From a virus: 64,000 nucleotides of DNA. Below the pieces are notes generated by a model. That model saw only the letters and a program-made list of their open reading frames with translations, made no database searches and had not been told where the DNA came from. This document shows, one piece after another, positions 1 through 64,000 of this stretch. A program made the translations under genes and the position numbers. Numbering within the stretch: the first letter of the stretch is position 1; the number at the start of each line of letters is the position of its first letter. Location of the stretch: the IMG/VR virus record IMGVR_UViG_3300034062_008235, positions 27,058-91,057 of that record. One strand, given 5' to 3'.

Positions 1-791
1 GCCATGCCGGGGACATTTTGTTCAATCTTCTTTTGAGTTTGACTACGCATTCTTAACGAAGCGTAAAATGGCAATCCTTGTCCCCCTCCAGCAGTAGTTT
101 CGGGATTACCGTAAAGAACACCAATTTTATCACGGATCTGATTGAGGACCACAACTGTAACATCATTCTGCTCCATTTCAGTGTTAAGTTTTCTCAGTTC
201 TTTAGAACAAATCTTTGCTCGTTCACCGGGCTGTTCATTACCACCAACAATACGCTTGAAATCAGCCTTGCTATATCCTTCAGGAAGCTTTGTTTCTCTA
301 AATTCTCTAGCACTAGGCGATACTGAAATTGAATCATAAACAATACAAATCGGCACTTCAATTTTCTTTGTTTTGCGGATATAATTAATAACACGATACA
401 TTGTGCTAAAACAGTCTTCTAATGTTTCAGGAGTGTATCTTACAAGCTTAGTAATATCGCATTTAGTAGCATTTTGTATAAATTCGCCATTAATAGCATT
501 CTCTGTATCGAGAATAACTCCAATGCCGCCCATGCGCTGAACACCAGCAAGAATGTTTGCGCCAATAAGACTTTTACTTGATGCCGATGGACCATAAATT
601 TCGCTTAAACGTCCACCGGGAATGCCTCCACCATAAAACTTGCCAGAGCAACAATAATTAATGGCAAAATTGCCTGTATCTATAAAATATCTTGCTTGAT
701 CAAGTTCTGATACTAACTCTGCGCCAGTTGCGCTTGCAATATCGGTGAATAAATTATCAAGGGAAGCTGAATCTTTCTTTTGACGAGCCAT
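1..791 (-). CDS. uvsX: UvsX/RecA-like recombinase (C-terminus outside window)
   Basis: Strand-exchange recombinase that forms filaments on ssDNA for recombination-dependent replication and repair. Only the first 263 codons are present. ATG 791 is chosen because GGAG lies six bases upstream; an in-frame ATG at 803 would put that site inside the gene. The RecA core is clear: Walker A-like GPSASSKS at residues 67-74, then a VILDTE strand, and later VVVLNQIRDKIG followed by a glycine-rich loop. The usual Walker A glycine before Lys is Ser, a departure of the kind known in T4 UvsX rather than bacterial RecA. It lies downstream of gp32 on the same strand, beyond a terminator. Confidence 0.9.
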   Translation of the reverse strand, partial: MARQKKDSASLDNLFTDIASATGAELVSELDQARYFIDTGNFAINYCCSGKFYGGGIPGGRLSEIYGPSASSKSLIGANILAGVQRMGGIGVILDTENAINGEFIQNATKCDITKLVRYTPETLEDCFSTMYRVINYIRKTKKIEVPICIVYDSISVSPSAREFRETKLPEGYSKADFKRIVGGNEQPGERAKICSKELRKLNTEMEQNDVTVVVLNQIRDKIGVLYGNPETTAGGGQGLPFYASLRMRSQTQKKIEQNVPGM

Positions 792-840
792 GCCAAACTC
801 CATGCAGAACAATGTGACTCAAACTAATAGAGTATTAAAA

Positions 841-874
841 CAAAAAAACAGGAAGCTTTTTTAAGCTTCCTGTT
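841..874 (-). terminator. Rho-independent terminator after gp32
   Basis: On the minus strand a perfect 12-bp stem (AACAGGAAGCTT and its complement) with a four-base loop is followed by seven T residues. It starts about 25 bases after the gp32 stop, so it should end or attenuate gp32 transcripts before uvsX. Confidence 0.85.
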
Positions 875-898
875 AGATATTTCAAGTCTACTTAAGTA

Positions 899-1843
899 TT
901 ATCGTTTACCAAAACCAATGTTGCCTAACTGAGCTTCTATGTCCTCGTCAATCATATCATCAACACCATCCAAAGAACTTTCTTCAATCTTTGATGTTGA
1001 AGGCTTTGATGATGTCATCTTTGATGATGTCACTTGAGGTTTTGGTTGTAATTCACCTTCACCAATAAAACTTTTCAAAGCTTCTTCTATCTGATCGATA
1101 GTAAGATAATTAGGAATTGCTTCCAAATCGTGGTACTTAGTCAACCAAGATTTAATCTGATCACCACTACCAAGAACAGAAGGATCTTCAAAGAAAGATT
1201 GATCGTAATTCGGATAACCATTAGGTCCACGAACAACTTTCACAATCTTGAAGTCTCGACCATTCTGATAATGCGAAACATCTCCTAAACCTTTCTTGCC
1301 AGTAGTTTCATTACCTGACATAGAAACCCAAATAAGATTATGAACGGTCTTCCCAATACTAAGAATCTTGGGACCAACATTAGTTTCAATCTGGTTGGTC
1401 TTAGGATTTAACTGAGAACGAACAATGCAGTTGTAGTAATACCTTTCAATTGGCTTAATAGAACGAGCATCATCTTGAAGCTTCTTAGCACGATCAGCAG
1501 GCATCTTCTTGGACTTCTCCCACATTGCATTATATTCTTTGCAAATAGGGCACTCAGTTTCAGGACTAACTGTCCGCCACTGTTCTCCTCTAGGAGTCTG
1601 CACTAATTTTTTAGTACAAAAAATTGTTTTGGAATTAGGGTATTCGCCAAGCCGATGTATGCGAACCGCATGAAAGAATGGCTTGTTTTTAAGCTTAGGA
1701 AGAAGCCTGAGTAAAACAAATCCATCCTTCTCTGGCATGCGAACATAATCATCATTCGCACTACCACCAGCTTCTTTATTAAGCCTGCTAGCCTCTTTGC
1801 GAATATCGTTCATATCTAACGTATCAAATTCATAGTCTGCCAT
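899..1843 (-). CDS. 32: gp32-like single-stranded DNA binding protein
   Basis: Coats ssDNA at the fork and during recombination and recruits helicase and recombinase partners. The 314-residue length is close to T4 gp32 (301). The OB-fold region carries a zinc site of gp32 type: candidate ligands His58 or His63, then Cys76, Cys98 and Cys101 (CPIC). A Ser/Thr/Lys-rich linker leads to an acidic tail containing DDMIDED, the part that contacts other replication proteins in T4. AAAGG lies about eight bases before the ATG. A dedicated terminator follows, and the leader has a small hairpin, consistent with high and separately controlled expression. Confidence 0.88.
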   Translation of the reverse strand: MADYEFDTLDMNDIRKEASRLNKEAGGSANDDYVRMPEKDGFVLLRLLPKLKNKPFFHAVRIHRLGEYPNSKTIFCTKKLVQTPRGEQWRTVSPETECPICKEYNAMWEKSKKMPADRAKKLQDDARSIKPIERYYYNCIVRSQLNPKTNQIETNVGPKILSIGKTVHNLIWVSMSGNETTGKKGLGDVSHYQNGRDFKIVKVVRGPNGYPNYDQSFFEDPSVLGSGDQIKSWLTKYHDLEAIPNYLTIDQIEEALKSFIGEGELQPKPQVTSSKMTSSKPSTSKIEESSLDGVDDMIDEDIEAQLGNIGFGKR

Positions 1844-1859
1844 TGCAACTGCCTTTCTG

Positions 1860-1874
1860 GGTGTATCTCACACC
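1860..1874 (-). promoter_or_regulatory. Small hairpin in gp32 leader
   Basis: GGTGT and ACACC pair around a five-base loop, 16 bases upstream of the gp32 start codon. T4 gp32 represses its own translation through a leader structure, so this is a possible operator. A five-pair stem is weak evidence. Confidence 0.25.
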
Positions 1875-1908
1875 ACACTGCTATAAAGCTCTACCTGCTT
1901 TACTAAGG

Positions 1909-2199
1909 TTACACCATTGGTGTTCCGCTATTATCGCCTAAAGGAGTGTTGTTGTCAACATTTTTGTCCTGTTCAGCCAATAATTTTTCCATCTGCTCGA
2001 TTATTTTAAGATTATGCTCCAATCGTTGCGTAATCTCTTCTCTGCTTAAATATTTAGATTCTCTACTCTCAAATTCTTTCTCTAACATTTTTTCTTCTTT
2101 TTTAGCTTTCCTGAATTCTTCCCTGCGAACGAGGACTCTTTTTCGAGCTTCGACTTTCTTTGCTTTCTTCTTTTGATCACTTTTTCTTTGACTGCTCAT
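1909..2199 (-). CDS. Small charged coiled-coil protein, function unknown
   Basis: A 96-residue protein. The first 35 residues are very rich in Lys and Arg; residues 36-80 form a Lys/Glu heptad-like helix; the tail is Asn/Gly-rich. I recognise no family. Its ATG overlaps the stop of the upstream gene as TAATG, and GAGAGGA precedes it, so translation is probably coupled. It lies between gp32 and a hypothetical gene, which suggests a nucleic-acid or replication accessory role by context only. Confidence 0.6.
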   Translation of the reverse strand: MSSQRKSDQKKKAKKVEARKRVLVRREEFRKAKKEEKMLEKEFESRESKYLSREEITQRLEHNLKIIEQMEKLLAEQDKNVDNNTPLGDNSGTPMV

Positions 2200-2924
2200 T
2201 ACTTTCCTCTCAGGTTTATCATAGCCTCATTGCCCCCCATGCCCTTCCAGTTCAAAAGATCATTATTACCAATTTTGCTAGCATTCATCTCATTGTCGAA
2301 AACAAGCGTAGGGGCAGGGACGAAATATTCATCTGTAACTTCTAAAACATTATTATTATCATCATTTGTTACAATCAACATTCCAATTCCATTTGTGTTG
2401 TATTTTTCTGAATAAACTGGATATATTTTTGCTTTTGTAAACTTATAAGGAAATTGAGTCTTATCCATCCTTAACGGTGGATCAAAAATTACTTTTCTTT
2501 TAATCTTGTTCTTATCAACACTGGCAAATTGATTATCGATTCTATTCGCCAACTTTTGAAAAGTTGTTGGCTTAGACAATACTTTTTCTTCATCTATCCT
2601 CGGAATATCCTGTGGATCATCAGGAATATTGTTTTCCAAATCACAATTTTCTGCCAAACTAGAATTGTTAAACTTGCTTCCAGCTACAGAAAAACCATTT
2701 TTACCAAGCTTGAAACTAACCTTTTTCTTTGTATACTCGTAAATATCAACATCGTATATAAATATATCTCTACGAGCAAGTTGTGTGAGGATATATTTAG
2801 CCAAATTTTCTACTGGATAATTTTCATCCACTTTGCCAAACTTATTTTTAAAAATAAGCGGCTCATCCTTGTTATAATCAAGGTCTTCTTTTTGTTTATA
2901 ATACTTAAATTCTATTTCAAACAT
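2199..2924 (-). CDS. Hypothetical protein of the replication cluster
   Basis: A 241-residue soluble protein without recognised domain. The N-terminal 70 residues have alternating hydrophobic strands and charged loops; a polar Asn/Asp/Ser-rich linker (about 80-110) separates it from a C-terminal half containing FDPPLRMDKTQFPYKFTKAK and an acidic strand pattern. It is co-oriented and translationally coupled with the small gene before gp32 and lies eight bases after the dCMP deaminase gene. Function unknown. Confidence 0.65.
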   Translation of the reverse strand: MFEIEFKYYKQKEDLDYNKDEPLIFKNKFGKVDENYPVENLAKYILTQLARRDIFIYDVDIYEYTKKKVSFKLGKNGFSVAGSKFNNSSLAENCDLENNIPDDPQDIPRIDEEKVLSKPTTFQKLANRIDNQFASVDKNKIKRKVIFDPPLRMDKTQFPYKFTKAKIYPVYSEKYNTNGIGMLIVTNDDNNNVLEVTDEYFVPAPTLVFDNEMNASKIGNNDLLNWKGMGGNEAMINLRGK

Positions 2925-2932
2925 ATTTTAAC

Positions 2933-3517
2933 CTAGTGTTCCATTATTAATTTTTCATCAAGTTCCACTATATCGACACCACATTTGTCAAAAAGAAATC
3001 TGCTGCCGACAGAATAGTCCTTATCTTTATTTGATAAACAAAACAATTTTTTAATTCCAGAATTTATAATTAATTTTGTACATTCAACGCATGGTAAAGT
3101 ACACCATGCGAACATATGCGCTCCATTTAAATCAGCAGATGCATTAACTATGGCATTTGCTTCAGCATGAGCACAAGAACATAACTCAAGTCTCTCCCCA
3201 GATTTACATCCAAGAATTTTTCTTGGGCATTGTTTTGCATAAGCATGATTCTTAATAAATTCTTTTTCATCAAAATTAGGATCTATTTTGTATTTATCTT
3301 CTTCTGTAAGCTGAGGAAGAAAAATTGTTTTAAGATGTTCTGGGCTGTCACAATGAGGGGCATTTCTTGGTGGACCATTATATCCCATGCTAACAACTTT
3401 AGTTAACAAATTGTTAACAATCACAACACCAATTTTTCTTGAATAACATGGATTTTTAAGCTCACCAAAAAGCTTAGCAGTAAGCATATACTTCTGAACA
3501 AACTCAATGTTAAACAT
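2933..3517 (-). CDS. Deoxycytidylate (dCMP) deaminase
   Basis: Deaminates dCMP to dUMP, feeding dTMP synthesis in the infected cell. The zinc-deaminase signature is complete: HAEAN at residues 117-121 (zinc His and proton-shuttle Glu) and PCVEC at 142-146 (two zinc Cys). Additional Cys and His residues between 55 and 104 could form the second zinc site known in the T4 enzyme. Length (194 residues) matches the T4 protein. GAGAG precedes the ATG. It sits among replication genes and complements the NrdJ reductase at 16043. Confidence 0.93.
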   Translation of the reverse strand: MFNIEFVQKYMLTAKLFGELKNPCYSRKIGVVIVNNLLTKVVSMGYNGPPRNAPHCDSPEHLKTIFLPQLTEEDKYKIDPNFDEKEFIKNHAYAKQCPRKILGCKSGERLELCSCAHAEANAIVNASADLNGAHMFAWCTLPCVECTKLIINSGIKKLFCLSNKDKDYSVGSRFLFDKCGVDIVELDEKLIMEH

Positions 3518-3556
3518 CGTATTCTCTCATGTTATAACAATACGACAAACCTAAAT

Positions 3557-3979
3557 TTATTCATTTATTTGGAAGTTTAACTTGTCCATTTCTTTACGCA
3601 ACATATGACCTCGATTGTGAGCATCTTCTCTTGAAGCGTTCAAAGCTTGCAAATGTGCGTAAATTCTATCTTTGCAATATCTGTTTTGAATGCATTCTCT
3701 TTTCAAAGCAACACATTCGTCATCACCTTCAGCTGCTAATTCTGCTGTTTTATCTGATTTGCCAAGATCTTTTTGTTCTTTGAATTTTTGAATAAATTTT
3801 CTTTTGTATTCAAGTTCTGCTACAGAAAAACATTTCATAGCCAATGCATGACCAGCTCCAACATAATCAATAATTCCGCCTACTTTTTCAAAAAATATAT
3901 TAAGAGTTGCATCCGTGAAATTTAAATCACGAGAATCAATTGTCCATTCCTGATCATCTAACGCAATCTTTTCAATCAT
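3557..3979 (-). CDS. Possible UvsY-like recombination mediator
   Basis: A 140-residue helical charged protein, almost exactly the length of T4 UvsY (137), in the same cluster as uvsX and gp32. The C-terminal segment ALNASREDAHNRGHMLRKEM resembles, from memory, the UvsY end (ALDAIKSRGFAIKH type), and an acidic stretch precedes it as in UvsY. UvsY loads UvsX on gp32-covered ssDNA, which fits the neighbours. Alignment by eye only; otherwise hypothetical. The ribosome site is weak. Confidence 0.4.
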   Translation of the reverse strand: MIEKIALDDQEWTIDSRDLNFTDATLNIFFEKVGGIIDYVGAGHALAMKCFSVAELEYKRKFIQKFKEQKDLGKSDKTAELAAEGDDECVALKRECIQNRYCKDRIYAHLQALNASREDAHNRGHMLRKEMDKLNFQINE

Positions 3980-4139
3980 GGCTCATACTACTTTCTGAGA
4001 AAAAGGGAAAACCGTGCTATCAATTCAAATTAGTAAGGTTTGCAGTCATTAATTGTTGCCACCCCACTGTTGCGCCATTGCATCGGCAATTCCTTTATAA
4101 GTCCTACTCCTGATAATTTATTTTTTGATAAAAATAGAA

Positions 4140-5678
4140 TCAATCAATTGGGTTAGATGGATCTTGTTGTTTTTTCTTACCTACCTTTTTAGGAGGATGG
4201 TTATTTGATGATATATTTGATGAATCAGATGTAACGCTATAAGTGTTAGCATCTTGCTGGGCTTTATTGTGCATTTTTGTCTTATATTTATCAAAATCTA
4301 TTTCTGATATGGTTAACATTTCGTGATTATATTCTATTGGGAAATGGTATCTTGATTTACCATTTCTACTTTTGATAATGAATATTCTGCCAACTTGAGC
4401 ATTAGCTTCATCGGTAGTTCTATTGATAGACCATAAACCATCAAGAGGCTTAAACATGTCAAAAGACGCACCGATGTTGCCTTCTTCAATAAATTCCGAT
4501 GAAGACAATTCAGATGCTGACTTATTCGGTTGCATTGCAGTAAATACAAGCATTTTCTTTTCACAAGCAAGTCCTCTTAGGTCACGAATGATTCTATACT
4601 TAGATTCCCAAACAGCAACTCCCGGTGTATCTTTCATTTCTCCGGGATAATCAACAACCAAAAGGTCTGGAACAAATCCATATAACTCCAATTGGTTTAA
4701 ATAAGCTCGAATATCATTAACATCAATACTACCAGCAGGAAATTGCTTAACTACCAATCTGTTCTTGTCTTCGTATTCAAGTGTTTTATATTCAAGGATG
4801 TTTTTTACTTCATCTTTTTGACTAGCAAGCTTATTATATGGCATTCCGACATAAGCTGATGTGAATCTTTTAGAAATAGAAACCCAATCCATTTCTACAG
4901 AAATAAACGCTACTTTAAACCCTTTGTTTACATTTTCAACAGCTGCTTTAACCAAAGCCAAAGATTTACCAACACCGGGTAGTGCTATAAAAGCATAAAT
5001 TTCACCACGTCTTGGTCCACCACCAGATATCTCAAAATCAATTGACAAAAATCCTGATGTAAACTTATCAACTCTTTCTTCATCTTTAGATAATTCTGTG
5101 AAGAATTGTTCTATTTGATTAAAATATTGGAAACCTGCATCAAATGTCTTTGACACTAACATGCAATTACGAAATCTCTCATAAACCTTAGCCCAGATTT
5201 CTTCTGAATCTGGATTCTTCTTAAGATCTCTTTGGCTTTCTTCCATTGCTATTCTAAGACTTTGTATCTTGGAAAAATTAAGCAATTTATTAAACAAAAT
5301 ATCTCTTGATGCTTGGTTAGGTATAAAGAAATCATAAAGCGATTGAAGTTCTGATCTATAATAAACTTTAATTGCATCTGATTTTTCTCTTACTTTCTCA
5401 AGCAAATCGTTTTCCATAATCATCCTGTCAGGTATTCCTGTAGGATGATCATCAAATAATTTAAATAAAATGCGACATGTTTCTACATGAACTTCATTAG
5501 AAAAATATTCAGGAGAAATAAGAGCTTTTCCCTGAAGAAGAAAATTCCTATCTGTTAAAAGAATACCTAAAATTCTTCTTTGGAAATTTTCATCCCAACG
5601 AAATTTAGTCTGAGTATTCTGTTGTTGAAGCATAGTCTCCAACAACTTTTGTTGATCTTCGGTAAGTTTAGCTTCCAT
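4140..5678 (-). CDS. 41: Replicative DNA helicase, gp41/DnaB-like
   Basis: Hexameric 5'-3' helicase that unwinds the fork and works with the primase encoded at 48527. The N-terminal half is helical as in DnaB; the RecA-like core has Walker A ALPGVGKS near residue 235, a hydrophobic strand ending in the acidic pair of VDYPGEM, and a later SRNGKSRYHFP segment of the DnaB C-terminal type. The tail is Lys/Asn-rich. Start ATG 5678 is preferred: GAGG lies nine bases upstream, whereas the longer frame would begin with TTG at 5693 lacking a site. It follows the 184-residue gene by 11 bases. Confidence 0.87.
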   Translation of the reverse strand: MEAKLTEDQQKLLETMLQQQNTQTKFRWDENFQRRILGILLTDRNFLLQGKALISPEYFSNEVHVETCRILFKLFDDHPTGIPDRMIMENDLLEKVREKSDAIKVYYRSELQSLYDFFIPNQASRDILFNKLLNFSKIQSLRIAMEESQRDLKKNPDSEEIWAKVYERFRNCMLVSKTFDAGFQYFNQIEQFFTELSKDEERVDKFTSGFLSIDFEISGGGPRRGEIYAFIALPGVGKSLALVKAAVENVNKGFKVAFISVEMDWVSISKRFTSAYVGMPYNKLASQKDEVKNILEYKTLEYEDKNRLVVKQFPAGSIDVNDIRAYLNQLELYGFVPDLLVVDYPGEMKDTPGVAVWESKYRIIRDLRGLACEKKMLVFTAMQPNKSASELSSSEFIEEGNIGASFDMFKPLDGLWSINRTTDEANAQVGRIFIIKSRNGKSRYHFPIEYNHEMLTISEIDFDKYKTKMHNKAQQDANTYSVTSDSSNISSNNHPPKKVGKKKQQDPSNPID

Positions 5679-5689
5679 ACTAAAAATCC

Positions 5690-6244
5690 TCAAATATACA
5701 AGTGTTCGTGTTCACTAAGTGAAACTTGACCTACTCGAATATGTTTTTCTTTAGTAATTCTCTTGCCGACATGCCTAGTAGCATTCCATATGATCTGCTT
5801 TGTGTAAATAACAAACTTGGCATTAATCATAAGTTTTAAACCAATGTCAGGTCTTTCTTGTGATGGAACAAATTTTTTAACTAATTTCTCCAGAATTTCC
5901 TCTTGAGGATCACCAAATTTGCGACGATATGCTCCATGATGTGTCTTATTTTTCCATAGATCTTTTAAAGAATCAAAAATTTTTCTAAATATCCCATCTT
6001 GCGGAACATGTTTTTCAACTGTATCAAATGATGATTCAATATAAGTTTGTCTTTTATAATAACTACCTGCCCTTATAACAGACATAAGAAGCTCTTGTTT
6101 GATATCTTCTACATCTAACTGATGATTATTACGAGAATTATTAGACATTAATTGCCAACTGGCATAAAGACACAACTGACCAAACTTTTCCTCAAGTTCT
6201 TTAAATTCCTCTGAGTTAATCTTAAACATCTGAAATATCTTCAT
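5690..6244 (-). CDS. Hypothetical protein with sigma-region-2-like segments
   Basis: A 184-residue basic protein with a strong AAGGAGG site. Residues about 40-70 contain DVEDIKQELLMSVIRAGSYY, which resembles sigma70 region 2.1-2.2, and residues about 145-178 contain a WNATRHVGKRITKEKHIRVG segment that could correspond to regions 2.4-3.0. An insertion of about 70 residues separates them. This is a visual resemblance only; the confident sigma factor of the phage is at 27251. It lies between the family A polymerase and the helicase, so a replication role is equally possible. Confidence 0.6.
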   Translation of the reverse strand: MKIFQMFKINSEEFKELEEKFGQLCLYASWQLMSNNSRNNHQLDVEDIKQELLMSVIRAGSYYKRQTYIESSFDTVEKHVPQDGIFRKIFDSLKDLWKNKTHHGAYRRKFGDPQEEILEKLVKKFVPSQERPDIGLKLMINAKFVIYTKQIIWNATRHVGKRITKEKHIRVGQVSLSEHEHLYI

Positions 6245-6298
6245 TTCAATTACCTCCTTGAAACGTAAGGTGTAGTATCAACCTTTAATGTAATTGAG

Positions 6299-7609
6299 TC
6301 AAACTTCAGAATAATTTTTCAAAAATGCTAAATTTTCGCCAAACTTAGTATCAACAATAAATCTTAAGGGCTTATAGTCAGAAAATTCTTTCTGCAAAGT
6401 ATCTTTAATTTGCAATACAGATAATTTTAATTTTTCCTTTTTAACAGCAAAAACAAAACAATCGTGAATTGAAAACAATAATCTAAAATCTTTAGTTTCA
6501 ATTGATTTTATTTCATTCATCTTCATAAAACAAAATACTGCTGCTGGTGAATGTACAGAAAAATTCATGGCTTTATATCCCTCATCTGCAATAAAATTTT
6601 TCTTTCTTTTGAAGTAATCAAGACAATAGCCAAAATTTATTGCTTGAGCAGACTGCTGTGAAACATAATCAAACGCTTTGCTAAATAAAGTCTTTATTTT
6701 ATTCAAATAAGTCTTGGCTTCCAAAATAGAACAACCTAAAGATTCTGATAACTTAGCTGGAGAAATACCATAAATACTTGGTAAAAATATCTTCTTACCT
6801 AAATCTTTATAGTTTTTATTTTCAAAATTATTTAAATCAAGAACATATTGAGCAATTTGTTCATACGGATGACATGTGTTATACAATAATGTATTTAAGT
6901 TAGCATCATTACTCAAAAATGCCAAAACATATAACTCCAATGCCTTAAAGTCAAACGATACAAATATTTCATCTTCTGATAAAACAAAATTTTTCTTAAT
7001 TTCATAAGTCAAAGTATGTGGATTAAAATTTCTATTAGAAAAAACTTTAGAATTCAATCTTCCATTTTCTTGCAATCTTGATGAATAATAAGGATAAACA
7101 AATGTAGCTTCACTATCCAATATGATAGCTTGATTTTCCATGTGTGGAATTGTTTCACATATTAATTTTTGAAAAACATTTTTATATATTTCAAAACTAT
7201 CATGCTTAATAAATTTCAAAAATATAGAAACTATGTCAGTCATTTTTTCAAAAGAACAACTTATATCATTGTAATCACAATACCAATTTAAATCAAAAAA
7301 TACTTTAAAATCAATTTGTTTAGTACAATTTTGTTTCAAACAAAAAGAATGAAATAACTTAGAATCTAAACAAATTATCGGTCGATTATATTCTCTTAAA
7401 CAATTATTCACATGGTGTACAAACGAACATGTATTGTTTTGATGTAATTTTATTTCAAATTTAGATCCTCTTGGTCCTTCAAGTTTTATATGAAGTAAAA
7501 GATTTTGTTTATCAGTTAAATCGGGTTGATTTAAAATTTGCAAATAAATAAATGGCTCGACACAAAATGTGTCGAAAATGTTTTCAAAAGTGGTTTTGTC
7601 AATACTCAC
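6299..7609 (-). CDS. Family A DNA polymerase, polymerase domain only
   Basis: Template-directed DNA synthesis; T4 itself uses a family B enzyme here. Motif A VSFDFKALEL puts the metal Asp at 220; motif B is degenerate, with Lys268 and Lys272 at the Arg/Lys positions and IYG at 279-281; motif C reads IHDC at 381-384, keeping Asp383 but replacing the usual Glu of HDE with Cys. At 436 residues there is no room for both a 3'-5' exonuclease and 5' nuclease domain, and no DxE exonuclease motif is obvious in the N-terminal 200 residues. The start is GTG (stop codon four codons upstream) with no clear ribosome site. Confidence 0.85.
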   Translation of the reverse strand: MSIDKTTFENIFDTFCVEPFIYLQILNQPDLTDKQNLLLHIKLEGPRGSKFEIKLHQNNTCSFVHHVNNCLREYNRPIICLDSKLFHSFCLKQNCTKQIDFKVFFDLNWYCDYNDISCSFEKMTDIVSIFLKFIKHDSFEIYKNVFQKLICETIPHMENQAIILDSEATFVYPYYSSRLQENGRLNSKVFSNRNFNPHTLTYEIKKNFVLSEDEIFVSFDFKALELYVLAFLSNDANLNTLLYNTCHPYEQIAQYVLDLNNFENKNYKDLGKKIFLPSIYGISPAKLSESLGCSILEAKTYLNKIKTLFSKAFDYVSQQSAQAINFGYCLDYFKRKKNFIADEGYKAMNFSVHSPAAVFCFMKMNEIKSIETKDFRLLFSIHDCFVFAVKKEKLKLSVLQIKDTLQKEFSDYKPLRFIVDTKFGENLAFLKNYSEV

Positions 7610-7707
7610 ACCAAAAATCTACGATTACTAAAAACTTAAGTCAAACATAATTTTTATTTTTTTTGGCACACTTTTTGCTTCGCGCGTTTATACTAAGTAT
7701 TTATATT

Positions 7708-7736
7708 CATCTTCAATTACTTCGTAATTGAAGATG
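7708..7736. repeat. Inverted repeat, 13-bp stem
   Basis: CATCTTCAATTAC and its exact complement are separated by three bases (TTC). There is no T-tract on either side, so a simple terminator is less likely than an origin or structural role. Confidence 0.8.
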
Positions 7737-7743
7737 CTTTAGT

Positions 7744-7798
7744 TTAAGTGGTACTAATTTACTCTTCGCTTCGCTCAGAGTAAATTAGCACCACTTAA
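7744..7798. repeat. Inverted repeat, 22-bp stem with one mismatch
   Basis: Arms 7744-7765 and 7777-7798 pair at all but one position (A versus G) around an 11-base loop of CTTCGC-like sequence. Only eight bases separate it from the preceding hairpin. Confidence 0.8.
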
Positions 7799-8069
7799 TA
7801 AAATATGATTTATTAAATAATCAAAATTAGAACTAATACTTATTAAGTTAATTATATTAATACTTAGTATTAATTAATACGCAAAAATCGTGCCAAATGA
7901 CAAACAAAACAAGAAATATTTTTAGCTCGTAAAATCGCTTTAAACGCATTTAGTGTTAAAAATCGACCTGAGTCTCACTTGGATGTAGAAACGAATTCCT
8001 AGCCATGTTTATTAACGAATAAACGGCATATGTGACTGGAATGATCCCCATATAATTTCAAACTCAAGT

Positions 8070-8098
8070 TTGACTTTTAAGATTGAATGGATTAGAGT
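8070..8098 (+). promoter_or_regulatory. Candidate promoter for 8105
   Basis: TTGACT, a 17-base spacer and TAGAGT. A start seven bases downstream would coincide with the ATG at 8105, implying a leaderless or nearly leaderless message. Confidence 0.35.
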
Positions 8099-8104
8099 AA
8101 AAAC

Positions 8105-8809
8105 ATGCGACAGATTTTTAAAACATCTACAGAACAACTGCTTAGTCTATCTGATGATTCAGATATGGTTTTTGCTTATCATTTGTTGATATATTATCTT
8201 AATTCTGAGTATCATTATTTTCCTGACTATAACCACACAAAATTTAATGATTTAAAACCTATAAGAAAACAATCAGCGTTTAAGTATCTTTTGAAATTTG
8301 TGAAAGATAAAAAAGAAATTTTCAAAGCGCCAGCTGAGTATTTTATTTTTATAAAAGCTCAAATGGAGATTATTAAAATCTTAGAAAACAAAAATCCAAT
8401 TATAAATCCAAGCCTATTGATTGGCGAAAAAGCTGAAAAAAGATATTTTGTTTGGATTAAGAAAATGCGAGAAAATAAGATGATGACAAAAACTGTCACG
8501 AGAAAACTTGAAGATAGATTTATATCATCTGCTTTTGAAAATACTATTGTATCTTTGAAAGATACATTAGGAGATAATTTTACATATGAAAATTTTTACA
8601 AAAATATTAGAAGAATATTATTGCAGATAAGAGCTAAACAAATTGATCCTATTTGGTGTTTTGTTAGCGAATGGGTTAATAAGTTACCAGACGACATAAA
8701 AAATGAAATTATTAGTTTAACAGAATGTGAAAAATATAAAGACTATAATGTTGATGATATAAAAAAAATTTACAATGAAAAGTTTAACAATTTATCTCAA
8801 GAGACATAA
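8105..8809 (+). CDS. Hypothetical helical protein
   Basis: A 234-residue protein rich in Lys, Ile, Phe and Tyr. Helices dominate; there is no signal peptide, membrane segment or recognised motif. It is the first rightward gene beside the candidate origin and precedes the 109-residue gene by eight bases, so the two probably share a message. Function unknown. Confidence 0.65.
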   Translation: MRQIFKTSTEQLLSLSDDSDMVFAYHLLIYYLNSEYHYFPDYNHTKFNDLKPIRKQSAFKYLLKFVKDKKEIFKAPAEYFIFIKAQMEIIKILENKNPIINPSLLIGEKAEKRYFVWIKKMRENKMMTKTVTRKLEDRFISSAFENTIVSLKDTLGDNFTYENFYKNIRRILLQIRAKQIDPIWCFVSEWVNKLPDDIKNEIISLTECEKYKDYNVDDIKKIYNEKFNNLSQET

Positions 8810-8817
8810 ATAATTTT

Positions 8818-9147
8818 ATGAAACAACAATCTGATGATCCTTTGGAATTTTTAAAGAATAGGCGTAAAGGGGCGCAAAATAATGCTGCTGATGCTAAAGC
8901 AAAAGGCGGTGATGCTATTCTTTCCTATTATCATTTTGAAGCAAAGGATAAACCTTATGCAGAAGTGATGAAAGCCCTTAAAAACGATGGATTGAAAACA
9001 GCTATCAAATTTAGTAAAGACCAAACTAAATCAATTATGAAAGAATTAGATTTTATTAATGATACTCAAAAAGATTTTCAAGCTTTAATGGGGAAAATTG
9101 AAGTTTATGGAGAATGTTATATTAAACTTTCATCTATTGATCAATAA
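8818..9147 (+). CDS. Hypothetical protein
   Basis: A 109-residue soluble protein: a basic, Ala/Gly-rich first third (NRRKGAQNNAADAKAKGG) that may bind nucleic acid, then an amphipathic helical part. No family recognised. Its stop overlaps the end of the convergent gene by seven bases. The ribosome site is weak. Confidence 0.6.
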   Translation: MKQQSDDPLEFLKNRRKGAQNNAADAKAKGGDAILSYYHFEAKDKPYAEVMKALKNDGLKTAIKFSKDQTKSIMKELDFINDTQKDFQALMGKIEVYGECYIKLSSIDQ

Positions 9148-9950
9148 GTTTTAAATATATTTTCAATAATTGTTGTAATCTCATTTTTATTCTGATCTAC
9201 GCTAAAATATTCGTCCCATTCAGGGGTCTGAGGTTCATAATTATAGAGCAAGTGAGGAGCAGAATATTCGGCACCCCAACATCGAATTAACCCTTTGTGT
9301 TTGATAAATTCTACATAAATATTAAATTGATTCACTTTTCTTTGACCGGGAGCTTCAAGACCTAAACCATGATACGAAAAATATATGATATATGTATTAA
9401 TGTTTTCTTTTATCACACCTTGGTAACTCATTACTTTTGGATGCTTTAATTTCATATTCATAGCAAGCATAATTACTAATTCTTCAAGCGAATCATATTT
9501 TTGTTTGGGCGTTTCCAAAGCCGTTTTATCAATATATTCAGCCAATTCAAAAATCCTAGTAGCTAACATTTTTTCAACAGCAATGTCTTCTACAGTCATA
9601 TGTTCGTAATCATTAACAACAGGAATAGAATAACGAGTAACCCAAGTTAATTCACCTTCCAAATCACTAATTCTTCTCATTATCGTTACACGACAAGAAC
9701 CAAGAGGACTAAATTTAAGACGAATTGACCCGACTTGATTACTGTCTCCATAATTAATCATAGATCCAAAATCTTTAACAGGTTCTTTTATTCCTATTTT
9801 ACCTAAATTGATTATTTCATCTAAAACAGTTTCGATTTTTAAAGGTTCTACTGGTTCTTCGTTATAACGAAGCTGACCTTTAGTAGAAACAACTTTGTCA
9901 AAACCGAAAACAACATCAGGTGATTTACCAACCCATTCAGTAAACTTCAT
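9141..9950 (-). CDS. Hypothetical protein with MKFTEW start
   Basis: A 269-residue mixed alpha/beta protein without recognised domain. Its first residues, MKFTEWVGK, resemble the shared late-protein leader described in the findings, though no hydrophobic-x-Glu cut site follows closely. GGAG lies nine bases before the ATG and a TATATAG box about 24 bases before. It shares a 29-base divergent spacer with 9980. Probably a late or virion gene by promoter type; function unknown. Confidence 0.65.
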   Translation of the reverse strand: MKFTEWVGKSPDVVFGFDKVVSTKGQLRYNEEPVEPLKIETVLDEIINLGKIGIKEPVKDFGSMINYGDSNQVGSIRLKFSPLGSCRVTIMRRISDLEGELTWVTRYSIPVVNDYEHMTVEDIAVEKMLATRIFELAEYIDKTALETPKQKYDSLEELVIMLAMNMKLKHPKVMSYQGVIKENINTYIIYFSYHGLGLEAPGQRKVNQFNIYVEFIKHKGLIRCWGAEYSAPHLLYNYEPQTPEWDEYFSVDQNKNEITTIIENIFKTY

Positions 9951-9979
9951 AAAAATTCTCCATAAATCTATATAGTCAT
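9951..9979. promoter_or_regulatory. Divergent TATATA-type late promoter
   Basis: The 29-base spacer contains CTATATAG. Leftward it is followed by GGAG and ATG at normal spacing. Rightward it reads TATATAGTCATATG with no ribosome site before the ATG of 9980. Confidence 0.5.
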
Positions 9980-10297
9980 ATGATTACTTTCATACAATTT
10001 TTAGAAGCTACAGAAAATGAAAAAGAAGTTAAAAAAAATGCTTTTAAAAATCAATTACAATTAAATATTGATAATGATCAAGGATTTACTATCAACCTAT
10101 CCAAGCTTGATATTGAAAAGATAAAGACTCGATTGAAAAGTTGGAGTAAATATGATCAAATGAGCAAGGAAGACAAGGCAATGATAAAAAGTATTATTGG
10201 TAAACCATCATCTACGTTAAATGATTTATTTAATGCTTTTTACAATGTTGTCAATCGAAAAACTGAAGAGAGTGACCTTCCTTCTCCAAAATTCTAA
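9980..10297 (+). CDS. Small late protein with capsid-targeting-like leader
   Basis: A 105-residue charged protein. The N-terminus MITFIQFLEATEN matches the leader family, with FLE followed by Ala as a candidate processing site. The rest is Lys/Asp-rich and helical, with LSKLDIEKIKTRLKSW in the middle. No Shine-Dalgarno sequence; the TATATA box ends five bases before the ATG. The last 47 bases overlap the end of uvsW on the other strand. Inferred to be a head-internal or precursor-processed protein; no domain is recognised. Confidence 0.65.
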   Translation: MITFIQFLEATENEKEVKKNAFKNQLQLNIDNDQGFTINLSKLDIEKIKTRLKSWSKYDQMSKEDKAMIKSIIGKPSSTLNDLFNAFYNVVNRKTEESDLPSPKF

Positions 10298-11669
10298 CTC
10301 TTTTTGCAGAATGCTTTTTCAAGTAAGGATTGTTTTCAAACATAAAATCAATGTAAGTAACTTCTTTTTTGTCATCAGCTGTTCTTAATCCACGACCCAT
10401 TCTTTGAATAATTAAATGATCAGCTTGCCCACCAGCAGCATTAATTAAATTGTGAATTTTAACATTGATACCAGTGTTGAATATTTGTTGAGTAGCAATT
10501 GCTATACAACTAGTTTTAGAACTTTGTAACATATTAATTACTTCTTTTCTAGAATCATTATCGTCTTTTCCTGTGATCCAATAAGCGGTTGGGATCATTT
10601 TTTTCAATTGATCACCATGCGCAATTCTGTCTACTAAAATTAATGTTCTGCCAGAAAACGCATTTGTCAATTCAACAACTTTATTATGTAAAGTTAAATT
10701 GTTGACAATACCAAGATCTATAGCTTCACTATAGATTGATAAGGAAAGATCAGGTTCACATATTTTGTAAAACAAGCATTTTGACTGAGATAATCTGCCT
10801 TTTTGTTGTAAGTCTGCTGTCGTTACTCTTCCTGTGGAAGTTGTAGTCGTCTTGATTATTGGACCGAAGAATCCTTTGACAAGATATTTGTGTACCTTGT
10901 CTGTTTCACCATGCTTAAACGGTGTTGCCGACAAACCTATCCTTATGACTGTATTTTTCATCTTTTTGTATATTTCTTTAGCTGTATCAGATACCATATC
11001 ATGAACTTCATCTACAATAAGAACTCTTATGCTATCAAGCTTGTCTTCCAAATGATGAATTGATTGCGCAGTAGCAACAGTTATTTTATTTGGATTATTG
11101 TTTCCACCCCAACAAGAACCAATATTTTTAAATCCCCATCTAGAAATTTCATCAAAATTCTGAGAAGCTAAAGACTTTCTGTTTTGCAAAACTAAAGTCG
11201 GTTCATGTTCTCCTAAAGCCTTTAAGAGAGCAGACATAAGGAATGTTTTCCCAGAAGCGGTAGGAGCAACAATAATTCCACGTTTGTGTTTGATCGCTTG
11301 GTTTACTAGGTCAACTTGATAATCTGTTAATTCGATTTTAGTGTTCATATCTTCGTTGTAATATTGTAAAAAATGTTCATCAATTTTATCGAATTTAAAT
11401 TTAATTGGTATTCTTAAATCACTAAGATCATATGATTCATTGAACTTTTTTACAATCATACAAATTTCTGGTAATATTCCGGTAAGAAATTTTCCTGTTT
11501 TTGCTGAAAAAAAGTTAACAAATCCATCCCACTTCTTAGATTTATAAAGAGGTGTGAATTGATAACCTTTTTGTCTAAATTTTAAATTAAGAATAATGTA
11601 TTTTAACATTTCTTGATTATCAGTTTGCAATTGACAGAAATCATTGTTAATTGTAATTGTAGTCGCCAT
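10251..11669 (-). CDS. uvsW: UvsW-like SF2 DNA/RNA helicase
   Basis: Unwinds branched DNA and R-loops and, in T4, helps switch from origin- to recombination-dependent replication. Superfamily 2 motifs are all visible: Walker A APTASGKT near residue 136, Q-rich motif Ia (LQNRKSLASQ), DEVHD box near 222, motif III SATPF, and motif VI QRMGRGLR. The 100-residue N-terminal part carries a YKSKKWDGFVNFF segment like the T4 UvsW N-domain. Length (472) is near T4 UvsW (about 500). Convergent with, and overlapping, 9980. Confidence 0.9.
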   Translation of the reverse strand: MATTITINNDFCQLQTDNQEMLKYIILNLKFRQKGYQFTPLYKSKKWDGFVNFFSAKTGKFLTGILPEICMIVKKFNESYDLSDLRIPIKFKFDKIDEHFLQYYNEDMNTKIELTDYQVDLVNQAIKHKRGIIVAPTASGKTFLMSALLKALGEHEPTLVLQNRKSLASQNFDEISRWGFKNIGSCWGGNNNPNKITVATAQSIHHLEDKLDSIRVLIVDEVHDMVSDTAKEIYKKMKNTVIRIGLSATPFKHGETDKVHKYLVKGFFGPIIKTTTTSTGRVTTADLQQKGRLSQSKCLFYKICEPDLSLSIYSEAIDLGIVNNLTLHNKVVELTNAFSGRTLILVDRIAHGDQLKKMIPTAYWITGKDDNDSRKEVINMLQSSKTSCIAIATQQIFNTGINVKIHNLINAAGGQADHLIIQRMGRGLRTADDKKEVTYIDFMFENNPYLKKHSAKRVRILEKEGHSLQFFD

Positions 11670-11784
11670 TTTTACCTCTTAAAAACTATTATCAAGTCAT
11701 AACCTTCATGCTAAATTATATTATTTTTTGAATATTTCGTCAAGATCTTTTATACATAGAAATGTTCTTTTTGGAGATTTTATT

Positions 11785-11949
11785 ATGATTGATAGCATGA
11801 TTGATGAAACATTATTCGTTGTTAAAAATCTTGATAAAAATCTTAAAGAAGTTGCTGAAAAACAAAAAAAATTAGATGAAAAAATGGATTTTTTAGAATT
11901 TAATAAAACTAAAATAAGAAAAAAATTATTTCCTCTTGCGGACATTTAA
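11785..11949 (+). CDS. Very small coiled-coil protein
   Basis: A 54-residue protein; ATG 11785 follows GGAG at nine bases, while the longer frame from 11728 lacks a site. Almost all of it is one Lys/Glu/Leu heptad helix (VKNLDKNLKEVAEKQKKL), suggesting a coiled coil. The last 24 bases overlap the convergent gene. Function unknown. Confidence 0.55.
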   Translation: MIDSMIDETLFVVKNLDKNLKEVAEKQKKLDEKMDFLEFNKTKIRKKLFPLADI

Positions 11950-12405
11950 GTAAAATAAATAACTATTTTTTTCTCCCGGTTTTAGGCTTTTAGCATTTTG
12001 TCTATAATCTAAAACTAATTTTGTTTCTGGATTTTCATAAATCACAAAATCTTTCAATCTAGACAGTACAGTTGTAATAAATTCTTTGCTTCCTGTGAGC
12101 CTAAATGTATCTTGTTGTAAAGTACTACCTTTATGAATTTGCTCAATAGGCTGCAATTGTAAAGGTATATTAGGAGCTAAAGCTTTCCAAAAAGTCATAA
12201 TTTGACTTTTCTTCGCTTTCCAAGGTTTTACTTTTGATCTGAATCCGGTTTCTGCTGGCTGCGGAACAGCTACAGTGTGATTTACAGGGTCTGCATTCGC
12301 ATTAATTGCAACTGGCGCAACTGCTTGCGGTTGTGGAACAGGACGCTCAGTTATTCGTAGAGCATCCGGTTGATCATTATTTAAATATTCCCAAAATGTT
12401 TTCAT
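11926..12405 (-). CDS. Late protein with capsid-targeting-like leader
   Basis: A 159-residue protein. MKTFWEYLN is nearly the T4 capsid-targeting start, and RITE at residues 17-20 is a candidate processing site. A Pro/Ala/Val-rich linker (about 21-55) follows, then a basic folded region. ATG 12405 is preferred over longer frames because it gives this leader and lies directly behind the TATATAT box. Divergent with 12424, which also carries the leader. No catalytic motif. Confidence 0.65.
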   Translation of the reverse strand: MKTFWEYLNNDQPDALRITERPVPQPQAVAPVAINANADPVNHTVAVPQPAETGFRSKVKPWKAKKSQIMTFWKALAPNIPLQLQPIEQIHKGSTLQQDTFRLTGSKEFITTVLSRLKDFVIYENPETKLVLDYRQNAKSLKPGEKNSYLFYLNVRKRK

Positions 12406-12423
12406 CGTACATATATATTTTGT
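12406..12423. promoter_or_regulatory. Divergent TATATA-type late promoter
   Basis: An 18-base spacer between two leader-bearing genes contains ATATATAT. Neither ATG has a ribosome binding site, so both messages could be leaderless. Confidence 0.45.
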
Positions 12424-12798
12424 ATGATCACAATTCATCAATTTAGAAGAAAAAAATTTTTAACTGAAGCAGATGCTCCAGCTGGTGGAGCATCCTCTAG
12501 TGGAGGTGCGGCACCACCGGGAGGAGCTTTAGGAGGAGCAACACCACCACCCGGAGGAGCACCACCATCTGACTTAGGTGGTCTAGGTGGTAGCCTTGGC
12601 GGGTCATTAGGTGGAGCAACTCCTCCCCCACCTTCAAGTTTGGGTGCAGATCTTGGTGGTGGAATTGGTGTTGGAGCAACAGGTGGTGCTCCAACAGCCG
12701 TCATTACAGACATTAACAAACTAAATGCTTGGGATCTTCTCGAAAAATATTTTGAAGGCAAAATTAAGCGAAAAGATAAGCTTGAACCTTACACATAA
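12424..12798 (+). CDS. Gly/Pro-rich protein with capsid-targeting-like leader
   Basis: A 124-residue protein in three parts. Residues 1-16 form the leader MITIHQFRRKKFLTEA with a textbook LTE-Ala site. Residues 17-90 are disordered Gly/Ala/Pro/Ser sequence built of GGA, PPP and LGG repeats. Residues 95-124 form a short basic-acidic helix (NKLNAWDLLEKYFEGKIKRK). Base composition is more GC-rich than neighbours because of Gly/Pro codons. It precedes gp47 by 38 bases. Likely a small virion protein; function unknown. Confidence 0.65.
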   Translation: MITIHQFRRKKFLTEADAPAGGASSSGGAAPPGGALGGATPPPGGAPPSDLGGLGGSLGGSLGGATPPPPSSLGADLGGGIGVGATGGAPTAVITDINKLNAWDLLEKYFEGKIKRKDKLEPYT

Positions 12799-12836
12799 AC
12801 TTGATATTATCATTTTGCGCCAAATCGAGGTAAAAA

Positions 12837-13916
12837 ATGATCAAGTTTTTGCTTTTTAGTGACATTCATATTCATCCGCACAAAAAAAGCGAAGATAGGC
12901 TTAATGATTGTTTACTTTGTTTGGTATGGGTTTTTGAAACAGCTAAGAAGCATAATATAAAAAATATAATTTTTGGTGGTGATTTTTTTCATGATCGCAC
13001 AAAAATTGAATCAATTGTATTACACGAAACATTTTCTATTCTTAAAAAATATCTTGATGGCAGCATAAATTTCTATGTTCTTTTGGGAAATCACGATCTT
13101 TGGTATTTTGAAAAGACATCTATCAGCTCTGTTACTGCTGTATCAGCATTGCCTAATGTTTATATTATAGATAAACCAAAACAAATCATCATAGAAGGTA
13201 TTAGCTGGCATTTTGTTCCTTTTACACATAATCCAATAGAAGACATTGATTTATTATCAGTTTTGAATCCACAAGATTCGTTTTTCTTAGGACATTTAGC
13301 AGTTGATGGCGCAAAATTAAATTCCAAAGGGTCAACTGCCGATGTAGAGATTGAACATGATGGAGAAATGACTAAAGTTAGTCCAAATATTTTCTCAAAA
13401 TACAAACATGCATTTCTTGGACATTATCATAACGCTCAAACAATATCAGAAAATACTGAATATATTGGCAGTCCATTGCAATTATCTTTCGGAGAATTAG
13501 AAGATAAAAAGAATATAATTATTTTAGAATTTATAGAAAATGATTATATTGTCAACTACGTTGCAAATGATTTTAGTCCACAACATTTTGAAGGAGATCT
13601 TGAAACTATAATGAAAATTGATCCGCAATTGTTGAAAAAATCTTTTGTATCAGTAATTGTCGAGGATGAAGATAAAGAAGAAATCAATAAAAAAATAAAG
13701 TTGTTAGAGAGTCAAGGTGTAAGTTCAGTCAAAATAAAGAAAAACATTATTGATAAAAATCAAAACAACGAATTAAAACAAATAGAAATTGCAAAAGAAA
13801 TTTTAAGTCAATCAGACAAAATGGTTAAAAAGTTTGTTGAGATAACGATGACTGAGTTAAACAAGGATTTGCTTATCAGTTGTGGGTTGGATATCATCAA
13901 CCAGTCTCAGGAGTAG
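12837..13916 (+). CDS. 47: gp47-like recombination nuclease subunit (Mre11/SbcD family)
   Basis: Metallophosphatase nuclease that, with gp46, resects DNA ends for recombination and degrades host DNA. Family motifs occur in order: DIHIH near residue 9, GGDFFHDR near 50, GNHD near 88, GHLAVDG and GHYHNAQ (metal-binding His) later. Length 359 against 339 in T4. GAGGTAAAAA precedes the ATG. The gp46 start follows four bases after its stop, so the subunits are made from one message. Confidence 0.93.
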   Translation: MIKFLLFSDIHIHPHKKSEDRLNDCLLCLVWVFETAKKHNIKNIIFGGDFFHDRTKIESIVLHETFSILKKYLDGSINFYVLLGNHDLWYFEKTSISSVTAVSALPNVYIIDKPKQIIIEGISWHFVPFTHNPIEDIDLLSVLNPQDSFFLGHLAVDGAKLNSKGSTADVEIEHDGEMTKVSPNIFSKYKHAFLGHYHNAQTISENTEYIGSPLQLSFGELEDKKNIIILEFIENDYIVNYVANDFSPQHFEGDLETIMKIDPQLLKKSFVSVIVEDEDKEEINKKIKLLESQGVSSVKIKKNIIDKNQNNELKQIEIAKEILSQSDKMVKKFVEITMTELNKDLLISCGLDIINQSQE

Positions 13917-13920
13917 TTCA

Positions 13921-15924
13921 ATGCGGAATATCAACTTTAAGAAAATAAAAGCTCAAAACTTTTTGTGCTTTGGCGATCAAGGCATAGAAATTGATTTTCA
14001 AAACTATGATTCAATTGTTATCATTACAGGGAAAAATCTTGATATCAAAGATAGTGAATTTAATTCCAGCAATGGTAGCGGTAAAAGTAGCATCTTAGAT
14101 GTGCTCCTTTATGGGCTTTTTGGAAAAACATTGAAAAATCCCAAGAAAATTGGAGTTAAAGATGTGATTAACAACAAAACTAATAAAAAAATGTCAATTG
14201 AAATATATTTTGATGACGTTAAGATTTTACGTTCAAGAAAACCTGATGGATTAAAACTTTGGAGATCAAAAGACGAAAAATTTGATGAAGCTACAGAATT
14301 GACTAGAGGAGAAATTAAACAAACACAAGATATGATTGAATCTATTCTTGGCTTTAATTATGAAACATTTAAATCTATTTGTGCCTTTACAGATTCAAAC
14401 ACAGATAGTTATTTAGAATCAAGTTCTACAGAAAGAAGAATAATTGTAGAAAACCTTTTAGGTTTAGAGAAATACAGAATTTATAACGAAAAAACAAAAG
14501 AAATAGTAAAAGAAACAAAAATTGAAATAACTTTGGCAGAAAAAGATAACATCGCTAATCAATCTATGATCGACAATATGACTTTGCAATTAAATCAAAT
14601 TATCGATAAAGAAAATTTATGGAAAGATAACATCAAACAAGAAATCATAAACTTAAAAAATGAACAAGAAATTTTAAACAAACAAATCAAAGATTTAAAA
14701 TCTTTTGACCCTCAAATTGAAAAATACGATAACGCACAAGAAAAAATTAAAACCAATAATATTGAAATTGAAAATTTAAACAAAAAAATATCAAAATTAG
14801 ATAGCTCAAAAGATCAAATTGAAACCAAAATAGAAGAAGGGAAAAACTTGCTCATTGATAATAATAACAAATTAGGAAAAATAAACAATAACATACATTC
14901 GTCAGAAATCAAAATTAAAGAAAATAAGATTAAAATTGATAAAATAACTAAACTTGAAGATGGTGTTACATGCGATCATTGTTTGTCAATTATCGATAAA
15001 AATGGCTATTTTCACATTGAACAAGATTGTAAAAACAATTTAGATATCCTTTTAACTAACAAAAATGAATTAGAAAATAATCATAAAGAATTAATTGATA
15101 AGATATTGTCTATTAAGACGGATATACAAAAAGTAATTGATTTAAAAAATAAGATAAGTGCGTCTTTAACAGAAACCAAAAACAACATTCAAAAGATTCA
15201 AGATGAAATTAGAGAATTGAACAAAGTACAAAAGCCAGAAACGATTAATATGATTGATAAGATTGAAAATAAAATTTCCATTAATAGTGTTACTATTATG
15301 GAAAAAGAGAATGCAATTAAAAACAAATCTCCTTTGGCTGATATAAAAGATAATGTTGAAAAAAACATACAAGATATTAAAAGCAATAAAGAGAAGAGCC
15401 AAACAAAACTTGACAACCTTGTTGCTAAAATTCCATATTTGAATTTCTGGCTTGATGCTTTTGGAGATAAAGGTGTACGAAAATTTGTTGTTGATCAGAT
15501 ACTACCATTGTTAAATAATTCAGTGGAAAATATGCTTTCCATTTTGATTGATGGAAATTTGTCGCTAAAATTTGATAACGAATTTAATGAAGAGATAAAA
15601 AAATCCACAGATGATGTTCCAATAATATATGATTTGCTTTCAAATGGGCAAAAAAGAAGAATTAATTTAGCTGTTTCTCAAGCTTTTGCACATGTTCGAG
15701 AACTTAATAGCGGATCAACACCTAATATTATATTCTTGGACGAAATATCTATTAACATGGATTCTCAAGGAAACAATGCCATATACAGACTTATTAGGAA
15801 TATAGCAAAAAACAAAAAAGTTTTTATAACGACACATGATCAAGAATTATTGCAATTGTTGTCTGGTGCAAGTGAGTTGAAATTACGAATGGAAAACGGT
15901 ATTTCATGTATACATAATGAGTGA
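13921..15924 (+). CDS. 46: gp46-like recombination ATPase subunit (Rad50/SbcC family)
   Basis: SMC-type ATPase partner of gp47. Start ATG 13921 follows CAGGAG. Walker A NGSGKSS lies at 51-57; two long Lys/Glu/Asn coiled-coil arms flank a zinc hook CDHC at 351-354; the ABC signature LSNGQKRR is near 575 and Walker B IIFLDE near 603, followed by the H-loop THD. At 667 residues it is somewhat longer than T4 gp46 (560), the extra length lying in the coiled coil. Confidence 0.93.
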   Translation: MRNINFKKIKAQNFLCFGDQGIEIDFQNYDSIVIITGKNLDIKDSEFNSSNGSGKSSILDVLLYGLFGKTLKNPKKIGVKDVINNKTNKKMSIEIYFDDVKILRSRKPDGLKLWRSKDEKFDEATELTRGEIKQTQDMIESILGFNYETFKSICAFTDSNTDSYLESSSTERRIIVENLLGLEKYRIYNEKTKEIVKETKIEITLAEKDNIANQSMIDNMTLQLNQIIDKENLWKDNIKQEIINLKNEQEILNKQIKDLKSFDPQIEKYDNAQEKIKTNNIEIENLNKKISKLDSSKDQIETKIEEGKNLLIDNNNKLGKINNNIHSSEIKIKENKIKIDKITKLEDGVTCDHCLSIIDKNGYFHIEQDCKNNLDILLTNKNELENNHKELIDKILSIKTDIQKVIDLKNKISASLTETKNNIQKIQDEIRELNKVQKPETINMIDKIENKISINSVTIMEKENAIKNKSPLADIKDNVEKNIQDIKSNKEKSQTKLDNLVAKIPYLNFWLDAFGDKGVRKFVVDQILPLLNNSVENMLSILIDGNLSLKFDNEFNEEIKKSTDDVPIIYDLLSNGQKRRINLAVSQAFAHVRELNSGSTPNIIFLDEISINMDSQGNNAIYRLIRNIAKNKKVFITTHDQELLQLLSGASELKLRMENGISCIHNE

Positions 15925-16042
15925 ATTTTAAAAATACGGAAAATTTGCTATTGCATGTTGAAAATTAATGAAATTTTTATTGCTTAGTAATTCACAATCA
16001 GTATTATTAATCTTATTGGTGTTTCTAAATTGAGGGGTTATA

Positions 16043-18490
16043 ATGTATCAGTACACTACAGCTTTTGACAAATGCGTATCTTACTTCGAGGGAGATGAAC
16101 TAGCCGCTAAAGTATTTTTGGACAAATACGCTCTTAAAGACAACAATTCTAATTTACTCGAAGAAACACCAGTTGATATGCATCACCGTCTTGCCAAAGA
16201 ATTTGCAAGAATTGAAGCAGAAAAGTATACAGAACCTCTTTCAGAAGAACAAATTTTTTCTTTATTCGATAAATTCAAATACATTGTACCTCAAGGAAGT
16301 CCCATGTTTGGTATCGGAAATGATCATCAAATCATTTCTCTATCGAATTGTTATGTAGTCGAAAGTCCAAAAGACAGTTATGGTGGCATCCTTAAGGTTG
16401 ATGAACATTTAGCTCAAATCTCTAAAAGAAGAGGCGGCGTTGGCGTAGACATATCAACTCTACGTCCTGCTGGCGAACCTGTTAAGAACGCTGCTAGGAC
16501 CAGCACGGGCATTGGTTCATGGATGGAGAGATATAGCAATACGATCAGAGAAGTCGGGCAGGCGGGGCGCAGAGGCGCTCTAATGCTTAGTATCCATGTC
16601 GCACACAAAGACATTGAATCATTTATTACGATTAAGAACGACAGTTCAAAAGTTACAGGAGCAAATATTTCTGTTTTGCTTAGCAATGAATTCTTGGAAG
16701 CTGTAGAAAAGGGTGAAAAGTTCCGTTTACGATTCCCCGTAGATGCTCCTCCTAGTGATAGTGACATCTATGTTGATGCTAAGGAATTGTGGAAAAAGAT
16801 CATCCACAATGCATGGCTAAGAGCGGAACCCGGTCTTTTGTTCTGGGATCAAATCACTAAGTACAATGCTGTTGATTGTTATGCAGAAGATGGATATAAA
16901 ACTATATCAACAAACCCTTGTGCAGAATTGCCAATTTGCGCTTTTGACAGTTGCCGCTTAATGGTTCTCAATTTGTTCTCTTATGTTGTCAATCCTTTTA
17001 CCAAAAATGCATATTTTGATTTTGCTTTGTTTGAAGAGCATGCAATAATTTGTCAGAGATTGATGGATGACATGATTGATCTTGAACTTGAAAAAGTAAG
17101 TGAAATTATTAAGAAAATTAAGAAAGACCCAGAATCCAGTACTATTAAAGCTAATGAGCTTGAACTATGGGGAGAGATTTATAAAAAGTGTGAGAATGGC
17201 AGAAGAACTGGAACTGGGTTAACTGCTTTAGGCGATGCGATGGCTGCTTTAAGTATTGCTTATGGCAGCAGACAAAGCATTGACGTAACTGGTAAAATTT
17301 GTAAAGCTTTATGTTTATCGTCATTTAGATCTAGTGTTGATATGGCTAAGAAAACAGGCGCATTCCCTGTGTGGGATTGGAATAAGGAAAAAGATTCTGA
17401 ATTCCTTTTGATGTTAAGAGATCTGGATGCAACTCTTTATGAAAACATGCAAAAGCATGGTAGAAGGAACATTGCCAATCTGACAATCGCTCCAACGGGA
17501 TCAGTGTCTATTATGACACAGACAACATCTGGAATTGAACCTCTGTTCATGCTTTTCCCATATACTAGAAGAAAGAAAATTAATCCAAACGATAAGAATG
17601 CAAGAGTAGACTTCGTCGATCCTAATGGTGATCATTGGCAAGAATTTGAGGTATATCATCCTAAAGTCAAAATGTGGATGGATGTTACAGGTGAAAAGGA
17701 TCTCAAAAAGTCTCCTTGGTTTGGTTGCTGCGCTGAAGATATTGACTGGGTTTCAGCTGTAGAATTGCAAGCAGAAGCACAGAAATATGTTGATCATGCA
17801 ATTTCCAAGACTGTTAACTTGCCAGAAGATGTGACGGAAGAACAAGTTGCCAAGATTTATGAAGCTGCATGGAAATATAAATGCAAGGGTATGACAGTCT
17901 ATCGTAAAAATTGCCGTACAGGAGTTTTGATAGAAAAGCCTGCTAAGAAAGAAGTAGAAGAAAAAATTATAAAGAATGATGCTCCAAAACGTCCTTCCGA
18001 CATTGAAGCAGAATTATATTTGCCAATCGTAAAAAGTGAACCTTATTACGTTGTTGTTGGTCTTCTTGGTGGTGAACCATATGAAGTATTTGCTGGTCTG
18101 AATACAGAAGATGGTAAACCAGTGATCAAATGTAAAGAATCTAAAGGATTGCTTAAGAAGTTAAATAGGGGCAAGTATGTTTTCCAAGCTGGCAATGAAT
18201 CATTTAACTTAATTAATATCAGCAATCACGAAAATGGAGATGCTTTGTGTCGAATGGTAAGCACTTCACTGCGTCATGGTGCGGATATTAGTTTTGTTGT
18301 ACATCAACTTGAAAAGACTAAGGGCGATCTTGTCAGTCTAAGTAAGGTTCTTGCCAGAACGCTCAAGAAGTATATTAAAGATGGAACTAAGGTGCATGGT
18401 GAAGAATGTCCTTCTTGTCAGGGAAGTCAAGTTGAAAGAAATGATGGTTGTGTTCTGTGTAAATCATGTGGTTGGTCTAAATGTGGTTAA
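16043..18490 (+). CDS. nrdJ: Adenosylcobalamin-dependent ribonucleotide reductase (class II)
   Basis: Reduces ribonucleotides to deoxyribonucleotides with a thiyl radical made from coenzyme B12, independent of oxygen. The 815-residue chain has the class II layout: SNCYVVE with the first redox Cys near 107, NPCAELPI with the radical-site Cys near 293, the TGTGLTALGDA segment, APTGSVSI near 487, and a C-terminal zinc ribbon with CPSC and CKSC pairs found in NrdJ. GAGGGG precedes the ATG. No second subunit is needed. It implies the host makes or imports B12. A strong hairpin terminator follows. Confidence 0.93.
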   Translation: MYQYTTAFDKCVSYFEGDELAAKVFLDKYALKDNNSNLLEETPVDMHHRLAKEFARIEAEKYTEPLSEEQIFSLFDKFKYIVPQGSPMFGIGNDHQIISLSNCYVVESPKDSYGGILKVDEHLAQISKRRGGVGVDISTLRPAGEPVKNAARTSTGIGSWMERYSNTIREVGQAGRRGALMLSIHVAHKDIESFITIKNDSSKVTGANISVLLSNEFLEAVEKGEKFRLRFPVDAPPSDSDIYVDAKELWKKIIHNAWLRAEPGLLFWDQITKYNAVDCYAEDGYKTISTNPCAELPICAFDSCRLMVLNLFSYVVNPFTKNAYFDFALFEEHAIICQRLMDDMIDLELEKVSEIIKKIKKDPESSTIKANELELWGEIYKKCENGRRTGTGLTALGDAMAALSIAYGSRQSIDVTGKICKALCLSSFRSSVDMAKKTGAFPVWDWNKEKDSEFLLMLRDLDATLYENMQKHGRRNIANLTIAPTGSVSIMTQTTSGIEPLFMLFPYTRRKKINPNDKNARVDFVDPNGDHWQEFEVYHPKVKMWMDVTGEKDLKKSPWFGCCAEDIDWVSAVELQAEAQKYVDHAISKTVNLPEDVTEEQVAKIYEAAWKYKCKGMTVYRKNCRTGVLIEKPAKKEVEEKIIKNDAPKRPSDIEAELYLPIVKSEPYYVVVGLLGGEPYEVFAGLNTEDGKPVIKCKESKGLLKKLNRGKYVFQAGNESFNLINISNHENGDALCRMVSTSLRHGADISFVVHQLEKTKGDLVSLSKVLARTLKKYIKDGTKVHGEECPSCQGSQVERNDGCVLCKSCGWSKCG

Positions 18491-18512
18491 ATAAAAATGT
18501 CAATTGCTAAAT

Positions 18513-18560
18513 ATTAAAACCTTTTTATTACATGAATTTCTGTAATAAAAAGGTTTTAAT
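18513..18560 (+). terminator. Strong hairpin terminator after nrdJ
   Basis: A perfect 20-bp inverted repeat (ATTAAAACCTTTTTATTACA and its complement) around an eight-base loop, 23 bases after the nrdJ stop. The right arm ends GGTTTTAAT, so the U-run lies within the stem. Confidence 0.7.
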
Positions 18561-18595
18561 AAAAAACATTTGATACTTTATTAATAAATAGAAAT

Positions 18596-19078
18596 ATGAC
18601 AGACTTTAATTTTAGAGAATTCGTTTTAAACGAAAACAAAGTTTACTTAGCCAAAGAAATTGGTGATGTCCTTAATTCTTCACAAGAACTTTCGGACGAA
18701 GTAAATAAAATTGGTACAAGAAACTTAGTTCGTTATGCACAAATTATTGTAAACAAATCTAGAGGCATTCTTCAAGGTCACTGGGGCAATGAAAATAGAA
18801 AATTTCTTAAAGGATTACAAAAATGTGCTGTTTCTCTCGCAAAGTCTATAGATGAAAATGATAATATAGAAGAAGTCTTAAAAAGTACAATTGACACTTT
18901 GCAGAAAGTCGTTAATAAAATGGGAGTTCCTATTAACGCTTTCCAAATTACAGAAAAACCAAAAGAAATGGAAACTCCTAAAGATGTATCAGGTCAGGAT
19001 ATAGCACCAGATAATCCTCCAGCAAGTGGTTTTGATACCTCTGCTGCTGCTCCTACAGCACAATATCCACAAAAATAA
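18596..19078 (+). CDS. Late protein with leader-like N-terminus
   Basis: A 160-residue protein. It begins MTDFNFREFVLNENK, a variant of the shared leader with LNE as candidate cut site. The middle is helical and charged; the last 40 residues are Pro/Ala/Ser-rich. No ribosome site precedes the ATG; instead TTAATAAATAG, close to the T4 late TATAAATA box, ends six bases upstream. Its end overlaps no convincing gene, and the amidotransferase starts 19 bases later. Function unknown. Confidence 0.6.
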   Translation: MTDFNFREFVLNENKVYLAKEIGDVLNSSQELSDEVNKIGTRNLVRYAQIIVNKSRGILQGHWGNENRKFLKGLQKCAVSLAKSIDENDNIEEVLKSTIDTLQKVVNKMGVPINAFQITEKPKEMETPKDVSGQDIAPDNPPASGFDTSAAAPTAQYPQK

Positions 19079-19097
19079 TATAAAAGGAAGGTGTATT

Positions 19098-19889
19098 ATT
19101 TGTGGAATTGCTGGTTTCATAGGTAAGTCTGTTAATCCAAAATTTACTTATAATCTCTCTAAAAGAATATTTAAACTTCTTGAATATCGTGGAGTACACG
19201 CTGCTGGAATCTACGCTATTGATGAAGACAATAATACTTATTTTAAAAAAGAACCAATTCCATCTTCTGAATTTGTTAAAACGGATTACTTTAACAGCAT
19301 TAAAAATATCAATATGAAATTATGTCTGCTTCATACAAGAAACGCAACAGCAGGTTGTGGTGATCCACATGACAATACTAACAATCACCCATTTATAAGT
19401 AAAGATAATAGCAAAATTCTTATACACAACGGAGTCGTTGAAAAAACAGAATACAATATATTAAAAGAATTTTTTCCAACAGAATCAAATTGTGACTCAG
19501 AAATACTTCTTCGCTTTCTTGAAAATAGCCAAGAATCAACTGTTAAATCTTTTTCAAAACTAACAGGTCTTATTCCAAAAAGTCAATTTGCTATATCATT
19601 GTGCGAAGTAGAAAAAAATAAAATAAAATTATATCTTTATAGAAACCACGCAAGACCATTATATTTCTTTGATTTAACTCAAACTATAGGACAAATATTT
19701 TTTTGTTCCACAGTTGAAATATTTCTTCATGCTCTTTCGTATTATAGCAAATCAGATCAAATTATGGAAGAATGCAGTTTTTATAAAGTAAGCCCTTACA
19801 AATTATGCGAATTTTCACTCAGTGATAATATCATAAACAAAAAGTTTTACTCAATAAAACTGCATAAAGAGGTGTCACTTGAATACTGA
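19098..19889 (+). CDS. Class II glutamine amidotransferase, apparent ATT start
   Basis: N-terminal-nucleophile hydrolase domain that frees ammonia from glutamine for a partner synthetase. The family needs Cys right after the initiator Met; CGIAGF begins at 19101 and the preceding codon is ATT (19098), with GGAAGG six bases upstream. The nearest in-frame alternative, GTG at 19026, would add 24 residues. Other motifs: LLEYRGVHAAGIY, HTRNATAG, NNHPF, IHNGVVE and CDSE, as in the GlmS/asparagine-synthetase amidotransferase domain. The 263 residues hold only this domain, so its acceptor enzyme is separate; the amidoligase at 44712 is a candidate. Confidence 0.8.
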   Translation: MCGIAGFIGKSVNPKFTYNLSKRIFKLLEYRGVHAAGIYAIDEDNNTYFKKEPIPSSEFVKTDYFNSIKNINMKLCLLHTRNATAGCGDPHDNTNNHPFISKDNSKILIHNGVVEKTEYNILKEFFPTESNCDSEILLRFLENSQESTVKSFSKLTGLIPKSQFAISLCEVEKNKIKLYLYRNHARPLYFFDLTQTIGQIFFCSTVEIFLHALSYYSKSDQIMEECSFYKVSPYKLCEFSLSDNIINKKFYSIKLHKEVSLEY

Positions 19890-20415
19890 TAATTTCTCTG
19901 GTCTTGATGTAGATGAGATACAACCAAAAAAATCGAAAAAAGTAAATGGTAAGAAAAAAGGAAATCGTACAGAATTAGAATTAACTAAAATATTATCTAA
20001 TCGTTTTAATATGCCCTTCACCCGTTCTGTTGGAAGCGGCAATAGATGGGGACAAGTTGAAAAAATGACTGAAGAAGCCACACAAGTCTTTAGCGGTGAC
20101 CTTGTTGTTCCTAAAGGTTTTAAGTTTGTTATTGAAAGCAAAGGCGGCTACGATAGCATTGATATGAGTGCCGTTTTTATCAAGGGTAATAGTGAACTAG
20201 ATAGTTTTATGCAACAAGTAACTGATGATAGCAGACGTTGCGGTAGAAATCCTATGGTTTGCTGGAAGAAGACACGCAAACCTTGGCTTGTTTTTGTGCT
20301 TACAAGAGATCTTGTTGGTTATGAGTTCGAATATGCAATGAAATACAAAGAATGGACAGGAGTGGCTTTAGATCACATTCTAAAGCTCAACGACGACTTC
20401 TTCTATCAATCCTAG
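19879..20415 (+). CDS. PD-(D/E)XK nuclease, Holliday-junction-resolvase-like
   Basis: A 178-residue nuclease candidate resembling archaeal Hjc and related phage enzymes. A basic N-tail precedes GNRTELEL (first acidic residue), then FTRSVGSGNRWG, SGDLVVP (metal Asp near 73) and FVIESKGG (Glu-x-Lys near 85-87), the fold's core order. T4 uses unrelated endonuclease VII, so this could replace it in resolving branched DNA before packaging. Start is TTG 19879 after GAGGTG at seven bases, overlapping the preceding gene by 11 bases. Confidence 0.72.
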   Translation: MNTDNFSGLDVDEIQPKKSKKVNGKKKGNRTELELTKILSNRFNMPFTRSVGSGNRWGQVEKMTEEATQVFSGDLVVPKGFKFVIESKGGYDSIDMSAVFIKGNSELDSFMQQVTDDSRRCGRNPMVCWKKTRKPWLVFVLTRDLVGYEFEYAMKYKEWTGVALDHILKLNDDFFYQS

Positions 20416-20423
20416 CCTATCAA

Positions 20424-21671
20424 TTATTCAAAATCATCAAGATTATAAATAAATGATTGTTTAGGAATATGTCTTTTATTATCTTTGGATAAAAACCAAT
20501 GCCATCTTGTTGGATGTTCTGGAGTTACTTTGGTGCCCATTCCATCAGTAATAATAAATACTGCTGATGGATATTTTTTGTGTTTTAATTTTTCTTTTTG
20601 AATACAATCCTCTATAATGCTAAAACAAGTACCTCCACCACCATAAATTTTACCAGAAGACAAATCAGTTTCTTCAACTTTTGTATCGAAGCAAAATAAT
20701 CTGATATTAAACTTTTCTTTTGGCAAACTATTAGCAGCTGTGAAAAATCGTTCTGCCAAATTTATACAACTTCCTGACGTATCTAAAAAGAAATAAACAT
20801 CTGTTTTATTTTTACTAAGATGGAAACATTCTATTTCAGCGTTTGAAGGCAAGATAAGACCGTTGTAAAACCCACTCATTCTTCTAGATTTTCTAATCCA
20901 TTGTTCTTTTTCAATGCTGGAAAAGCGTAATGTCTCAAATTGCCACTTCTTTATGATTGATTCCCATTTTTTCTTTCTCGATTTTTTAACTTTATTAATT
21001 GTCATCCAAGAGCCTTTATCAACTCCTGCATTCTTAATATTATTGATAGCATCGCTTAATTGCTGTTTTTCAGAAGCATCCAATTGATCAATAGTTTGTT
21101 TGACAGCTTCTTCAAGCTGTTCATCTGTTAACCCTGAATGGTCATCAACAAGTTTGCCATTACTGTCTCCATTGCCATTGCCACCTCCATTGTTTTCTTT
21201 TTGTTTTTCAATTTCATTGTAGTAAAATTCAGTGGATTCATCATCTGGATAAGGAAACCCTAAATACTTTTTATCTTTAAAAACAGTATCAACCCAACAA
21301 TACTCATTGTTTGAGTCAACATCTTCTTTGATAAAACCAAAATCTCTCACAAGAGAATGATTTACGACAACATCCATGGCTATATTGGATATCTTATTGT
21401 CAACTCCTTCAAGAAATCTTGACCCATGTTGAAGCACAATATGCAGTGCTTCGTGGCATATAACAAACATTTTTTTATAATCATCACATTTTTCCCAAAA
21501 CTTTTCATTGAAAAGAAAGTTAATAAACTTTCCTTCTTTATCAAATTGAACTGCTGCTGTAGGAATCTTATCAGTGAAAAAGGGCTTGCCCATTTCTACA
21601 ATTTTGTAGAAAAGACTATGATGGCAAGCAAGCTTGTTTTTAAGCCTTTCCCAATCAGAATTAATATCCAT
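20424..21671 (-). CDS. VWA-domain protein with metallopeptidase-like N-domain
   Basis: A 415-residue partner of the upstream MoxR ATPase. The N-domain has a zinc-protease HEALH motif at 73-77 as in the DUF2201 family; residues 155-230 are a polar Gly/Asn linker and charged helices; the C-terminal von Willebrand A domain carries the metal motif DTSGS at 297-301, a later GGGGTCF loop and ITDGMG. AAGGA precedes the ATG, which overlaps the end of the MoxR gene by 11 bases. Such pairs remodel or activate protein complexes; the phage target is unknown. Confidence 0.8.
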   Translation of the reverse strand: MDINSDWERLKNKLACHHSLFYKIVEMGKPFFTDKIPTAAVQFDKEGKFINFLFNEKFWEKCDDYKKMFVICHEALHIVLQHGSRFLEGVDNKISNIAMDVVVNHSLVRDFGFIKEDVDSNNEYCWVDTVFKDKKYLGFPYPDDESTEFYYNEIEKQKENNGGGNGNGDSNGKLVDDHSGLTDEQLEEAVKQTIDQLDASEKQQLSDAINNIKNAGVDKGSWMTINKVKKSRKKKWESIIKKWQFETLRFSSIEKEQWIRKSRRMSGFYNGLILPSNAEIECFHLSKNKTDVYFFLDTSGSCINLAERFFTAANSLPKEKFNIRLFCFDTKVEETDLSSGKIYGGGGTCFSIIEDCIQKEKLKHKKYPSAVFIITDGMGTKVTPEHPTRWHWFLSKDNKRHIPKQSFIYNLDDFE

Positions 21672-23061
21672 TTTGAATTCCTTTCATTACGTTGATGATC
21701 CCCAAATTTTCACATTTATTTTTGAAAACTAAGTTCTGAGTAACCTTGACAGCAAACATTTCATCCAGTTTTACATAACATTTATTCCATACTTTTACCA
21801 ATGAATCCAAATTATGCTGCTTTATAGTTGCTTCCCATTTTTCAATCACAAAGTCCACAATAAATGCTATCGTCTTTTTACAAACAACAATATCTGGATC
21901 ATCTGGTAAATTTTGCAAAATAATTTTAATTCTATCGTTTTTGTTACAATTTTCTATTTGATTTATGTAATCAGCGTTTGACAAAGATTCAGCAATATCA
22001 TTAGTAGCAGTTTTGCTTATACTTAAATCTTCTACACTATTATTAGCGTAGTACGATCTTATTTTCATCAATGCCTTGGGATTAGAACCAGCAGTTAATA
22101 TTTGTGTGATTACATTCTTAAACTCTTGATTACTATCTTTATTTTTTAAGATATAATCAGATATATTCAATTTTTCATCTGCAATTAATAAAGATAATTT
22201 TTCTCTTTTCAAAAGAGGAATAAAAAATTCCATGTAATTTTCATTAAGATTAATTATTTTTATTGCTGAAGCATAATTGTTCTCAATATTTAAAAACAAT
22301 TTTGCTTCTTTTATATTTTTCGTTTCGTATAATTTAGATAATTTCTTATCAATTGGTCCATTACTAATATCTTGTCTAAGTTTACCAATGTTACTATCTT
22401 TTGGTAGAATATCTTCTAGAGGAATACCTTTACTCATAAATTGCAAAGCATAATCAAGTCTTCTAGGAGATATCTGTTTTTTAATATTTTCTGGTAAATC
22501 ATTCCACCAATTAATACTAGCAGCAGCTATATCGTTTCCATACTTATTGCTAAAGTATTCTGTATCACAAGTATATGGAACAACAATTTGATTGGCATGA
22601 AAACGATCCTTATGTGCTGGATCTAACCTTTCAACATCATAAGTTCCTTGTTCATCTTCTGGATTGATAGCTGCCCAAACTACTTTCAGGTTAGGAAACT
22701 TTCTGCCATTGATTGATTTGAATTGACATAATTCAAGCAAAGCATTTCTAATCTTACTGGGAGATCTGTTGAATTCATCAACAAAAATAGCTTGTATTTT
22801 ACCTTCATCAACAAATGCTTTTGGAGGTATAATTTCAATACATTTTTTGCCGTTATATTCAACTTCTTTGGGAATTCCGATAAAATCAACCCATGGATCA
22901 AGCGTACTTCCAGAAAAGTAAAGCCATGATTCATTTAAAACTAAGCCTTTTTCTTCAAAAGCTTGTTTTACAATAGATGTTTTACCAACACCATGTTCTC
23001 CAGTAAGAAGAACATTCATTTCACAGTCGTAGTACTTCTTTAACCTTTCAACCAAATTCAT
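21661..23061 (-). CDS. MoxR-type AAA+ ATPase
   Basis: A 466-residue ATPase. Walker A GEHGVGKT at 21-28, Walker B IFVDEFNR near 92-99, sensor 1 in WAAINPED and an arginine-finger region around DPAHKDRFH. The C-terminal 250 residues are helical and not recognised. MoxR ATPases act as chaperones together with VWA proteins, and that partner follows directly with an 11-base overlap. AAGGAGGATG precedes the ATG and a near-consensus sigma70 promoter lies about 30-55 bases upstream, pointing to early or middle expression by host polymerase. Confidence 0.85.
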   Translation of the reverse strand: MNLVERLKKYYDCEMNVLLTGEHGVGKTSIVKQAFEEKGLVLNESWLYFSGSTLDPWVDFIGIPKEVEYNGKKCIEIIPPKAFVDEGKIQAIFVDEFNRSPSKIRNALLELCQFKSINGRKFPNLKVVWAAINPEDEQGTYDVERLDPAHKDRFHANQIVVPYTCDTEYFSNKYGNDIAAASINWWNDLPENIKKQISPRRLDYALQFMSKGIPLEDILPKDSNIGKLRQDISNGPIDKKLSKLYETKNIKEAKLFLNIENNYASAIKIINLNENYMEFFIPLLKREKLSLLIADEKLNISDYILKNKDSNQEFKNVITQILTAGSNPKALMKIRSYYANNSVEDLSISKTATNDIAESLSNADYINQIENCNKNDRIKIILQNLPDDPDIVVCKKTIAFIVDFVIEKWEATIKQHNLDSLVKVWNKCYVKLDEMFAVKVTQNLVFKNKCENLGIINVMKGIQNGY

Positions 23062-23087
23062 AGCATCCTCCTTGTTTGGATGATGCT

Positions 23088-23116
23088 ATAATAAAAAAAA
23101 TTTACACGGCTGTCAA
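23088..23116 (-). promoter_or_regulatory. Sigma70-type promoter for the MoxR-VWA operon
   Basis: On the minus strand TTGACA (23116-23111), a 17-base spacer and TATTAT (23093-23088). The -35 box is perfect and the -10 has one mismatch. It overlaps the last codons of 23113, so it belongs to 23061. Confidence 0.7.
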
Positions 23117-23850
23117 GTGAAGATTTGCAAATTCATACGATCAGAAATAAACACATTTTCGCCCATTTCCATGGTAAACCAAACATTGTAAATCCCAACA
23201 TCTAAATCAGTTGTATCAAGCATATAGTAAGCGTAATTTTTTTCTCTATAATCAGTTGGAACATTATCAAGCACTAATCTTAAGTCTTGTTCGACAGGCA
23301 CACAGTCTCCACAACTTAGTTCCATACTAATTTTTACATTTGAATTAATAATCAAATTTTCATAATATCGACCAAGGTCGGTTCCTCTTGGAACATTAGG
23401 AGTGATCTGGCAAATAACATACTGTTTTGAACCTTTTCTGAAACGATTAGGTCTGAAAGCAAAACTGAAATCATACACAACCGGAATTGGAGTTGTGTAC
23501 CAAAGTTCTGGATAAAGATTGAATGTATTGATAATTTGGCTAACACCTTCATTTGTTTTGAAAGTGATGTTCCATACATCTACATATTTGCCAACAGTAA
23601 ACAAAGGATATTCTGCAATTAGTTCTATGTAATATTTGCCTGTTTCATCTTGATTTATATCAACAGAATTTACAGTTCTAACAAGCGTACCATTAGATAT
23701 ATTTTCAATTGAATCATTATCTGGAATTTTATAAATTTGAACATTTTCAATTGACTGAACATTTGAAAATGAATTTTGATTATAAACAAATAATCTTAGA
23801 ATTACTGTGTCGTCTGGAACTGGGTTCTGATATCTTTCTTTAATAGCCAT
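23113..23850 (-). CDS. Putative virion structural protein
   Basis: A 245-residue, beta-rich protein with two strand-rich halves that look like immunoglobulin-type sandwiches (phrases such as TGKYYIELIAEYPLFTVGKY and LDVGIYNVWFTMEMGE). No signal peptide or catalytic motif. It follows the gp26-like gene and its frameshift extension by ten bases, so it belongs to the tail/baseplate transcript. TAGGAG precedes the ATG. Specific role unknown. Confidence 0.6.
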   Translation of the reverse strand: MAIKERYQNPVPDDTVILRLFVYNQNSFSNVQSIENVQIYKIPDNDSIENISNGTLVRTVNSVDINQDETGKYYIELIAEYPLFTVGKYVDVWNITFKTNEGVSQIINTFNLYPELWYTTPIPVVYDFSFAFRPNRFRKGSKQYVICQITPNVPRGTDLGRYYENLIINSNVKISMELSCGDCVPVEQDLRLVLDNVPTDYREKNYAYYMLDTTDLDVGIYNVWFTMEMGENVFISDRMNLQIFT

Positions 23851-23860
23851 TTTCTATCTC

Positions 23861-25098
23861 CTACTTAGACCTTGCTGATCTAAACGCCTTTTCTTGTTCT
23901 TCTCTTTCTTTTGTCTTTTGATCAATAAACTTGTCAATAAAATATTTTCTTTCTGCAATTGTTAATTGCATAAAGTCTTGTTTTTTGACATGCAAGTGAT
24001 AAAGAAAGAAGAACATTTCATCCATCAATGCTTGCCACAACTTCAGGCTTGGACTTAGTTCGCCTTCTTGTTCCGGGGGAAGAAAAAACCTGAATCCAAT
24101 GGTAAATCGATTTCAAATTCTTCATTAGAATATGGAGATAAAATTGACACGTTTGTCTCCATCCCAAAAGGAGGATTGTTAATTACATTCCTAATATAAT
24201 TAACATCTTGAATAGGAAGACTCCTGATTAAAACTTTAAGTTCTTCTTTGTCTGAAATATTTTCAATATGATTAACAAGTTGAGCAATTCTAAAAGTCAA
24301 AGTGTCATCTGAAGCCATTTCTCCAAGTGACTTTAATTTTGAATCTTTGTATTGCTGCATTTCAGTTTCATCTCTACCTCTGCCAAACCTATAACTAAAT
24401 TTCAAGTTACTTTTTGGTAAAACACCTGTAAGATTGGAAATGCCAAAATTATCTGGGCACCTAGTAATCTCCAAGGTGTCTAAATCAACAGTAGTTGAAA
24501 ATTGTCTATCTGTCTCTGGACAGCGCATCTGTACTTCATAATCAGTACCATAGCTAATACCACGAAGATATATAAGAATAAATGTTCTGTCTTGAGAAAG
24601 AAAATTTTCTGTTTTAAAGTTTTCTCTAATACATTTGGAAAATATCATATTTATAGCAATACCCTTTTTCACAAATCTCGGCGTAGCAAGAATTTGCTCC
24701 TCTTCACCAGTCATAGGACGGATATTAATAACACCATTAGCAGGTCCATCTGTGCCATCATAGAATTTACCTTTGCTTGGCAACACAATCTCTTCATAGT
24801 GAGTGCTATGCTGCTTCAGTGTATTTAAGATTGCATTTAGCTCTGGGTTATTATTCATCATAACCATGGCTGTTGCAAGATCTACTTTGTTAGGTTGATT
24901 AACATGTCCGGTGTCGCCAGACATTTGCGCTCTAAATTGTGGAGGAATATTGCCAGCAATAACACCGGGAGGCAAATTATTAAATTCTGATGCTTGTTGT
25001 CTCAAAGGATGGTTTTCAGGCAAATCAATTGACTGTTCTCTTTGTGGATTATTGTTAGGCATTGATGGTCTTTGTGGTCTAAAAATTTCATCAGACAT
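23861..25098 (-). CDS. gp26-like/-1 frameshift fusion protein (about 412 residues)
   Basis: Product predicted if ribosomes slip -1 at the heptamer T TTT TTC (24088-24082) near the end of the gp26-like frame. The first 339 residues are shared; 73 new residues follow, including a helix LKLWQALMDEMFFFLYHLHV and a charged end (TKEREEQEKAFRSARSK), ending at TAG 23863. The extension has no good start of its own. The layout is that of tail-assembly chaperone pairs such as lambda G/GT. Fusion is inferred from slippery site, frame and conserved-looking coding sequence. Confidence 0.65.
24055..25098 (-). CDS. 26: gp26-like baseplate hub/tail assembly protein
   Basis: A 347-residue protein. Residues 1-95 are Pro/Asn/Gln-rich and disordered. 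The folded part begins at LPSKGKFYDG and has INIRPMTGEEEQIL, a helical MIFSKCIREN region, the YLRGISYGTDYEVQMRCPE strand and later acidic loops, the pattern of the T4 gp26 baseplate family. AGGGGA precedes the ATG. The gene ends at TAA 24055, and a slippery heptamer 27 bases before the stop links it to an extension. Family assignment by pattern recall. Confidence 0.62.
   Translation of the reverse strand: MSDEIFRPQRPSMPNNNPQREQSIDLPENHPLRQQASEFNNLPPGVIAGNIPPQFRAQMSGDTGHVNQPNKVDLATAMVMMNNNPELNAILNTLKQHSTHYEEIVLPSKGKFYDGTDGPANGVINIRPMTGEEEQILATPRFVKKGIAINMIFSKCIRENFKTENFLSQDRTFILIYLRGISYGTDYEVQMRCPETDRQFSTTVDLDTLEITRCPDNFGISNLTGVLPKSNLKFSYRFGRGRDETEMQQYKDSKLKSLGEMASDDTLTFRIAQLVNHIENISDKEELKVLIRSLPIQDVNYIRNVINNPPFGMETNVSILSPYSNEEFEIDLPLDSGFFFPRNKKAN
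24082..24088 (-). promoter_or_regulatory. Programmed -1 frameshift site
   Basis: T TTT TTC in the exact X-XXY-YYZ phase of the gp26-like frame, eight sense codons before its stop. Slippage leads into an open 73-codon frame. Confidence 0.7.
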
Positions 25099-25180
25099 TA
25101 TTTCCCCTTTTTTTATTACATGGACTTGAATTTAATTTAGTGTTATTTGTTTAAAACTATATTGTATTAGGAGATTTTTT

Positions 25181-25549
25181 ATGATACAAATCGGTTTCCA
25201 TAATGTTGCTGAATTAATTTTTCAAAATAATTTAGTAAAAAGTTCATTGCCAAAATATAAACATCTTTTTGATTCATGGGAATTAGCACAAAAAATTCCT
25301 CAAATGCGCAGTTTAGGAATACGATCTATTTTGGATTTCATTAATACGATTACAGACAAGGATATAGAAGCAATATCAGAGATATTTAAATTTCCAATTG
25401 AAATTATGAAAATGGAACTTGGATCTTACAAAAATGTTATTGGAAATATTGAAGATTTTGAATTACAACTACCTCTTAATATTAATGTGAATGATATGTG
25501 CCTTTATAGAAAAGGCGACAAGATATCTGTTCTAATAACAACGGGGTGA
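25181..25549 (+). CDS. Hypothetical protein
   Basis: A 122-residue, mostly helical soluble protein with a beta-rich last third (LPLNINVNDMCLYRKGDKIS). GGAG lies nine bases before the ATG. It starts a run of four closely spaced rightward genes, two of which overlap or nearly touch. No family recognised. Confidence 0.6.
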   Translation: MIQIGFHNVAELIFQNNLVKSSLPKYKHLFDSWELAQKIPQMRSLGIRSILDFINTITDKDIEAISEIFKFPIEIMKMELGSYKNVIGNIEDFELQLPLNINVNDMCLYRKGDKISVLITTG

Positions 25550-25551
25550 TT

Positions 25552-25866
25552 ATGTTTGACATCGTTCTTTGGGTCTTTGGTTCTATTGGCATGACCAACA
25601 TTATTGTTGAGTCAGATATTGGCAGAGCTTTTAAAGACTTGATTAAGCCCTACATCTGGACGTTCCTGATGAAAGGTCTTAATTGCTATCAATGTACAGG
25701 TTTCTGGGCAGGAATGTTCACAACAACACTTATGTACGTTTTCAATGAATGGGATTGGCATAAGCTTCCTTTGATATTCCTTGGTGGATGTGCAACTAGT
25801 TTCTTCGCAACTTTCTGCGCATTTTATCAAACTTACTTAGAAGCTAACAGTATGATTTCGGATTAA
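25552..25866 (+). CDS. Small membrane protein, DUF1360-like
   Basis: A 104-residue protein with two or three hydrophobic segments (about 3-20, 40-60 and 70-95) and a conserved-looking NCYQCTGFWAGM motif between them, the CxxCxGFW signature I associate with the DUF1360 phage and bacterial family. GGGGTGATT precedes ATG 25552; it starts three bases after the previous stop. Likely inner membrane; role unknown. Confidence 0.65.
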   Translation: MFDIVLWVFGSIGMTNIIVESDIGRAFKDLIKPYIWTFLMKGLNCYQCTGFWAGMFTTTLMYVFNEWDWHKLPLIFLGGCATSFFATFCAFYQTYLEANSMISD

Positions 25867-25868
25867 CA

Positions 25869-26084
25869 ATGCATACAATTTGTGATAACTGTGGTAAAAA
25901 ATATCTTGAAAAAGATCTTGAGAAATTAGTAAAAATTTCAAGATCAGAAATTCAAAATATTGTTATGGAAAAAGAAACAGATAAAGAGAAATTTGTTAAA
26001 CAAAACACTCTTTATAGATGTGTAAGCTGTGGTCATGCTTTAAGGGGAAAGAAAAATGAGCGATCAAGATCAGAAACAATCTAA
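25869..26084 (+). CDS. Small zinc-ribbon protein
   Basis: A 71-residue protein with two CxxC pairs, CDNC at 5-8 and CVSC at 51-54, separated by a Lys/Glu helix, so a zinc ribbon split by a helical insert. The basic tail KKNERSRS may bind nucleic acid. The end overlaps the next gene by 29 bases. Function unknown. Confidence 0.6.
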   Translation: MHTICDNCGKKYLEKDLEKLVKISRSEIQNIVMEKETDKEKFVKQNTLYRCVSCGHALRGKKNERSRSETI

Positions 26085-26460
26085 AGCATATGTTAGCTTG
26101 ATGGATATCAAAGCTGCTATGAAAGATGAAAACTTTCGTAGCAAGTTACCAGAATCATTGAATCCAGAAATTGAAAAATTTATCAACAATCCTAGTTGTT
26201 CTTGTAATGTGCCATTATACAAGAAGATTATAAAAGAAGCAAAAGATCAAGTTCTTGCTTACTTTCCGGGCAAAGAAGTCATGTCCCAAGAAGAAGAAAT
26301 TGAACGCCTTTCTAAAAACAATTGGCGTGTTATCAATTGCTCAATTGGTGACCTTGAAAAAGAAATGAAAAAACTTCCTCACGGTCGTAAACAAATAGCT
26401 ATTACAAGATACGAAGATCAAGTAACAATTGTTATCAATGAACTTGATAATTTGTATTGA
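26056..26460 (+). CDS. Hypothetical protein
   Basis: A 134-residue charged protein: helical N-half, a CSC motif near residue 52, and a C-terminal strand-helix-strand (RVINCSIGDLEKEMKKL, then ITRYEDQVTIVINEL). AAGGGGA precedes the ATG. Its stop directly abuts the stop of the convergent gene. No family recognised. Confidence 0.6.
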   Translation: MSDQDQKQSKAYVSLMDIKAAMKDENFRSKLPESLNPEIEKFINNPSCSCNVPLYKKIIKEAKDQVLAYFPGKEVMSQEEEIERLSKNNWRVINCSIGDLEKEMKKLPHGRKQIAITRYEDQVTIVINELDNLY

Positions 26461-27228
26461 TTATATCATCGTATCATACTTTAATATTAATGTTTTTATG
26501 TTAGATAGCATTTTATTAGGATGATTTTTATGCATGCTTGGAATCATTGGCATAAAGTCATAAATATCTCTATGAAATGCCATTTCTAAAGCTTTTTCAT
26601 AATATATTTTTGCATCCATAAAAAGATTCATTTCATATAAGTAATCTCCCCACAAGTTGATCAATTCTATAAAAGAAGGATATTTTTCAATTATAGAATT
26701 GATCAAGTCTATAAGCTCTTGATTATGATGGCTTGCTTTTAATTTTTCAAATACATATTGATAGATTATAAATAATTCGTTTAATTCAATGTCATTAGAG
26801 AAAATATATTCTTGTAATTTTACTAACAAGTTTCCTTTGGGCAAATATAAATTACACCATTCTTCATCAAACCTTTTCACATTGGTAAAAGAACTCTTTA
26901 TAAATATTTTAGAAACTTCTGGAATTTTAGCGTTGCTTCTTTTCGTCTTAACTATCCATTTATCCACAATTAGATTGTGATGAGATTTAAATATCTCTTC
27001 TTCATCCCAAAAAAGAATTTCTTCATCTGGATACAATAAGAAAAAGAATTCACCTTCATAGAACAATTCTAATTCAGGAAAAATATTTCTTTTGCTTTTT
27101 AATAAGTTCAAAGATTTAATTGTTTTGTCAAAAGTAAAAAAAGATTTATTTGCTATATGTGAGAATTTATTCACACATATTTCTTTTTCTTCTAAAGAAT
27201 CAACTATGATTGCACAATTTATTTTCAT
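26461..27228 (-). CDS. TPR-like protein, function unknown
   Basis: A 255-residue protein. The N-half is an alpha/beta region (INCAIIVDSLEEKE start, FFFLLYPDEEILFWDEEE later); residues 150-235 form helical pairs with a TPR-like repeat (WGDYLYEMNLFMDAKIYYEK). The glycosyltransferase-like gene at 41884 also contains TPRs, so an accessory glycosylation role is possible but unproven. No ribosome site; a CTATATT-type box lies in the 22-base spacer shared with gp55. Confidence 0.6.
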   Translation of the reverse strand: MKINCAIIVDSLEEKEICVNKFSHIANKSFFTFDKTIKSLNLLKSKRNIFPELELFYEGEFFFLLYPDEEILFWDEEEIFKSHHNLIVDKWIVKTKRSNAKIPEVSKIFIKSSFTNVKRFDEEWCNLYLPKGNLLVKLQEYIFSNDIELNELFIIYQYVFEKLKASHHNQELIDLINSIIEKYPSFIELINLWGDYLYEMNLFMDAKIYYEKALEMAFHRDIYDFMPMIPSMHKNHPNKMLSNIKTLILKYDTMI

Positions 27229-27250
27229 AGATTCACACTATATTTCTAAT
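27229..27250. promoter_or_regulatory. Divergent late-type promoter before gp55
   Basis: A 22-base spacer contains CACTATATTTC. Neither flanking ATG has a ribosome binding site. Confidence 0.4.
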
Positions 27251-27739
27251 ATGAGTAACCATTATCTTGATAACAAATACCTTGAAAAAAACATTATAGA
27301 TTTCCAACAAGCTAAAAAGAATAAAAGAAAATATGAATTGTTTCGTCAAGATTACGAAATCCATAAAAAGAATACTGATAAAATTACCCTACAACTAGAT
27401 GAGGATAAAATTATTCAAAATGAAAAAATATTAAAACAAAGTCAAGATAATTTGGCAAAAGAATTTTTCACTTTAGCAGAAAATATCGTTCGATTTAGAA
27501 ATTTTCAAAAAATTGATTACGATGACGCTGTGCAAGAAGGCGTATTTATATGTTTTTCTAAAATCGAACGGTTTGATCCACATCGTGGAAGTAAAGCATT
27601 TAATTTTTTAACCACATGCCTAATACATCACTTAAGACAAATTTACAGATCAAACAAAAATTTCGAAGAACTTAAGAAAAGATATCAAGAATTTTACTTT
27701 GCAAAGATAAGTAGAGAAATTCCTATTAAAAGAATTTGA
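27251..27739 (+). CDS. 55: gp55-like late sigma factor
   Basis: Directs host RNA polymerase to late promoters. ATG 27251 is chosen because the resulting start YLDNKYLEKNIIDF lines up with the T4 gp55 start (YVNNKELLQAIIDW type); longer frames run into the divergent gene. Sigma region 2 is clear near residues 85-135: DYDDAVQEGVFICFSKIERF, then FDPHRGSKAFNFLTTCLIHH and LRQIYRSNKNF. At 162 residues it is near T4 gp55 (185) and likewise lacks regions 3-4. It probably reads the TATATA-type boxes found here. Confidence 0.85.
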   Translation: MSNHYLDNKYLEKNIIDFQQAKKNKRKYELFRQDYEIHKKNTDKITLQLDEDKIIQNEKILKQSQDNLAKEFFTLAENIVRFRNFQKIDYDDAVQEGVFICFSKIERFDPHRGSKAFNFLTTCLIHHLRQIYRSNKNFEELKKRYQEFYFAKISREIPIKRI

Positions 27740-27768
27740 TTTTAATTCAATTTGATGTATATTTAAAT

Positions 27769-27785
27769 TTAGCTTACTAAGCTAA
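27769..27785. promoter_or_regulatory. 17-bp palindrome upstream of 27808
   Basis: TTAGCTTACTAAGCTAA is perfectly symmetric about one base. It lies 23 bases before the ATG, between gp55 and the 91-residue gene. It could be an operator or leader hairpin. Confidence 0.45.
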
Positions 27786-27807
27786 CTTTGATTTTTAGGA
27801 GATTTAT

Positions 27808-28083
27808 ATGAAGAATAGGTTTTTAGAAAGTATCGAAAACGGAGAACTTCTTACCATTCTTGAAAAAAGTTATCTTAAAGAAAAAATTGGTTTGTTGCTT
27901 TCAAACGAGAACCTAGTTTATACTAAAAAAGGCAGACTTAATAAGTCTGGCGCTTGTCGAATTCTTAGTATGAAAAATAAAGAATTAGAAACATTTCTTG
28001 AAGAATGTCGTAAGGTTCTTGAAGTAGATCAATTTCTCGAACCAGATGAATATAAAAAATTACAAGAAGATAATGGCGAATAA
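27808..28083 (+). CDS. Small helical protein next to gp55
   Basis: A 91-residue protein with AGGAG nine bases before the ATG. Helical throughout; residues 40-65 (KKGRLNKSGACRILSMKNKE) could form a helix-turn-helix. Position next to gp55 makes a late-transcription cofactor (gp33 role) conceivable, but no sequence resemblance to gp33 was seen. Stop abuts that of the convergent tube gene. Confidence 0.55.
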   Translation: MKNRFLESIENGELLTILEKSYLKEKIGLLLSNENLVYTKKGRLNKSGACRILSMKNKELETFLEECRKVLEVDQFLEPDEYKKLQEDNGE

Positions 28084-28665
28084 CTAAGGCATCATATATG
28101 ATGATGCTAAATTTATTAATCTCCTGCTGCATGGTTCCCAATATGCTCTATCATATCTGATATCCATTACCACTCTCATAGGCTGATCAGATGTCATATC
28201 AGTGCCACCAAAGTCAACAGAAGATGGATATGCATTTACATAATTCCATGCCTCTAAAGCAAAACCGCAACCATCTAACATAAATATTTGTATGTCTCTT
28301 TTAAAATTGTTAGCGATGGCACCAAAATAACTCGCACCCGTTTGACCTCTAAAAGCATTTCTTTGTACCGAGTAAATCGAATTAATCCAATTCAAAGCAG
28401 GATTAGTTGCAGCTACATCATACAATGTTACTTGAATAGGCTTCCACTCAGGCTTAGCAGCATAAAACACAGTTTCCATTAAATGTGGGACATCAAATTC
28501 TTTAAAAGACACACTAGGTCTAGCAGCTTTTTCTTCTATTAAAACTTTATTGTAAACACGGGTTGAACTATTTCCAACATGCGTGACATTAGGAATATGT
28601 AACACAAAACGGTTTTGCTTCTTAAATGTAGTATAAGAAGCAAAACCTACACCCATCTTAGGCAT
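28084..28665 (-). CDS. 19: Tail tube protein, gp19 family (copy 1)
   Basis: Forms or caps the inner tail tube. The 193-residue chain shares with its neighbour 28681 the order: N-terminal basic FKKQNRFVLHI strand, ARPSVSFKE, TLYDVA, a WINSIY helix, MLDGCGFALEAW, YPSSVDFGGTD and MDIRYDRAYWE. This is the gp19 fold; T4 also has the related gp54 at the baseplate end of the tube. Which copy is the bulk tube protein cannot be told. AAAGGA precedes the ATG. Confidence 0.82.
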   Translation of the reverse strand: MPKMGVGFASYTTFKKQNRFVLHIPNVTHVGNSSTRVYNKVLIEEKAARPSVSFKEFDVPHLMETVFYAAKPEWKPIQVTLYDVAATNPALNWINSIYSVQRNAFRGQTGASYFGAIANNFKRDIQIFMLDGCGFALEAWNYVNAYPSSVDFGGTDMTSDQPMRVVMDIRYDRAYWEPCSRRLINLASSYMMP

Positions 28666-28680
28666 AATCGATTTTATCCT

Positions 28681-29340
28681 TTATAAATTAGCACCCAAAC
28701 CAGTACCGCAAACAGGAGTGTTGCACAATTCAGGAGCAGCTGTTGCACAATTGTTTTCATACTTAGCATATGAATATCTAAGAGTCATAACAATATTACA
28801 TTCAGCAGATTCACTATAATCAAGGTCACCAAAGTCGATACTCTTGGGCCAACAGTTTACTAAAGTCCACGTTTCTAAAACATAGCCACAACCATCAAGA
28901 AGAATAAGCTTGCCTGTTCCACCATAGCCAAAACCAGCACCAGTTGGATCTGTAGCGTAGCTTCTTTGAGTTGCAGATATTTCTGTCGAATTAGCAACGC
29001 CGTTCGCTGGAGCAGCAAAGTTATAAACTCTATTGACCCATCTTAAAAGATTTGAAATAGTTGGATCACCGGGAACAGCAACATCATAGTAAGTGAATTC
29101 TAGTTCACTAAATGTTGCTTTTCCGGGAAGCCAAGTCTTACCATTTAGAAAATTGATTTCAGCACTATCATCGATTTCTATTGATGGTCTTTTTGCTGAT
29201 TTTACATATTTACCAGAAACACCAAAACTGTTAGGACCACCACCACCGATATTTTCAACAGAAAACACCCAACGGTATTTTCGTTTAAAAGCTACGTTGT
29301 TTAGCGCCCCAATGCCCATATTATTGATTGTATTAGCCAT
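28681..29340 (-). CDS. 19: Tail tube protein, gp19 family (copy 2)
   Basis: A 219-residue paralogue of 28084, lying 15 bases upstream and just after the sheath gene. Matching segments: KRKYRWVFSVEN, AKRPSIEIDD, FTYYDVAVPGDP, LLRWVNRVY, LLDGCGYVLETW, WPKSIDFGDLDYS and TLRYSYAKYE. A Cys-containing tail follows. Position directly after gp18, as for T4 gene 19, makes it the more likely main tube subunit. AGGGAGG precedes the ATG. Confidence 0.85.
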   Translation of the reverse strand: MANTINNMGIGALNNVAFKRKYRWVFSVENIGGGGPNSFGVSGKYVKSAKRPSIEIDDSAEINFLNGKTWLPGKATFSELEFTYYDVAVPGDPTISNLLRWVNRVYNFAAPANGVANSTEISATQRSYATDPTGAGFGYGGTGKLILLDGCGYVLETWTLVNCWPKSIDFGDLDYSESAECNIVMTLRYSYAKYENNCATAAPELCNTPVCGTGLGANL

Positions 29341-29364
29341 TAATCCTCCCTTGTTTTTCTTTAA

Positions 29365-31752
29365 TTATGCTAATGTTCTTACTAAATTAAATTCGATAAA
29401 TATGAATTCGATAGCATAGACTGGCACAATACCTATTCTTGCTCTTAATTCATTTCTTGCGATTACATCTGATGTATTTAATTCATCATCACATTTAACT
29501 ACGAAATCTTGTGCCCCAGAATTTGCTACAAGCCTAGTAAGTATTTGAGAACAAGCGTTTATAAATGCAGACCTAGTTGCAGCATTATTTGGTTCAAACA
29601 AATAATTCTTTGAAATGCTCTTGATGCTTTTTTCAACATAGAACAACATTCTGCGGACATTGATTCTATCAAGAGCGGTTGGCGTTCTTTGAAGAGTCTT
29701 TTGTCCCCAAATTACAAATCCACCAACATCAGGATAACTAATAATTGGATTGATAGCGTTGTTATTGCCATACATTAAGTCACGTTCAGCTAATGAAGGT
29801 CTGCTGAACACATTATTGATATTTGGAACAACACCTCTAGTTAATCCAGCAGGAGCATACCAAGGACCAGAGATTGAATCGCTTTGACAAATTGCTGCTA
29901 GAACAGAGCCAGATGGTGGCACCCAAACACTGATATTATTGAAAGTATCAGTTATGTCCACCCAAGGGTAATACAAAGCAGCGAAATCAGTATCAAGTCT
30001 GGTATTGTTCAAAGGATGAACACCATTTTGCCAATTAACGATTTCATTAACTGTAAGACCAAATGGAGGGTCAATAATTGCAAGAGCGTCTTGACGATAA
30101 GATTCACAAATATCAATTAGTACTCTTACAACTGCTGTTGAGCTTCTTCCCGGTGTTGCTATCAAGTCGATATCAACTTGTTCTGGTTCAGAGAAAGAAT
30201 AAAGACCAGTGCCTGCGGTTGGATTACCGATGATTAAATCATCTTGTGTGTCAGGATCAACTGGAATGCCATCAGTACCACCAGTTAATAATAAACCAGT
30301 TGTAGACGTATTAGCAGGAGGTGCAGTAACAGCAGTGTTATCTGAAACTCTGATAAAGTTACTAACTGTATTAAGATAAGACTCAACGTAGAAAGAAGAA
30401 AGTTGGTTCTTGGTTAGATTTCCCCAAGATTCAACTTGTTGTCCATTATTGTAGACCTGCATCTGGAATGTGCCATCATAAGGATTAGTTGTAATAATTA
30501 CTCTTGTCTGATTGCCTTCAATACCGGGACTATCAGCGAAAATAGTAAAACTCTTTGATCCACTGCTGTTTGCACCACCAGTTACTTTGCCAGCTTGTGC
30601 AGTTAAACCACTTCCAGTAGCTTTTACAGGAGAATCACCAGTAGCAGTAATATTGCTTATGCCAAAAATGCTATCCATTGAGCTTTCTGATTTAACAAGT
30701 ATTTTACTACCTGAACCATAAGCTAAAGTTGTAAGAACAATATGATCAGAACCATCATCGGAAGCTACAAAGCCACCAGTAAGAGAATCAATCTGGGTGT
30801 TGATTTCATCAACAACTTCGGCTGTTGTATAAGGACCATTGTTTAGAACTGATAGATCGATAATTTGAACAACATCATCGATATTAACATTTCCTGTTCC
30901 TGTTACAACTACTTGCAAAGCGTTAGCCAAATCAGTTGGATCTAATGTATCAAAATCCCAGCTGCCAGCAGAACCTGAAGATGGATAACGATTTGTAGAG
31001 CCAGTTAATTCTGCTTGGGTCATGCTAGTGCCAAGACCAACAATACTGTTTATTCCACCGTATATCGAATTCTGGTGGGAGACTAATTCAATAGAAGCTC
31101 CTACGCCGTAAGCCCAAGTAGACTTAACTCCTAAAGTTTCGCTTGTTGTTGCTACAAATTGAATTCCATCAATCGATGGATTAAGCTGAGAGTTTAGATA
31201 ATCCACAAGTTCTTCAAGTGTATAATCTGTTGGATAATCTGGATTTGTTGTTGGATCATTCTTAGGAACAATAAGAATTTTGCTTGCAAGAATATTATTT
31301 AGTTTCCAACTAAAATAACCATCTTCGACAAACTCAAAAGTTCCTCCAGCAACTGGTGTGATACTAGGAGTTCCAGTGCTTGAACCGATAATATCAACAA
31401 GTCCACCAGTAGATGGAACTAAAACTGAAGCAGAATTTGCTTGAGTATTACTAGTTGGATCTGTGTCCGCTACTCTGGTAATTACAACCTCACTCGAAAC
31501 CCTAAGAACTTGCTGTGCAGCATAGATCAAATAAGGATCACTTGTGTCAGGATGTGGATTACCAAATTTGGTAACAAGATCAGTCAAAGTTCTTACACTT
31601 GTTGGTGTGTTGATCGGACCCTTGCTAGCAAACCCAATTAAACCGACCTTATGAAAGCTTGTGGTTGGGCTAACAAAAGTGAAGTCGTTTTCTGTGATTC
31701 TCACAGAAGGGCTAATTGTGTTGCTTGCAGGAAAGCCTCGTAAAGTTGCCAT
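29365..31752 (-). CDS. 18: Contractile tail sheath protein gp18
   Basis: Subunit of the contractile sheath. The N-terminus (SVRITENDFTFVSPTTSFHK, then GLIGFASKGPINTPT) and the FGNPHPDTSDPYLIYAAQQ segment are typical of T4-like sheath proteins, as are the C-terminal VWGQKTLQRTPTALDRINVR-type region and the final strand. At 795 residues it exceeds T4 gp18 (659); extra Ser/Thr/Gly-rich beta domains lie between about 100 and 480. GAGGGAG precedes the ATG. Start of the sheath-tube-tube gene run. Confidence 0.9.
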   Translation of the reverse strand: MATLRGFPASNTISPSVRITENDFTFVSPTTSFHKVGLIGFASKGPINTPTSVRTLTDLVTKFGNPHPDTSDPYLIYAAQQVLRVSSEVVITRVADTDPTSNTQANSASVLVPSTGGLVDIIGSSTGTPSITPVAGGTFEFVEDGYFSWKLNNILASKILIVPKNDPTTNPDYPTDYTLEELVDYLNSQLNPSIDGIQFVATTSETLGVKSTWAYGVGASIELVSHQNSIYGGINSIVGLGTSMTQAELTGSTNRYPSSGSAGSWDFDTLDPTDLANALQVVVTGTGNVNIDDVVQIIDLSVLNNGPYTTAEVVDEINTQIDSLTGGFVASDDGSDHIVLTTLAYGSGSKILVKSESSMDSIFGISNITATGDSPVKATGSGLTAQAGKVTGGANSSGSKSFTIFADSPGIEGNQTRVIITTNPYDGTFQMQVYNNGQQVESWGNLTKNQLSSFYVESYLNTVSNFIRVSDNTAVTAPPANTSTTGLLLTGGTDGIPVDPDTQDDLIIGNPTAGTGLYSFSEPEQVDIDLIATPGRSSTAVVRVLIDICESYRQDALAIIDPPFGLTVNEIVNWQNGVHPLNNTRLDTDFAALYYPWVDITDTFNNISVWVPPSGSVLAAICQSDSISGPWYAPAGLTRGVVPNINNVFSRPSLAERDLMYGNNNAINPIISYPDVGGFVIWGQKTLQRTPTALDRINVRRMLFYVEKSIKSISKNYLFEPNNAATRSAFINACSQILTRLVANSGAQDFVVKCDDELNTSDVIARNELRARIGIVPVYAIEFIFIEFNLVRTLA

Positions 31753-31753
31753 T

Positions 31754-31981
31754 TTACTTTTCTCCCTCAGTCAAAATATTATTTGGTACATATCTAGTCT
31801 TGATAAGACCCATTTTTTCTACTCTTTCTATATATGCAGTAGACCTTTCATCTTCTAAATTATAAATATTTTTTTTACATCCGATACCCGGAATATTTAA
31901 AGTTGTAAAAGAATTTATTTTTTTCTTGCTCTTTATAACAAGTTGAACTGGATGCTTGCAAATGTTTGTTATTTCTATCAT
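31754..31981 (-). CDS. Small structural-type protein
   Basis: A 75-residue basic protein with a beta-rich first half and an ERSTAYIERVEKMGLI helix. Its ATG overlaps the stop of the gp15-like gene as ATGA, and its own stop is one base before the sheath ATG, so it is coupled with tail genes. Probably a minor tail or assembly protein. Confidence 0.6.
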   Translation of the reverse strand: MIEITNICKHPVQLVIKSKKKINSFTTLNIPGIGCKKNIYNLEDERSTAYIERVEKMGLIKTRYVPNNILTEGEK

Positions 31982-32976
31982 AATCGTGGTGCCATTTCCT
32001 CAATTTTAGCTATTACTTTGGTAATTTTATCTTCATCTACAGAATTTACCAAATCTGTTTTTACAACTTTGATCAAAGAATCATATATTTTTGCTGGCAT
32101 AGGAACGAATGTTTCTGCTGTTAAGCCAAATTGGAACTTTATTACTCTTTGAGCCGCATCGCCCGGTTCAGTATTAAGGTTACTAGCAATAGAATCCAAT
32201 TTAACAATCACTTCCTGCAAAACTCCTCTTACTTTTATGTACGCTACTAAACTGAATTTTGTAACTATTTGTTCAAATATTTGATTCATATCTTCTAATT
32301 GCATTGTCCAAACATACATTGTATAAGAAATATTAATAGGTATCCCTCTGCCAATCCCAAACAATGTAGACCTGTTCGAAAATTTTTCTGATTTATCAGG
32401 CTCTCTGCCTGTATAAGCATCCACATAACTCATTGCTTGATGATAAGTATATCTCTTAGTATCAAATTCATAACCAGTTGAGCTAATTGCCATCATGGGC
32501 AATATAATTCTGTCAACAACAAGTGTTTCATCTTTGCGAACATTTTTTTGCAGAATTGCAGCAACAGCTCTTTCTTGTGTTGCCCAAATTATTGGAACTT
32601 GAACTGCTTTTCCATCTTCATCAATTACAACAATATTTCTAAAAAGATCCATGACACCTTCGTCGGTGCCTCTTAATGCCTTTGAATATCGATAAATTGT
32701 ATTTTCGTTTAACTGACTAGCTGGCTCATTAACTATTTTTCCGGCTTGCATTGGATCACAGTTATTGGCTGATCCATTGCCAAGATTGTTGATAAAATTA
32801 TCTTGTAACCAGTCAGAAGCACCATTATTATTAACATTATTTTGATTATCAGGTTCCATGTGGCAATTCATGCCCGGAGGTGGATCAATATTATTGGAAA
32901 TATTTAATAAACTTGAATCTGGACAAGGATTAATTTGTTTTTCTTGGTGATTCATATTTTGCGCTGTGTTTGGCAT
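31978..32976 (-). CDS. 15: gp15-like tail terminator/sheath stabiliser
   Basis: Caps the tail so that it joins the head. After a disordered Asn/Pro/Gln-rich extension (1-90) the folded part has the gp15 pattern: FRNIVVIDEDGKAVQVPIIW, ATQERAVAAIL, an ILPMMAISSTGYEFDTKR strand and NISYTMYVWTMQLEDMNQIF with a following ILEQI-type helix. Length 332 against 272 in T4. No ribosome site precedes the ATG; TAAATAATT lies just upstream. It heads the sheath-tube operon. Confidence 0.78.
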   Translation of the reverse strand: MPNTAQNMNHQEKQINPCPDSSLLNISNNIDPPPGMNCHMEPDNQNNVNNNGASDWLQDNFINNLGNGSANNCDPMQAGKIVNEPASQLNENTIYRYSKALRGTDEGVMDLFRNIVVIDEDGKAVQVPIIWATQERAVAAILQKNVRKDETLVVDRIILPMMAISSTGYEFDTKRYTYHQAMSYVDAYTGREPDKSEKFSNRSTLFGIGRGIPINISYTMYVWTMQLEDMNQIFEQIVTKFSLVAYIKVRGVLQEVIVKLDSIASNLNTEPGDAAQRVIKFQFGLTAETFVPMPAKIYDSLIKVVKTDLVNSVDEDKITKVIAKIEEMAPRL

Positions 32977-33021
32977 AGAATTATTTAGTCTTATTTGTTT
33001 TAATTTTCACTGTAATAAGTT

Positions 33022-33858
33022 ATGGAAAATAAAACCAAAGTTATGTATCGCACTTACGGGACTAGTATTGCTCCTCGTAAAATCAAGATTGAAATCCCCG
33101 GTTTTGCTGGGGAAACAAACGATCATACCAATGGAAGTAAAGCTCAACCATTTCATTGCTTGCCATTTATAGATGGAAGTACCTATGGTCTAGAATTAGT
33201 ATATCACTTCAACACAACAACAATTGTTAAAAATGTAAAAGGAAAATTAATATTTGAAGGTGATTGGTCTAAAGAAAAATTAAATGTAAAATATTCAACC
33301 ATTCCACCTTTTGGTACATTTGCTGAAGGACATTACGGCTTTACGTCAAGTCTTGACATCATGCCTCCACCGGGACATATCGTCAGAATAGAACCACATC
33401 CAAGTTTTTATACAGACCCAACTTGGCAAACACCATGCGCTGTTCCCGGTCATATCCAAGGGGAATTTTGGAGTAGTATTTTCTTTGTAGTATTTAAAGC
33501 ACCTCTTGAAGGTCAACAGCAAATTTTTCAAAAAGGAAAACCTTATGCACAAATTTTCATTTTACCCAAAAAAGTAAATTATGAAATTGACGAAATGCCT
33601 GCTGAAATTAAAAAATCAAGAGAAAAAAGGAATGATATTATATTCAACAATAGAAGAAAAGTTGCTAAACATGTGTGGAAAGATAGTTTGAATCAAGAGT
33701 TTGATGACAAATATAAGCAATTAAAAACTATTTTTGAGAAAAAAGGAATTGCAGGTGTTGATGAATTTCTAGAAAAACTTGTAGCTTGCCCCGTGGTTAA
33801 AGGCAAGCTACGATATAAATTGGTAAATTATAATAAATTAAATAAACGCAAACCTTAG
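33022..33858 (+). CDS. Conserved-looking hypothetical protein
   Basis: A 278-residue protein. The first 190 residues are beta-rich with PFHCLPFIDGSTYGLELVYH, PPPGHIVRIEPHPSFY and CAVPGHIQGEFWSSIFF; it looks like a compact enzymatic or jelly-roll domain, possibly of the DUF6065 family, which I recall only loosely. The C-terminal 80 residues are a basic helical tail. No ribosome site; TAATAAGTT lies just before the ATG. Its end overlaps the next convergent gene by four bases. Confidence 0.6.
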   Translation: MENKTKVMYRTYGTSIAPRKIKIEIPGFAGETNDHTNGSKAQPFHCLPFIDGSTYGLELVYHFNTTTIVKNVKGKLIFEGDWSKEKLNVKYSTIPPFGTFAEGHYGFTSSLDIMPPPGHIVRIEPHPSFYTDPTWQTPCAVPGHIQGEFWSSIFFVVFKAPLEGQQQIFQKGKPYAQIFILPKKVNYEIDEMPAEIKKSREKRNDIIFNNRRKVAKHVWKDSLNQEFDDKYKQLKTIFEKKGIAGVDEFLEKLVACPVVKGKLRYKLVNYNKLNKRKP

Positions 33859-34649
33859 TAGCCGCCTCCCATGCCACTACCTCCCATGCCACCACCCTGA
33901 CCGCTGCCGCCCATGCCGCCGCCCATGCCACCGCCACCCATGCCGCCGCCAAAGCCACCACCCATGTCTCCACCGCTCTGATTACCGCCGCCTTGGTCCC
34001 CACTCATGTTTTCCATGCCTCCCATAGGTGGACCACCCATTTCTCCTGCATTTGACGATTTTTCTTTACCTTTATTTCCTTCTCCCTTTTCATCTTCCTC
34101 TTCTTTATCCTCATCCTCGTCTTCATTCTCATCTTCATCATTACCCATAACGCTGTTTATCAAGTCTTCAAGTTGCTTTATCAAGTCCTCAATTTGCTGA
34201 CCTTTGTCTTCATCTGCGGATTTAAAATTTTCAACTTGATCTTTAAGAGTTTGCAAACATTTTTTAATTGTTTCTTCATCTGCTCCACCTTCGCTTGGAG
34301 CAACATTTGATTCATCTGTATCGGCAGGATTAGAACCATCGCCCATTTGAGCATCAAAATTCCCCATCTGATCTTGAGGAATTTGAGAATTAGCATTAAA
34401 ATTGCCACCACCCATGTTGCCGCCACCCATATTGCCGCCACCCATGTTGCCGCCACCCATGTTGCCGCCACCCATGTTGCCGCCCATGTTACCACCGCCC
34501 ATGCCTCCACCCATGTTGCCGCCCATGCCGCCGCCCATGCCGCCACCCATGTTGCCGCCCATGCCACCGCCACCCATGTTGCCTTGTTCTTGCATAATCT
34601 TATTTCTCTTCATCTTCATAATGTCGTACATTTCGAAAAAAGTCTTCAT
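33855..34649 (-). CDS. Gly/Met-repeat protein with leader-like start
   Basis: A 264-residue low-complexity protein. Leader-like start MKTFFEMYDIMKMKRNK, then 27-82 made of MGGG/NMGG repeats, a folded acidic middle (110-200: helical, with QIEDLIKQLEDLINSV and a long Glu/Asp run), and a second GGGMGG block at the C-terminus. Met-Gly repeats encode a flexible, oxidation-sensitive linker. Antisense frames over the repeats are artefacts. AGGAGC precedes the ATG. Probably a virion or scaffold-type protein. Confidence 0.65.
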   Translation of the reverse strand: MKTFFEMYDIMKMKRNKIMQEQGNMGGGGMGGNMGGGMGGGMGGNMGGGMGGGNMGGNMGGGNMGGGNMGGGNMGGGNMGGGNFNANSQIPQDQMGNFDAQMGDGSNPADTDESNVAPSEGGADEETIKKCLQTLKDQVENFKSADEDKGQQIEDLIKQLEDLINSVMGNDEDENEDEDEDKEEEDEKGEGNKGKEKSSNAGEMGGPPMGGMENMSGDQGGGNQSGGDMGGGFGGGMGGGGMGGGMGGSGQGGGMGGSGMGGGY

Positions 34650-34675
34650 TTTTGCTCCTATATCAATATGAAATC

Positions 34676-35212
34676 TTAAACAATTTTAAAATCAGCATCT
34701 TCAGTTTTGCCAACAGAACTTCCACTAACAGTATCTTCTTGGAATCTTTGGCAAACTAATTGTATTCTCAATGCATTATATAGTTTAAACTCGCCTAATT
34801 TTCGTTCAATAATGATCCAATCTTCATTAAGAAATGGAGTTTTAACTCTACTTCCAATCTTAGGTGGATGTCCAATTTCTTTCAAAACTGCACGATAATT
34901 TAATTCAAATGTCATTTCATCTGGAGAATCAATACCAAATGCAGTTTGCATATTTTGTGATGGAACTGGTTCGTAAACGCACCATAATTGTATTGGATTT
35001 TGACTGTAAATCTTTGCTCTTGACTCAAGATACAAAGGATCTACGTTGTTTATGTCAATAAATAATTCAAAGTAAAATAAAGGAGAGCCACCAAGTCTAA
35101 TCGTTTCTTCATCGTAAATATTAAATAAATCTCTTGCAGGATTCTGGTCATCAAATTGCTGCAAGCTTCCTGTCGGACAAAACGGTTTACCATCAGGTTT
35201 GTATATTGTCAT
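34676..35212 (-). CDS. 14: Neck protein, gp14-like candidate
   Basis: A 178-residue protein starting at ATG 35212 after AAAGGA. It lies in the neck/tail completion region with gp15 and gp13 homologues. From memory it matches T4 gp14 order: IRLGGSPLFYFE strand, FGIDSPDEMTFELNY, PKIGSRVKTPFLNEDWIIIE, and LYNALRIQLVCQRFQED. It lacks gp14's C-terminal third (T4 is 256). Moderate confidence; otherwise a minor virion protein. Confidence 0.5.
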   Translation of the reverse strand: MTIYKPDGKPFCPTGSLQQFDDQNPARDLFNIYDEETIRLGGSPLFYFELFIDINNVDPLYLESRAKIYSQNPIQLWCVYEPVPSQNMQTAFGIDSPDEMTFELNYRAVLKEIGHPPKIGSRVKTPFLNEDWIIIERKLGEFKLYNALRIQLVCQRFQEDTVSGSSVGKTEDADFKIV

Positions 35213-35223
35213 AATATAATCCT

Positions 35224-35631
35224 TTAAGCACAACTGTTAAGAGAAATTTGAGATGTGATAAGAACTTGACCGCCACTACTGGGTAGTTGGAAAGGAGCAG
35301 CAGTAAATCTTTCTAACCAAAGCAATCCACCAGCTATGTTTGTTACATAATATCCATAAATTGTAGCACTTGTTGACATATTGAATGTTTGTTCAGGATA
35401 ACTAGCTGTAGTAATTCCGCCAACTGATGTTGAAACGCTCCAACTTGAAGAAGTAAGAGTTATGGCAGAATAGCCTGTTGATGTCACTTCAGTAATATCT
35501 CCAACTGTAGTATTGGAACTTGGTGTTAAATTATTTGAATAAAGATGTAAAATTGTATTTGTGGGAGTAGCTATATTAAGCATGTTATTCAAAATGGTAA
35601 CTTCGCTAACATTTGGTATTACGAGAGCCAT
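35224..35631 (-). CDS. Putative virion protein, beta-rich
   Basis: A 135-residue protein of Ser/Thr-rich beta strands (TILHLYSNNLTPSSNTTVGD, SATIYGYYVTN, LWLERF). The pattern 'MALxIPN...ML' then 'L.LY.NN.TP' and 'YGYYV' recurs in small virion proteins of many tailed phages whose role is unknown. AAGGAG precedes the ATG and TATATATT lies further up; it shares a 35-base spacer with 35667. Confidence 0.6.
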   Translation of the reverse strand: MALVIPNVSEVTILNNMLNIATPTNTILHLYSNNLTPSSNTTVGDITEVTSTGYSAITLTSSSWSVSTSVGGITTASYPEQTFNMSTSATIYGYYVTNIAGGLLWLERFTAAPFQLPSSGGQVLITSQISLNSCA

Positions 35632-35666
35632 AAAATTCTCCTTCTATTTACTAATAATATATAGTC
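35632..35666. promoter_or_regulatory. Divergent TATATA-type late promoter
   Basis: Rightward AATATATAGTCATGG puts the box two bases from the ATG with no ribosome site. Leftward TATATATTATTAG is followed by AAGGAG and the ATG of 35224 at normal spacing. Confidence 0.5.
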
Positions 35667-36266
35667 ATGGCAGTGTACAAAAAAGATGGAAGTGTTTATA
35701 AATTGACTGGACCAAACATTTTAATGTTTACCCAAGACAATTGGGGCGCATTTACGACTCATAATTTGAAAAATTTATCCAACTTTAAAATAGAATCTAA
35801 TATTCCGCATGTTGTATTAGGATCTAGGAAAGAATCAAAACCTCCTGAACAGCCAAAAATCATTGAAGAAAAGCCAGAAATTAAACTTTCAGAAAAAAAC
35901 AATCAAAAAAAACTTGTTATTCCTGAAAATTCAAAATTTATTCAAAAAACAAAAAATGAATATGAAGATTTTGAAAAAACAATTATACATTGTGCTTTAG
36001 CAAAAATGGAAGAAAAAAAAGATAGTCTTTATGGTGACGTAGCTGTTAAAACGAAATTTGTTGAAAAATTTACATTTGAATCAATTGTTTTGTCTTTAAA
36101 TGATTTTACGTTTATTTTTTGGACAATGCTAGACAAACTAACAGTTGGTTCTGTTCTTTATCCACAAGATGACTCAAAAAGATGGTGGGAAATAAAAGAA
36201 ATTGAAAGTGTTCCCGGTGGTTACAAAGTTGTTTGTGTAATCGCTAGAAACACTCCTTCTTTTTAA
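35667..36266 (+). CDS. Hypothetical virion-type protein
   Basis: A 199-residue protein: MAVYKKDGSVYKLTGPNILM start, Lys/Glu/Pro-rich linker (55-95), and a C-terminal domain with FTFIFWTMLDKLTVGSVLYP and RWWEIKEIESVPGGYKV. The start resembles that of 34676 (YKPDGKPF), suggesting a common attachment motif. Leaderless-type promoter. The stop overlaps the end of 36263 by four bases. Confidence 0.6.
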   Translation: MAVYKKDGSVYKLTGPNILMFTQDNWGAFTTHNLKNLSNFKIESNIPHVVLGSRKESKPPEQPKIIEEKPEIKLSEKNNQKKLVIPENSKFIQKTKNEYEDFEKTIIHCALAKMEEKKDSLYGDVAVKTKFVEKFTFESIVLSLNDFTFIFWTMLDKLTVGSVLYPQDDSKRWWEIKEIESVPGGYKVVCVIARNTPSF

Positions 36267-38257
36267 CCTCTCATTGTATCGTTTATTGCTTCTTGCATTC
36301 TTTGCATGACAGCATTTACATTTGATGCCTGACCAATTCTTGTTTTTTTTGTACCTGATGAACCCAAATTTTTCTCTGAAAGCCTATCACATATATCCAT
36401 AATCAAAAATCTTAAAGTTCTTTCTATTATGTTATAAGTTTCTGCTTCATTTGCTTCTTCTATATCAAATTTTCCTATATTTCTTAATGCTTTGTCTCTA
36501 ATAAGTTTTTTGAATAATTCATATGCTTGAGGATGTGTTACTACTTGATTATTATTGACAAATGTTTTAAATATTATGTTATATGGTCCTCTATAATTAC
36601 CTTTTATATAACTTTTTACAAATGCATCAAAATGATTTTGTCGATTATTTAAATAACTCATTAATTGGTTTAAACTGTTATTCAAGTTAGTTAACCTTGC
36701 ACCAACATCTAATTGAAAGTTACTATTAGGATGAACACCGCCAGCAATGGTTAAACCTCTTTTGTCTAATTCTTCTGGAATAGATTCTCTATTTGAAAAT
36801 TGATAAAATATTTTTTTCCTTTTTTTGCCTTTTTTACCTTTTTCTGCAATTTCTCTAACATTATAATGATGTCCAACTGCGTTTTCTCTGTCTAGCCTTG
36901 CAATAAGGTCTCTTAAAGTTCTAACCATTTGTGGGTTATTTTCTTTTTTTGCAGCATCAATTTTTTCTCTTAATTTGGCTTTAGCAACATCAATATTAAA
37001 TAAAATTTTTCCACTATGAAGTTCTGGAATAACATCCCCTTCTATGTCAATATTTGGCTCACTTGGATGTGTTAATTCTGTTCCTTTTTCTGGATCAATT
37101 ACGTTACCATGATATCCTTCAATTTTATAACTAAGAAGATCTATGTCGGCTAATGATGTAGACAATTCTCTTTCAAGAGGATTATGAACATTTGAACATA
37201 TAGTTATTAATTGTTCTAATTGGTCATCAGTAAAATTATGAGCATCTTCATTTCCTATTACTCTTTGTAAAGCATCAGGAAATCTGCCTGACATTGCGAA
37301 TCGGTAAGCATAGGCAGTTCCTGTTGGAGTTTCAATCATTAAATTAAATTTATTTCTTAAAAAATTAAAACTTGCTTGATCAATACCTTCTTCTGTTTCT
37401 AGCATTTTTTCTAGACGGTTGATATAAGCTTTGTAATAATTTGTTAAAGCTGGTTTATAAATTACTTTGTCTGCTAAGTCAACAGCCTCCCTACCAGCCA
37501 AATAACGTGTTCTTGGTCTTATTCTATGTGCTTCTTGATCTGCAATAGATCTTGGTTCGTTTAATAGTGATTGTGCTGAAAAACCAACCCATTTTTGCAA
37601 ATTTTCTATAATTTGATCTTTTTCAGGACAAGTAAAACCATTTGTATACCAACTACCATCTTGTTGATCATCTGGAATACTAGGATCAAAATTACTAATT
37701 GAGCTTAAGTCAAATCCTCTGTCACTTGATCCTTTTGGTCCTTCAATTCTTGTAACTAATTCTGCAATATAATTATTTCTTATTGTATGACTGTCTTCAT
37801 TAGTGCTATGTCTATGCCTTCTTGCAAAAGTATACAGAGTCCTTCCGTATGTTATATTCATCCATGCACCACCACCATCTGGTCTTTCGGATAAAAACAT
37901 ATCGACAGCATTTTTTGCATTATCATAAGCACTATCTTGAATTCTCACTGTTTCTTCTTCCGTATCACCTGTAGGATGGTCAAGATTGCCTAATATGATA
38001 TCTTGTCTGAATCTTATTAGGTCATAATAATTTAATTGGACAGGATTACCTTTTGGGTTTTTTAGTCCTTCTAAAGGTCTGCTTCTTGCTTCTTCTCTTT
38101 TTAACAAAGCGGTTGGTAAATCAACGCAATAACGCTGAGCAATAGCCTTTTCCCATAGTCTTGCTGGGAATTGTTTAAGGAATTTCATATCATCATCGCC
38201 AAATAAATGAAAGTCATGATTAATATGTCCAGCAAAGTATTCACTAAAAAGTTTCAT
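36263..38257 (-). CDS. Large hypothetical protein with leader-like start
   Basis: A 664-residue mostly helical protein, unrecognised. It starts MKLFSEYFAGHIN, fitting the leader motif, but no clear hydrophobic-x-Glu site follows within 20 residues. Arg/Glu-rich helices dominate, with a GKKGKKRKK basic patch near 480 and a C-terminal helical bundle. Size and region suggest an internal head or portal-vertex protein. GAGG precedes the ATG. Confidence 0.65.
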   Translation of the reverse strand: MKLFSEYFAGHINHDFHLFGDDDMKFLKQFPARLWEKAIAQRYCVDLPTALLKREEARSRPLEGLKNPKGNPVQLNYYDLIRFRQDIILGNLDHPTGDTEEETVRIQDSAYDNAKNAVDMFLSERPDGGGAWMNITYGRTLYTFARRHRHSTNEDSHTIRNNYIAELVTRIEGPKGSSDRGFDLSSISNFDPSIPDDQQDGSWYTNGFTCPEKDQIIENLQKWVGFSAQSLLNEPRSIADQEAHRIRPRTRYLAGREAVDLADKVIYKPALTNYYKAYINRLEKMLETEEGIDQASFNFLRNKFNLMIETPTGTAYAYRFAMSGRFPDALQRVIGNEDAHNFTDDQLEQLITICSNVHNPLERELSTSLADIDLLSYKIEGYHGNVIDPEKGTELTHPSEPNIDIEGDVIPELHSGKILFNIDVAKAKLREKIDAAKKENNPQMVRTLRDLIARLDRENAVGHHYNVREIAEKGKKGKKRKKIFYQFSNRESIPEELDKRGLTIAGGVHPNSNFQLDVGARLTNLNNSLNQLMSYLNNRQNHFDAFVKSYIKGNYRGPYNIIFKTFVNNNQVVTHPQAYELFKKLIRDKALRNIGKFDIEEANEAETYNIIERTLRFLIMDICDRLSEKNLGSSGTKKTRIGQASNVNAVMQRMQEAINDTMRG

Positions 38258-38297
38258 ACATTTTCCTCAATTTTATTCTTTCTTTATATATATCAAC
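38258..38297. promoter_or_regulatory. Divergent TATATA-type late promoter
   Basis: TTATATATATCAACATGG rightward, box six bases from the gp13 ATG with no ribosome site; leftward TATATATAAAG is followed by GAGG and the ATG of 36263. Confidence 0.5.
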
Positions 38298-39185
38298 ATG
38301 GGAAATTCTTGTGCTTCAAATACGATGTACTTTAAGCGACCAACTGCTGAGTCGCAAAATTGTAGTACAAATAATTTTAATCTTGGCGTTTCTGATCCTT
38401 TAGATATTGGAGAATTGAGTCCTAGACCAAATAGGACAAAAGTTAAGTCACAATTAAGAGATTATATCCTTTTAATGTTGGGTGCGCCTGTTGTTACTAT
38501 TGAACTTGATAGTCAGCAATTAGATGCAGCTGTTGATTTATCCATGCAAATTTACGAAGATTATGCACCAAGAGAATTTTTTCAATATCATGTGTTTAAT
38601 TCTGTTCCCGGTAAAAGTATTTATACATTACCACCTGATGTTGGTTTTGTTAGAAATGTATTTTACAAACAAATGGCAACATTTAGTTTTAGTTCGTCTG
38701 ATCTTGGTGGGGCAATACCTATTGAATATTTTTATCCCGGTGGCGCATACGCATCAATTACAGGTGGCATGATTGACTCTGTGACACCTATTTGGGGTCG
38801 TGTTGGGGAATGGAGTCTTTATAAAGAATACGAAAGAACTTATGCTCGAAGTGCTAGTAATTTAGGTGGTTGGGAATGGTTAGGCGATTATCAAAATATC
38901 AAACTTTATCCAATTCCAAGAAGTCCAGTTGCGGTTATTGTTCATTATATACAAAAGAACAAGGATTGGCAGCGTGTGAACCAAGCAATGCAAGAAGGCG
39001 CTTTAGCTCACGCAAAGATTATGCTTGGTCGAATCAGAAGCAAGTATACTACTTTACCCGGTGCTCAAGGTGGTGTGCAACTTGATGGTAAGGATTTGAT
39101 AACTGAAGGAATCCAAGAGAAAAAAGATTGGGAAGAAAGATTGATTAACAGGTATGGAGATATTCCTTATATTTCTATGGGATAA
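38298..39185 (+). CDS. 13: gp13-like neck protein
   Basis: Head-completion protein at the neck to which the tail joins. The N-terminal domain has the gp13 signature: LRDYILLMLGAPVVTIELDS, QQLDAAVDLSMQIYEDY and FQYHVF; T4 gp13 has LRRLGAPIINVELTPDQI in the same place. The C-terminal match is also good: LPGAQGGVQLDGKDLITEGI followed by KKDWEERL. Length 295 against 309 in T4. Leaderless-type start. Confidence 0.78.
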   Translation: MGNSCASNTMYFKRPTAESQNCSTNNFNLGVSDPLDIGELSPRPNRTKVKSQLRDYILLMLGAPVVTIELDSQQLDAAVDLSMQIYEDYAPREFFQYHVFNSVPGKSIYTLPPDVGFVRNVFYKQMATFSFSSSDLGGAIPIEYFYPGGAYASITGGMIDSVTPIWGRVGEWSLYKEYERTYARSASNLGGWEWLGDYQNIKLYPIPRSPVAVIVHYIQKNKDWQRVNQAMQEGALAHAKIMLGRIRSKYTTLPGAQGGVQLDGKDLITEGIQEKKDWEERLINRYGDIPYISMG

Positions 39186-39189
39186 AAAA

Positions 39190-39639
39190 ATGAATAATAA
39201 AAATCAAAAATTTGATGAAGGATCACAGAATTCAAGATATTCTGTTGAAGTCAATTTTGATACGACTAAAGATGATTGTTTAATTTCTTACGCAAAGATT
39301 ATGCTTGGTTATATTAGCGCCGCTATGAAGAAAATGAATTATCATGTAAAATTAGTGTTTTCAGAAAATCCGTTAAGATTAATTGTTGCTTCTAGAAATT
39401 GGGATGATGGTGAATGGGTGGGGATGATTTCTTATAACGAAGGAAAAGACCATTTCACTATTTCAAAAGGTTTTTACAATAAACTTAATAAAACTGTTTC
39501 TGTTGAAGAAACAAATGTTCTTGAAAATCCTATAAATGCAAAAATTTTGTCCCACAAATTGCGGGACATAATGAAAAATTTGGAAGACAAAAAAGATCGT
39601 TTCGTGCCTAGTTTCAAAAAATTAAGAATTAATCAGTAA
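39190..39639 (+). CDS. Hypothetical protein
   Basis: A 149-residue protein starting at ATG 39190, four bases after the gp13 stop, so probably co-transcribed. Alpha/beta, with LISYAKIMLGYISAAMKKM and a WDDGEWVGMISYNEG loop. The segment AKIMLG also occurs in gp13 (same codons), probably chance. The stop overlaps the next convergent gene by 11 bases. Confidence 0.55.
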   Translation: MNNKNQKFDEGSQNSRYSVEVNFDTTKDDCLISYAKIMLGYISAAMKKMNYHVKLVFSENPLRLIVASRNWDDGEWVGMISYNEGKDHFTISKGFYNKLNKTVSVEETNVLENPINAKILSHKLRDIMKNLEDKKDRFVPSFKKLRINQ

Positions 39640-39988
39640 CAATTTTAATTCCAGAAGCTGGACTTTCGACAAGGAGGATTGGTTCTGCACCTTCACCCTC
39701 ATTTTCGTTTAGAAGCTTCTTCTTACCAACAGTAACATGTTCCACTTTACCTTCATTTGTAATAACAGGTGGTTGATCAAGAATTAATTTACTTTCCACA
39801 ATAACCTCTTTTCTTACATGAGGACCAATATACCTAAGCATTCCAACCTTGACATATTCTTGAAAACTTTTGTCAGCAGCAAATTTTGCTCTTGGCTTTA
39901 TAATTGTTAAGCCTTTGTGAGCAGGCTTGGGAAGCATCAAATCATAGTCATGATGATTTTCAAAAATATGCAGTTCTGGATTGTTCAT
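39629..39988 (-). CDS. Hypothetical late protein
   Basis: A 119-residue protein; ATG 39988 lies two bases from a TATATAG box with no ribosome site. Contains LPKPAHKGLTIIKPRAKF, an acidic GEGAEP loop and beta-type C-terminus (ILLVESPASGIKIVTD). No family recognised. Divergent with 40004 across 15 bases. Confidence 0.55.
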   Translation of the reverse strand: MNNPELHIFENHHDYDLMLPKPAHKGLTIIKPRAKFAADKSFQEYVKVGMLRYIGPHVRKEVIVESKLILDQPPVITNEGKVEHVTVGKKKLLNENEGEGAEPILLVESPASGIKIVTD

Positions 39989-40003
39989 AACTATATAATA
40001 GTC
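39989..40003. promoter_or_regulatory. Minimal 15-base divergent promoter
   Basis: The whole spacer reads AACTATATAATAGTC. Including both ATGs the region is nearly palindromic (CATAACTATATAATAGTCATG), so each gene sees the same box 2-3 bases from its ATG. Confidence 0.5.
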
Positions 40004-40348
40004 ATGAATAGCAAAAATAAAATGCCTGAATGGTACGAAATTTATCCGCAAGGAACTTTAGAAGGCGAAGAAGAGAAGAAATTTTTCATTAGCTTAACAA
40101 GAAATAAGAAATATAAAAATTGGCGCAGTGTTTCCGCAATATCTAAAGAAACAAATATTCCAGACAAAAAAATAGAAGAATTAATTTTTAAATACAACAA
40201 AACAGGATTAGTTATCCAAAATCCATCAAATAGTGAATTTTGGGGATATTATCACAACAATCTTGACATTATTCCAAAAAAACAAGGATCGGTTATTGAA
40301 GAAGAAAGAAAAAAGCTTTTAAATAAAAAATTAAATCCTTCACCTTAA
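40004..40348 (+). CDS. Winged-helix-like protein
   Basis: A 114-residue basic protein. Residues 35-75 (WRSVSAISKETNIPDKKIEE, then LIFKYNKTGLV) look like a helix-turn-helix followed by a wing. Starts WYEIYPQGTLEGEEEKKF. Leaderless-type start. May regulate late genes or bind DNA in the head; not assigned. Confidence 0.55.
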   Translation: MNSKNKMPEWYEIYPQGTLEGEEEKKFFISLTRNKKYKNWRSVSAISKETNIPDKKIEELIFKYNKTGLVIQNPSNSEFWGYYHNNLDIIPKKQGSVIEEERKKLLNKKLNPSP

Positions 40349-40351
40349 ATT

Positions 40352-40582
40352 TTAAGCCATTCTTTCATGATGAGTGTATTTGAATTGACCATGATCTACT
40401 TTTCTATCATCAACTTTTGGACCCATCTTAAATAAAGCGTCAGCAGCTGTAGGCATAAAATAACCAGCAGGATAATGAGAACGAATATAGGCATCGGGAT
40501 AAGCCCAATGGGCTATCCCTGTTCTTCTTATTGATTCAAAAAGATCTGAATCTCTCTTTTCTATATATTCAATAAATTTCAT
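40352..40582 (-). CDS. Small leader-bearing virion protein, paralogue A
   Basis: A 76-residue protein. Leader MKFIEYIEKRDSDLFE with LFE-Ser as candidate cut site; then IRRTGIAHWAYPDAYIRSHY and PAGYFMPTAADALFKMG. The Tyr-rich core is shared with the adjacent 40585, whose candidate cut also lies five residues before the shared GIA. Starts just after the neighbour's stop behind GGGG. Likely processed and packaged; no known function. Confidence 0.65.
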   Translation of the reverse strand: MKFIEYIEKRDSDLFESIRRTGIAHWAYPDAYIRSHYPAGYFMPTAADALFKMGPKVDDRKVDHGQFKYTHHERMA

Positions 40583-40584
40583 TA

Positions 40585-40803
40585 TTATGCCCCTAGTTCT
40601 TTAGGACCACCTCTCGCAATCTTGGTAGCTTGTAGTTTAAATGCTGCGTCAGCGGCAGTTGGGTAGAAGTAACCGTCTGTGTACTGACCTCGTGCATAAA
40701 GGCTTGGATAAGCATAAGGAGCGATACCACCACGCTTAGCATTTTCGTTAACAGTTGGAATCCTGAGATTGTTGTCACTAGCCCAATTTGTAAATGTTTT
40801 CAT
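40585..40803 (-). CDS. Small leader-bearing virion protein, paralogue B
   Basis: A 72-residue protein. Leader MKTFTNWASDNNLRIPTVNE with VNE-Asn as candidate cut site, then AKRGGIAPYAYPSLYARGQY and TDGYFYPTAADAAFKLQ. About half of the core is identical to 40352. GGAG precedes the ATG; TATATAAAAATG lies near the divergent spacer. Tandem duplication of a small Tyr-rich capsid-type protein is inferred. Confidence 0.65.
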   Translation of the reverse strand: MKTFTNWASDNNLRIPTVNENAKRGGIAPYAYPSLYARGQYTDGYFYPTAADAAFKLQATKIARGGPKELGA

Positions 40804-40869
40804 TTATTTGCTCCAAAAAAAAATTCCCTTATTCTTATTTAGATAGATCGCTTCATTTTTATATAAAAC
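40804..40869. promoter_or_regulatory. Divergent late-type promoter
   Basis: TTATATAAAACATGC rightward places the box four bases before the ATG of 40870 without ribosome site; the leftward gene has GGAG. Confidence 0.4.
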
Positions 40870-41430
40870 ATGCTTAAAAAAACACTACAATTGACATGTA
40901 CAACTATTCAAGAAGTTGAAGAAAACTTAGGTGTTGAAAAGATAACAATATGCCCAATATGTAAAACATTTTGTAATATGGACGAAATTAACAATCAGAA
41001 TAATTTTTGTATTTATTGCTCAAAAAAAATAGATCAATTTAAGCAAATAAAAGTGTTTACTTTTAAACCATGTTTTTATTTTTTTTACAAAATAGGAATT
41101 TCTAAAAATGATTTAGAGTCATTGGAATATGAGCAAATGAAATTTGGAATAAGAAATAATTTCTTAGAATATAATTACAACAACATGATATGGTATGTGT
41201 ATAACGATATAGAAACAAGTATTTTGTATAATAAAGTTTTAGAACTTTTTGATTTTTATAAAAAAATAGAATTTAGTAATAAGATGTGCATAAAGAACAG
41301 TATCGATAAATATAAACACATGTTTGTAAACAAAAAAAAATATATTTCTGTTAACATGGTTGTTTCTGACTTTTCCAATGATGCATTAAATTTTTCAAGT
41401 TTCTTATCAAGAGAACGAATTTTTATTTGA
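40870..41430 (+). CDS. Zinc-ribbon protein, function unknown
   Basis: A 186-residue protein with paired CPIC (near 33-36) and CIYC (near 57-60), a zinc ribbon of about 25 residues, then a Phe/Tyr/Asn-rich helical region. Very AT-rich codons. Leaderless-type start. Not recognised. Confidence 0.55.
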   Translation: MLKKTLQLTCTTIQEVEENLGVEKITICPICKTFCNMDEINNQNNFCIYCSKKIDQFKQIKVFTFKPCFYFFYKIGISKNDLESLEYEQMKFGIRNNFLEYNYNNMIWYVYNDIETSILYNKVLELFDFYKKIEFSNKMCIKNSIDKYKHMFVNKKKYISVNMVVSDFSNDALNFSSFLSRERIFI

Positions 41431-41455
41431 CATAATTAGCGAATAATACTAATTT
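41427..41455 (+). promoter_or_regulatory. Sigma70-like promoter for 41512
   Basis: TTGACA, 17-base spacer, TAATTT (weak -10). It overlaps the stop of 40870. Predicted start near 41462 gives a leader of about 50 bases containing a hairpin. Confidence 0.4.
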
Positions 41456-41470
41456 AATGGTGTTACTATT

Positions 41471-41487
41471 GCGTCCTAATTGGACGC
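41471..41487 (+). promoter_or_regulatory. Leader hairpin of 41512
   Basis: GCGTCC and GGACGC pair around TAATT, 24 bases before the ATG and upstream of AAGGAG. May stabilise the 5' end of an abundant message or act as operator. Confidence 0.5.
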
Positions 41488-41511
41488 TAGGTGCATGTGA
41501 AGGAGAGAATA

Positions 41512-41892
41512 ATGACCACGGTAAATAAGAAGATTGTTAAGTCTATTGCTAAGGCTTCTGTTAAGACTGCTGTTAAGAGTAAGACAACTCTACCCGCTAA
41601 CAGCATTCGCTACAAGATTATCACTAAGCTTGATGGCGCAAACGAAGTCTATGAAGCAACAGCAGAAATTTCGGGATTTAAGGCTACTAAGGTTCTTCGC
41701 AGTGATGGTGGAACTGTTTTCACTACTCGTTCTGCTCTTACTAAGGCATGTCGAGATCGAGCAAACGCTTTAAAGCGTTTGCCTATTTTTGATCTTGGCA
41801 CACTTTCTTCGGCTAAGAGTCCTAAGTCTAAGAAAGTTTCAACTTTTATGCCAACAAGTGGTGTTTGTCCGGTTACGGGCGTGTCAGCCTGA
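41512..41892 (+). CDS. Basic protein, probably abundant
   Basis: A 126-residue Lys/Thr/Ser-rich protein: basic N-terminal helix (KKIVKSIAKASVKTAVKSK), a strand-rich middle (YKIITKLDGANEVYEATAE), and a basic tail. Codons favour AAG and CTT over the AAA and TTA of its neighbours, and the gene has strong AAGGAG and a leader hairpin, so high expression is likely. Histone-like or head-internal DNA binding is possible. Overlaps the convergent gene end by nine bases. Confidence 0.62.
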   Translation: MTTVNKKIVKSIAKASVKTAVKSKTTLPANSIRYKIITKLDGANEVYEATAEISGFKATKVLRSDGGTVFTTRSALTKACRDRANALKRLPIFDLGTLSSAKSPKSKKVSTFMPTSGVCPVTGVSA

Positions 41893-43347
41893 AATTGCCT
41901 TTAAATCAGAAAGACAAGACTCGATCACATTTTTAAATGATCGAGTTTTGTCTTTTCTACATATCTTAATATTGGGATACCATTCTGAACAAGATTCTGT
42001 CTTACCCCAACGCCAATCAGGTTTATCGCTTACAATTACAGTGCTGGGTATGCCTACAGATCCTGCGATATGAATTGGTAAACTATCTATTCCAATAAAA
42101 TAATCCATTTTTTCTAGCCATCCAACTGTATCTTCAATTGATTCCAGTTTATCTGACAAATCAATAATTTTGTATTTTTCTAAATTATTTGAATAGTCAA
42201 CAATATTGTCTGAATAAGAATATTTTCTTGGTCGTTTATCTTTTTGAAAAGAATAAACTTCATATTTGTCTAAATCTATTTGACTTAAGAAATCTTCTGC
42301 ATAACAACTTCTTTGATAATCCATTGGGTGTGACGCATTTCCTGCCCAAACAATTCCAATTCTTTTTATTGTTTTTTTATATGAGTAATTGCCAAGTTTG
42401 TAAGGTTTTGGAATTTCTTTTATTCCCATGTGATAAGGTAAGCTTAAAAGTGATATTCCATACTTTGTTGTTGGTTTTATTTCTTTTTCTACTCTCAAAT
42501 TTTTACAAATCAATTGAAAATTTTCATTGGCAACAAAATAAGAATTTTTATATTCGTTTTGAAATTCCTGAACAAATCTTAAAAACATTAAATTATCACC
42601 GATCCCTTGTTCCATGAAAACACAAAAATCCATATCCTTATTTAATTTTTCTGGTTTTTGAAGCTTGTTAATCTCCATGTATTTTATCAAATTAGAATAA
42701 CACTTGTATCTTGCTTCATAGTGACTCCATGCTAAATCATATTTTTTTTGAAAAGCTAAAGAATAAAAATAATCTACCTCTACATCTTTATGACATTCTT
42801 CATGCTTTAAAGCTAATTTAAAACTTATTTCTGACTCCTGATATCTTCCAATATCAGCTAAACAACAAGCTTTGTTTGCATGGTAATACCATTGATTCGG
42901 ATCAAGTTCTATGGCTTTATTAAGTTTTTTAATAGCTATATCATGTTTATTGATTTGAGTTAATGGTAATGCTTGATTGCAGTAATAAGCTGCTTTTTTA
43001 TCATTAATAATAATAGCTTTTTGAGCTGCTATTATAGCTTCAACAAATTTTCTTTTATCTTTCAAATGAATTGAATAATTGTTCCAATCATCAGGATTGT
43101 TGTATCTTTCACAAATTTCAGGGAATAACTTGTCATTTTCTGCTATTTTGCCTAGTTTTTGTTTTATTATTGTAAGCAATTGGTGATATTTATGTTCATC
43201 AAAAACTTTAACAGCTTGTTCTAATATCGTATCGGCAATTATGAAATTTTTATATTTCAATAATTCTTTCAACTTATCATCAAGGTTTTTTTTTGTTTCT
43301 TCTAAATTAATTTCTGTATTTTGTTCCATAAAAATATTCACTTTCAT
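41884..43347 (-). CDS. TPR-containing glycosyltransferase (OGT/GT9-like)
   Basis: A 487-residue protein. Residues about 100-230 are TPR repeats (AIKKLNKAIELDPNQWYYHA is one unit). The C-terminal catalytic region has FMEQGIGDNLMFLRF, IGIVWAGNASHPMDYQRS, WLEKMDYFIGIDSLPIHIAG and PDWRWG...WYPN, the pattern of bacterial TPR-linked transferases related to O-GlcNAc transferase and ADP-heptose transferases. Likely glycosylates a phage or host protein. ATG 43347 lies behind TATTATATAT; ATG 43329 is an alternative. Confidence 0.8.
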   Translation of the reverse strand: MKVNIFMEQNTEINLEETKKNLDDKLKELLKYKNFIIADTILEQAVKVFDEHKYHQLLTIIKQKLGKIAENDKLFPEICERYNNPDDWNNYSIHLKDKRKFVEAIIAAQKAIIINDKKAAYYCNQALPLTQINKHDIAIKKLNKAIELDPNQWYYHANKACCLADIGRYQESEISFKLALKHEECHKDVEVDYFYSLAFQKKYDLAWSHYEARYKCYSNLIKYMEINKLQKPEKLNKDMDFCVFMEQGIGDNLMFLRFVQEFQNEYKNSYFVANENFQLICKNLRVEKEIKPTTKYGISLLSLPYHMGIKEIPKPYKLGNYSYKKTIKRIGIVWAGNASHPMDYQRSCYAEDFLSQIDLDKYEVYSFQKDKRPRKYSYSDNIVDYSNNLEKYKIIDLSDKLESIEDTVGWLEKMDYFIGIDSLPIHIAGSVGIPSTVIVSDKPDWRWGKTESCSEWYPNIKICRKDKTRSFKNVIESCLSDLKAISG

Positions 43348-43372
43348 ATATATAATAGTTAAATGAGGTGTA
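43348..43372. promoter_or_regulatory. Divergent late-type promoter
   Basis: TATATAATAGTTA lies between the glycosyltransferase and the 29-residue gene. Rightward, GAGGTG precedes ATG 43373; leftward, the box abuts ATG 43347. Confidence 0.45.
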
Positions 43373-43462
43373 ATGAAATTTGATCAATTTCTAAAATCGA
43401 GGAATAAATTAATAAATATTTTGAATGAAACAAGAAACGAGTCTCCAGAGAAATTGTATTAA
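43373..43462 (+). CDS. 29-residue peptide, little more than a capsid-targeting-like leader
   Basis: MKFDQFLKSRNKLINILNE followed by ten residues to a stop. It carries the full leader pattern, with LNE-Thr as candidate cut site, and GAGGTG six bases before the ATG. It may be a free leader peptide, a gene remnant, or a tiny packaged protein. Short length limits confidence. Confidence 0.5.
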   Translation: MKFDQFLKSRNKLINILNETRNESPEKLY

Positions 43463-43522
43463 AAAATATGATAGAGAGGTTGAGAAAATCATTTAAATTA
43501 CACTGGTTTTTCAGGAGGACTT

Positions 43523-43738
43523 ATGGCTTGCGGATGCGGAAAAAAAGGTAATTTACCTCAAAGAAACGTGAACGGTGCTAAGCCAGCTATTAGACAAAAT
43601 ATAGTTCGATCTGCTGGCAATAATCAACCACAAATACAAACTGAACAAACTACTCCTGTCGGGATGGATAGAAATCGTCTTGAAATTGAGAAGAAAAGAA
43701 GAGAATCTATAAGAAAATCTTTAGGAAAAATGATTTGA
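43523..43738 (+). CDS. Small Cys-start protein
   Basis: A 71-residue basic protein that starts MACGCGKK, has an Asn/Gln-rich middle and ends in a basic helix (NRLEIEKKRRESIRKSLGKM). Strong AGGAGG. The CGCGKK start recurs in small virion proteins of other phages by my recollection. Function unknown. Confidence 0.6.
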   Translation: MACGCGKKGNLPQRNVNGAKPAIRQNIVRSAGNNQPQIQTEQTTPVGMDRNRLEIEKKRRESIRKSLGKMI

Positions 43739-43778
43739 ATAAGTATATACACAAAATCAAGTTTTTTGGAGAATAAAC

Positions 43779-44648
43779 ATGCTAAATTATGAAAAATGGA
43801 AAAAGCTCAATGAAAGCTTTATGATGTCTAACCCAATGAGAGTAACATCTCCAAAAGGACTTTTGGCTTACACTCCTCTTCATGAGAAGATGGAAGATGA
43901 AGACATGGAAGATGAAGATGAAGAAGATATGGAAGATGAAGAAGATATGGAAGAAGAAGATGAAGACGAAGATGAAGACGTAGATGTAGACATGGAAGAT
44001 GAAGACGAAGACGAAGATGAAGAAGACATGGAAGATGAAGAAGACATGGAAGATGAAGACGAAGATGAAGAAGACATGGAAGATGAAGAAGATGATCATG
44101 AAGGTCATCATCACCACGAAGAAGATGACGAAGAAGATGAAGAAGATGAAGATGACATGGAAGATGAAGTAGACATGCAAGATGAGACTGGCGAAGTAGA
44201 AGTTGTTGAAGATGGAGACGAAGACAGTCCTCACGATCATGGCAAAATGGTTGTTGCTAAAAAATGTGGTTATTGTGGCTCATACATGAAGGCAGAAAGT
44301 ACTAGCACTTTTGATAGCACTCCCGATTTTCAGGAATGGCTTGAAAGCGTTAACTCAATCATTAATCCTCGTATTAACAGCAGATTGAATGGCGATATTC
44401 TTAACGAAGGTGCTATTCCGCCACAGTTTGTTAAGTACATAAAAGCAAAGAAAAAGGGTAAAAAAGTTTTAGATAAAACTCCAAGCAAGAAGGGCAAGAA
44501 GGTTCCTGTAAAGAAAAAAGGCAAAAAGACCGTAAGTAAAAAGCCAGCGAAGAAATGTAACTGCAATTCTACAGAAATGAAGGTAATGCCTAAGAAATCA
44601 AGATGCATGACTAGCAAAAAGTCTTGGAAAAATTCACCTAAGAAGTGA
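43779..44648 (+). CDS. Polyampholyte protein with capsid-targeting-like leader
   Basis: A 289-residue protein of extreme composition. Leader MLNYEKWKKLNESF with LNE-Ser; then residues 39-150 almost entirely Glu/Asp with Met in EDMEDED-type repeats and a short His run; a CGYCG motif near 162; a folded segment (180-215); and a C-terminal 75 residues rich in Lys with KKGKK/KKPAKK repeats like histone tails. T4 internal proteins are basic and head-targeted by the same leader type. GGAG precedes the ATG; a terminator follows. Confidence 0.7.
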   Translation: MLNYEKWKKLNESFMMSNPMRVTSPKGLLAYTPLHEKMEDEDMEDEDEEDMEDEEDMEEEDEDEDEDVDVDMEDEDEDEDEEDMEDEEDMEDEDEDEEDMEDEEDDHEGHHHHEEDDEEDEEDEDDMEDEVDMQDETGEVEVVEDGDEDSPHDHGKMVVAKKCGYCGSYMKAESTSTFDSTPDFQEWLESVNSIINPRINSRLNGDILNEGAIPPQFVKYIKAKKKGKKVLDKTPSKKGKKVPVKKKGKKTVSKKPAKKCNCNSTEMKVMPKKSRCMTSKKSWKNSPKK

Positions 44649-44663
44649 ATGAAATAAAAATTC

Positions 44664-44702
44664 AATTAAACCCCTGATGCAGTTAGTATCAGGGGTTTAA
44701 TT
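44664..44702. terminator. Bidirectional terminator between convergent genes
   Basis: A 15-bp stem (core TTAAACCCCTGAT and complement) with nine-base loop, flanked by A-rich sequence on the left and TTATTTTAT on the right. It serves 43779 and 44712. Confidence 0.85.
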
Positions 44703-44711
44703 ATTTTATGA

Positions 44712-45644
44712 TTAGATGTTTATTATGTCAACAATTTGTTTGACTAGTTCGTTTGGCATAAAATTATAAATAAAATTTAATAGTTTAGAAGCTTTTGCCC
44801 TGTCACAATTATTTATGGTATTTCTGATTACCATATCATCGTATCCAAAACAATTGTATGAAATTTTTTCATCCACTTCATTTATAGACCAAAACTTTTC
44901 CCATATTTTATCTTGCATTGCATAATAGACAAATTCGACAATATTGTATATTAAAGCAATATACTCAGGTTTAGTAACCCACCAAGAACTTAATACTCGA
45001 TATTCAATCCCATAAATTTTAGAACGATATGCTCCAGCTTTCCCAAATGCTTGTCTTCTGTTGGCTTGCGTCATATCTTTGTCTAAAACTACGCTTGGTA
45101 TTCCTAAGAATAAATCAAGCATATAAACAAACAAAGGCTTTACAACGGGATCTTGTAAGTTTTTATCGTTAACATCTATTCCGATGTGAATATGACCGCC
45201 ACATGTTCTAAATCTACTATTCTTTATAAAATTTTCAATATCTTTGTTAAATTCTAAAGTATAAGCATTTGTTTCATCGTTACATCCGTTTTCACTAGCA
45301 TTTTCATCTTTTGTTATTGATAAGTCAATAATTGACGCAGCAGTGAAATTTAATTTACAAGGAGCAGCCAACTTTTCTAGAAGATACAATCCATTTGTAA
45401 TGTTTGCTACAAAATCTTTGCCATTATCACATGGAGGAATATTAAATTCTGCCAAAATGTTATCATAATAAATTTTTATTTTTTGCTTTTTGTAAGGATC
45501 GTGCTTTGATTGTTTAATATGCTTTGCAGCATTAACAATCTGATTAGATGAATCACGCAGAAAGCATTCGACATCTGATCCGATTTGCACTGGATGCTCC
45601 TTGGTGTGACAAATTAAATTAGAATTGTTAAACAAATTATTCAA
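44712..45644 (-). CDS. Phage amidoligase, COOH-NH2 ligase type 2 family
   Basis: A 310-residue protein of the glutamine-synthetase-like amidoligase class first noted in phage phiEco32. Signatures: VQIGSDVECFL near the start, ILAEFNIPPC, CGGHIHIGID (metal His residues) and a GKAGAYRSKIYGIEYRVL segment that fits the substrate-binding Arg region. It should join a carboxylate to an amine using ATP. It could use ammonia from the amidotransferase at 19098. The start is uncertain: the first in-frame codons are TTG 45644 and TTG 45635, with no ATG and no ribosome site. Confidence 0.75.
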   Translation of the reverse strand: MNNLFNNSNLICHTKEHPVQIGSDVECFLRDSSNQIVNAAKHIKQSKHDPYKKQKIKIYYDNILAEFNIPPCDNGKDFVANITNGLYLLEKLAAPCKLNFTAASIIDLSITKDENASENGCNDETNAYTLEFNKDIENFIKNSRFRTCGGHIHIGIDVNDKNLQDPVVKPLFVYMLDLFLGIPSVVLDKDMTQANRRQAFGKAGAYRSKIYGIEYRVLSSWWVTKPEYIALIYNIVEFVYYAMQDKIWEKFWSINEVDEKISYNCFGYDDMVIRNTINNCDRAKASKLLNFIYNFMPNELVKQIVDIINI

Positions 45645-45692
45645 GTTAAAAGCTTAATTTACTATATATTAAATATAAACGGTGATAATTCA

Positions 45693-46496
45693 ATGCTTAC
45701 AACAAGTGATATAGTTTTTGTTTTTAGTGGTGGTCAAGGTAACTATGATCCATTTCAAAGTATTGGTGGAAATCCTTCAGTTATTGAAATTGGTGAAATA
45801 TCTCAAGGTCTTTTCAATTCGTTAACAGATGAACAATTGAAGTCAGGCATAACTGATTATAGATGTTTCTATATCTTCAATCAAAGTGACACTGAATCAT
45901 TGTATGATTTTTCTGTTTACAATCAAAATTCCAGTTCAGCTGTTTGTTATATAGGATTAGATAAAAAGAACGATATTCAAAAAATAACATTAAGCGGTTC
46001 TCCAATAAGCGGCAACTTGGTTCTCAATTATGATGGTGATGATTTTACAGTAGAATTTTCTTCTAATACACAACAATTAGCTTTGAATTTTCAACAACAG
46101 TTGATTGACTTGGGATTGCTTGGTGTAATTGTAACAACTGAAGCTAAAACAGGTTACTATAATATTCTTATAAATTTTGAATCAGATTCTGGATTTAAAT
46201 ATCATCCTTTAATTTCACTTGTTTCAAACAATCTGTCTCCGTCTACTGAATTCTTTATTAACAAAATTCAAGATGGATCACCAATAAATATTATTGTACC
46301 AAAAACACAAAGTATTTTATCAGAACCAGAAAATATTACTTTTGATCTTATTACCCCTATTAATCCAATATATTTAGCAAGTTTAAAACCTAATGAAGGT
46401 ATCCCGATTTGGCTCAAAAGAGTAGTTCCGGCAGGAACATCTAAAAGTGGAGCACTAAACTTTCAATTTAAAATAAAAGGGAGAATCATATCTTGA
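45693..46496 (+). CDS. Putative virion structural protein
   Basis: A 267-residue beta-rich protein. The start TTSDIVFVFSGGQGNYDPFQ followed by SIGG resembles a family of tail or baseplate-associated proteins in diverse phages. Later strands are Ser/Thr/Asn-rich and the end RVVPAGTSKSGALNFQFKIK is typical of a fibre-associated fold. GGTGA lies seven bases before the ATG, and TATATATTAAATATA further up. Confidence 0.62.
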   Translation: MLTTSDIVFVFSGGQGNYDPFQSIGGNPSVIEIGEISQGLFNSLTDEQLKSGITDYRCFYIFNQSDTESLYDFSVYNQNSSSAVCYIGLDKKNDIQKITLSGSPISGNLVLNYDGDDFTVEFSSNTQQLALNFQQQLIDLGLLGVIVTTEAKTGYYNILINFESDSGFKYHPLISLVSNNLSPSTEFFINKIQDGSPINIIVPKTQSILSEPENITFDLITPINPIYLASLKPNEGIPIWLKRVVPAGTSKSGALNFQFKIKGRIIS

Positions 46497-46774
46497 CAAA
46501 AGTATGTCCTATCTGTAAATCAGATTATAAGCATATTGCAAACAAGCATAGGCTAGGATGTTCTTTTTGCTATTTTACCTTCAAAACAGAAATGTATTAT
46601 GTATTCAAAGTAAAACAAGATAATAGTTATACTCACAAAGGTAAAATACCAACAAATTATATTGACCCCATGAGCATGTTTATAAATAATCAAATTGACA
46701 ACAAAATAACTAACGATGTAATCAGAAAAGATTTGAAAGAAAAAATTAATTTAAGTCATTTCCATGGAGATTAA
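46493..46774 (+). CDS. Small zinc-ribbon protein
   Basis: A 93-residue protein starting at TTG 46493, with GGGAG about nine bases upstream and a four-base overlap with the previous gene. CPIC at 5-8 and CSFC at 23-26 make a compact zinc ribbon; the rest is charged and helical. Function unknown. Confidence 0.58.
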   Translation: MTKVCPICKSDYKHIANKHRLGCSFCYFTFKTEMYYVFKVKQDNSYTHKGKIPTNYIDPMSMFINNQIDNKITNDVIRKDLKEKINLSHFHGD

Positions 46775-46775
46775 A

Positions 46776-47294
46776 ATGAAAAATTGGCAAGGAATCATGA
46801 AAATTGATGAAATCATTCAAAAAGATCATGATGGAAAAGTAATCTATAAAGAAGAAAATATCTATAACATTCTTCACGCCCAAGGTGAAGAAAGAATCTT
46901 ATCAGCGGTGTTTTTAGGTGGTCCTACGAACAACACATATATACCTTCTAATTATTATCTTGGGCTTGATAATAGAGCTACAATCTCATCTAATCAGACA
47001 TTGGCAAACTTGTCAGGAGAACCATCCGGGAACGGTTATAGCCGACAACCAGCTAGTTCTGTTACAGGATTCTCTATTGTAAACAATGGTGGTGTTTATC
47101 AGGCAAGAAGCAATGTAATTATATTTGCTGCTGTAGTTGGATCTTGGGGTCCAGTAATCAATCTGTTTCTGACAGATGCAAGTTCTGGAACATCAGGAAA
47201 TCTTTATAGCACAGCTGTATTGGCTTCTCCTATTATTATCTCTGCCGGAGAAACAATTAGCGTTAGATTTTCTTTGGCTCTAAAAAATTGCTAA
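46776..47294 (+). CDS. Putative virion/tail protein
   Basis: A 172-residue protein starting at ATG 46776 after GGAG. N-terminal charged strand-helix region, then beta strands with SNYYLGLDNRATISSNQTLA and PASSVTGFSIVNNGG, like the small beta-sandwich proteins found beside tail fibres in many phages. Overlaps the convergent gene end by 32 bases. Confidence 0.6.
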   Translation: MKNWQGIMKIDEIIQKDHDGKVIYKEENIYNILHAQGEERILSAVFLGGPTNNTYIPSNYYLGLDNRATISSNQTLANLSGEPSGNGYSRQPASSVTGFSIVNNGGVYQARSNVIIFAAVVGSWGPVINLFLTDASSGTSGNLYSTAVLASPIIISAGETISVRFSLALKNC

Positions 47295-47706
47295 TCTCAT
47301 CCATAAAAACATAATTATTCATTAATAAGCTTATATCAGCAATGCATATGTAATGCGAATTACTTTTATCAAGTATGAAAAATGTTAATTTTTCTTTTCC
47401 ATCATTGTCAGTATTCAGAATATCTTCAATGTCTATTTTAAGTTTTTGTGGATTAAAATTAATTGTAATATAACTGTCTTTTATCGAATTTTCAAACTGT
47501 TTGTTTTTAACAATAACTTCGCTTTTTCTTGAATTGGAGTTTACTCTGTATCTTGTTGCTAATTCCTGAACAAAAGAAAAATCTAAGTTTTTTTTGTTTT
47601 GATTTATAATTGTAGTAAAACCTTCACCTTCAACTTCCCTGCCTTCATGTAGATCATTTCGAGCATCTTCAGATAAGAAAATCATGTGATTGTAAATGTC
47701 GTTCAT
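47263..47706 (-). CDS. Hypothetical protein
   Basis: A 147-residue protein from ATG 47706, eight bases after the nuclease stop; a longer frame begins with GTG 47739. Mixed alpha/beta, with TINFNPQKLKIDIEDIL and a final FMDEISNFLEPKK. Not recognised; co-transcribed with the nuclease. Confidence 0.5.
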   Translation of the reverse strand: MNDIYNHMIFLSEDARNDLHEGREVEGEGFTTIINQNKKNLDFSFVQELATRYRVNSNSRKSEVIVKNKQFENSIKDSYITINFNPQKLKIDIEDILNTDNDGKEKLTFFILDKSNSHYICIADISLLMNNYVFMDEISNFLEPKKI

Positions 47707-47714
47707 AGTGTTTA

Positions 47715-48470
47715 CTATACACTCCTTCCATAAGGGCACACATCATGGTAGTCGCATCTTTTACAATGATTGCCCACATTGGGTTTAGCCGAGCTTTCAT
47801 CAATTGATTCAATTAGATTATAATCTTTTGTTAAAAAATCAATAGCATCTTGCATTTGAGCTTCAGTATAATTTGTGCAAACTAATTTTTTATTTTCAAG
47901 GTAATATAAACAACAAAAAACTTTGCTAGGATCTAGTTTGAATTCTTTGCACACATAATAAGCATATGTTCTTAGTTGTAAATCTTGCTTAATTGTGTTG
48001 TTGTCTTTCTGGTAGAAACCAGCTTTTGTTGTTTTATAATCAAGTATCATTGTTTTATCTTCATTGAATACTATTCTATCGACATATCCAAGAAGAAGCT
48101 TTTCATTAGGTGGCAATAAGTCTAACTTTATTTCTTGCTCAAGCAAACCTTCAAATCCAATCTTTGACGTAATCTTTTCAATATTGTCTAAGTGAACTGG
48201 TAGTTTTCTTTTATACTCTTGATTTAACTTTAAATTTTTAAATTCCTCATTAATGTTTCCACTAAGCAATCCAGAAGCAATTTCATGAATATTTTTTATG
48301 CCTTTTTCTTTTACATAAATCTCTGCTGCTTTATGCACAAGCTTTCCATAAGCAAAATATGGAGGTTCTGGTTTATTTGATATCACTTCCAAATGATATT
48401 TATAACGATATTTTACTTGGCATTCATGCCAAACACCTGACCGAGAAATTGAAATATGTTTGATTTTCAA
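47715..48470 (-). CDS. RecB/Cas4-like PD-(D/E)XK nuclease
   Basis: A 251-residue exonuclease candidate. SRSGVWHECQVKYRYKYHLE gives the first Cys and box I; GKLVHKA supplies the conserved His; GYVDRIV and ILDYKTTK supply the metal Asp and DxK core; QLRTYAYYV is the Gln motif; CKRCDYHDVCP provides three more Cys for a 4Fe-4S cluster as in Cas4 and AddB. Start is TTG 48470 with AAGGTG five bases upstream. May process ends during recombination or degrade host DNA. Confidence 0.83.
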   Translation of the reverse strand: MKIKHISISRSGVWHECQVKYRYKYHLEVISNKPEPPYFAYGKLVHKAAEIYVKEKGIKNIHEIASGLLSGNINEEFKNLKLNQEYKRKLPVHLDNIEKITSKIGFEGLLEQEIKLDLLPPNEKLLLGYVDRIVFNEDKTMILDYKTTKAGFYQKDNNTIKQDLQLRTYAYYVCKEFKLDPSKVFCCLYYLENKKLVCTNYTEAQMQDAIDFLTKDYNLIESIDESSAKPNVGNHCKRCDYHDVCPYGRSV

Positions 48471-48526
48471 TGAACACCTTGACTTAAAAGCTCACTTAAC
48501 TAATATAGCATAAAAGGTTTAAATCC

Positions 48527-49480
48527 ATGATTGATCACGAAATTTTTATTAAATGGGCTAACCAAAAAATAGGTCAGCCTGTTATCAACGGTGATCAGAT
48601 AAGATTTAACTCCCCTTTTTGTGAAGATACAAAACATCATCTTTATTGCAATATAAAAAAATTTTGGAAAGGTCTCTACAACTGTTTTAAAAGTAATAAC
48701 AAAGGAACTGTGCTAGCATTAGTAATGAAAATAGATAATTGCAGTTACGAGGATGCATTACAAACACTTGGTATTAAACAAAATAAATTTTTTGAAAAAT
48801 TTGAACTGGAAGATCATAGTATTGATGTTAACTCATTGATCAAAGAAGAATTCAAAGTAATACAAAAGCCTAATGGCGTTGTTCCATTGAACGAAGCTCC
48901 ACCTTGGCTTTACAAAAAAGCAAAAGATTACTTATTATCAAGAAAAATTGATTTAAATGCTTTCTATGTTGGCATTGAAGGAAGAATGAAAAACAGATTG
49001 GTAATTCCTTATTACGACAGAAATAACAATTGGATTTATTACAATGGCAGAGCTTTGTTTGAAAGCAATTTAAGATATTTGGGTCCATTAAAAGATGAAA
49101 ACGATGTTGGGAAAGCTGATGTAATGTTTTTCCCAACATGGTTTCAGAAGAATCAAAAAATTTACATATGTGAAGGGGAATTCGACTGTATGTCAATTCA
49201 AGAGCAAGATTTAATTTCATGCGCTGTAGGAGGAAAGCAAATATCAACAAAACATGCATCCGTTGTTGCCAACAAACAAGTTTGTCTTGCCTTTGATAAT
49301 GATTCAGCAGGACAAATGGCTATTGAAAATTCAGCAAAACTATTAAAGTCATTTGGATGTGAAGTTTCATCTGTTCATCCACCATTAGACATAAAGGATT
49401 GGAATGAATTTCTTGTTAGATTTGACAAAAACATGTTGTCTCAGTATATTAGATTAGCTGAAAAACAAATGGATGGTTAA
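48527..49480 (+). CDS. 61: DNA primase, DnaG/gp61-like
   Basis: Synthesises RNA primers with the helicase at 4140. The 317-residue chain starts with a degenerate zinc-binding region (PFCEDTKHHLYCN, then YNCF) and a helical part. The TOPRIM domain is clear: YICEGEFDCMSI (catalytic Glu near 218) and VCLAFDNDSAG with the DxD-type acidic pair. The KDWNEFLVRF end is typical. AAAGG precedes the ATG. It lies far from the helicase gene. Confidence 0.87.
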   Translation: MIDHEIFIKWANQKIGQPVINGDQIRFNSPFCEDTKHHLYCNIKKFWKGLYNCFKSNNKGTVLALVMKIDNCSYEDALQTLGIKQNKFFEKFELEDHSIDVNSLIKEEFKVIQKPNGVVPLNEAPPWLYKKAKDYLLSRKIDLNAFYVGIEGRMKNRLVIPYYDRNNNWIYYNGRALFESNLRYLGPLKDENDVGKADVMFFPTWFQKNQKIYICEGEFDCMSIQEQDLISCAVGGKQISTKHASVVANKQVCLAFDNDSAGQMAIENSAKLLKSFGCEVSSVHPPLDIKDWNEFLVRFDKNMLSQYIRLAEKQMDG

Positions 49481-49481
49481 C

Positions 49482-49778
49482 ATGGATAATAGAACTACAG
49501 TTACAAAATTACAACAACATTTTATTGGAAAGCCTTGCAGTTTTTTCACTTCTGTTCACCAAAGGAACATGCAAGAGGATAAACAGCTTATTTATTTTGT
49601 TGGATTTCCTACAGAAATAAATGAAGATGGAATTTTCTACAAATCTTATCAAGGAGAAAAAATGAATTTTATAAATATTTCTCACTTGGTGGCTATTTGT
49701 GAAGAAGAAGTTGTAGTTTCAAAAAAGCAAAAACCACCTGAAAATCTTAACGATCTAGAAAAAATGATGTCTAAATAA
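49482..49778 (+). CDS. Hypothetical protein
   Basis: A 98-residue protein, either ATG 49482 or 49473. Beta-rich, with LQQHFIGKPCSFFTSVHQRN and a C-terminal Lys/Pro-rich tail. Starts at the primase stop, so translation is probably coupled. The end overlaps the convergent gene by eight bases. Not recognised. Confidence 0.52.
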   Translation: MDNRTTVTKLQQHFIGKPCSFFTSVHQRNMQEDKQLIYFVGFPTEINEDGIFYKSYQGEKMNFINISHLVAICEEEVVVSKKQKPPENLNDLEKMMSK

Positions 49779-50196
49779 TCTTTTTCAAAGACATTAGTTT
49801 ACTGTCAAAACTGTGGAAATCACTTCCGCTATATTGAATCATTATTTCTCTAAATTGAATTTCTTCTTCTCTCGATATCTCGAAATAAAAATATCTGTTC
49901 TTTTTACCAAGAAGCTTGAATTTATGCATCAAAAGATAAGCAGCACAACCTAAATCATTGATAAAAAACTCACTATCTAAATTAAAATTATATTCTTCAA
50001 GTTTCTTTAAACTCATAATACATGAATCAAAATGATGAAACTCACTAGAAAGATAACTGATCTTGAGATCTTCAAACTTTTTACTGTTTATAGGTTCTAT
50101 CGAAAATATAAAATTCTTTTCTTTCTTGTCATGCAGTTTGAAGTCATGCATGACAAGATAAGCAGCAATTCCAATGTCTCTAATTTCTTTGTTCAT
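49771..50196 (-). CDS. Two tandem DUF5659-like domains
   Basis: A 141-residue protein made of two similar halves. Copy 1 has DIGIAAYLVMHDFKL...FHHFDSCIMSLKK; copy 2 has DLGCAAYLLMHKFKL...FHSFDSKLMSLKK. The pattern 'D-x-G-x-AAYL' followed by a strand with aromatic residues resembles the DUF5659 domain of phages. It directly follows the actin-like gene in the same operon. Function unknown. Confidence 0.6.
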   Translation of the reverse strand: MNKEIRDIGIAAYLVMHDFKLHDKKEKNFIFSIEPINSKKFEDLKISYLSSEFHHFDSCIMSLKKLEEYNFNLDSEFFINDLGCAAYLLMHKFKLLGKKNRYFYFEISREEEIQFREIMIQYSGSDFHSFDSKLMSLKKII

Positions 50197-51198
50197 TTAA
50201 TTTGAATTCTCCGCAGCAATTAGGCAACCTTTAGCAATTGTATAAGTTGCATTATCTGCTCTTGTAATTTCTCCAAGCTCAATATTCAAACCAGCACTCT
50301 TCATCGCATCTCTAAATATGATGTCAAACCCAGCGATACATGATGTCCCACCAGCGACAACAACGTCAACTGCCCCAGCAGACCTAACATTTGTTTTTGC
50401 GCTTGCAAGCCCGTTTTTGATGCCTTGGACGGTCTTTTCAATCATGATCCTATATTGGGTGCCAATTGCCCTTTCAATCATGTTCTTAGGCTCTTTAGAC
50501 AAATCTACACTAAGCTTTTCTTTATTGATAACTGTAGTACTCTCACCAGTTGCTTTAGCCGATTGTTTGTCAATCCAATCACCTGAATTCACAATAGCAA
50601 ACTGAAACACTGGATTGCCATACATTGCGTAACAAACATTTACCATTCCGCCGCCGCAAGATATTCCAATCCCTGTATAAGCCTTTTTCTCCATTTCAGC
50701 ATAAATGATTGCTAATGCTTCATTAATTGGATGAGGATTCAATTTATATCCATTTTCGCTTCTGTAACTCTTGAATATACTATGAAGGATTTTCTGATGG
50801 TAATCTGCATCAGTTTCTGTGTTAACTGCATTTGCTGGAACACAATAATAAAGCTTTTGTTCATCCTTATCAATTTCGCCAATCAAAGAATGAATCATAA
50901 TCTGAAGGATTTCAAATGCGCTCTTTTCTTTTGGATTAACGCATCCTTCTGACATTGGACGCTTTAATTCCAGAGAAGCTAACGTATAAGCCATGTTTAC
51001 AGCAGAATCACCAAGGATATAACCCATGTTGTCCTTTTCAATCAAAGGAACACCAGAGTTTTTCATCATATTAAATAAAAACCGATTTTCTAAAGGGATT
51101 TCTACAAATGCATTAATTCCTTTATTAAATTCAATTTCCTTCTTATTTCTTTTGGCACAAATCAAAGAAAACGTACCGACATCAAATCCAAGACTCAT
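50197..51198 (-). CDS. Actin/ParM-like ATPase
   Basis: A 333-residue actin-fold protein. Start ATG 51198 after AAGGAG. Phosphate 1 loop LGFDVGTFSLICAK begins the chain; connect and phosphate 2 region GIGISCGGGMVNVCYAMYG lies near 172; the adenosine motif VVVAGGTSCIAGF is near 285. ParM-type plasmid proteins and Alp filaments share this length and order. It might position or segregate phage DNA, or build intracellular filaments. It is flanked in one operon by a 79-residue and a DUF5659-like protein. Confidence 0.83.
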   Translation of the reverse strand: MSLGFDVGTFSLICAKRNKKEIEFNKGINAFVEIPLENRFLFNMMKNSGVPLIEKDNMGYILGDSAVNMAYTLASLELKRPMSEGCVNPKEKSAFEILQIMIHSLIGEIDKDEQKLYYCVPANAVNTETDADYHQKILHSIFKSYRSENGYKLNPHPINEALAIIYAEMEKKAYTGIGISCGGGMVNVCYAMYGNPVFQFAIVNSGDWIDKQSAKATGESTTVINKEKLSVDLSKEPKNMIERAIGTQYRIMIEKTVQGIKNGLASAKTNVRSAGAVDVVVAGGTSCIAGFDIIFRDAMKSAGLNIELGEITRADNATYTIAKGCLIAAENSN

Positions 51199-51199
51199 T

Positions 51200-51439
51200 T
51201 TATTGCTCCTTACTTCCAAATTTTATTTTTGGGACACTAACGAAATCGGGTATTTCCCATAAAGATGGTTCTTCTTTTTTCTTTTCTTCTAATTTACTTT
51301 CAACCTTGTTTTCAGGTATAACATTAGGTATAACATTATTTTGAGTTAAATTAATATTAATATCTAGTTTTATGTTTAATAAAACTTCACCATTTACGGT
51401 TTTGACGCTGACTTCTGTTGGTTTTAATAACTGTGCCAC
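51200..51439 (-). CDS. Small protein upstream of the actin-like gene
   Basis: A 79-residue protein with GTG start 51439 and no ribosome site; TATAAACTATATTA lies just upstream. Beta strand N-part (VSVKTVNGEVLLNIKLDINI), Lys/Glu linker, and a final LWEIPDFVSVPKIKF peptide. One base separates its stop from the actin-like ATG. Partition operons pair the ATPase with a small adaptor, so that is a hypothesis; no DNA-binding motif is seen. Confidence 0.5.
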   Translation of the reverse strand: MAQLLKPTEVSVKTVNGEVLLNIKLDININLTQNNVIPNVIPENKVESKLEEKKKEEPSLWEIPDFVSVPKIKFGSKEQ

Positions 51440-51452
51440 AAGTTAATATAGT

Positions 51453-52412
51453 TTATACGCAAAATTTATTGAGAAACTCAATTGTCTTTGATTCTACTAT
51501 TTCATCAGGTAATTCTCTAAAACATTTCATCGTATGATTGATTACAGGATAAGGACACCTGCCAATATCGTTGCAAGGTCCACATTCCCATTTAGGATCA
51601 TTTTCTTTTGTTTTTTGGACAACAGTTAGATTTTTATAATGCTTTCCTACAATGTTACCATTCGTATAATTAAAAAATCCAAGAATTTTTTTATCATATC
51701 CACCAGCACAATGTAAATGACCAGTATCTGTTGTTATTACTAGATCAGAAAAATACACATAACTCATTGCTTCTGTTAAATTTTTTCCTTTTATACAAGA
51801 TAAACTCAAAGTATTTAAGACGGGAACATTATGTAAATAAAAACAAAACGCATCTGTTTTACTTAATAAATTTTCAATTATTCTTATATGTTCTGTAATA
51901 ATATGTCTTGCCGGTACTGCGCTAAATGGTGTAAAAGCAATTATTTTTTGTCCATCCTTATAGCCAAGTTTTTTAAATTGTTCCATAACATATTCTTTAT
52001 TTTCATCCATTTTTGGCAAATGCATATTATGGTTCTTTAGTTCTAAACCAAATGAATTTGCCCATATATCGCTTCTGTTTTTGCTGCAATCTTTTTTTTC
52101 AGCAGTCTCGTATGATAGACACTTATGTGTAATGTTAAATGTTTCTCTATATTCATTGTGATCTATTTTTTCGTGACTAATAACTTCATCAATATATGGA
52201 TGATCTTTTGCTGCTGGAAAAAATGTTTCAGGAATTGCATAAGTTACATGAAAATGAGGATATTTTTTTTTGATATCTTCAAATATCATTCGTGACACTA
52301 ATATATCACCATATCCACCACATGTTCTAAAAACACAAATTTTATTTTTTATTTTGTTGTAATGACTTAAATTAATTGGTTTTTCTTTGCGTATTTTTAT
52401 AATTCTTCCCAT
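51453..52412 (-). CDS. GT9-like glycosyltransferase (heptosyltransferase family)
   Basis: A 319-residue glycosyltransferase: VFRTCGGYGDILVSRMIFED at the start replaces the usual nucleotide-sugar loop of ADP-heptose transferases, and the C-half has KIIAFTPFSAVPARH and FSDLVITTDTGHLHCAGG followed by a Cys-rich end (WECGPCNDIGRCPYP). Likely adds a sugar to a virion or host surface molecule. ATG 52412 is chosen; upstream frame enters the preceding hairpin. Confidence 0.75.
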   Translation of the reverse strand: MGRIIKIRKEKPINLSHYNKIKNKICVFRTCGGYGDILVSRMIFEDIKKKYPHFHVTYAIPETFFPAAKDHPYIDEVISHEKIDHNEYRETFNITHKCLSYETAEKKDCSKNRSDIWANSFGLELKNHNMHLPKMDENKEYVMEQFKKLGYKDGQKIIAFTPFSAVPARHIITEHIRIIENLLSKTDAFCFYLHNVPVLNTLSLSCIKGKNLTEAMSYVYFSDLVITTDTGHLHCAGGYDKKILGFFNYTNGNIVGKHYKNLTVVQKTKENDPKWECGPCNDIGRCPYPVINHTMKCFRELPDEIVESKTIEFLNKFCV

Positions 52413-52423
52413 GAAATAGAGGA

Positions 52424-52453
52424 GGGTGGTTGCAATCGAAATTACAACCACCC
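52424..52453 (-). terminator. Stable 3' hairpin with UUCG loop after 52478
   Basis: On the minus strand GGGTGGTTGTAAT and ATTGCAACCACCC pair (12 Watson-Crick pairs and one G-U) around TTCG. It lies about 25 bases after the 52478 stop. No U-run follows, so it may stabilise the message rather than terminate. Confidence 0.6.
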
Positions 52454-52477
52454 CAATTTCATTTTTTAAGAATTAAG

Positions 52478-53086
52478 TTAGCTGTTGCATTGAGAAACAA
52501 CAGAATAAAGAGCTTCAATGTTGAATGTGCCAAATACGCCTGTTGCACCAGACATCTGAGGCTGAATAGCAACCCTATTTATTGCTACATCGCCACCGTT
52601 GAACACTTGGGTGCTACCAGCTTCAAGGACAAAGATAGCGCCAGAATTACCATTAAGTTGAACAATTGCATTGTTACCAGAAGCAAGAGCGCCAGCATTG
52701 GTAAGCTGCATAAAGGAAGCAAAACTGCCAGTGGTGCCAGCAATGTCAATAATGTTGCCAGAAGAAACAAGAGTCTTACCAGAAGTAAGGGTGATGTTTG
52801 TTACTGCTGGATAGGTATTTTCGCTAGCAATGTCGCTGTAAACGCTACCATCATCAGTTAAAACTTCGATGAAAGCATCATCAGAAGATACAGCTGGAAC
52901 TGCAAAACGCTTCCAGTAGTTGCAATCGGTGAAGGTTGTACCGTCAGCGATTTCACGAATTTTACCATTTGGTCCAGCAACATACATGGTGCGCTGAACA
53001 GAAGTGGTGAATTCAAGACCAGTAGCTGGATTGATATCCAAAGTCCCTTGTGGTCCCTGATTTAATTTTACTTTAAATACACTCAT
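52478..53086 (-). CDS. Probable abundant virion protein
   Basis: A 202-residue beta-rich protein of Gly/Ala/Ser/Thr/Asn-rich repeats. Starts FKVKLNQGPQGTLDINPATG, and the second half consists of hydrophobic strands (ITLTSGKTLVSSGNIIDIAG). Composition is more GC-rich and codons differ from neighbours; a TATATATAG box, GAAGGAG and the 3' UUCG hairpin suggest a strongly expressed monocistronic message. Capsid decoration or fibre protein is plausible, but no family was recognised. Confidence 0.62.
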   Translation of the reverse strand: MSVFKVKLNQGPQGTLDINPATGLEFTTSVQRTMYVAGPNGKIREIADGTTFTDCNYWKRFAVPAVSSDDAFIEVLTDDGSVYSDIASENTYPAVTNITLTSGKTLVSSGNIIDIAGTTGSFASFMQLTNAGALASGNNAIVQLNGNSGAIFVLEAGSTQVFNGGDVAINRVAIQPQMSGATGVFGTFNIEALYSVVSQCNS

Positions 53087-53118
53087 TATTAAACTCCTTC
53101 GTATGAAGATTTTTCTAA

Positions 53119-53130
53119 TCTATATATATT
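53119..53130 (-). promoter_or_regulatory. TATATATAG late-type promoter box
   Basis: On the minus strand AATATATATAG lies about 33 bases upstream of ATG 53086, with AAGGAG in between. It overlaps the stop of 53130. Confidence 0.55.
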
Positions 53131-53741
53131 CACAACTCTAATTTTTTATGTCTGGGAAACATTTTTAAAAATAAATCTACATAGTTTCCATTATTAGATA
53201 TTACACATGTTGATATTTTTCTAAAAGCAGATTGAAAAATTTGACAACATTCTGGTCCAATAACACTTCCAATGTCATCAAAGTTTTTAGGATTCATAAT
53301 TAAATTATTACCAAATATTTTTTTAATTTTTTCTAAGTCGTTGTTATTTAAGGATTTATGGTGATCATGAGATTGTGTGTAAACTGCTATTTTGTTTCCT
53401 AAAGAATTTGGATAATCATTATTAACGCATAATTCAATATTATTTTTTTTACAAAAATCTTCAATGGGGTTGCCACTTTGGTTTGCTTGAATTTTTTCAA
53501 TACAACCAAATTTGTTTTTATTTTCAGAGAAAAAATTTATATCAATAAAATTATCAGGTAGTTCAAGAGTTTCAATTATTTCTCTTGTGGTAATGAAGTA
53601 TAGATTGATTTCATTGTATTTTTCTTTAATATTTTTTATAAGTAAATTAAACTGCATGCAAAATTCTGGATTGTTGTCATGTAGATAAATGCAATAATTG
53701 TTTGTAGATTTGGAGATATTATCAATGAATGACCCAATCAA
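53130..53741 (-). CDS. Possible glycosyltransferase-related protein
   Basis: A 203-residue alpha/beta protein with TTG start 53741 and a full AGGAGG seven bases upstream. YCIYLHDNNPEFCMQFNLLI and LYFITTREIIETLELP look like Rossmann-type segments; IVISNNGNYVDLFLK near the end recalls GT9 substrate loops of the neighbour 51453. Assignment is weak. Its 5' end overlaps the divergent gene 53725 by 17 bases. Confidence 0.5.
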   Translation of the reverse strand: MIGSFIDNISKSTNNYCIYLHDNNPEFCMQFNLLIKNIKEKYNEINLYFITTREIIETLELPDNFIDINFFSENKNKFGCIEKIQANQSGNPIEDFCKKNNIELCVNNDYPNSLGNKIAVYTQSHDHHKSLNNNDLEKIKKIFGNNLIMNPKNFDDIGSVIGPECCQIFQSAFRKISTCVISNNGNYVDLFLKMFPRHKKLEL

Positions 53742-53883
53742 AAGTGAACCTCCTCTTTCTGATCACGATAAAATTGTCGAATCATTTGAGAGTATAAATA
53801 AATTTTCAGAAAGTCTAGGACCATCTGACATTTATAAAGAAATTTTAATGGAAGAATTGTTAAAAATTTTTATGAAACACTAG
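53725..53883 (+). CDS. Small acidic protein
   Basis: A 52-residue helical, Glu/Ser-rich protein from ATG 53725 with GGAG nine bases upstream. It overlaps the start of the divergent gene by 17 bases, so two ribosome sites lie on opposite strands within 40 bases. Unknown function. Confidence 0.5.
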   Translation: MNDPIKSEPPLSDHDKIVESFESINKFSESLGPSDIYKEILMEELLKIFMKH

Positions 53884-53913
53884 TTGACATGGAAATTTTT
53901 TCATGTTATCAAT
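53884..53913 (+). promoter_or_regulatory. Sigma70-type promoter for 53958
   Basis: TTGACA, 17-base spacer and TATCAA(T). The -35 is perfect. The predicted start gives a leader of about 40 bases containing GGAAGGG. Confidence 0.65.
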
Positions 53914-53957
53914 AAGTTCGCTCACATGGGTGACTTATCACAAGGAAGGGACCAACA

Positions 53958-54461
53958 ATGTCTATGTCGTATATTGGATTTGGTATTTTAGGTATTGCCA
54001 CTTTGAGTCTTGGTGGATTAAACGCTTATCAACACACTTACTCCAAGAGGATTGAGTTCCTTATGGAATGTGAAAGAGAGCGTTCTCGAATTAATGATGA
54101 TCAGATGCGTGACAATCTTGTCAAGATGATTACTGACATGCGTGAACAGAATATTGAAATTGCTAGAGGTCAAGGACGATTGGATGGAATTGTAAGTGCA
54201 ATTAATAACATTAAGATGTCTGATGAAAACGAATATAGCCGTATTTGGCATGATGGTTATTATCGTGGAACATCTCAGATTGAGCAACAAAGCGAATCAG
54301 CTTTTGAAGCTGGTTATCACAAGGCTACTGAGGATGGTCATTGTTCAGCAAAACCTGAAAATAAAGTCAAAGAAGCATCTGGTGCTTTTATAAAGGGACC
54401 AAATAAAGAAGATATTATTAAACTTGAACCTAAGAAAGACAAACTGACAACTGAAAAATAA
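53958..54461 (+). CDS. Membrane-anchored coiled-coil protein
   Basis: A 167-residue protein: one transmembrane segment at about 4-24 (YIGFGILGIATLSLGGLNA) followed by a charged coiled coil (35-110) and a Lys/Pro-rich tail. This topology occurs in inner-membrane spanins and other infection proteins; no lysis partner is next to it, so the role is open. GGAAGGG precedes the ATG; sigma70-type promoter and bidirectional terminator frame it as a single-gene unit. Confidence 0.6.
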   Translation: MSMSYIGFGILGIATLSLGGLNAYQHTYSKRIEFLMECERERSRINDDQMRDNLVKMITDMREQNIEIARGQGRLDGIVSAINNIKMSDENEYSRIWHDGYYRGTSQIEQQSESAFEAGYHKATEDGHCSAKPENKVKEASGAFIKGPNKEDIIKLEPKKDKLTTEK

Positions 54462-54470
54462 TTTTAAAAG

Positions 54471-54502
54471 AAGCTAGGGCATTTTTGCTAATGCCCTAGC
54501 TT
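54471..54502. terminator. Bidirectional terminator overlapping a stop codon
   Basis: AAGCTAGGGCAT and its complement (12 bp) around an eight-base loop, followed by TCT. The stop codon of the convergent gene 54496 lies inside the right arm. Confidence 0.8.
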
Positions 54503-54774
54503 TCTACTACATCGTTTATATTAATATAAAATTTATTCTTACCACATTTAATTAAAGTTTGGTTTTCTATAATTTGTTCTATGACACCACCATTTTTAAT
54601 AAAATTTTTGCCAACTTTAATTAAATTGCCGTCAAGAACATCTGCAACTTCACAAAAATGTTTTAAAGATAAATTTGTTGTAACAGTACAACCTACCATT
54701 TTATTATTTTCATTTAATTCATTTTGTGCTTTTAACCATTTTTTGAAATCGTAAATAATTTTATTGGTGTTCAT
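54496..54774 (-). CDS. Small protein with leader-like start
   Basis: A 92-residue protein: NTNKIIYDFKKWLKAQNELN begins as a variant of the shared leader with LNE-Asn. The rest is beta-rich (CTVTTNLSLKHFCEVADVLD). It overlaps the end of the upstream gene by 14 bases. Function unknown. Confidence 0.55.
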   Translation of the reverse strand: MNTNKIIYDFKKWLKAQNELNENNKMVGCTVTTNLSLKHFCEVADVLDGNLIKVGKNFIKNGGVIEQIIENQTLIKCGKNKFYININDVVES

Positions 54775-55654
54775 AGAATTTTCTTATCATGTTAGGCTCA
54801 ATGTAGTTAGCAAACTTCAATGCATTTTTTATACCTGTAAAGCAAATATTTGCATTTGTCTTTCCTAATTTGTACCAAAATATATTTCCCTCAATTACAT
54901 TCATCGAAATTTTTTGTTGAGGATAGCAAAATAATTCAGTATCTTCTATTTTTTCAGTTGCTGGTCTTTGCTTTTCATAAGCATTAATTGGATAGGCAAT
55001 ACACAATTTTTCACAATTCATTTTAAAAGCTATGTTAATTGACGCTGCTATTGAACTTCTACACTCATCAATATGGACAGGATTACTGTGACTAACTGGA
55101 CTTTCATACTTCTCGTCTGGCGTAGGATAGTATTTTATTATTGTATTAGCATATCTTTTCACAAAATTGTTGTTTGTTCTTGAACTAGCAATCAAAATTG
55201 GGAAAATTCTTTCTGGTAAATAAACAAGAGCATCGTCAAACGGGTTTGTTATAACCATATAATCTGGTAAACGCTTTGCATTCCAAAATCTACATGCACC
55301 ATAATTAGTAATAATTTTCACGTCTGAAGGCAATTGATCTATCCATTGTGATGAATCCTTAAATCCATAACCATCTGATATAATTAATATTTTTTTACAC
55401 GTCTTTATCTCACTTGTAAAATCAAATGTTTCTACTTCGTGATTCTTCGTTTCATTAATCAGCAATAGTTGTATTTCTGATTCAGAATAAAAATTGTTAA
55501 TATCAACTGGTTTTACGTTGCTCTTAGCAAAATTTCTAATCCATATTTTGTCATCTGTTAAAAAATATTCATTTTTATTTTTGTGAATTTTAATAGTTAC
55601 ATTTTTATCTCTATTCTCAGACAAATTTACTTTAAATGTTTTGTAAAATTCCAT
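54761..55654 (-). CDS. Hypothetical protein, possibly sugar-related
   Basis: A 297-residue protein. A central Rossmann-like segment, KKILIISDGYGFKDSSQWID, then NYGACRFWNAKRLPDYMVIT and FPILIASSRTNNNFVKRY, and later CEKLCIAYPINAYEKQR. The layout is reminiscent of DUF115/MptE-like proteins found near motility or glycosylation genes, but the match is loose. Directly follows the first large adhesin gene. Confidence 0.55.
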   Translation of the reverse strand: MEFYKTFKVNLSENRDKNVTIKIHKNKNEYFLTDDKIWIRNFAKSNVKPVDINNFYSESEIQLLLINETKNHEVETFDFTSEIKTCKKILIISDGYGFKDSSQWIDQLPSDVKIITNYGACRFWNAKRLPDYMVITNPFDDALVYLPERIFPILIASSRTNNNFVKRYANTIIKYYPTPDEKYESPVSHSNPVHIDECRSSIAASINIAFKMNCEKLCIAYPINAYEKQRPATEKIEDTELFCYPQQKISMNVIEGNIFWYKLGKTNANICFTGIKNALKFANYIEPNMIRKFYEHQ

Positions 55655-55657
55655 AGT

Positions 55658-58600
55658 TTAACTTCTGTCCTTAAATTGAGTTGATTCTTTTTCATCTTCG
55701 TCAACGTCTTTAAACAAAGTCTTAGCTTTCAAAATATTAATTAAATTTACAGCATTATTGTCAATGGATTTTACGTCTTGCTCTTTTTCTTGAATATCGA
55801 TTTTATCAATTTTGATTTCTTCAACTACGACATCATTGCTTAAAATTTTTATTTCCTTAAATTCTGGCATAACTGGAGTGACAACATACTGATTTTTAGT
55901 TTGTGGTGTTACAGCCATAAATTGAATTTCTGGTATATTAATAGATTCTGAGTTTGGAGGTTTTTGCGCAGAAGGAACACTTCTTGTAATACTTAGTTGA
56001 CCTAATTCGTTTACAAAAGTATTGATCTCTTTTGTTGTGTTTGTGTTAATATATTCTGAAAGCTTTTGAACATATTCTTGATTGTATGTGTTAATTGAAA
56101 CTTCAATTTCTCTAAGCTTAGTTCTGTCCTTCAATAAATATGCATTTTCTTTATTAGAAAACTTAGAACATTCACTTAATGTACTAAAAATTCCTAAGTT
56201 TTCAAAATAAATACTTGCATCGTCAGCACTTAAATTTAAACATTCACATTTGTTATTTGTTAGAACAGGATCTTTGATTGCATAGTAAATATTGTCTTCA
56301 GCGTAATTATTAACACTAAAATTGAAAGCGGTTGGCGTGACTGGTGTGCAGGAGCAATTTTGATTTGGAGCTGGAGCTATGGGTGTTCCACAAGGTGCCC
56401 CTATATAAGGGCATGAACACTCGCCATTACAAAGTCCAGTTGGATTACCGTCAGGATGACATGCAATATTTTGAGCTACATCTATTTCCCAAATGTAACC
56501 AGTTGGATCGCCACCACCAACGGGAACACCGGGAACACATTTAACTGTCACTACACAGTTATCACAATTTCCTATATTAGGTGTTACATTAGGTGTTACA
56601 TTAGGTGTTACGGAGGGTGTTACTTGAGCAGAGCAACTAGTAACAATATCTGGAGTCACATTTGGAGTACAAGGGCTAGTTGGTGTTTCCCCGCAAGCAC
56701 AACCAACATCACCACCACAATCATTAAGACCTCTTTCTGTCCATGTGTTCACTGCGCTACAACGGTAATAGCAATTTCCAGTACAAACAGCACATCCCGG
56801 TTCAGATAAAGGCGTACAAGGCTCAAATACATAAAAGTCTTGAAGACTTTTTGGTGGAGTAGGATCGTCCAAACCAGCACATACTTCTTCGCAATTTCCA
56901 CAACATTGACAGAATGAATCTGCGGCTCCAGATACATTTCTACAAACACCATCTGATGTCCAAAATGCTGCCTCAGCATTCCAGTCGCATGTGCATTTAC
57001 AAGCTTTATTTGGCGAAATTTCTGCACATGCGTTTGTATCTCCATTAGTTTGACACGTTGTATATCTTTTTATATCCTCAAAACTTGTTGGAGGTTCCGA
57101 ACTTACTTCTTCACAATAACAATCTACACTGTCTTGACAATCAGTGGTTAAAAGCCAAGTATCATCTTCAATGCTCCATGTATAGATACAAGAAGTTGAA
57201 CAATTTGTTGGGTTTGTATAACAATGACTTGTTCCTGATTGACCGGGGTCTGTTCCGGGTGTAATAGGAGGCTCACAGCTGCAATCTCCGTTGCCGCAAT
57301 TCAATGTTGGCTCTCCCCAGCTTGTTCCATCCCATTGCCATGCGCAATCCACATTGCAATATGAACGACATGGTAAATACATTAAATCATCTAAAATGCC
57401 TCCTGTCATAGGAGGAACAGGACATTCACAATTATCGGAACATGGTTCTTCTGAATTATTAGATCTATTTCTACAAGTGTCTGTCACAGCCCAAGTATCA
57501 TCACTTAAATATGTATATTCACATGTACAATTGCTACAATCTTCTGGGGCAGGTGGTGAATATGACGGACTTGGTGTAACAGGAGTAGGAGGTACAGCAG
57601 GACCAGAGCTAGGAGTATTTGGGGTTAAAGCTGGATCTATAGGTGTTGAAGGAACAGAACTAGGACTTACAGCAGGTGAAGCTGGATTTATAGGGCTTGA
57701 AGGACCAGAACTAGGACTTACACTAGGACTTACACTAGGACTTACACTAGGACTTACACTAGGACTAGAACTAGGTGTAGGGCTAGGGCTAGGTGTAAAG
57801 CAAATATTATTTGCAATACATACATTTAAACTTGCATTTCCAATAACACCAACTTTTTGGCAAGTAGAATATCCTGCATCGTTATTAAACTTTTGAACAT
57901 ATAAAGTGTATGTTCCACCCGGAGCAGAATTAGAAAATGCTGATAAACTTGTATTGTAAGGACCAGCTGGAGCAGGTGCTGAAAAATTGACATTTTGTAA
58001 ACCATTTGAGGAACAATGATAAGTGCCACCATTTAATGGTGTTGGGGTAGAAACTGGAGTTATATAATTACCACTAGTGTCATCAAATGTTAAATTTATA
58101 AAATTTGCAACTGTGTAACTATTTGTTCCTAAAGCAAATAGTAATACAGCTGTGCCGCTCGGACCCACTAAAAGCATTCTGACATCACCAATTTTGCTAT
58201 CTGCTTTCAAGGATCTAAATTCTTGTATTGTTATTCTAACACTATTAACTGTCGGGGTTCCAGCACAAGATGTACCAGAATTTCCAAAAACTGCTGGATA
58301 AGGGTTTGCTGTACATAAAGATCTTATGTCAATTTGTCCTGTCTCAACATTAAAGCAATCATTGAAATTAAGTGTTCCAGTAACAGGGCTTAATGAAATA
58401 ACGCTAGGGATATTATCAACAACTATTATGCTTGGTATGTCGATAACAACAACAAGACTTGGTATTGGTCCGACAGATATCAAAGATGGTATGCTTATAT
58501 TGCCACCAAATGTAATAACAGAAGGGAAATCTCCAAATCTAGGAATAATGATTGGTGGTGGTGTAAATTCAAAAGGAACAATAGATGGCACTGGAATATT

Positions 58601-59416
58601 CAAGTCTGGAAATACAGGGATTACTGGGATTGGTGTAGAAGTAGCAATAGGTGCTGGAACTGGGATAAGGCTATTTGATTCTTTTGGTCTTGGAGTAGCT
58701 CTTTCAACACCAGAGACTACTTTACTGCAACCTTGGCTATTAACAGTTAAAACTGGGTCTACAACAAAGTTAGCAGGATAAACGTGTGTTCCGGTTAATG
58801 CATTTGTTTCTATTGCCCCATCCCCGAAATCTAATTGAAAATCTGTAATATTACCATTGATATTAATAACATATGATATTGTTGTTCCTGTAACAGGACT
58901 TTGACTTGAGATTAAATAATAAAAAACAACATCTGGACAATTAGAGTCATCTGTAATTTGATCTAAAGCGTTTAAATTTCTGATTCTCCAATCGAGTGTT
59001 GTTTGGTCTGGATTTTCAGAATAACCAATAAAGTTTTCCGTATTAACAATTGATCTTGCTAATTGATTGTGATGTTCAGCCATCACAAATCCACGAATAT
59101 CTGTTCCAGCTGGATTGAATTTAGATTTAACTCCTCCAATACTACGCAAACAGTTAAACAAAGCATTAACTTTGCCAGTATATTGTTCTACACCTACGTT
59201 CTCGTAATAAAGAACTTCTCCAGAAATAGTGGCATATCCATTGTCTGCCCATATTTCTGGTTTATCGGCATCAACTGGTTTGATATATAATGTTGTATCA
59301 AACTGTTCAGCAGATATTATTAGAACACTTTCTGTAGTGTTGTAAACCCTAAAAAGTGTTCGATCTGTATCGTACTTTTTGGGATATTGTGACGTTGGAG
59401 GTAAATTTTGACTCAA
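55658..59416 (-). CDS. Large modular adhesin/tail fibre with Cys-rich repeats
   Basis: A 1252-residue protein, TTG start 59416 after AAGGTG. In order: an N-domain of about 180 residues with ISAEQFDTTLYIKP and AEHHNQLARSIVNTE; a PKD-like segment near 190-220; a Pro/Ile linker; a domain at about 385-535 with VRITIQEFRSLKADSKIGDV, resembling proprotein-convertase P-domains; a PSVSPSVSP linker; six Cys-rich repeats (630-1000) with C-x-C-x-W/Y patterns; and a charged C-terminal region. Likely receptor-binding or host-attachment protein. Confidence 0.7.
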   Translation of the reverse strand: MSQNLPPTSQYPKKYDTDRTLFRVYNTTESVLIISAEQFDTTLYIKPVDADKPEIWADNGYATISGEVLYYENVGVEQYTGKVNALFNCLRSIGGVKSKFNPAGTDIRGFVMAEHHNQLARSIVNTENFIGYSENPDQTTLDWRIRNLNALDQITDDSNCPDVVFYYLISSQSPVTGTTISYVININGNITDFQLDFGDGAIETNALTGTHVYPANFVVDPVLTVNSQGCSKVVSGVERATPRPKESNSLIPVPAPIATSTPIPVIPVFPDLNIPVPSIVPFEFTPPPIIIPRFGDFPSVITFGGNISIPSLISVGPIPSLVVVIDIPSIIVVDNIPSVISLSPVTGTLNFNDCFNVETGQIDIRSLCTANPYPAVFGNSGTSCAGTPTVNSVRITIQEFRSLKADSKIGDVRMLLVGPSGTAVLLFALGTNSYTVANFINLTFDDTSGNYITPVSTPTPLNGGTYHCSSNGLQNVNFSAPAPAGPYNTSLSAFSNSAPGGTYTLYVQKFNNDAGYSTCQKVGVIGNASLNVCIANNICFTPSPSPTPSSSPSVSPSVSPSVSPSVSPSSGPSSPINPASPAVSPSSVPSTPIDPALTPNTPSSGPAVPPTPVTPSPSYSPPAPEDCSNCTCEYTYLSDDTWAVTDTCRNRSNNSEEPCSDNCECPVPPMTGGILDDLMYLPCRSYCNVDCAWQWDGTSWGEPTLNCGNGDCSCEPPITPGTDPGQSGTSHCYTNPTNCSTSCIYTWSIEDDTWLLTTDCQDSVDCYCEEVSSEPPTSFEDIKRYTTCQTNGDTNACAEISPNKACKCTCDWNAEAAFWTSDGVCRNVSGAADSFCQCCGNCEEVCAGLDDPTPPKSLQDFYVFEPCTPLSEPGCAVCTGNCYYRCSAVNTWTERGLNDCGGDVGCACGETPTSPCTPNVTPDIVTSCSAQVTPSVTPNVTPNVTPNIGNCDNCVVTVKCVPGVPVGGGDPTGYIWEIDVAQNIACHPDGNPTGLCNGECSCPYIGAPCGTPIAPAPNQNCSCTPVTPTAFNFSVNNYAEDNIYYAIKDPVLTNNKCECLNLSADDASIYFENLGIFSTLSECSKFSNKENAYLLKDRTKLREIEVSINTYNQEYVQKLSEYINTNTTKEINTFVNELGQLSITRSVPSAQKPPNSESINIPEIQFMAVTPQTKNQYVVTPVMPEFKEIKILSNDVVVEEIKIDKIDIQEKEQDVKSIDNNAVNLINILKAKTLFKDVDEDEKESTQFKDRS
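57711..57758. repeat. 12-bp tandem repeat, four copies
   Basis: CTAGGACTTACA repeated exactly four times in the Ser/Pro/Val linker of the adhesin. Each unit encodes Val-Ser-Pro-Ser in the reverse frame. Confidence 0.9.
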
Positions 59417-59440
59417 CTTAGCACCTTTTGATTCCTATAA

Positions 59441-62400
59441 TTAAAATATATTGCAATTCCATTGAGAATTATCAACTCTTTCTGGTAATTTGTTAAATGT
59501 CAGCGTAATATCGTCAAATTTCACAAAAGAATTATTTGAGTAATCAAAACTTAAATAAACAGCGTGATCATTATCAGAACATGCTACTAAAGTATTATTA
59601 ACATTATTATAATCAGATTTTGTAGTATCTTGAAATTCTCTAAACGCTAAAGAATTCAAACCGGGACCACCAACTGACCAAATTGATGTATTTGGATTAT
59701 ATGCTGACACGCTACCAGTATTATTGAAGAAATATAACCCAGATACTAGATTAGTCAATTGACCTTCTGTCTTTTGTCCACCAACAATATCTGTTAATTT
59801 TTCAAAGTAATAAATAAAGTCAGCTCCATTTTCCTTTGTCCTGTAAAAACTTTGTAATTGGAAAAATTCACCCACACCGCTATTCCTAAGTATGTAACCA
59901 TTTCTTCCATTAATTGCAGTTCTATACACTGAGAAATAACCGTACAAGCTTACGTTGTCATCAAATTGTGAAGGATTTTGCCGAAGTTCTGTTGACCCAC
60001 CCAAATATTGATCGGCTACTGTTGAGATTGCAGAATAAACATTAGTTGTAAAATTATGTTCTGTAATTTGTTGATTAGTAAGAGATAATCCAGAAGTTTG
60101 ACTTAAAGGATTTCCTAACAAGAAATATTGACGGTTTTCAAAAGCATAAGCAATCCAGTTCCATGGTCTGTAATTAGTATTATAGTTGTTGTAAGTTTCA
60201 TTGAAAGCATTAAAGTTTATGGAAATAATTTCTTCAAGAGATGAAGCTTGTGTTGATTCTCTGCCGCTTGCATAGCTAATTGTTAAATTACCACCAATAC
60301 CACTTGAATAATAACCATTTATTGTTGAGAAATTATTTCTTGAAAATTCTCTAATAGCTTGGTTTTCATTTTCTGTGCCAATTAAGAAATCATTGTTTAT
60401 AGTAACTTCTTTACCTGTTATTTGTGTTTTTTTGAACACTTCGCTTAACAACCCCATTTCGTTAGCATAAATGTAATTTGTATTATCTGCATATGCAAAA
60501 AGATAATAGTTTTTACTTTCAACAACATTGATATAGTTTACTTTCTGAGTAATCCTATAAGATCCGTTAGAAGTTATACATTTTAAAGCAATTCCATAAA
60601 TTCCACCAATCCCATAATTAACATTTGTGCTATCCATATTTGGATGAGATAAAGAATCACTTAATATCCATTCGTAAGTAGTAATTGGATCTATTGCATA
60701 TTGACCATTACTTGTGACAGTAAAATACAAATTCATATTATTTGAAGTTTTAACTTGATTGTTAATCTCTATTTGGTATGCATTAAGTTCAGGCTCCAAT
60801 ACGGCAAAATCAGGAGCAATATATCTTGCATTGATATAACTTGGTAAAGAAGAAGTATTAGATCCAAATCGATTTGCAACTGTTAATTTTACATCATAAA
60901 CACCGGGATTTTGATAAGTGTGTGAAACATCTGCCGTAGAATTGACTAAAGAATAACTAATGACTTTTGTTGAACCATCACCAAAATCCCAAGTGTAAGT
61001 TATATCATTATTTTGCAACTCTTTTCCTGTGTTAAAACTCAAATCTGTGAAATTAACAGCAAATGGAACAATTCCAATTGTAGAATTAGCTGTAAACCAT
61101 GGTTTAGGATTGTAAGCAATTGTTCTTAAGTAATTTATTCTTTGTTCCATTGTTCCAAATAACGGCTTTGCTGTTGTTTGTCCGACAATTCCAGAGAACC
61201 CTTGAATTAATTTCAAAGCATCTTTGATAACATTGTGATGTTGAGCAACAACATTCATAGTAACATTTGTTACATTTTTCGGTTTATCAGAGTCTACAAA
61301 ACCCTCAATCAATTTGATATCATCAAATGTGGTGTCACTTTTAGATGTATAATAAAATGAAATTGCTCTGAACTCTGGATCACTGCAATTTTCTGTCAAA
61401 GTTATAATACCAGAATCTGGGAACAAAGACATAACAGATGGATTATTTTCTACAATTACACTTGTATCACCTATCATGTAATCTTGAGCCAAAGAAAGTC
61501 TTAAACTGTCTTTTACACCATAGAGATTTGCGTCTGTATCCAATAAAGATGGATAATTCAATCTTGGAAGCACTAAACTTGTTGAAGGAGGTGTTGGTGC
61601 AATTGGAACAACTGGAGGTATTGGCGTTACAGGCGCAATTGGTGATGGTATAATTGGAGTTACAGGAGCAACTGGTGCTGGAACTGGTGTAGGAGTTGGC
61701 GTAGGAGTTGGTGTGGGAGTCGGTGTCGGTGTAGGAGTTGGTGTAGGAAAACAATTTGTTATTAATGCTGCTTGACATTCTTCTTCTGTTGCGTAAACAC
61801 CAATTTCTGTGTATTGATTTTGAGCAAAAGGTCCAGAACCAGTGTAATAATATTCAATGTAATAGTCATCACCATAAACACAGATGCAATCACCAGCATC
61901 GATTCCTTTTAAAATGTCAAAACTGCTGAAATTTGCTCGTAATAAATGATATCCGCAATTTGTGATATATGTTGAGCATGTTTCGCATACTAATAACGCA
62001 GCATCACATTCTTCCTTTGTCTGATACACTCCTGTTTCAGTAAATTGATTTTGAGCAAAAGGTCCAGAACCAGTGTAATAATATTCTACATAATGGTCAT
62101 CACCATAAACACACAAACATTGCCCTATAAATAATTCTGGAGCAGCAATTGGATTATCGACATTTACTTTCAATAAGTGATAACCACAATTTTCCAAAAA
62201 ATATTCGCATTGTACTGATGGTGCTACAGGTGTTATTTCACATTCATTTTTTGCAAAATTGCAATCTTCAAGGCTGTTGTAAATGCCATATACTTCAAAC
62301 TGATTTTGTGCATATTCACCTGAACCAGTATAAAAATAATTTATATAAAATTCATCGCCATAGACACATATGCAATCGTTTTTCAATAATGATGTATTGG

Positions 62401-64000
62401 CAATAGGATAATCTACTTTTGCTTTCAATAAATAATAACCACAGTTTTTTATTAACACTGTGCATGGCGATCCCGGATCTGCACATCTAACAGTTTGTAT
62501 TAATACGCCATTTGGAATACAAGTGCTTACTATCAATTCGCCTAATGGCGTAAATATTTGTATCCATGCAATTCCTATGTGACAACCACCATCTATAGCG
62601 CATGCTAATTCAAAAGTAAAATGTCCGTTTTGATCTGCAACTATGTTATTCGGGAGCACAAACTGTGTTTGTCTATCACCACCTGTAGCACCATTATTAA
62701 GATCAACAGTTCCAATTTCCACATCATTTACAAGAAATTTAAATATTGCCCTATCGCAATAATGTCCACCCGGACATGGTCCTTCACTATCACTGTATCT
62801 TATCAATGCTGTATATCCAGACAAATCTATATCTGTTATACACAAAGGTAATGTGGGTGGTGGTAGTGGTTCACATGTAATAAACGCCGCTGTGTCATTT
62901 CCAGTAAGAGTTACATAAGTTCCATTGCCATATGCAACACTGTACCAGTCTTGCGATGATGGAAGAGGCAATTCTTCCCATTCTTCACCATCTGTTGAAA
63001 AGAATGATGTTGCTCCTATTTCAGTCCCATAAGCATCTTTTCTTCCTTGAATTACCATGAACCCTTCAAGAACACCACCTGCACCATAGGTAACACTGCC
63101 TAAATTGGAAACTCCGGGCTTTATTGCTGGCAATTCTCCAGTCCAATTTCGTCCATCTATTGATCTTGCTGTACGACCATCTCCAATTGCTAGAAAAAAT
63201 GAATTTCCATAAGCTAAAGTATTCCAACCAGAAACTATGGGGTCAGTGATTGTCCCCCACGGCATAGTATTTTCGTCCCAAGTAACTCCATCATATGTTG
63301 ATATTGATCTGCGTTTTATTCCAGTATATGTTATCGCTACTGTTATGTTACTTAAATTAATGTCTCCACTTGCGCATAAAGCTCCTCTGACATCTCCTTT
63401 GTTTGAAACTAAATTCCAAGTTAAACCAAGATCTGTTGAAGAAATAACTTTTTCATTTATAGATTCTGCTATTGTAAAAGTCCCACCATTAAAAGTAGAA
63501 TAAACAATTCTATTTGGTTTAAAATTACTATCTACAATGTTCTGTGGAGCTGTCCAGCTAGTTCCATTAGTTGAAGTCGATATTTTAGGTATATTTCCTG
63601 AAGTGCCATCTCCAAGACATACTGCTATAAAAGTATTGCTGCCATATGCTATATCAATCCATTTTGCACTTATTGGCAAATTAAATGAAATCCAAGTCAC
63701 ACCATCACTGCTATATGCTCCTTTGTTGCCTTCTCCAATCGCATAAAAAGCATTTTTATCTTCTACAAATATAACTCTGTTCCAATGCTGAGAAACAGGT
63801 AGTTTTGTTGGAACCCAAATAAGATTGCAACCGGGTTGTGGCGGCGGTGGTGGTGTAGGACTAGGTGATGGACTAGGACTAGGTGATGGACTAGGACTAG
63901 GTGATGGACTAGGACTAGGTGATGGACTAGGACTAGGTGATGGACTAGGACTAGGTGATGGACTAGGACTAGGTGATGGACTAGGACTAGGTGATGGACT
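59441..64000 (-). CDS. Giant modular fibre/adhesin, N-terminus outside window
   Basis: At least 1519 residues; open to the window edge. From the edge: Ser-Pro repeats; a beta-propeller with BNR/Asp-box repeats (SSDGVTW, STNGTSW, STDGEEW and similar) near 60-330; a lectin-like segment; three copies of a 70-residue Cys-rich repeat (NCGYHLL...CVYGDDYY...YTGSGPFAQNQ); a Thr-Pro linker; a domain shared with the neighbouring adhesin (AQHHNVIKDALKLIQG); PKD-like domains with WDFGDGS; and a long beta-rich C-terminal region. Ends with a stop at 59441. Likely host recognition. Confidence 0.75.
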   Translation of the reverse strand, partial: SPSPSPSPSPSPSPSPSPSPSPSPSPSPSPSPSPSPSPSPSPSPSPSPTPPPPPQPGCNLIWVPTKLPVSQHWNRVIFVEDKNAFYAIGEGNKGAYSSDGVTWISFNLPISAKWIDIAYGSNTFIAVCLGDGTSGNIPKISTSTNGTSWTAPQNIVDSNFKPNRIVYSTFNGGTFTIAESINEKVISSTDLGLTWNLVSNKGDVRGALCASGDINLSNITVAITYTGIKRRSISTYDGVTWDENTMPWGTITDPIVSGWNTLAYGNSFFLAIGDGRTARSIDGRNWTGELPAIKPGVSNLGSVTYGAGGVLEGFMVIQGRKDAYGTEIGATSFFSTDGEEWEELPLPSSQDWYSVAYGNGTYVTLTGNDTAAFITCEPLPPPTLPLCITDIDLSGYTALIRYSDSEGPCPGGHYCDRAIFKFLVNDVEIGTVDLNNGATGGDRQTQFVLPNNIVADQNGHFTFELACAIDGGCHIGIAWIQIFTPLGELIVSTCIPNGVLIQTVRCADPGSPCTVLIKNCGYYLLKAKVDYPIANTSLLKNDCICVYGDEFYINYFYTGSGEYAQNQFEVYGIYNSLEDCNFAKNECEITPVAPSVQCEYFLENCGYHLLKVNVDNPIAAPELFIGQCLCVYGDDHYVEYYYTGSGPFAQNQFTETGVYQTKEECDAALLVCETCSTYITNCGYHLLRANFSSFDILKGIDAGDCICVYGDDYYIEYYYTGSGPFAQNQYTEIGVYATEEECQAALITNCFPTPTPTPTPTPTPTPTPTPTPVPAPVAPVTPIIPSPIAPVTPIPPVVPIAPTPPSTSLVLPRLNYPSLLDTDANLYGVKDSLRLSLAQDYMIGDTSVIVENNPSVMSLFPDSGIITLTENCSDPEFRAISFYYTSKSDTTFDDIKLIEGFVDSDKPKNVTNVTMNVVAQHHNVIKDALKLIQGFSGIVGQTTAKPLFGTMEQRINYLRTIAYNPKPWFTANSTIGIVPFAVNFTDLSFNTGKELQNNDITYTWDFGDGSTKVISYSLVNSTADVSHTYQNPGVYDVKLTVANRFGSNTSSLPSYINARYIAPDFAVLEPELNAYQIEINNQVKTSNNMNLYFTVTSNGQYAIDPITTYEWILSDSLSHPNMDSTNVNYGIGGIYGIALKCITSNGSYRITQKVNYINVVESKNYYLFAYADNTNYIYANEMGLLSEVFKKTQITGKEVTINNDFLIGTENENQAIREFSRNNFSTINGYYSSGIGGNLTISYASGRESTQASSLEEIISINFNAFNETYNNYNTNYRPWNWIAYAFENRQYFLLGNPLSQTSGLSLTNQQITEHNFTTNVYSAISTVADQYLGGSTELRQNPSQFDDNVSLYGYFSVYRTAINGRNGYILRNSGVGEFFQLQSFYRTKENGADFIYYFEKLTDIVGGQKTEGQLTNLVSGLYFFNNTGSVSAYNPNTSIWSVGGPGLNSLAFREFQDTTKSDYNNVNNTLVACSDNDHAVYLSFDYSNNSFVKFDDITLTFNKLPERVDNSQWNCNIF
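61686..61746. repeat. Thr-Pro codon repeat
   Basis: Imperfect GTAGGAGTTG-type repeats encode an alternating Thr-Pro linker of the giant adhesin, joining Cys-rich repeats to later domains. Confidence 0.75.
63861..64000. repeat. 18-bp tandem repeat, nearly eight copies
   Basis: CTAGGTGATGGACTAGGA repeated without change to the window edge. In the reverse frame it encodes Ser-Pro repeats. Copy number is probably variable. Confidence 0.95.

Follow-up and report, generated by a model that had tools for sequence, protein, structure and literature searches.

The adhesin-like open reading frame at positions 55658-59416 of the window (the whole 64,000-nucleotide stretch of viral DNA analysed here) raises the question of why a phage protein should carry a run of cysteine-rich repeats behind a module resembling the P-domain of secreted proteases, and with it the questions of what holds such repeats together, how widely they occur, and whether they belong to phages or were borrowed from their hosts.

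Gene organization and genomic setting

The ORF lies on the minus strand exactly where the sequence-only reading of this locus had placed it, begins with a TTG codon and encodes 1252 amino acids; a misplaced start was considered and rejected, as the TTG is preceded by AAGGTG upstream. The source is a 91,057-base IMG/VR virus record, itself a fragment. Because the window contains genes for a tail sheath, a T4-type sheath stabiliser and a T4 baseplate protein, together with those for a DnaB-like helicase, a family A polymerase and ribonucleotide reductase, we read the virus as a fragment of an uncultured T4-like myovirus. The adhesin gene and its neighbours are organized as follows, in the direction of transcription:

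59441..64000, minus strand: neighbouring paralogous adhesin-like ORF, ending at the contig end, with a PKD domain and three copies of a Cys domain of its own
58967..59416, minus strand: residues 1-150, constant N-terminal domain ('AEHHN' domain), a probable virion anchor
58703..58951, minus strand: residues 156-238, PKD domain (fold match; Pfam PKD_4 sub-threshold)
58370..58702, minus strand: residues 239-349, Pro-rich segment containing IPSxI repeats (from sequence; pLDDT below 50 over residues 238-352)
57794..58369, minus strand: residues 350-541, P-domain-like beta module without an adjoining protease domain (from fold; Pfam sub-threshold)
57545..57793, minus strand: residues 542-624, Ser/Pro/Val-rich linker (from sequence)
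57368..57538, minus strand: residues 627-683, Cys unit 1 (held-out profile, 14.4 bits)
57221..57358, minus strand: residues 687-732, Cys unit 2, the nearest to the consensus (held-out profile, 27.6 bits; AF2 model)
57053..57202, minus strand: residues 739-788, Cys unit 3 (held-out profile, 21.1 bits)
56816..57001, minus strand: residues 806-867, Cys unit 4, divergent (own-family profile only; held-out profile, -3.9 bits)
56633..56785, minus strand: residues 878-928, Cys unit 5, an eight-Cys form with paired extra Cys (held-out profile, 6.2 bits)
56354..56566, minus strand: residues 951-1021, Cys unit 6, of atypical spacing (regular expression only; held-out profile, -5.6 bits)
56327..57019, minus strand: residues 800-1030, hypervariable tract (50 of the 61 nucleotide differences from the relative L002)
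55658..56326, minus strand: residues 1031-1252 and stop codon, C-terminal region, conserved among the Cys-bearing relatives
54761..55654, minus strand: MptE-like gene, directly downstream in a conserved gene order (Pfam MptE-like, 24.5 bits against a cut-off of 34.6)

The PKD domain of the neighbouring ORF scores 55 bits, above the Pfam cut-off, and a profile of that ORF's own Cys domain found no match among the ORFs. An MptE-like homologue is present in 15 of the 19 relatives of the adhesin gene, and the upstream paralogous gene is likewise kept beside it in relatives.

A constant N-terminus and a P-domain-like module

The structural model of residues 1-545 was built from 18 sequences and has a mean pLDDT of 59, so that only parts of it are reliable. 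In its predicted fold the segment from about residue 23 to 120 resembles domains of virion proteins from three phages (JBD30, Z 9.9; VP1, Z 9.5; GP4, Z 9.1), and residues 1-150 are 34-89% conserved in the relatives that cover them, with some columns nearly invariant. This likeness, together with the tail genes in the window, supports the original description of the protein as an adhesin. Residues 156-238 have a PKD fold, matching 6aem_A PKD1 (Z 9.4 over 75 residues) and 4l9d_B (Z 9.1), and give a Pfam score of 16 bits for PKD_4 (PF18911/PF00801), under the cut-off of 27.

The proposal that a P-domain-like module precedes the repeats is borne out by the predicted fold of residues 350-541, which matches the P-domains of Kex2 (residues 462-599; Z 10.9, rmsd 3.5, 134 residues) and furin (residues 445-574; Z 10.6, 122 residues). 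Pfam P_proprotein (PF01483) scores 13.8 bits against the whole protein and 20.0 against the region alone, under its curated cut-off of 21, and we therefore call the module 'P-domain-like'; the same family is matched in four of six homologues (best E 5.2e-5), and the P-domain alignment found no match in the PDB by sequence. No peptidase family was found in the adhesin ORF by Pfam at E<=1, so that there is no adjoining subtilisin-type protease. Designed armadillo repeats, which appear among the whole-protein sequence matches in the PDB, were dismissed as an effect of the composition of the Pro/Ile stretch.

Relatives of the adhesin are encoded in 19 viral loci, not all of which are independent. 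The N-terminal part is kept in the 18 loci that cover it, L002 being cut and matching from residue 260 on, and the first 345 residues (the fibre-anchor-like domain and the PKD domain) are shared by relatives with differing C-terminal halves. Among the 19 loci, Cys units are present in this gene only in L002-L006; in L007 and L013 P-domain-like regions are accompanied by Asn/Pro or Ser/Pro linkers, L011 and L014 have long IPSxI-type repeats, and L008 has other repeats, all of them without Cys units in this gene. Identity to L003 is 88.5% over residues 1-150, 67% in the P-domain, 38% in the Cys region and 57% after it; the C-terminal region (residues 1031-1252) is 39-57% identical to those of L003-L006 and 99.6% identical to that of L002.

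The six-Cys unit

Residues 621-1030 contain 50 of the 63 cysteines of the whole protein, as well as 10 tryptophans. A regular expression for the spacing identifies five units in residues 640-1040 (401 residues), compared with zero to three in 2000 residue shuffles, and unit 1, at residue 627, brings the total to the six originally described, all of them within residues 627-1021. A held-out profile was made from 122 unit rows of other proteins, with the Cys-bearing relatives of the adhesin also excluded. Its scores for units 2, 3 and 1 are 27.6, 21.1 and 14.4 bits respectively, and these three units are thus independently confirmed; the profile finds unit 5 weakly (6.2 bits), misses units 4 and 6 (-3.9 and -5.6 bits), and finds no domain beyond residues 627-1021. 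A search of the protein by itself gives 28.8 bits for its best unit and 9.4 bits for the best of 1000 composition-matched shuffles, none of which reaches 14.4, so that chance repeats are rejected by both sets of shuffles. Judged by their sequences, units 4-6 are divergent, family-specific variants, resting on spacing and on close relatives.

The profile of the unit can be written C1-C2-x-[WY]-x-W...W...C3...C4-x-C5...C6, a pattern that units 1-3 follow. Predicting the structure of one repeat, as had been suggested, gave a three-stranded AF2 model (residues 682-735 with 54 other units; pLDDT 80.6, pTM 0.60) but no significant relative in the PDB, either by Foldseek (best E 3.7) or by VIA (Z 3.0). 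Sequence searches of Pfam, NCBIfam, PHROGs and the PDB do not name the six-Cys unit, and the PDB search gave the Cys units no match. The model does resemble BFVD entry A0A6J5NQ39, an uncharacterised protein of an uncultured Caudovirales phage, known here from its structural model alone (probability 0.99, TM 0.70 of the query, 25% identity, E 0.11).

Variable residues on a kept framework

Over 8451 aligned positions the window shares 99.3% identity with L002, and 50 of the 61 nucleotide differences between them (gaps included) lie within the 693 bp encoding residues 800-1030, where about five would be expected; there are none in the P-domain and linker. The 405 codons of the Cys region contain 14 synonymous and 31 non-synonymous differences, and the C-terminus five and one, respectively. 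A similar concentration is seen in other pairs, with 28 of the 32 amino acid differences between L004 and L006, and 132 of the 170 between L004 and L005, falling inside the Cys region. Synonymous differences are elevated along with the non-synonymous ones, and this points to recombination that brought in a diverged allele as the likeliest process, rather than to point selection.

The substitutions are not spread evenly over residue types. Between the window and L003, the Cys region keeps 48 of 49 cysteines and 10 of 10 tryptophans, compared with 105 of 321 other residues (Fisher p 8e-20, or 5.6e-18 when the scores given to Cys and Trp are reduced); the window/L002 and L004/L006 comparisons point in the same direction without reaching significance (p 0.06 and p 0.15), these being near-identical pairs. 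Kept cysteines amid fast change elsewhere would be as expected of a surface that contacts a receptor.

Disulphides or metal

All six cysteines are present in 125 of the 132 distinct units examined, a number reached after leaving out those units in which needed columns are absent or the tail extends past the ORF end. Among the 107 distinct units having C1, C2, C4, C5 and C6, there are six cysteines in 63, seven in 20, eight in 13, nine in three and ten in eight. The count is odd in 23 of the 107, and with seven cysteines in 20 units and nine in three, pairing within one unit is therefore not universal. Two features of the alignment bear on the pairing. In the seven units with a cysteine in place of the second Trp, all seven have an extra cysteine in the C5-C6 loop, compared with 24 of 100 units without that swap (Fisher p 1e-4, from few and partly related rows, the window and L002 being near-identical). 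In addition, C2 and C5 persist in five units, all from a single clade, that are without C1, C3 and C6; three of these five retain a third cysteine. The paired gain and the reduced units together lean towards disulphides over metal, and we infer from them that C2 pairs with C5, with C1 probably pairing with C6.

Synthesis of phage proteins takes place in the reducing cytoplasm, where the units could instead be zinc modules, their cysteines serving as thiolate ligands and stabilising the fibre without disulphides. The close C-x-C spacing would suit such sites, and the odd counts are less awkward for zinc than for strict pairing. However, the commonest number of cysteines is six (63 of the 107), neither four nor eight; gains are paired in seven of seven cases; the clade with two or three cysteines falls short of the number that a tetrahedral Cys site needs; and the sequence search matched no known zinc family. 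We thus regard zinc binding as unlikely. The 91 kb record, which is a fragment, gave no thioredoxin-family match (the positive control matched in 13 of 14), and a search for Evr1_Alr also found none, although here the control matched nowhere, and the result is hence uninformative.

The sequence-only reading had held that phage fibres rarely use disulphides. Published examples exist in two reports, one describing a disulphide in a fibre protein, gp48 of JBD30 (PMC11445458), and the other disulphides in the sheath, baseplate and short tail fibres of Agrobacterium phage Milano (PMC10811340).

Distribution and origin of the unit

A DNA pattern representing a single spacing form was run over genome_contigs and viral_contigs, and the loci it matched were then profiled for the unit; loci selected in this way do not constitute a random sample. 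The six-Cys unit is real in at least 30 of the 48 pattern-selected viral loci (a minimum, as L357, whose ORF is identical to that of L349, was dropped), and in three of the 62 cellular pattern matches, two in Planctomycetes MAGs and one in an archaeal MAG. Because of this difference we consider the unit, as far as its sequence can be followed in the collections searched, to be mainly a viral module. Contrary to what had been supposed, the repeats are therefore not unusual in phage proteins.

Many of the unit-bearing proteins hold several further units that were not selected by the DNA pattern, and in the 254 kb relative L009 a pair of unit ORFs lies around position 242,000 of its record, distant from its adhesin homologue. 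The first two DNA patterns gave at least 120 matches each in viral contigs, and beyond the known family L255, L231, L050 and L137 are above the inclusion threshold, among the matches listed. With tblastn against 50,697 phage records, the Cys region and two other unit queries gave no match, and the whole protein gave one distant match (residues 7-275) to LR756511, a 595 kb record in which no six-Cys unit was found. We found no description of the unit among the titles and abstracts listed from the open-access literature on Cys-rich repeats or domains of phage tails and planctomycete phages, or from that on phage disulphides, huge-phage fibres and P-domains in phage tails.

These distributions bear on the suggestion that the module was taken, recently, from host cell-surface proteins and put to phage use later. 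Secreted bacterial proteins often contain PKD and P-domain folds, several of the PDB fold matches are to secreted proteases and collagenases, and units do occur in the two Planctomycetes MAGs and the archaeal MAG. The proportions of real loci argue the other way, however, and at least one of the three real cellular loci, L294 from the Planctomycetes, is a prophage tail locus, in which the genes for the major tail and tape measure proteins lie upstream of the unit gene. Alignment searches of sampled genomes, with at most 35 candidates scored in each, found the unit in one of 199 genomes of the L294 phylum, this being the centre genome itself, and in none of 200 from the phylum of a Cupriavidus genome, a set with no positive control. 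A recent host origin consequently seems to us quite improbable.

A probable modular adhesin compared with known systems

The protein is, we think, probably a modular virion adhesin of the tail-fibre or receptor-binding type, in which a constant anchor bears variable, receptor-facing units braced by cysteines; its virion location, its receptor binding and its disulphides are all features that we infer. The constant N-terminal domain and the PKD domain would attach it to the virion, the P-domain-like module and Ser/Pro linker would extend it, and the six small units would form the exposed part facing the receptor. A typical unit has about 47 residues, with three short predicted strands, six cysteines and conserved Trp. 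As the Cys/Trp framework is kept while other residues change and tracts are replaced, one scaffold could present many binding surfaces, and the cysteines would most likely pair as disulphides once the particle reaches an oxidising medium. Cys-rich domains also suit secreted proteins, but it is very unlikely that the phage encodes the adhesin as a secreted or surface protein, produced in the course of infection and absent from the virion, in view of the match of the N-terminal domain to virion-protein domains, the order with paralogous adhesin-like genes that is kept in relatives, the position of the L294 unit gene within a tail module, and the failure to see an N-terminal signal peptide by eye.

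Dozens of environmental phage loci carry this unit, which is unnamed in the libraries searched. We offer, as a more tentative proposal than the modular adhesin itself, that it may represent an undescribed phage-borne scaffold, a small Cys-braced framework in tandem on tail proteins of diverse environmental phages, in which the other residues and entire tracts would be rapidly replaced and receptor specificity thereby changed. If the unit is indeed a Cys-framed variable binding scaffold, it would point to the tip by which many uncultured phages recognise their hosts, help in the prediction of receptor regions, and extend the use of fold-stabilising disulphides to fibre repeats, beyond what is seen in Milano and JBD30.

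The predicted fold of residues 350-541 is like the P-domain of the proprotein convertases Kex2 and furin (PF01483), although the adhesin is without their subtilisin domain and its Pfam score is sub-threshold. In using cysteines to stabilise tail or fibre proteins the adhesin is like Milano (PMC10811340) and JBD30 gp48 (PMC11445458), as described in the parts of those reports consulted. The Milano bonds are mostly between sheath and baseplate subunits, unlike the tandem six-Cys units of the adhesin, and gp48 has a single bond; these parts describe tandem six-Cys units in neither phage. A tail spike is among the most Cys-rich proteins of a virus in a study of viruses of methanogens and methanotrophs (PMC9723712), the consulted part of which, unlike the adhesin, offers no repeat unit. 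With the modular tail fibres and receptor-binding proteins of phages the adhesin, itself of predicted virion location, shares a constant anchor-like N-terminus, swapped C-terminal modules and a hypervariable distal part; it differs from them in that its variable part consists of tandem Cys-framed units, for which, read as a scaffold, knottin-type display scaffolds are comparable in principle.

Genes around the adhesin gene and variation among its relatives

The MptE-like gene is kept in 15 of the 19 viral loci encoding relatives of the adhesin gene (not all of them independent) and the glycosyltransferase-9-like gene in eight; both lie downstream of the adhesin gene:

54761-55654 (-), MptE-like gene
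51453-52451 (-), glycosyltransferase-9-like gene

The MptE-like family is related to Maf flagellin glycosylation, and the Ser/Thr/Pro linkers might be glycosylation targets of the two gene products.

The C-terminal half varies among the relatives, and in two of them a long IPSxI / IPTSIHINTPK repeat array replaces the Cys units:

L014 8129-12793, repeat-array form
L011 6032-8704, repeat-array form

Reduced units (pattern DCxWMWDGMxWVPxxHE...PPCWPP), with two or three cysteines, are found in loci L332, L338, L349, L358 and L366.

Adjoining the adhesin gene is a second, adhesin-like ORF:

59441-64000 (-), adhesin-like, open at the contig end

It has three copies of a different Cys domain (NCGYHLL ... 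C.CVYGDD ... EEC), a profile of which matched no other ORF of the fetched loci, and also a clear PKD domain.

Two further window genes were noted:

44712-45644 (-), COOH-NH2 ligase-type gene of the phiEco32 kind (Pfam PF14395, 49.7 bits)
50197-51219 (-), actin-like gene (Pfam Volactin, 228.6 bits, a strong match)

Phage LR756511 (595 kb) has a gene similar to the actin-like one next to its adhesin genes.
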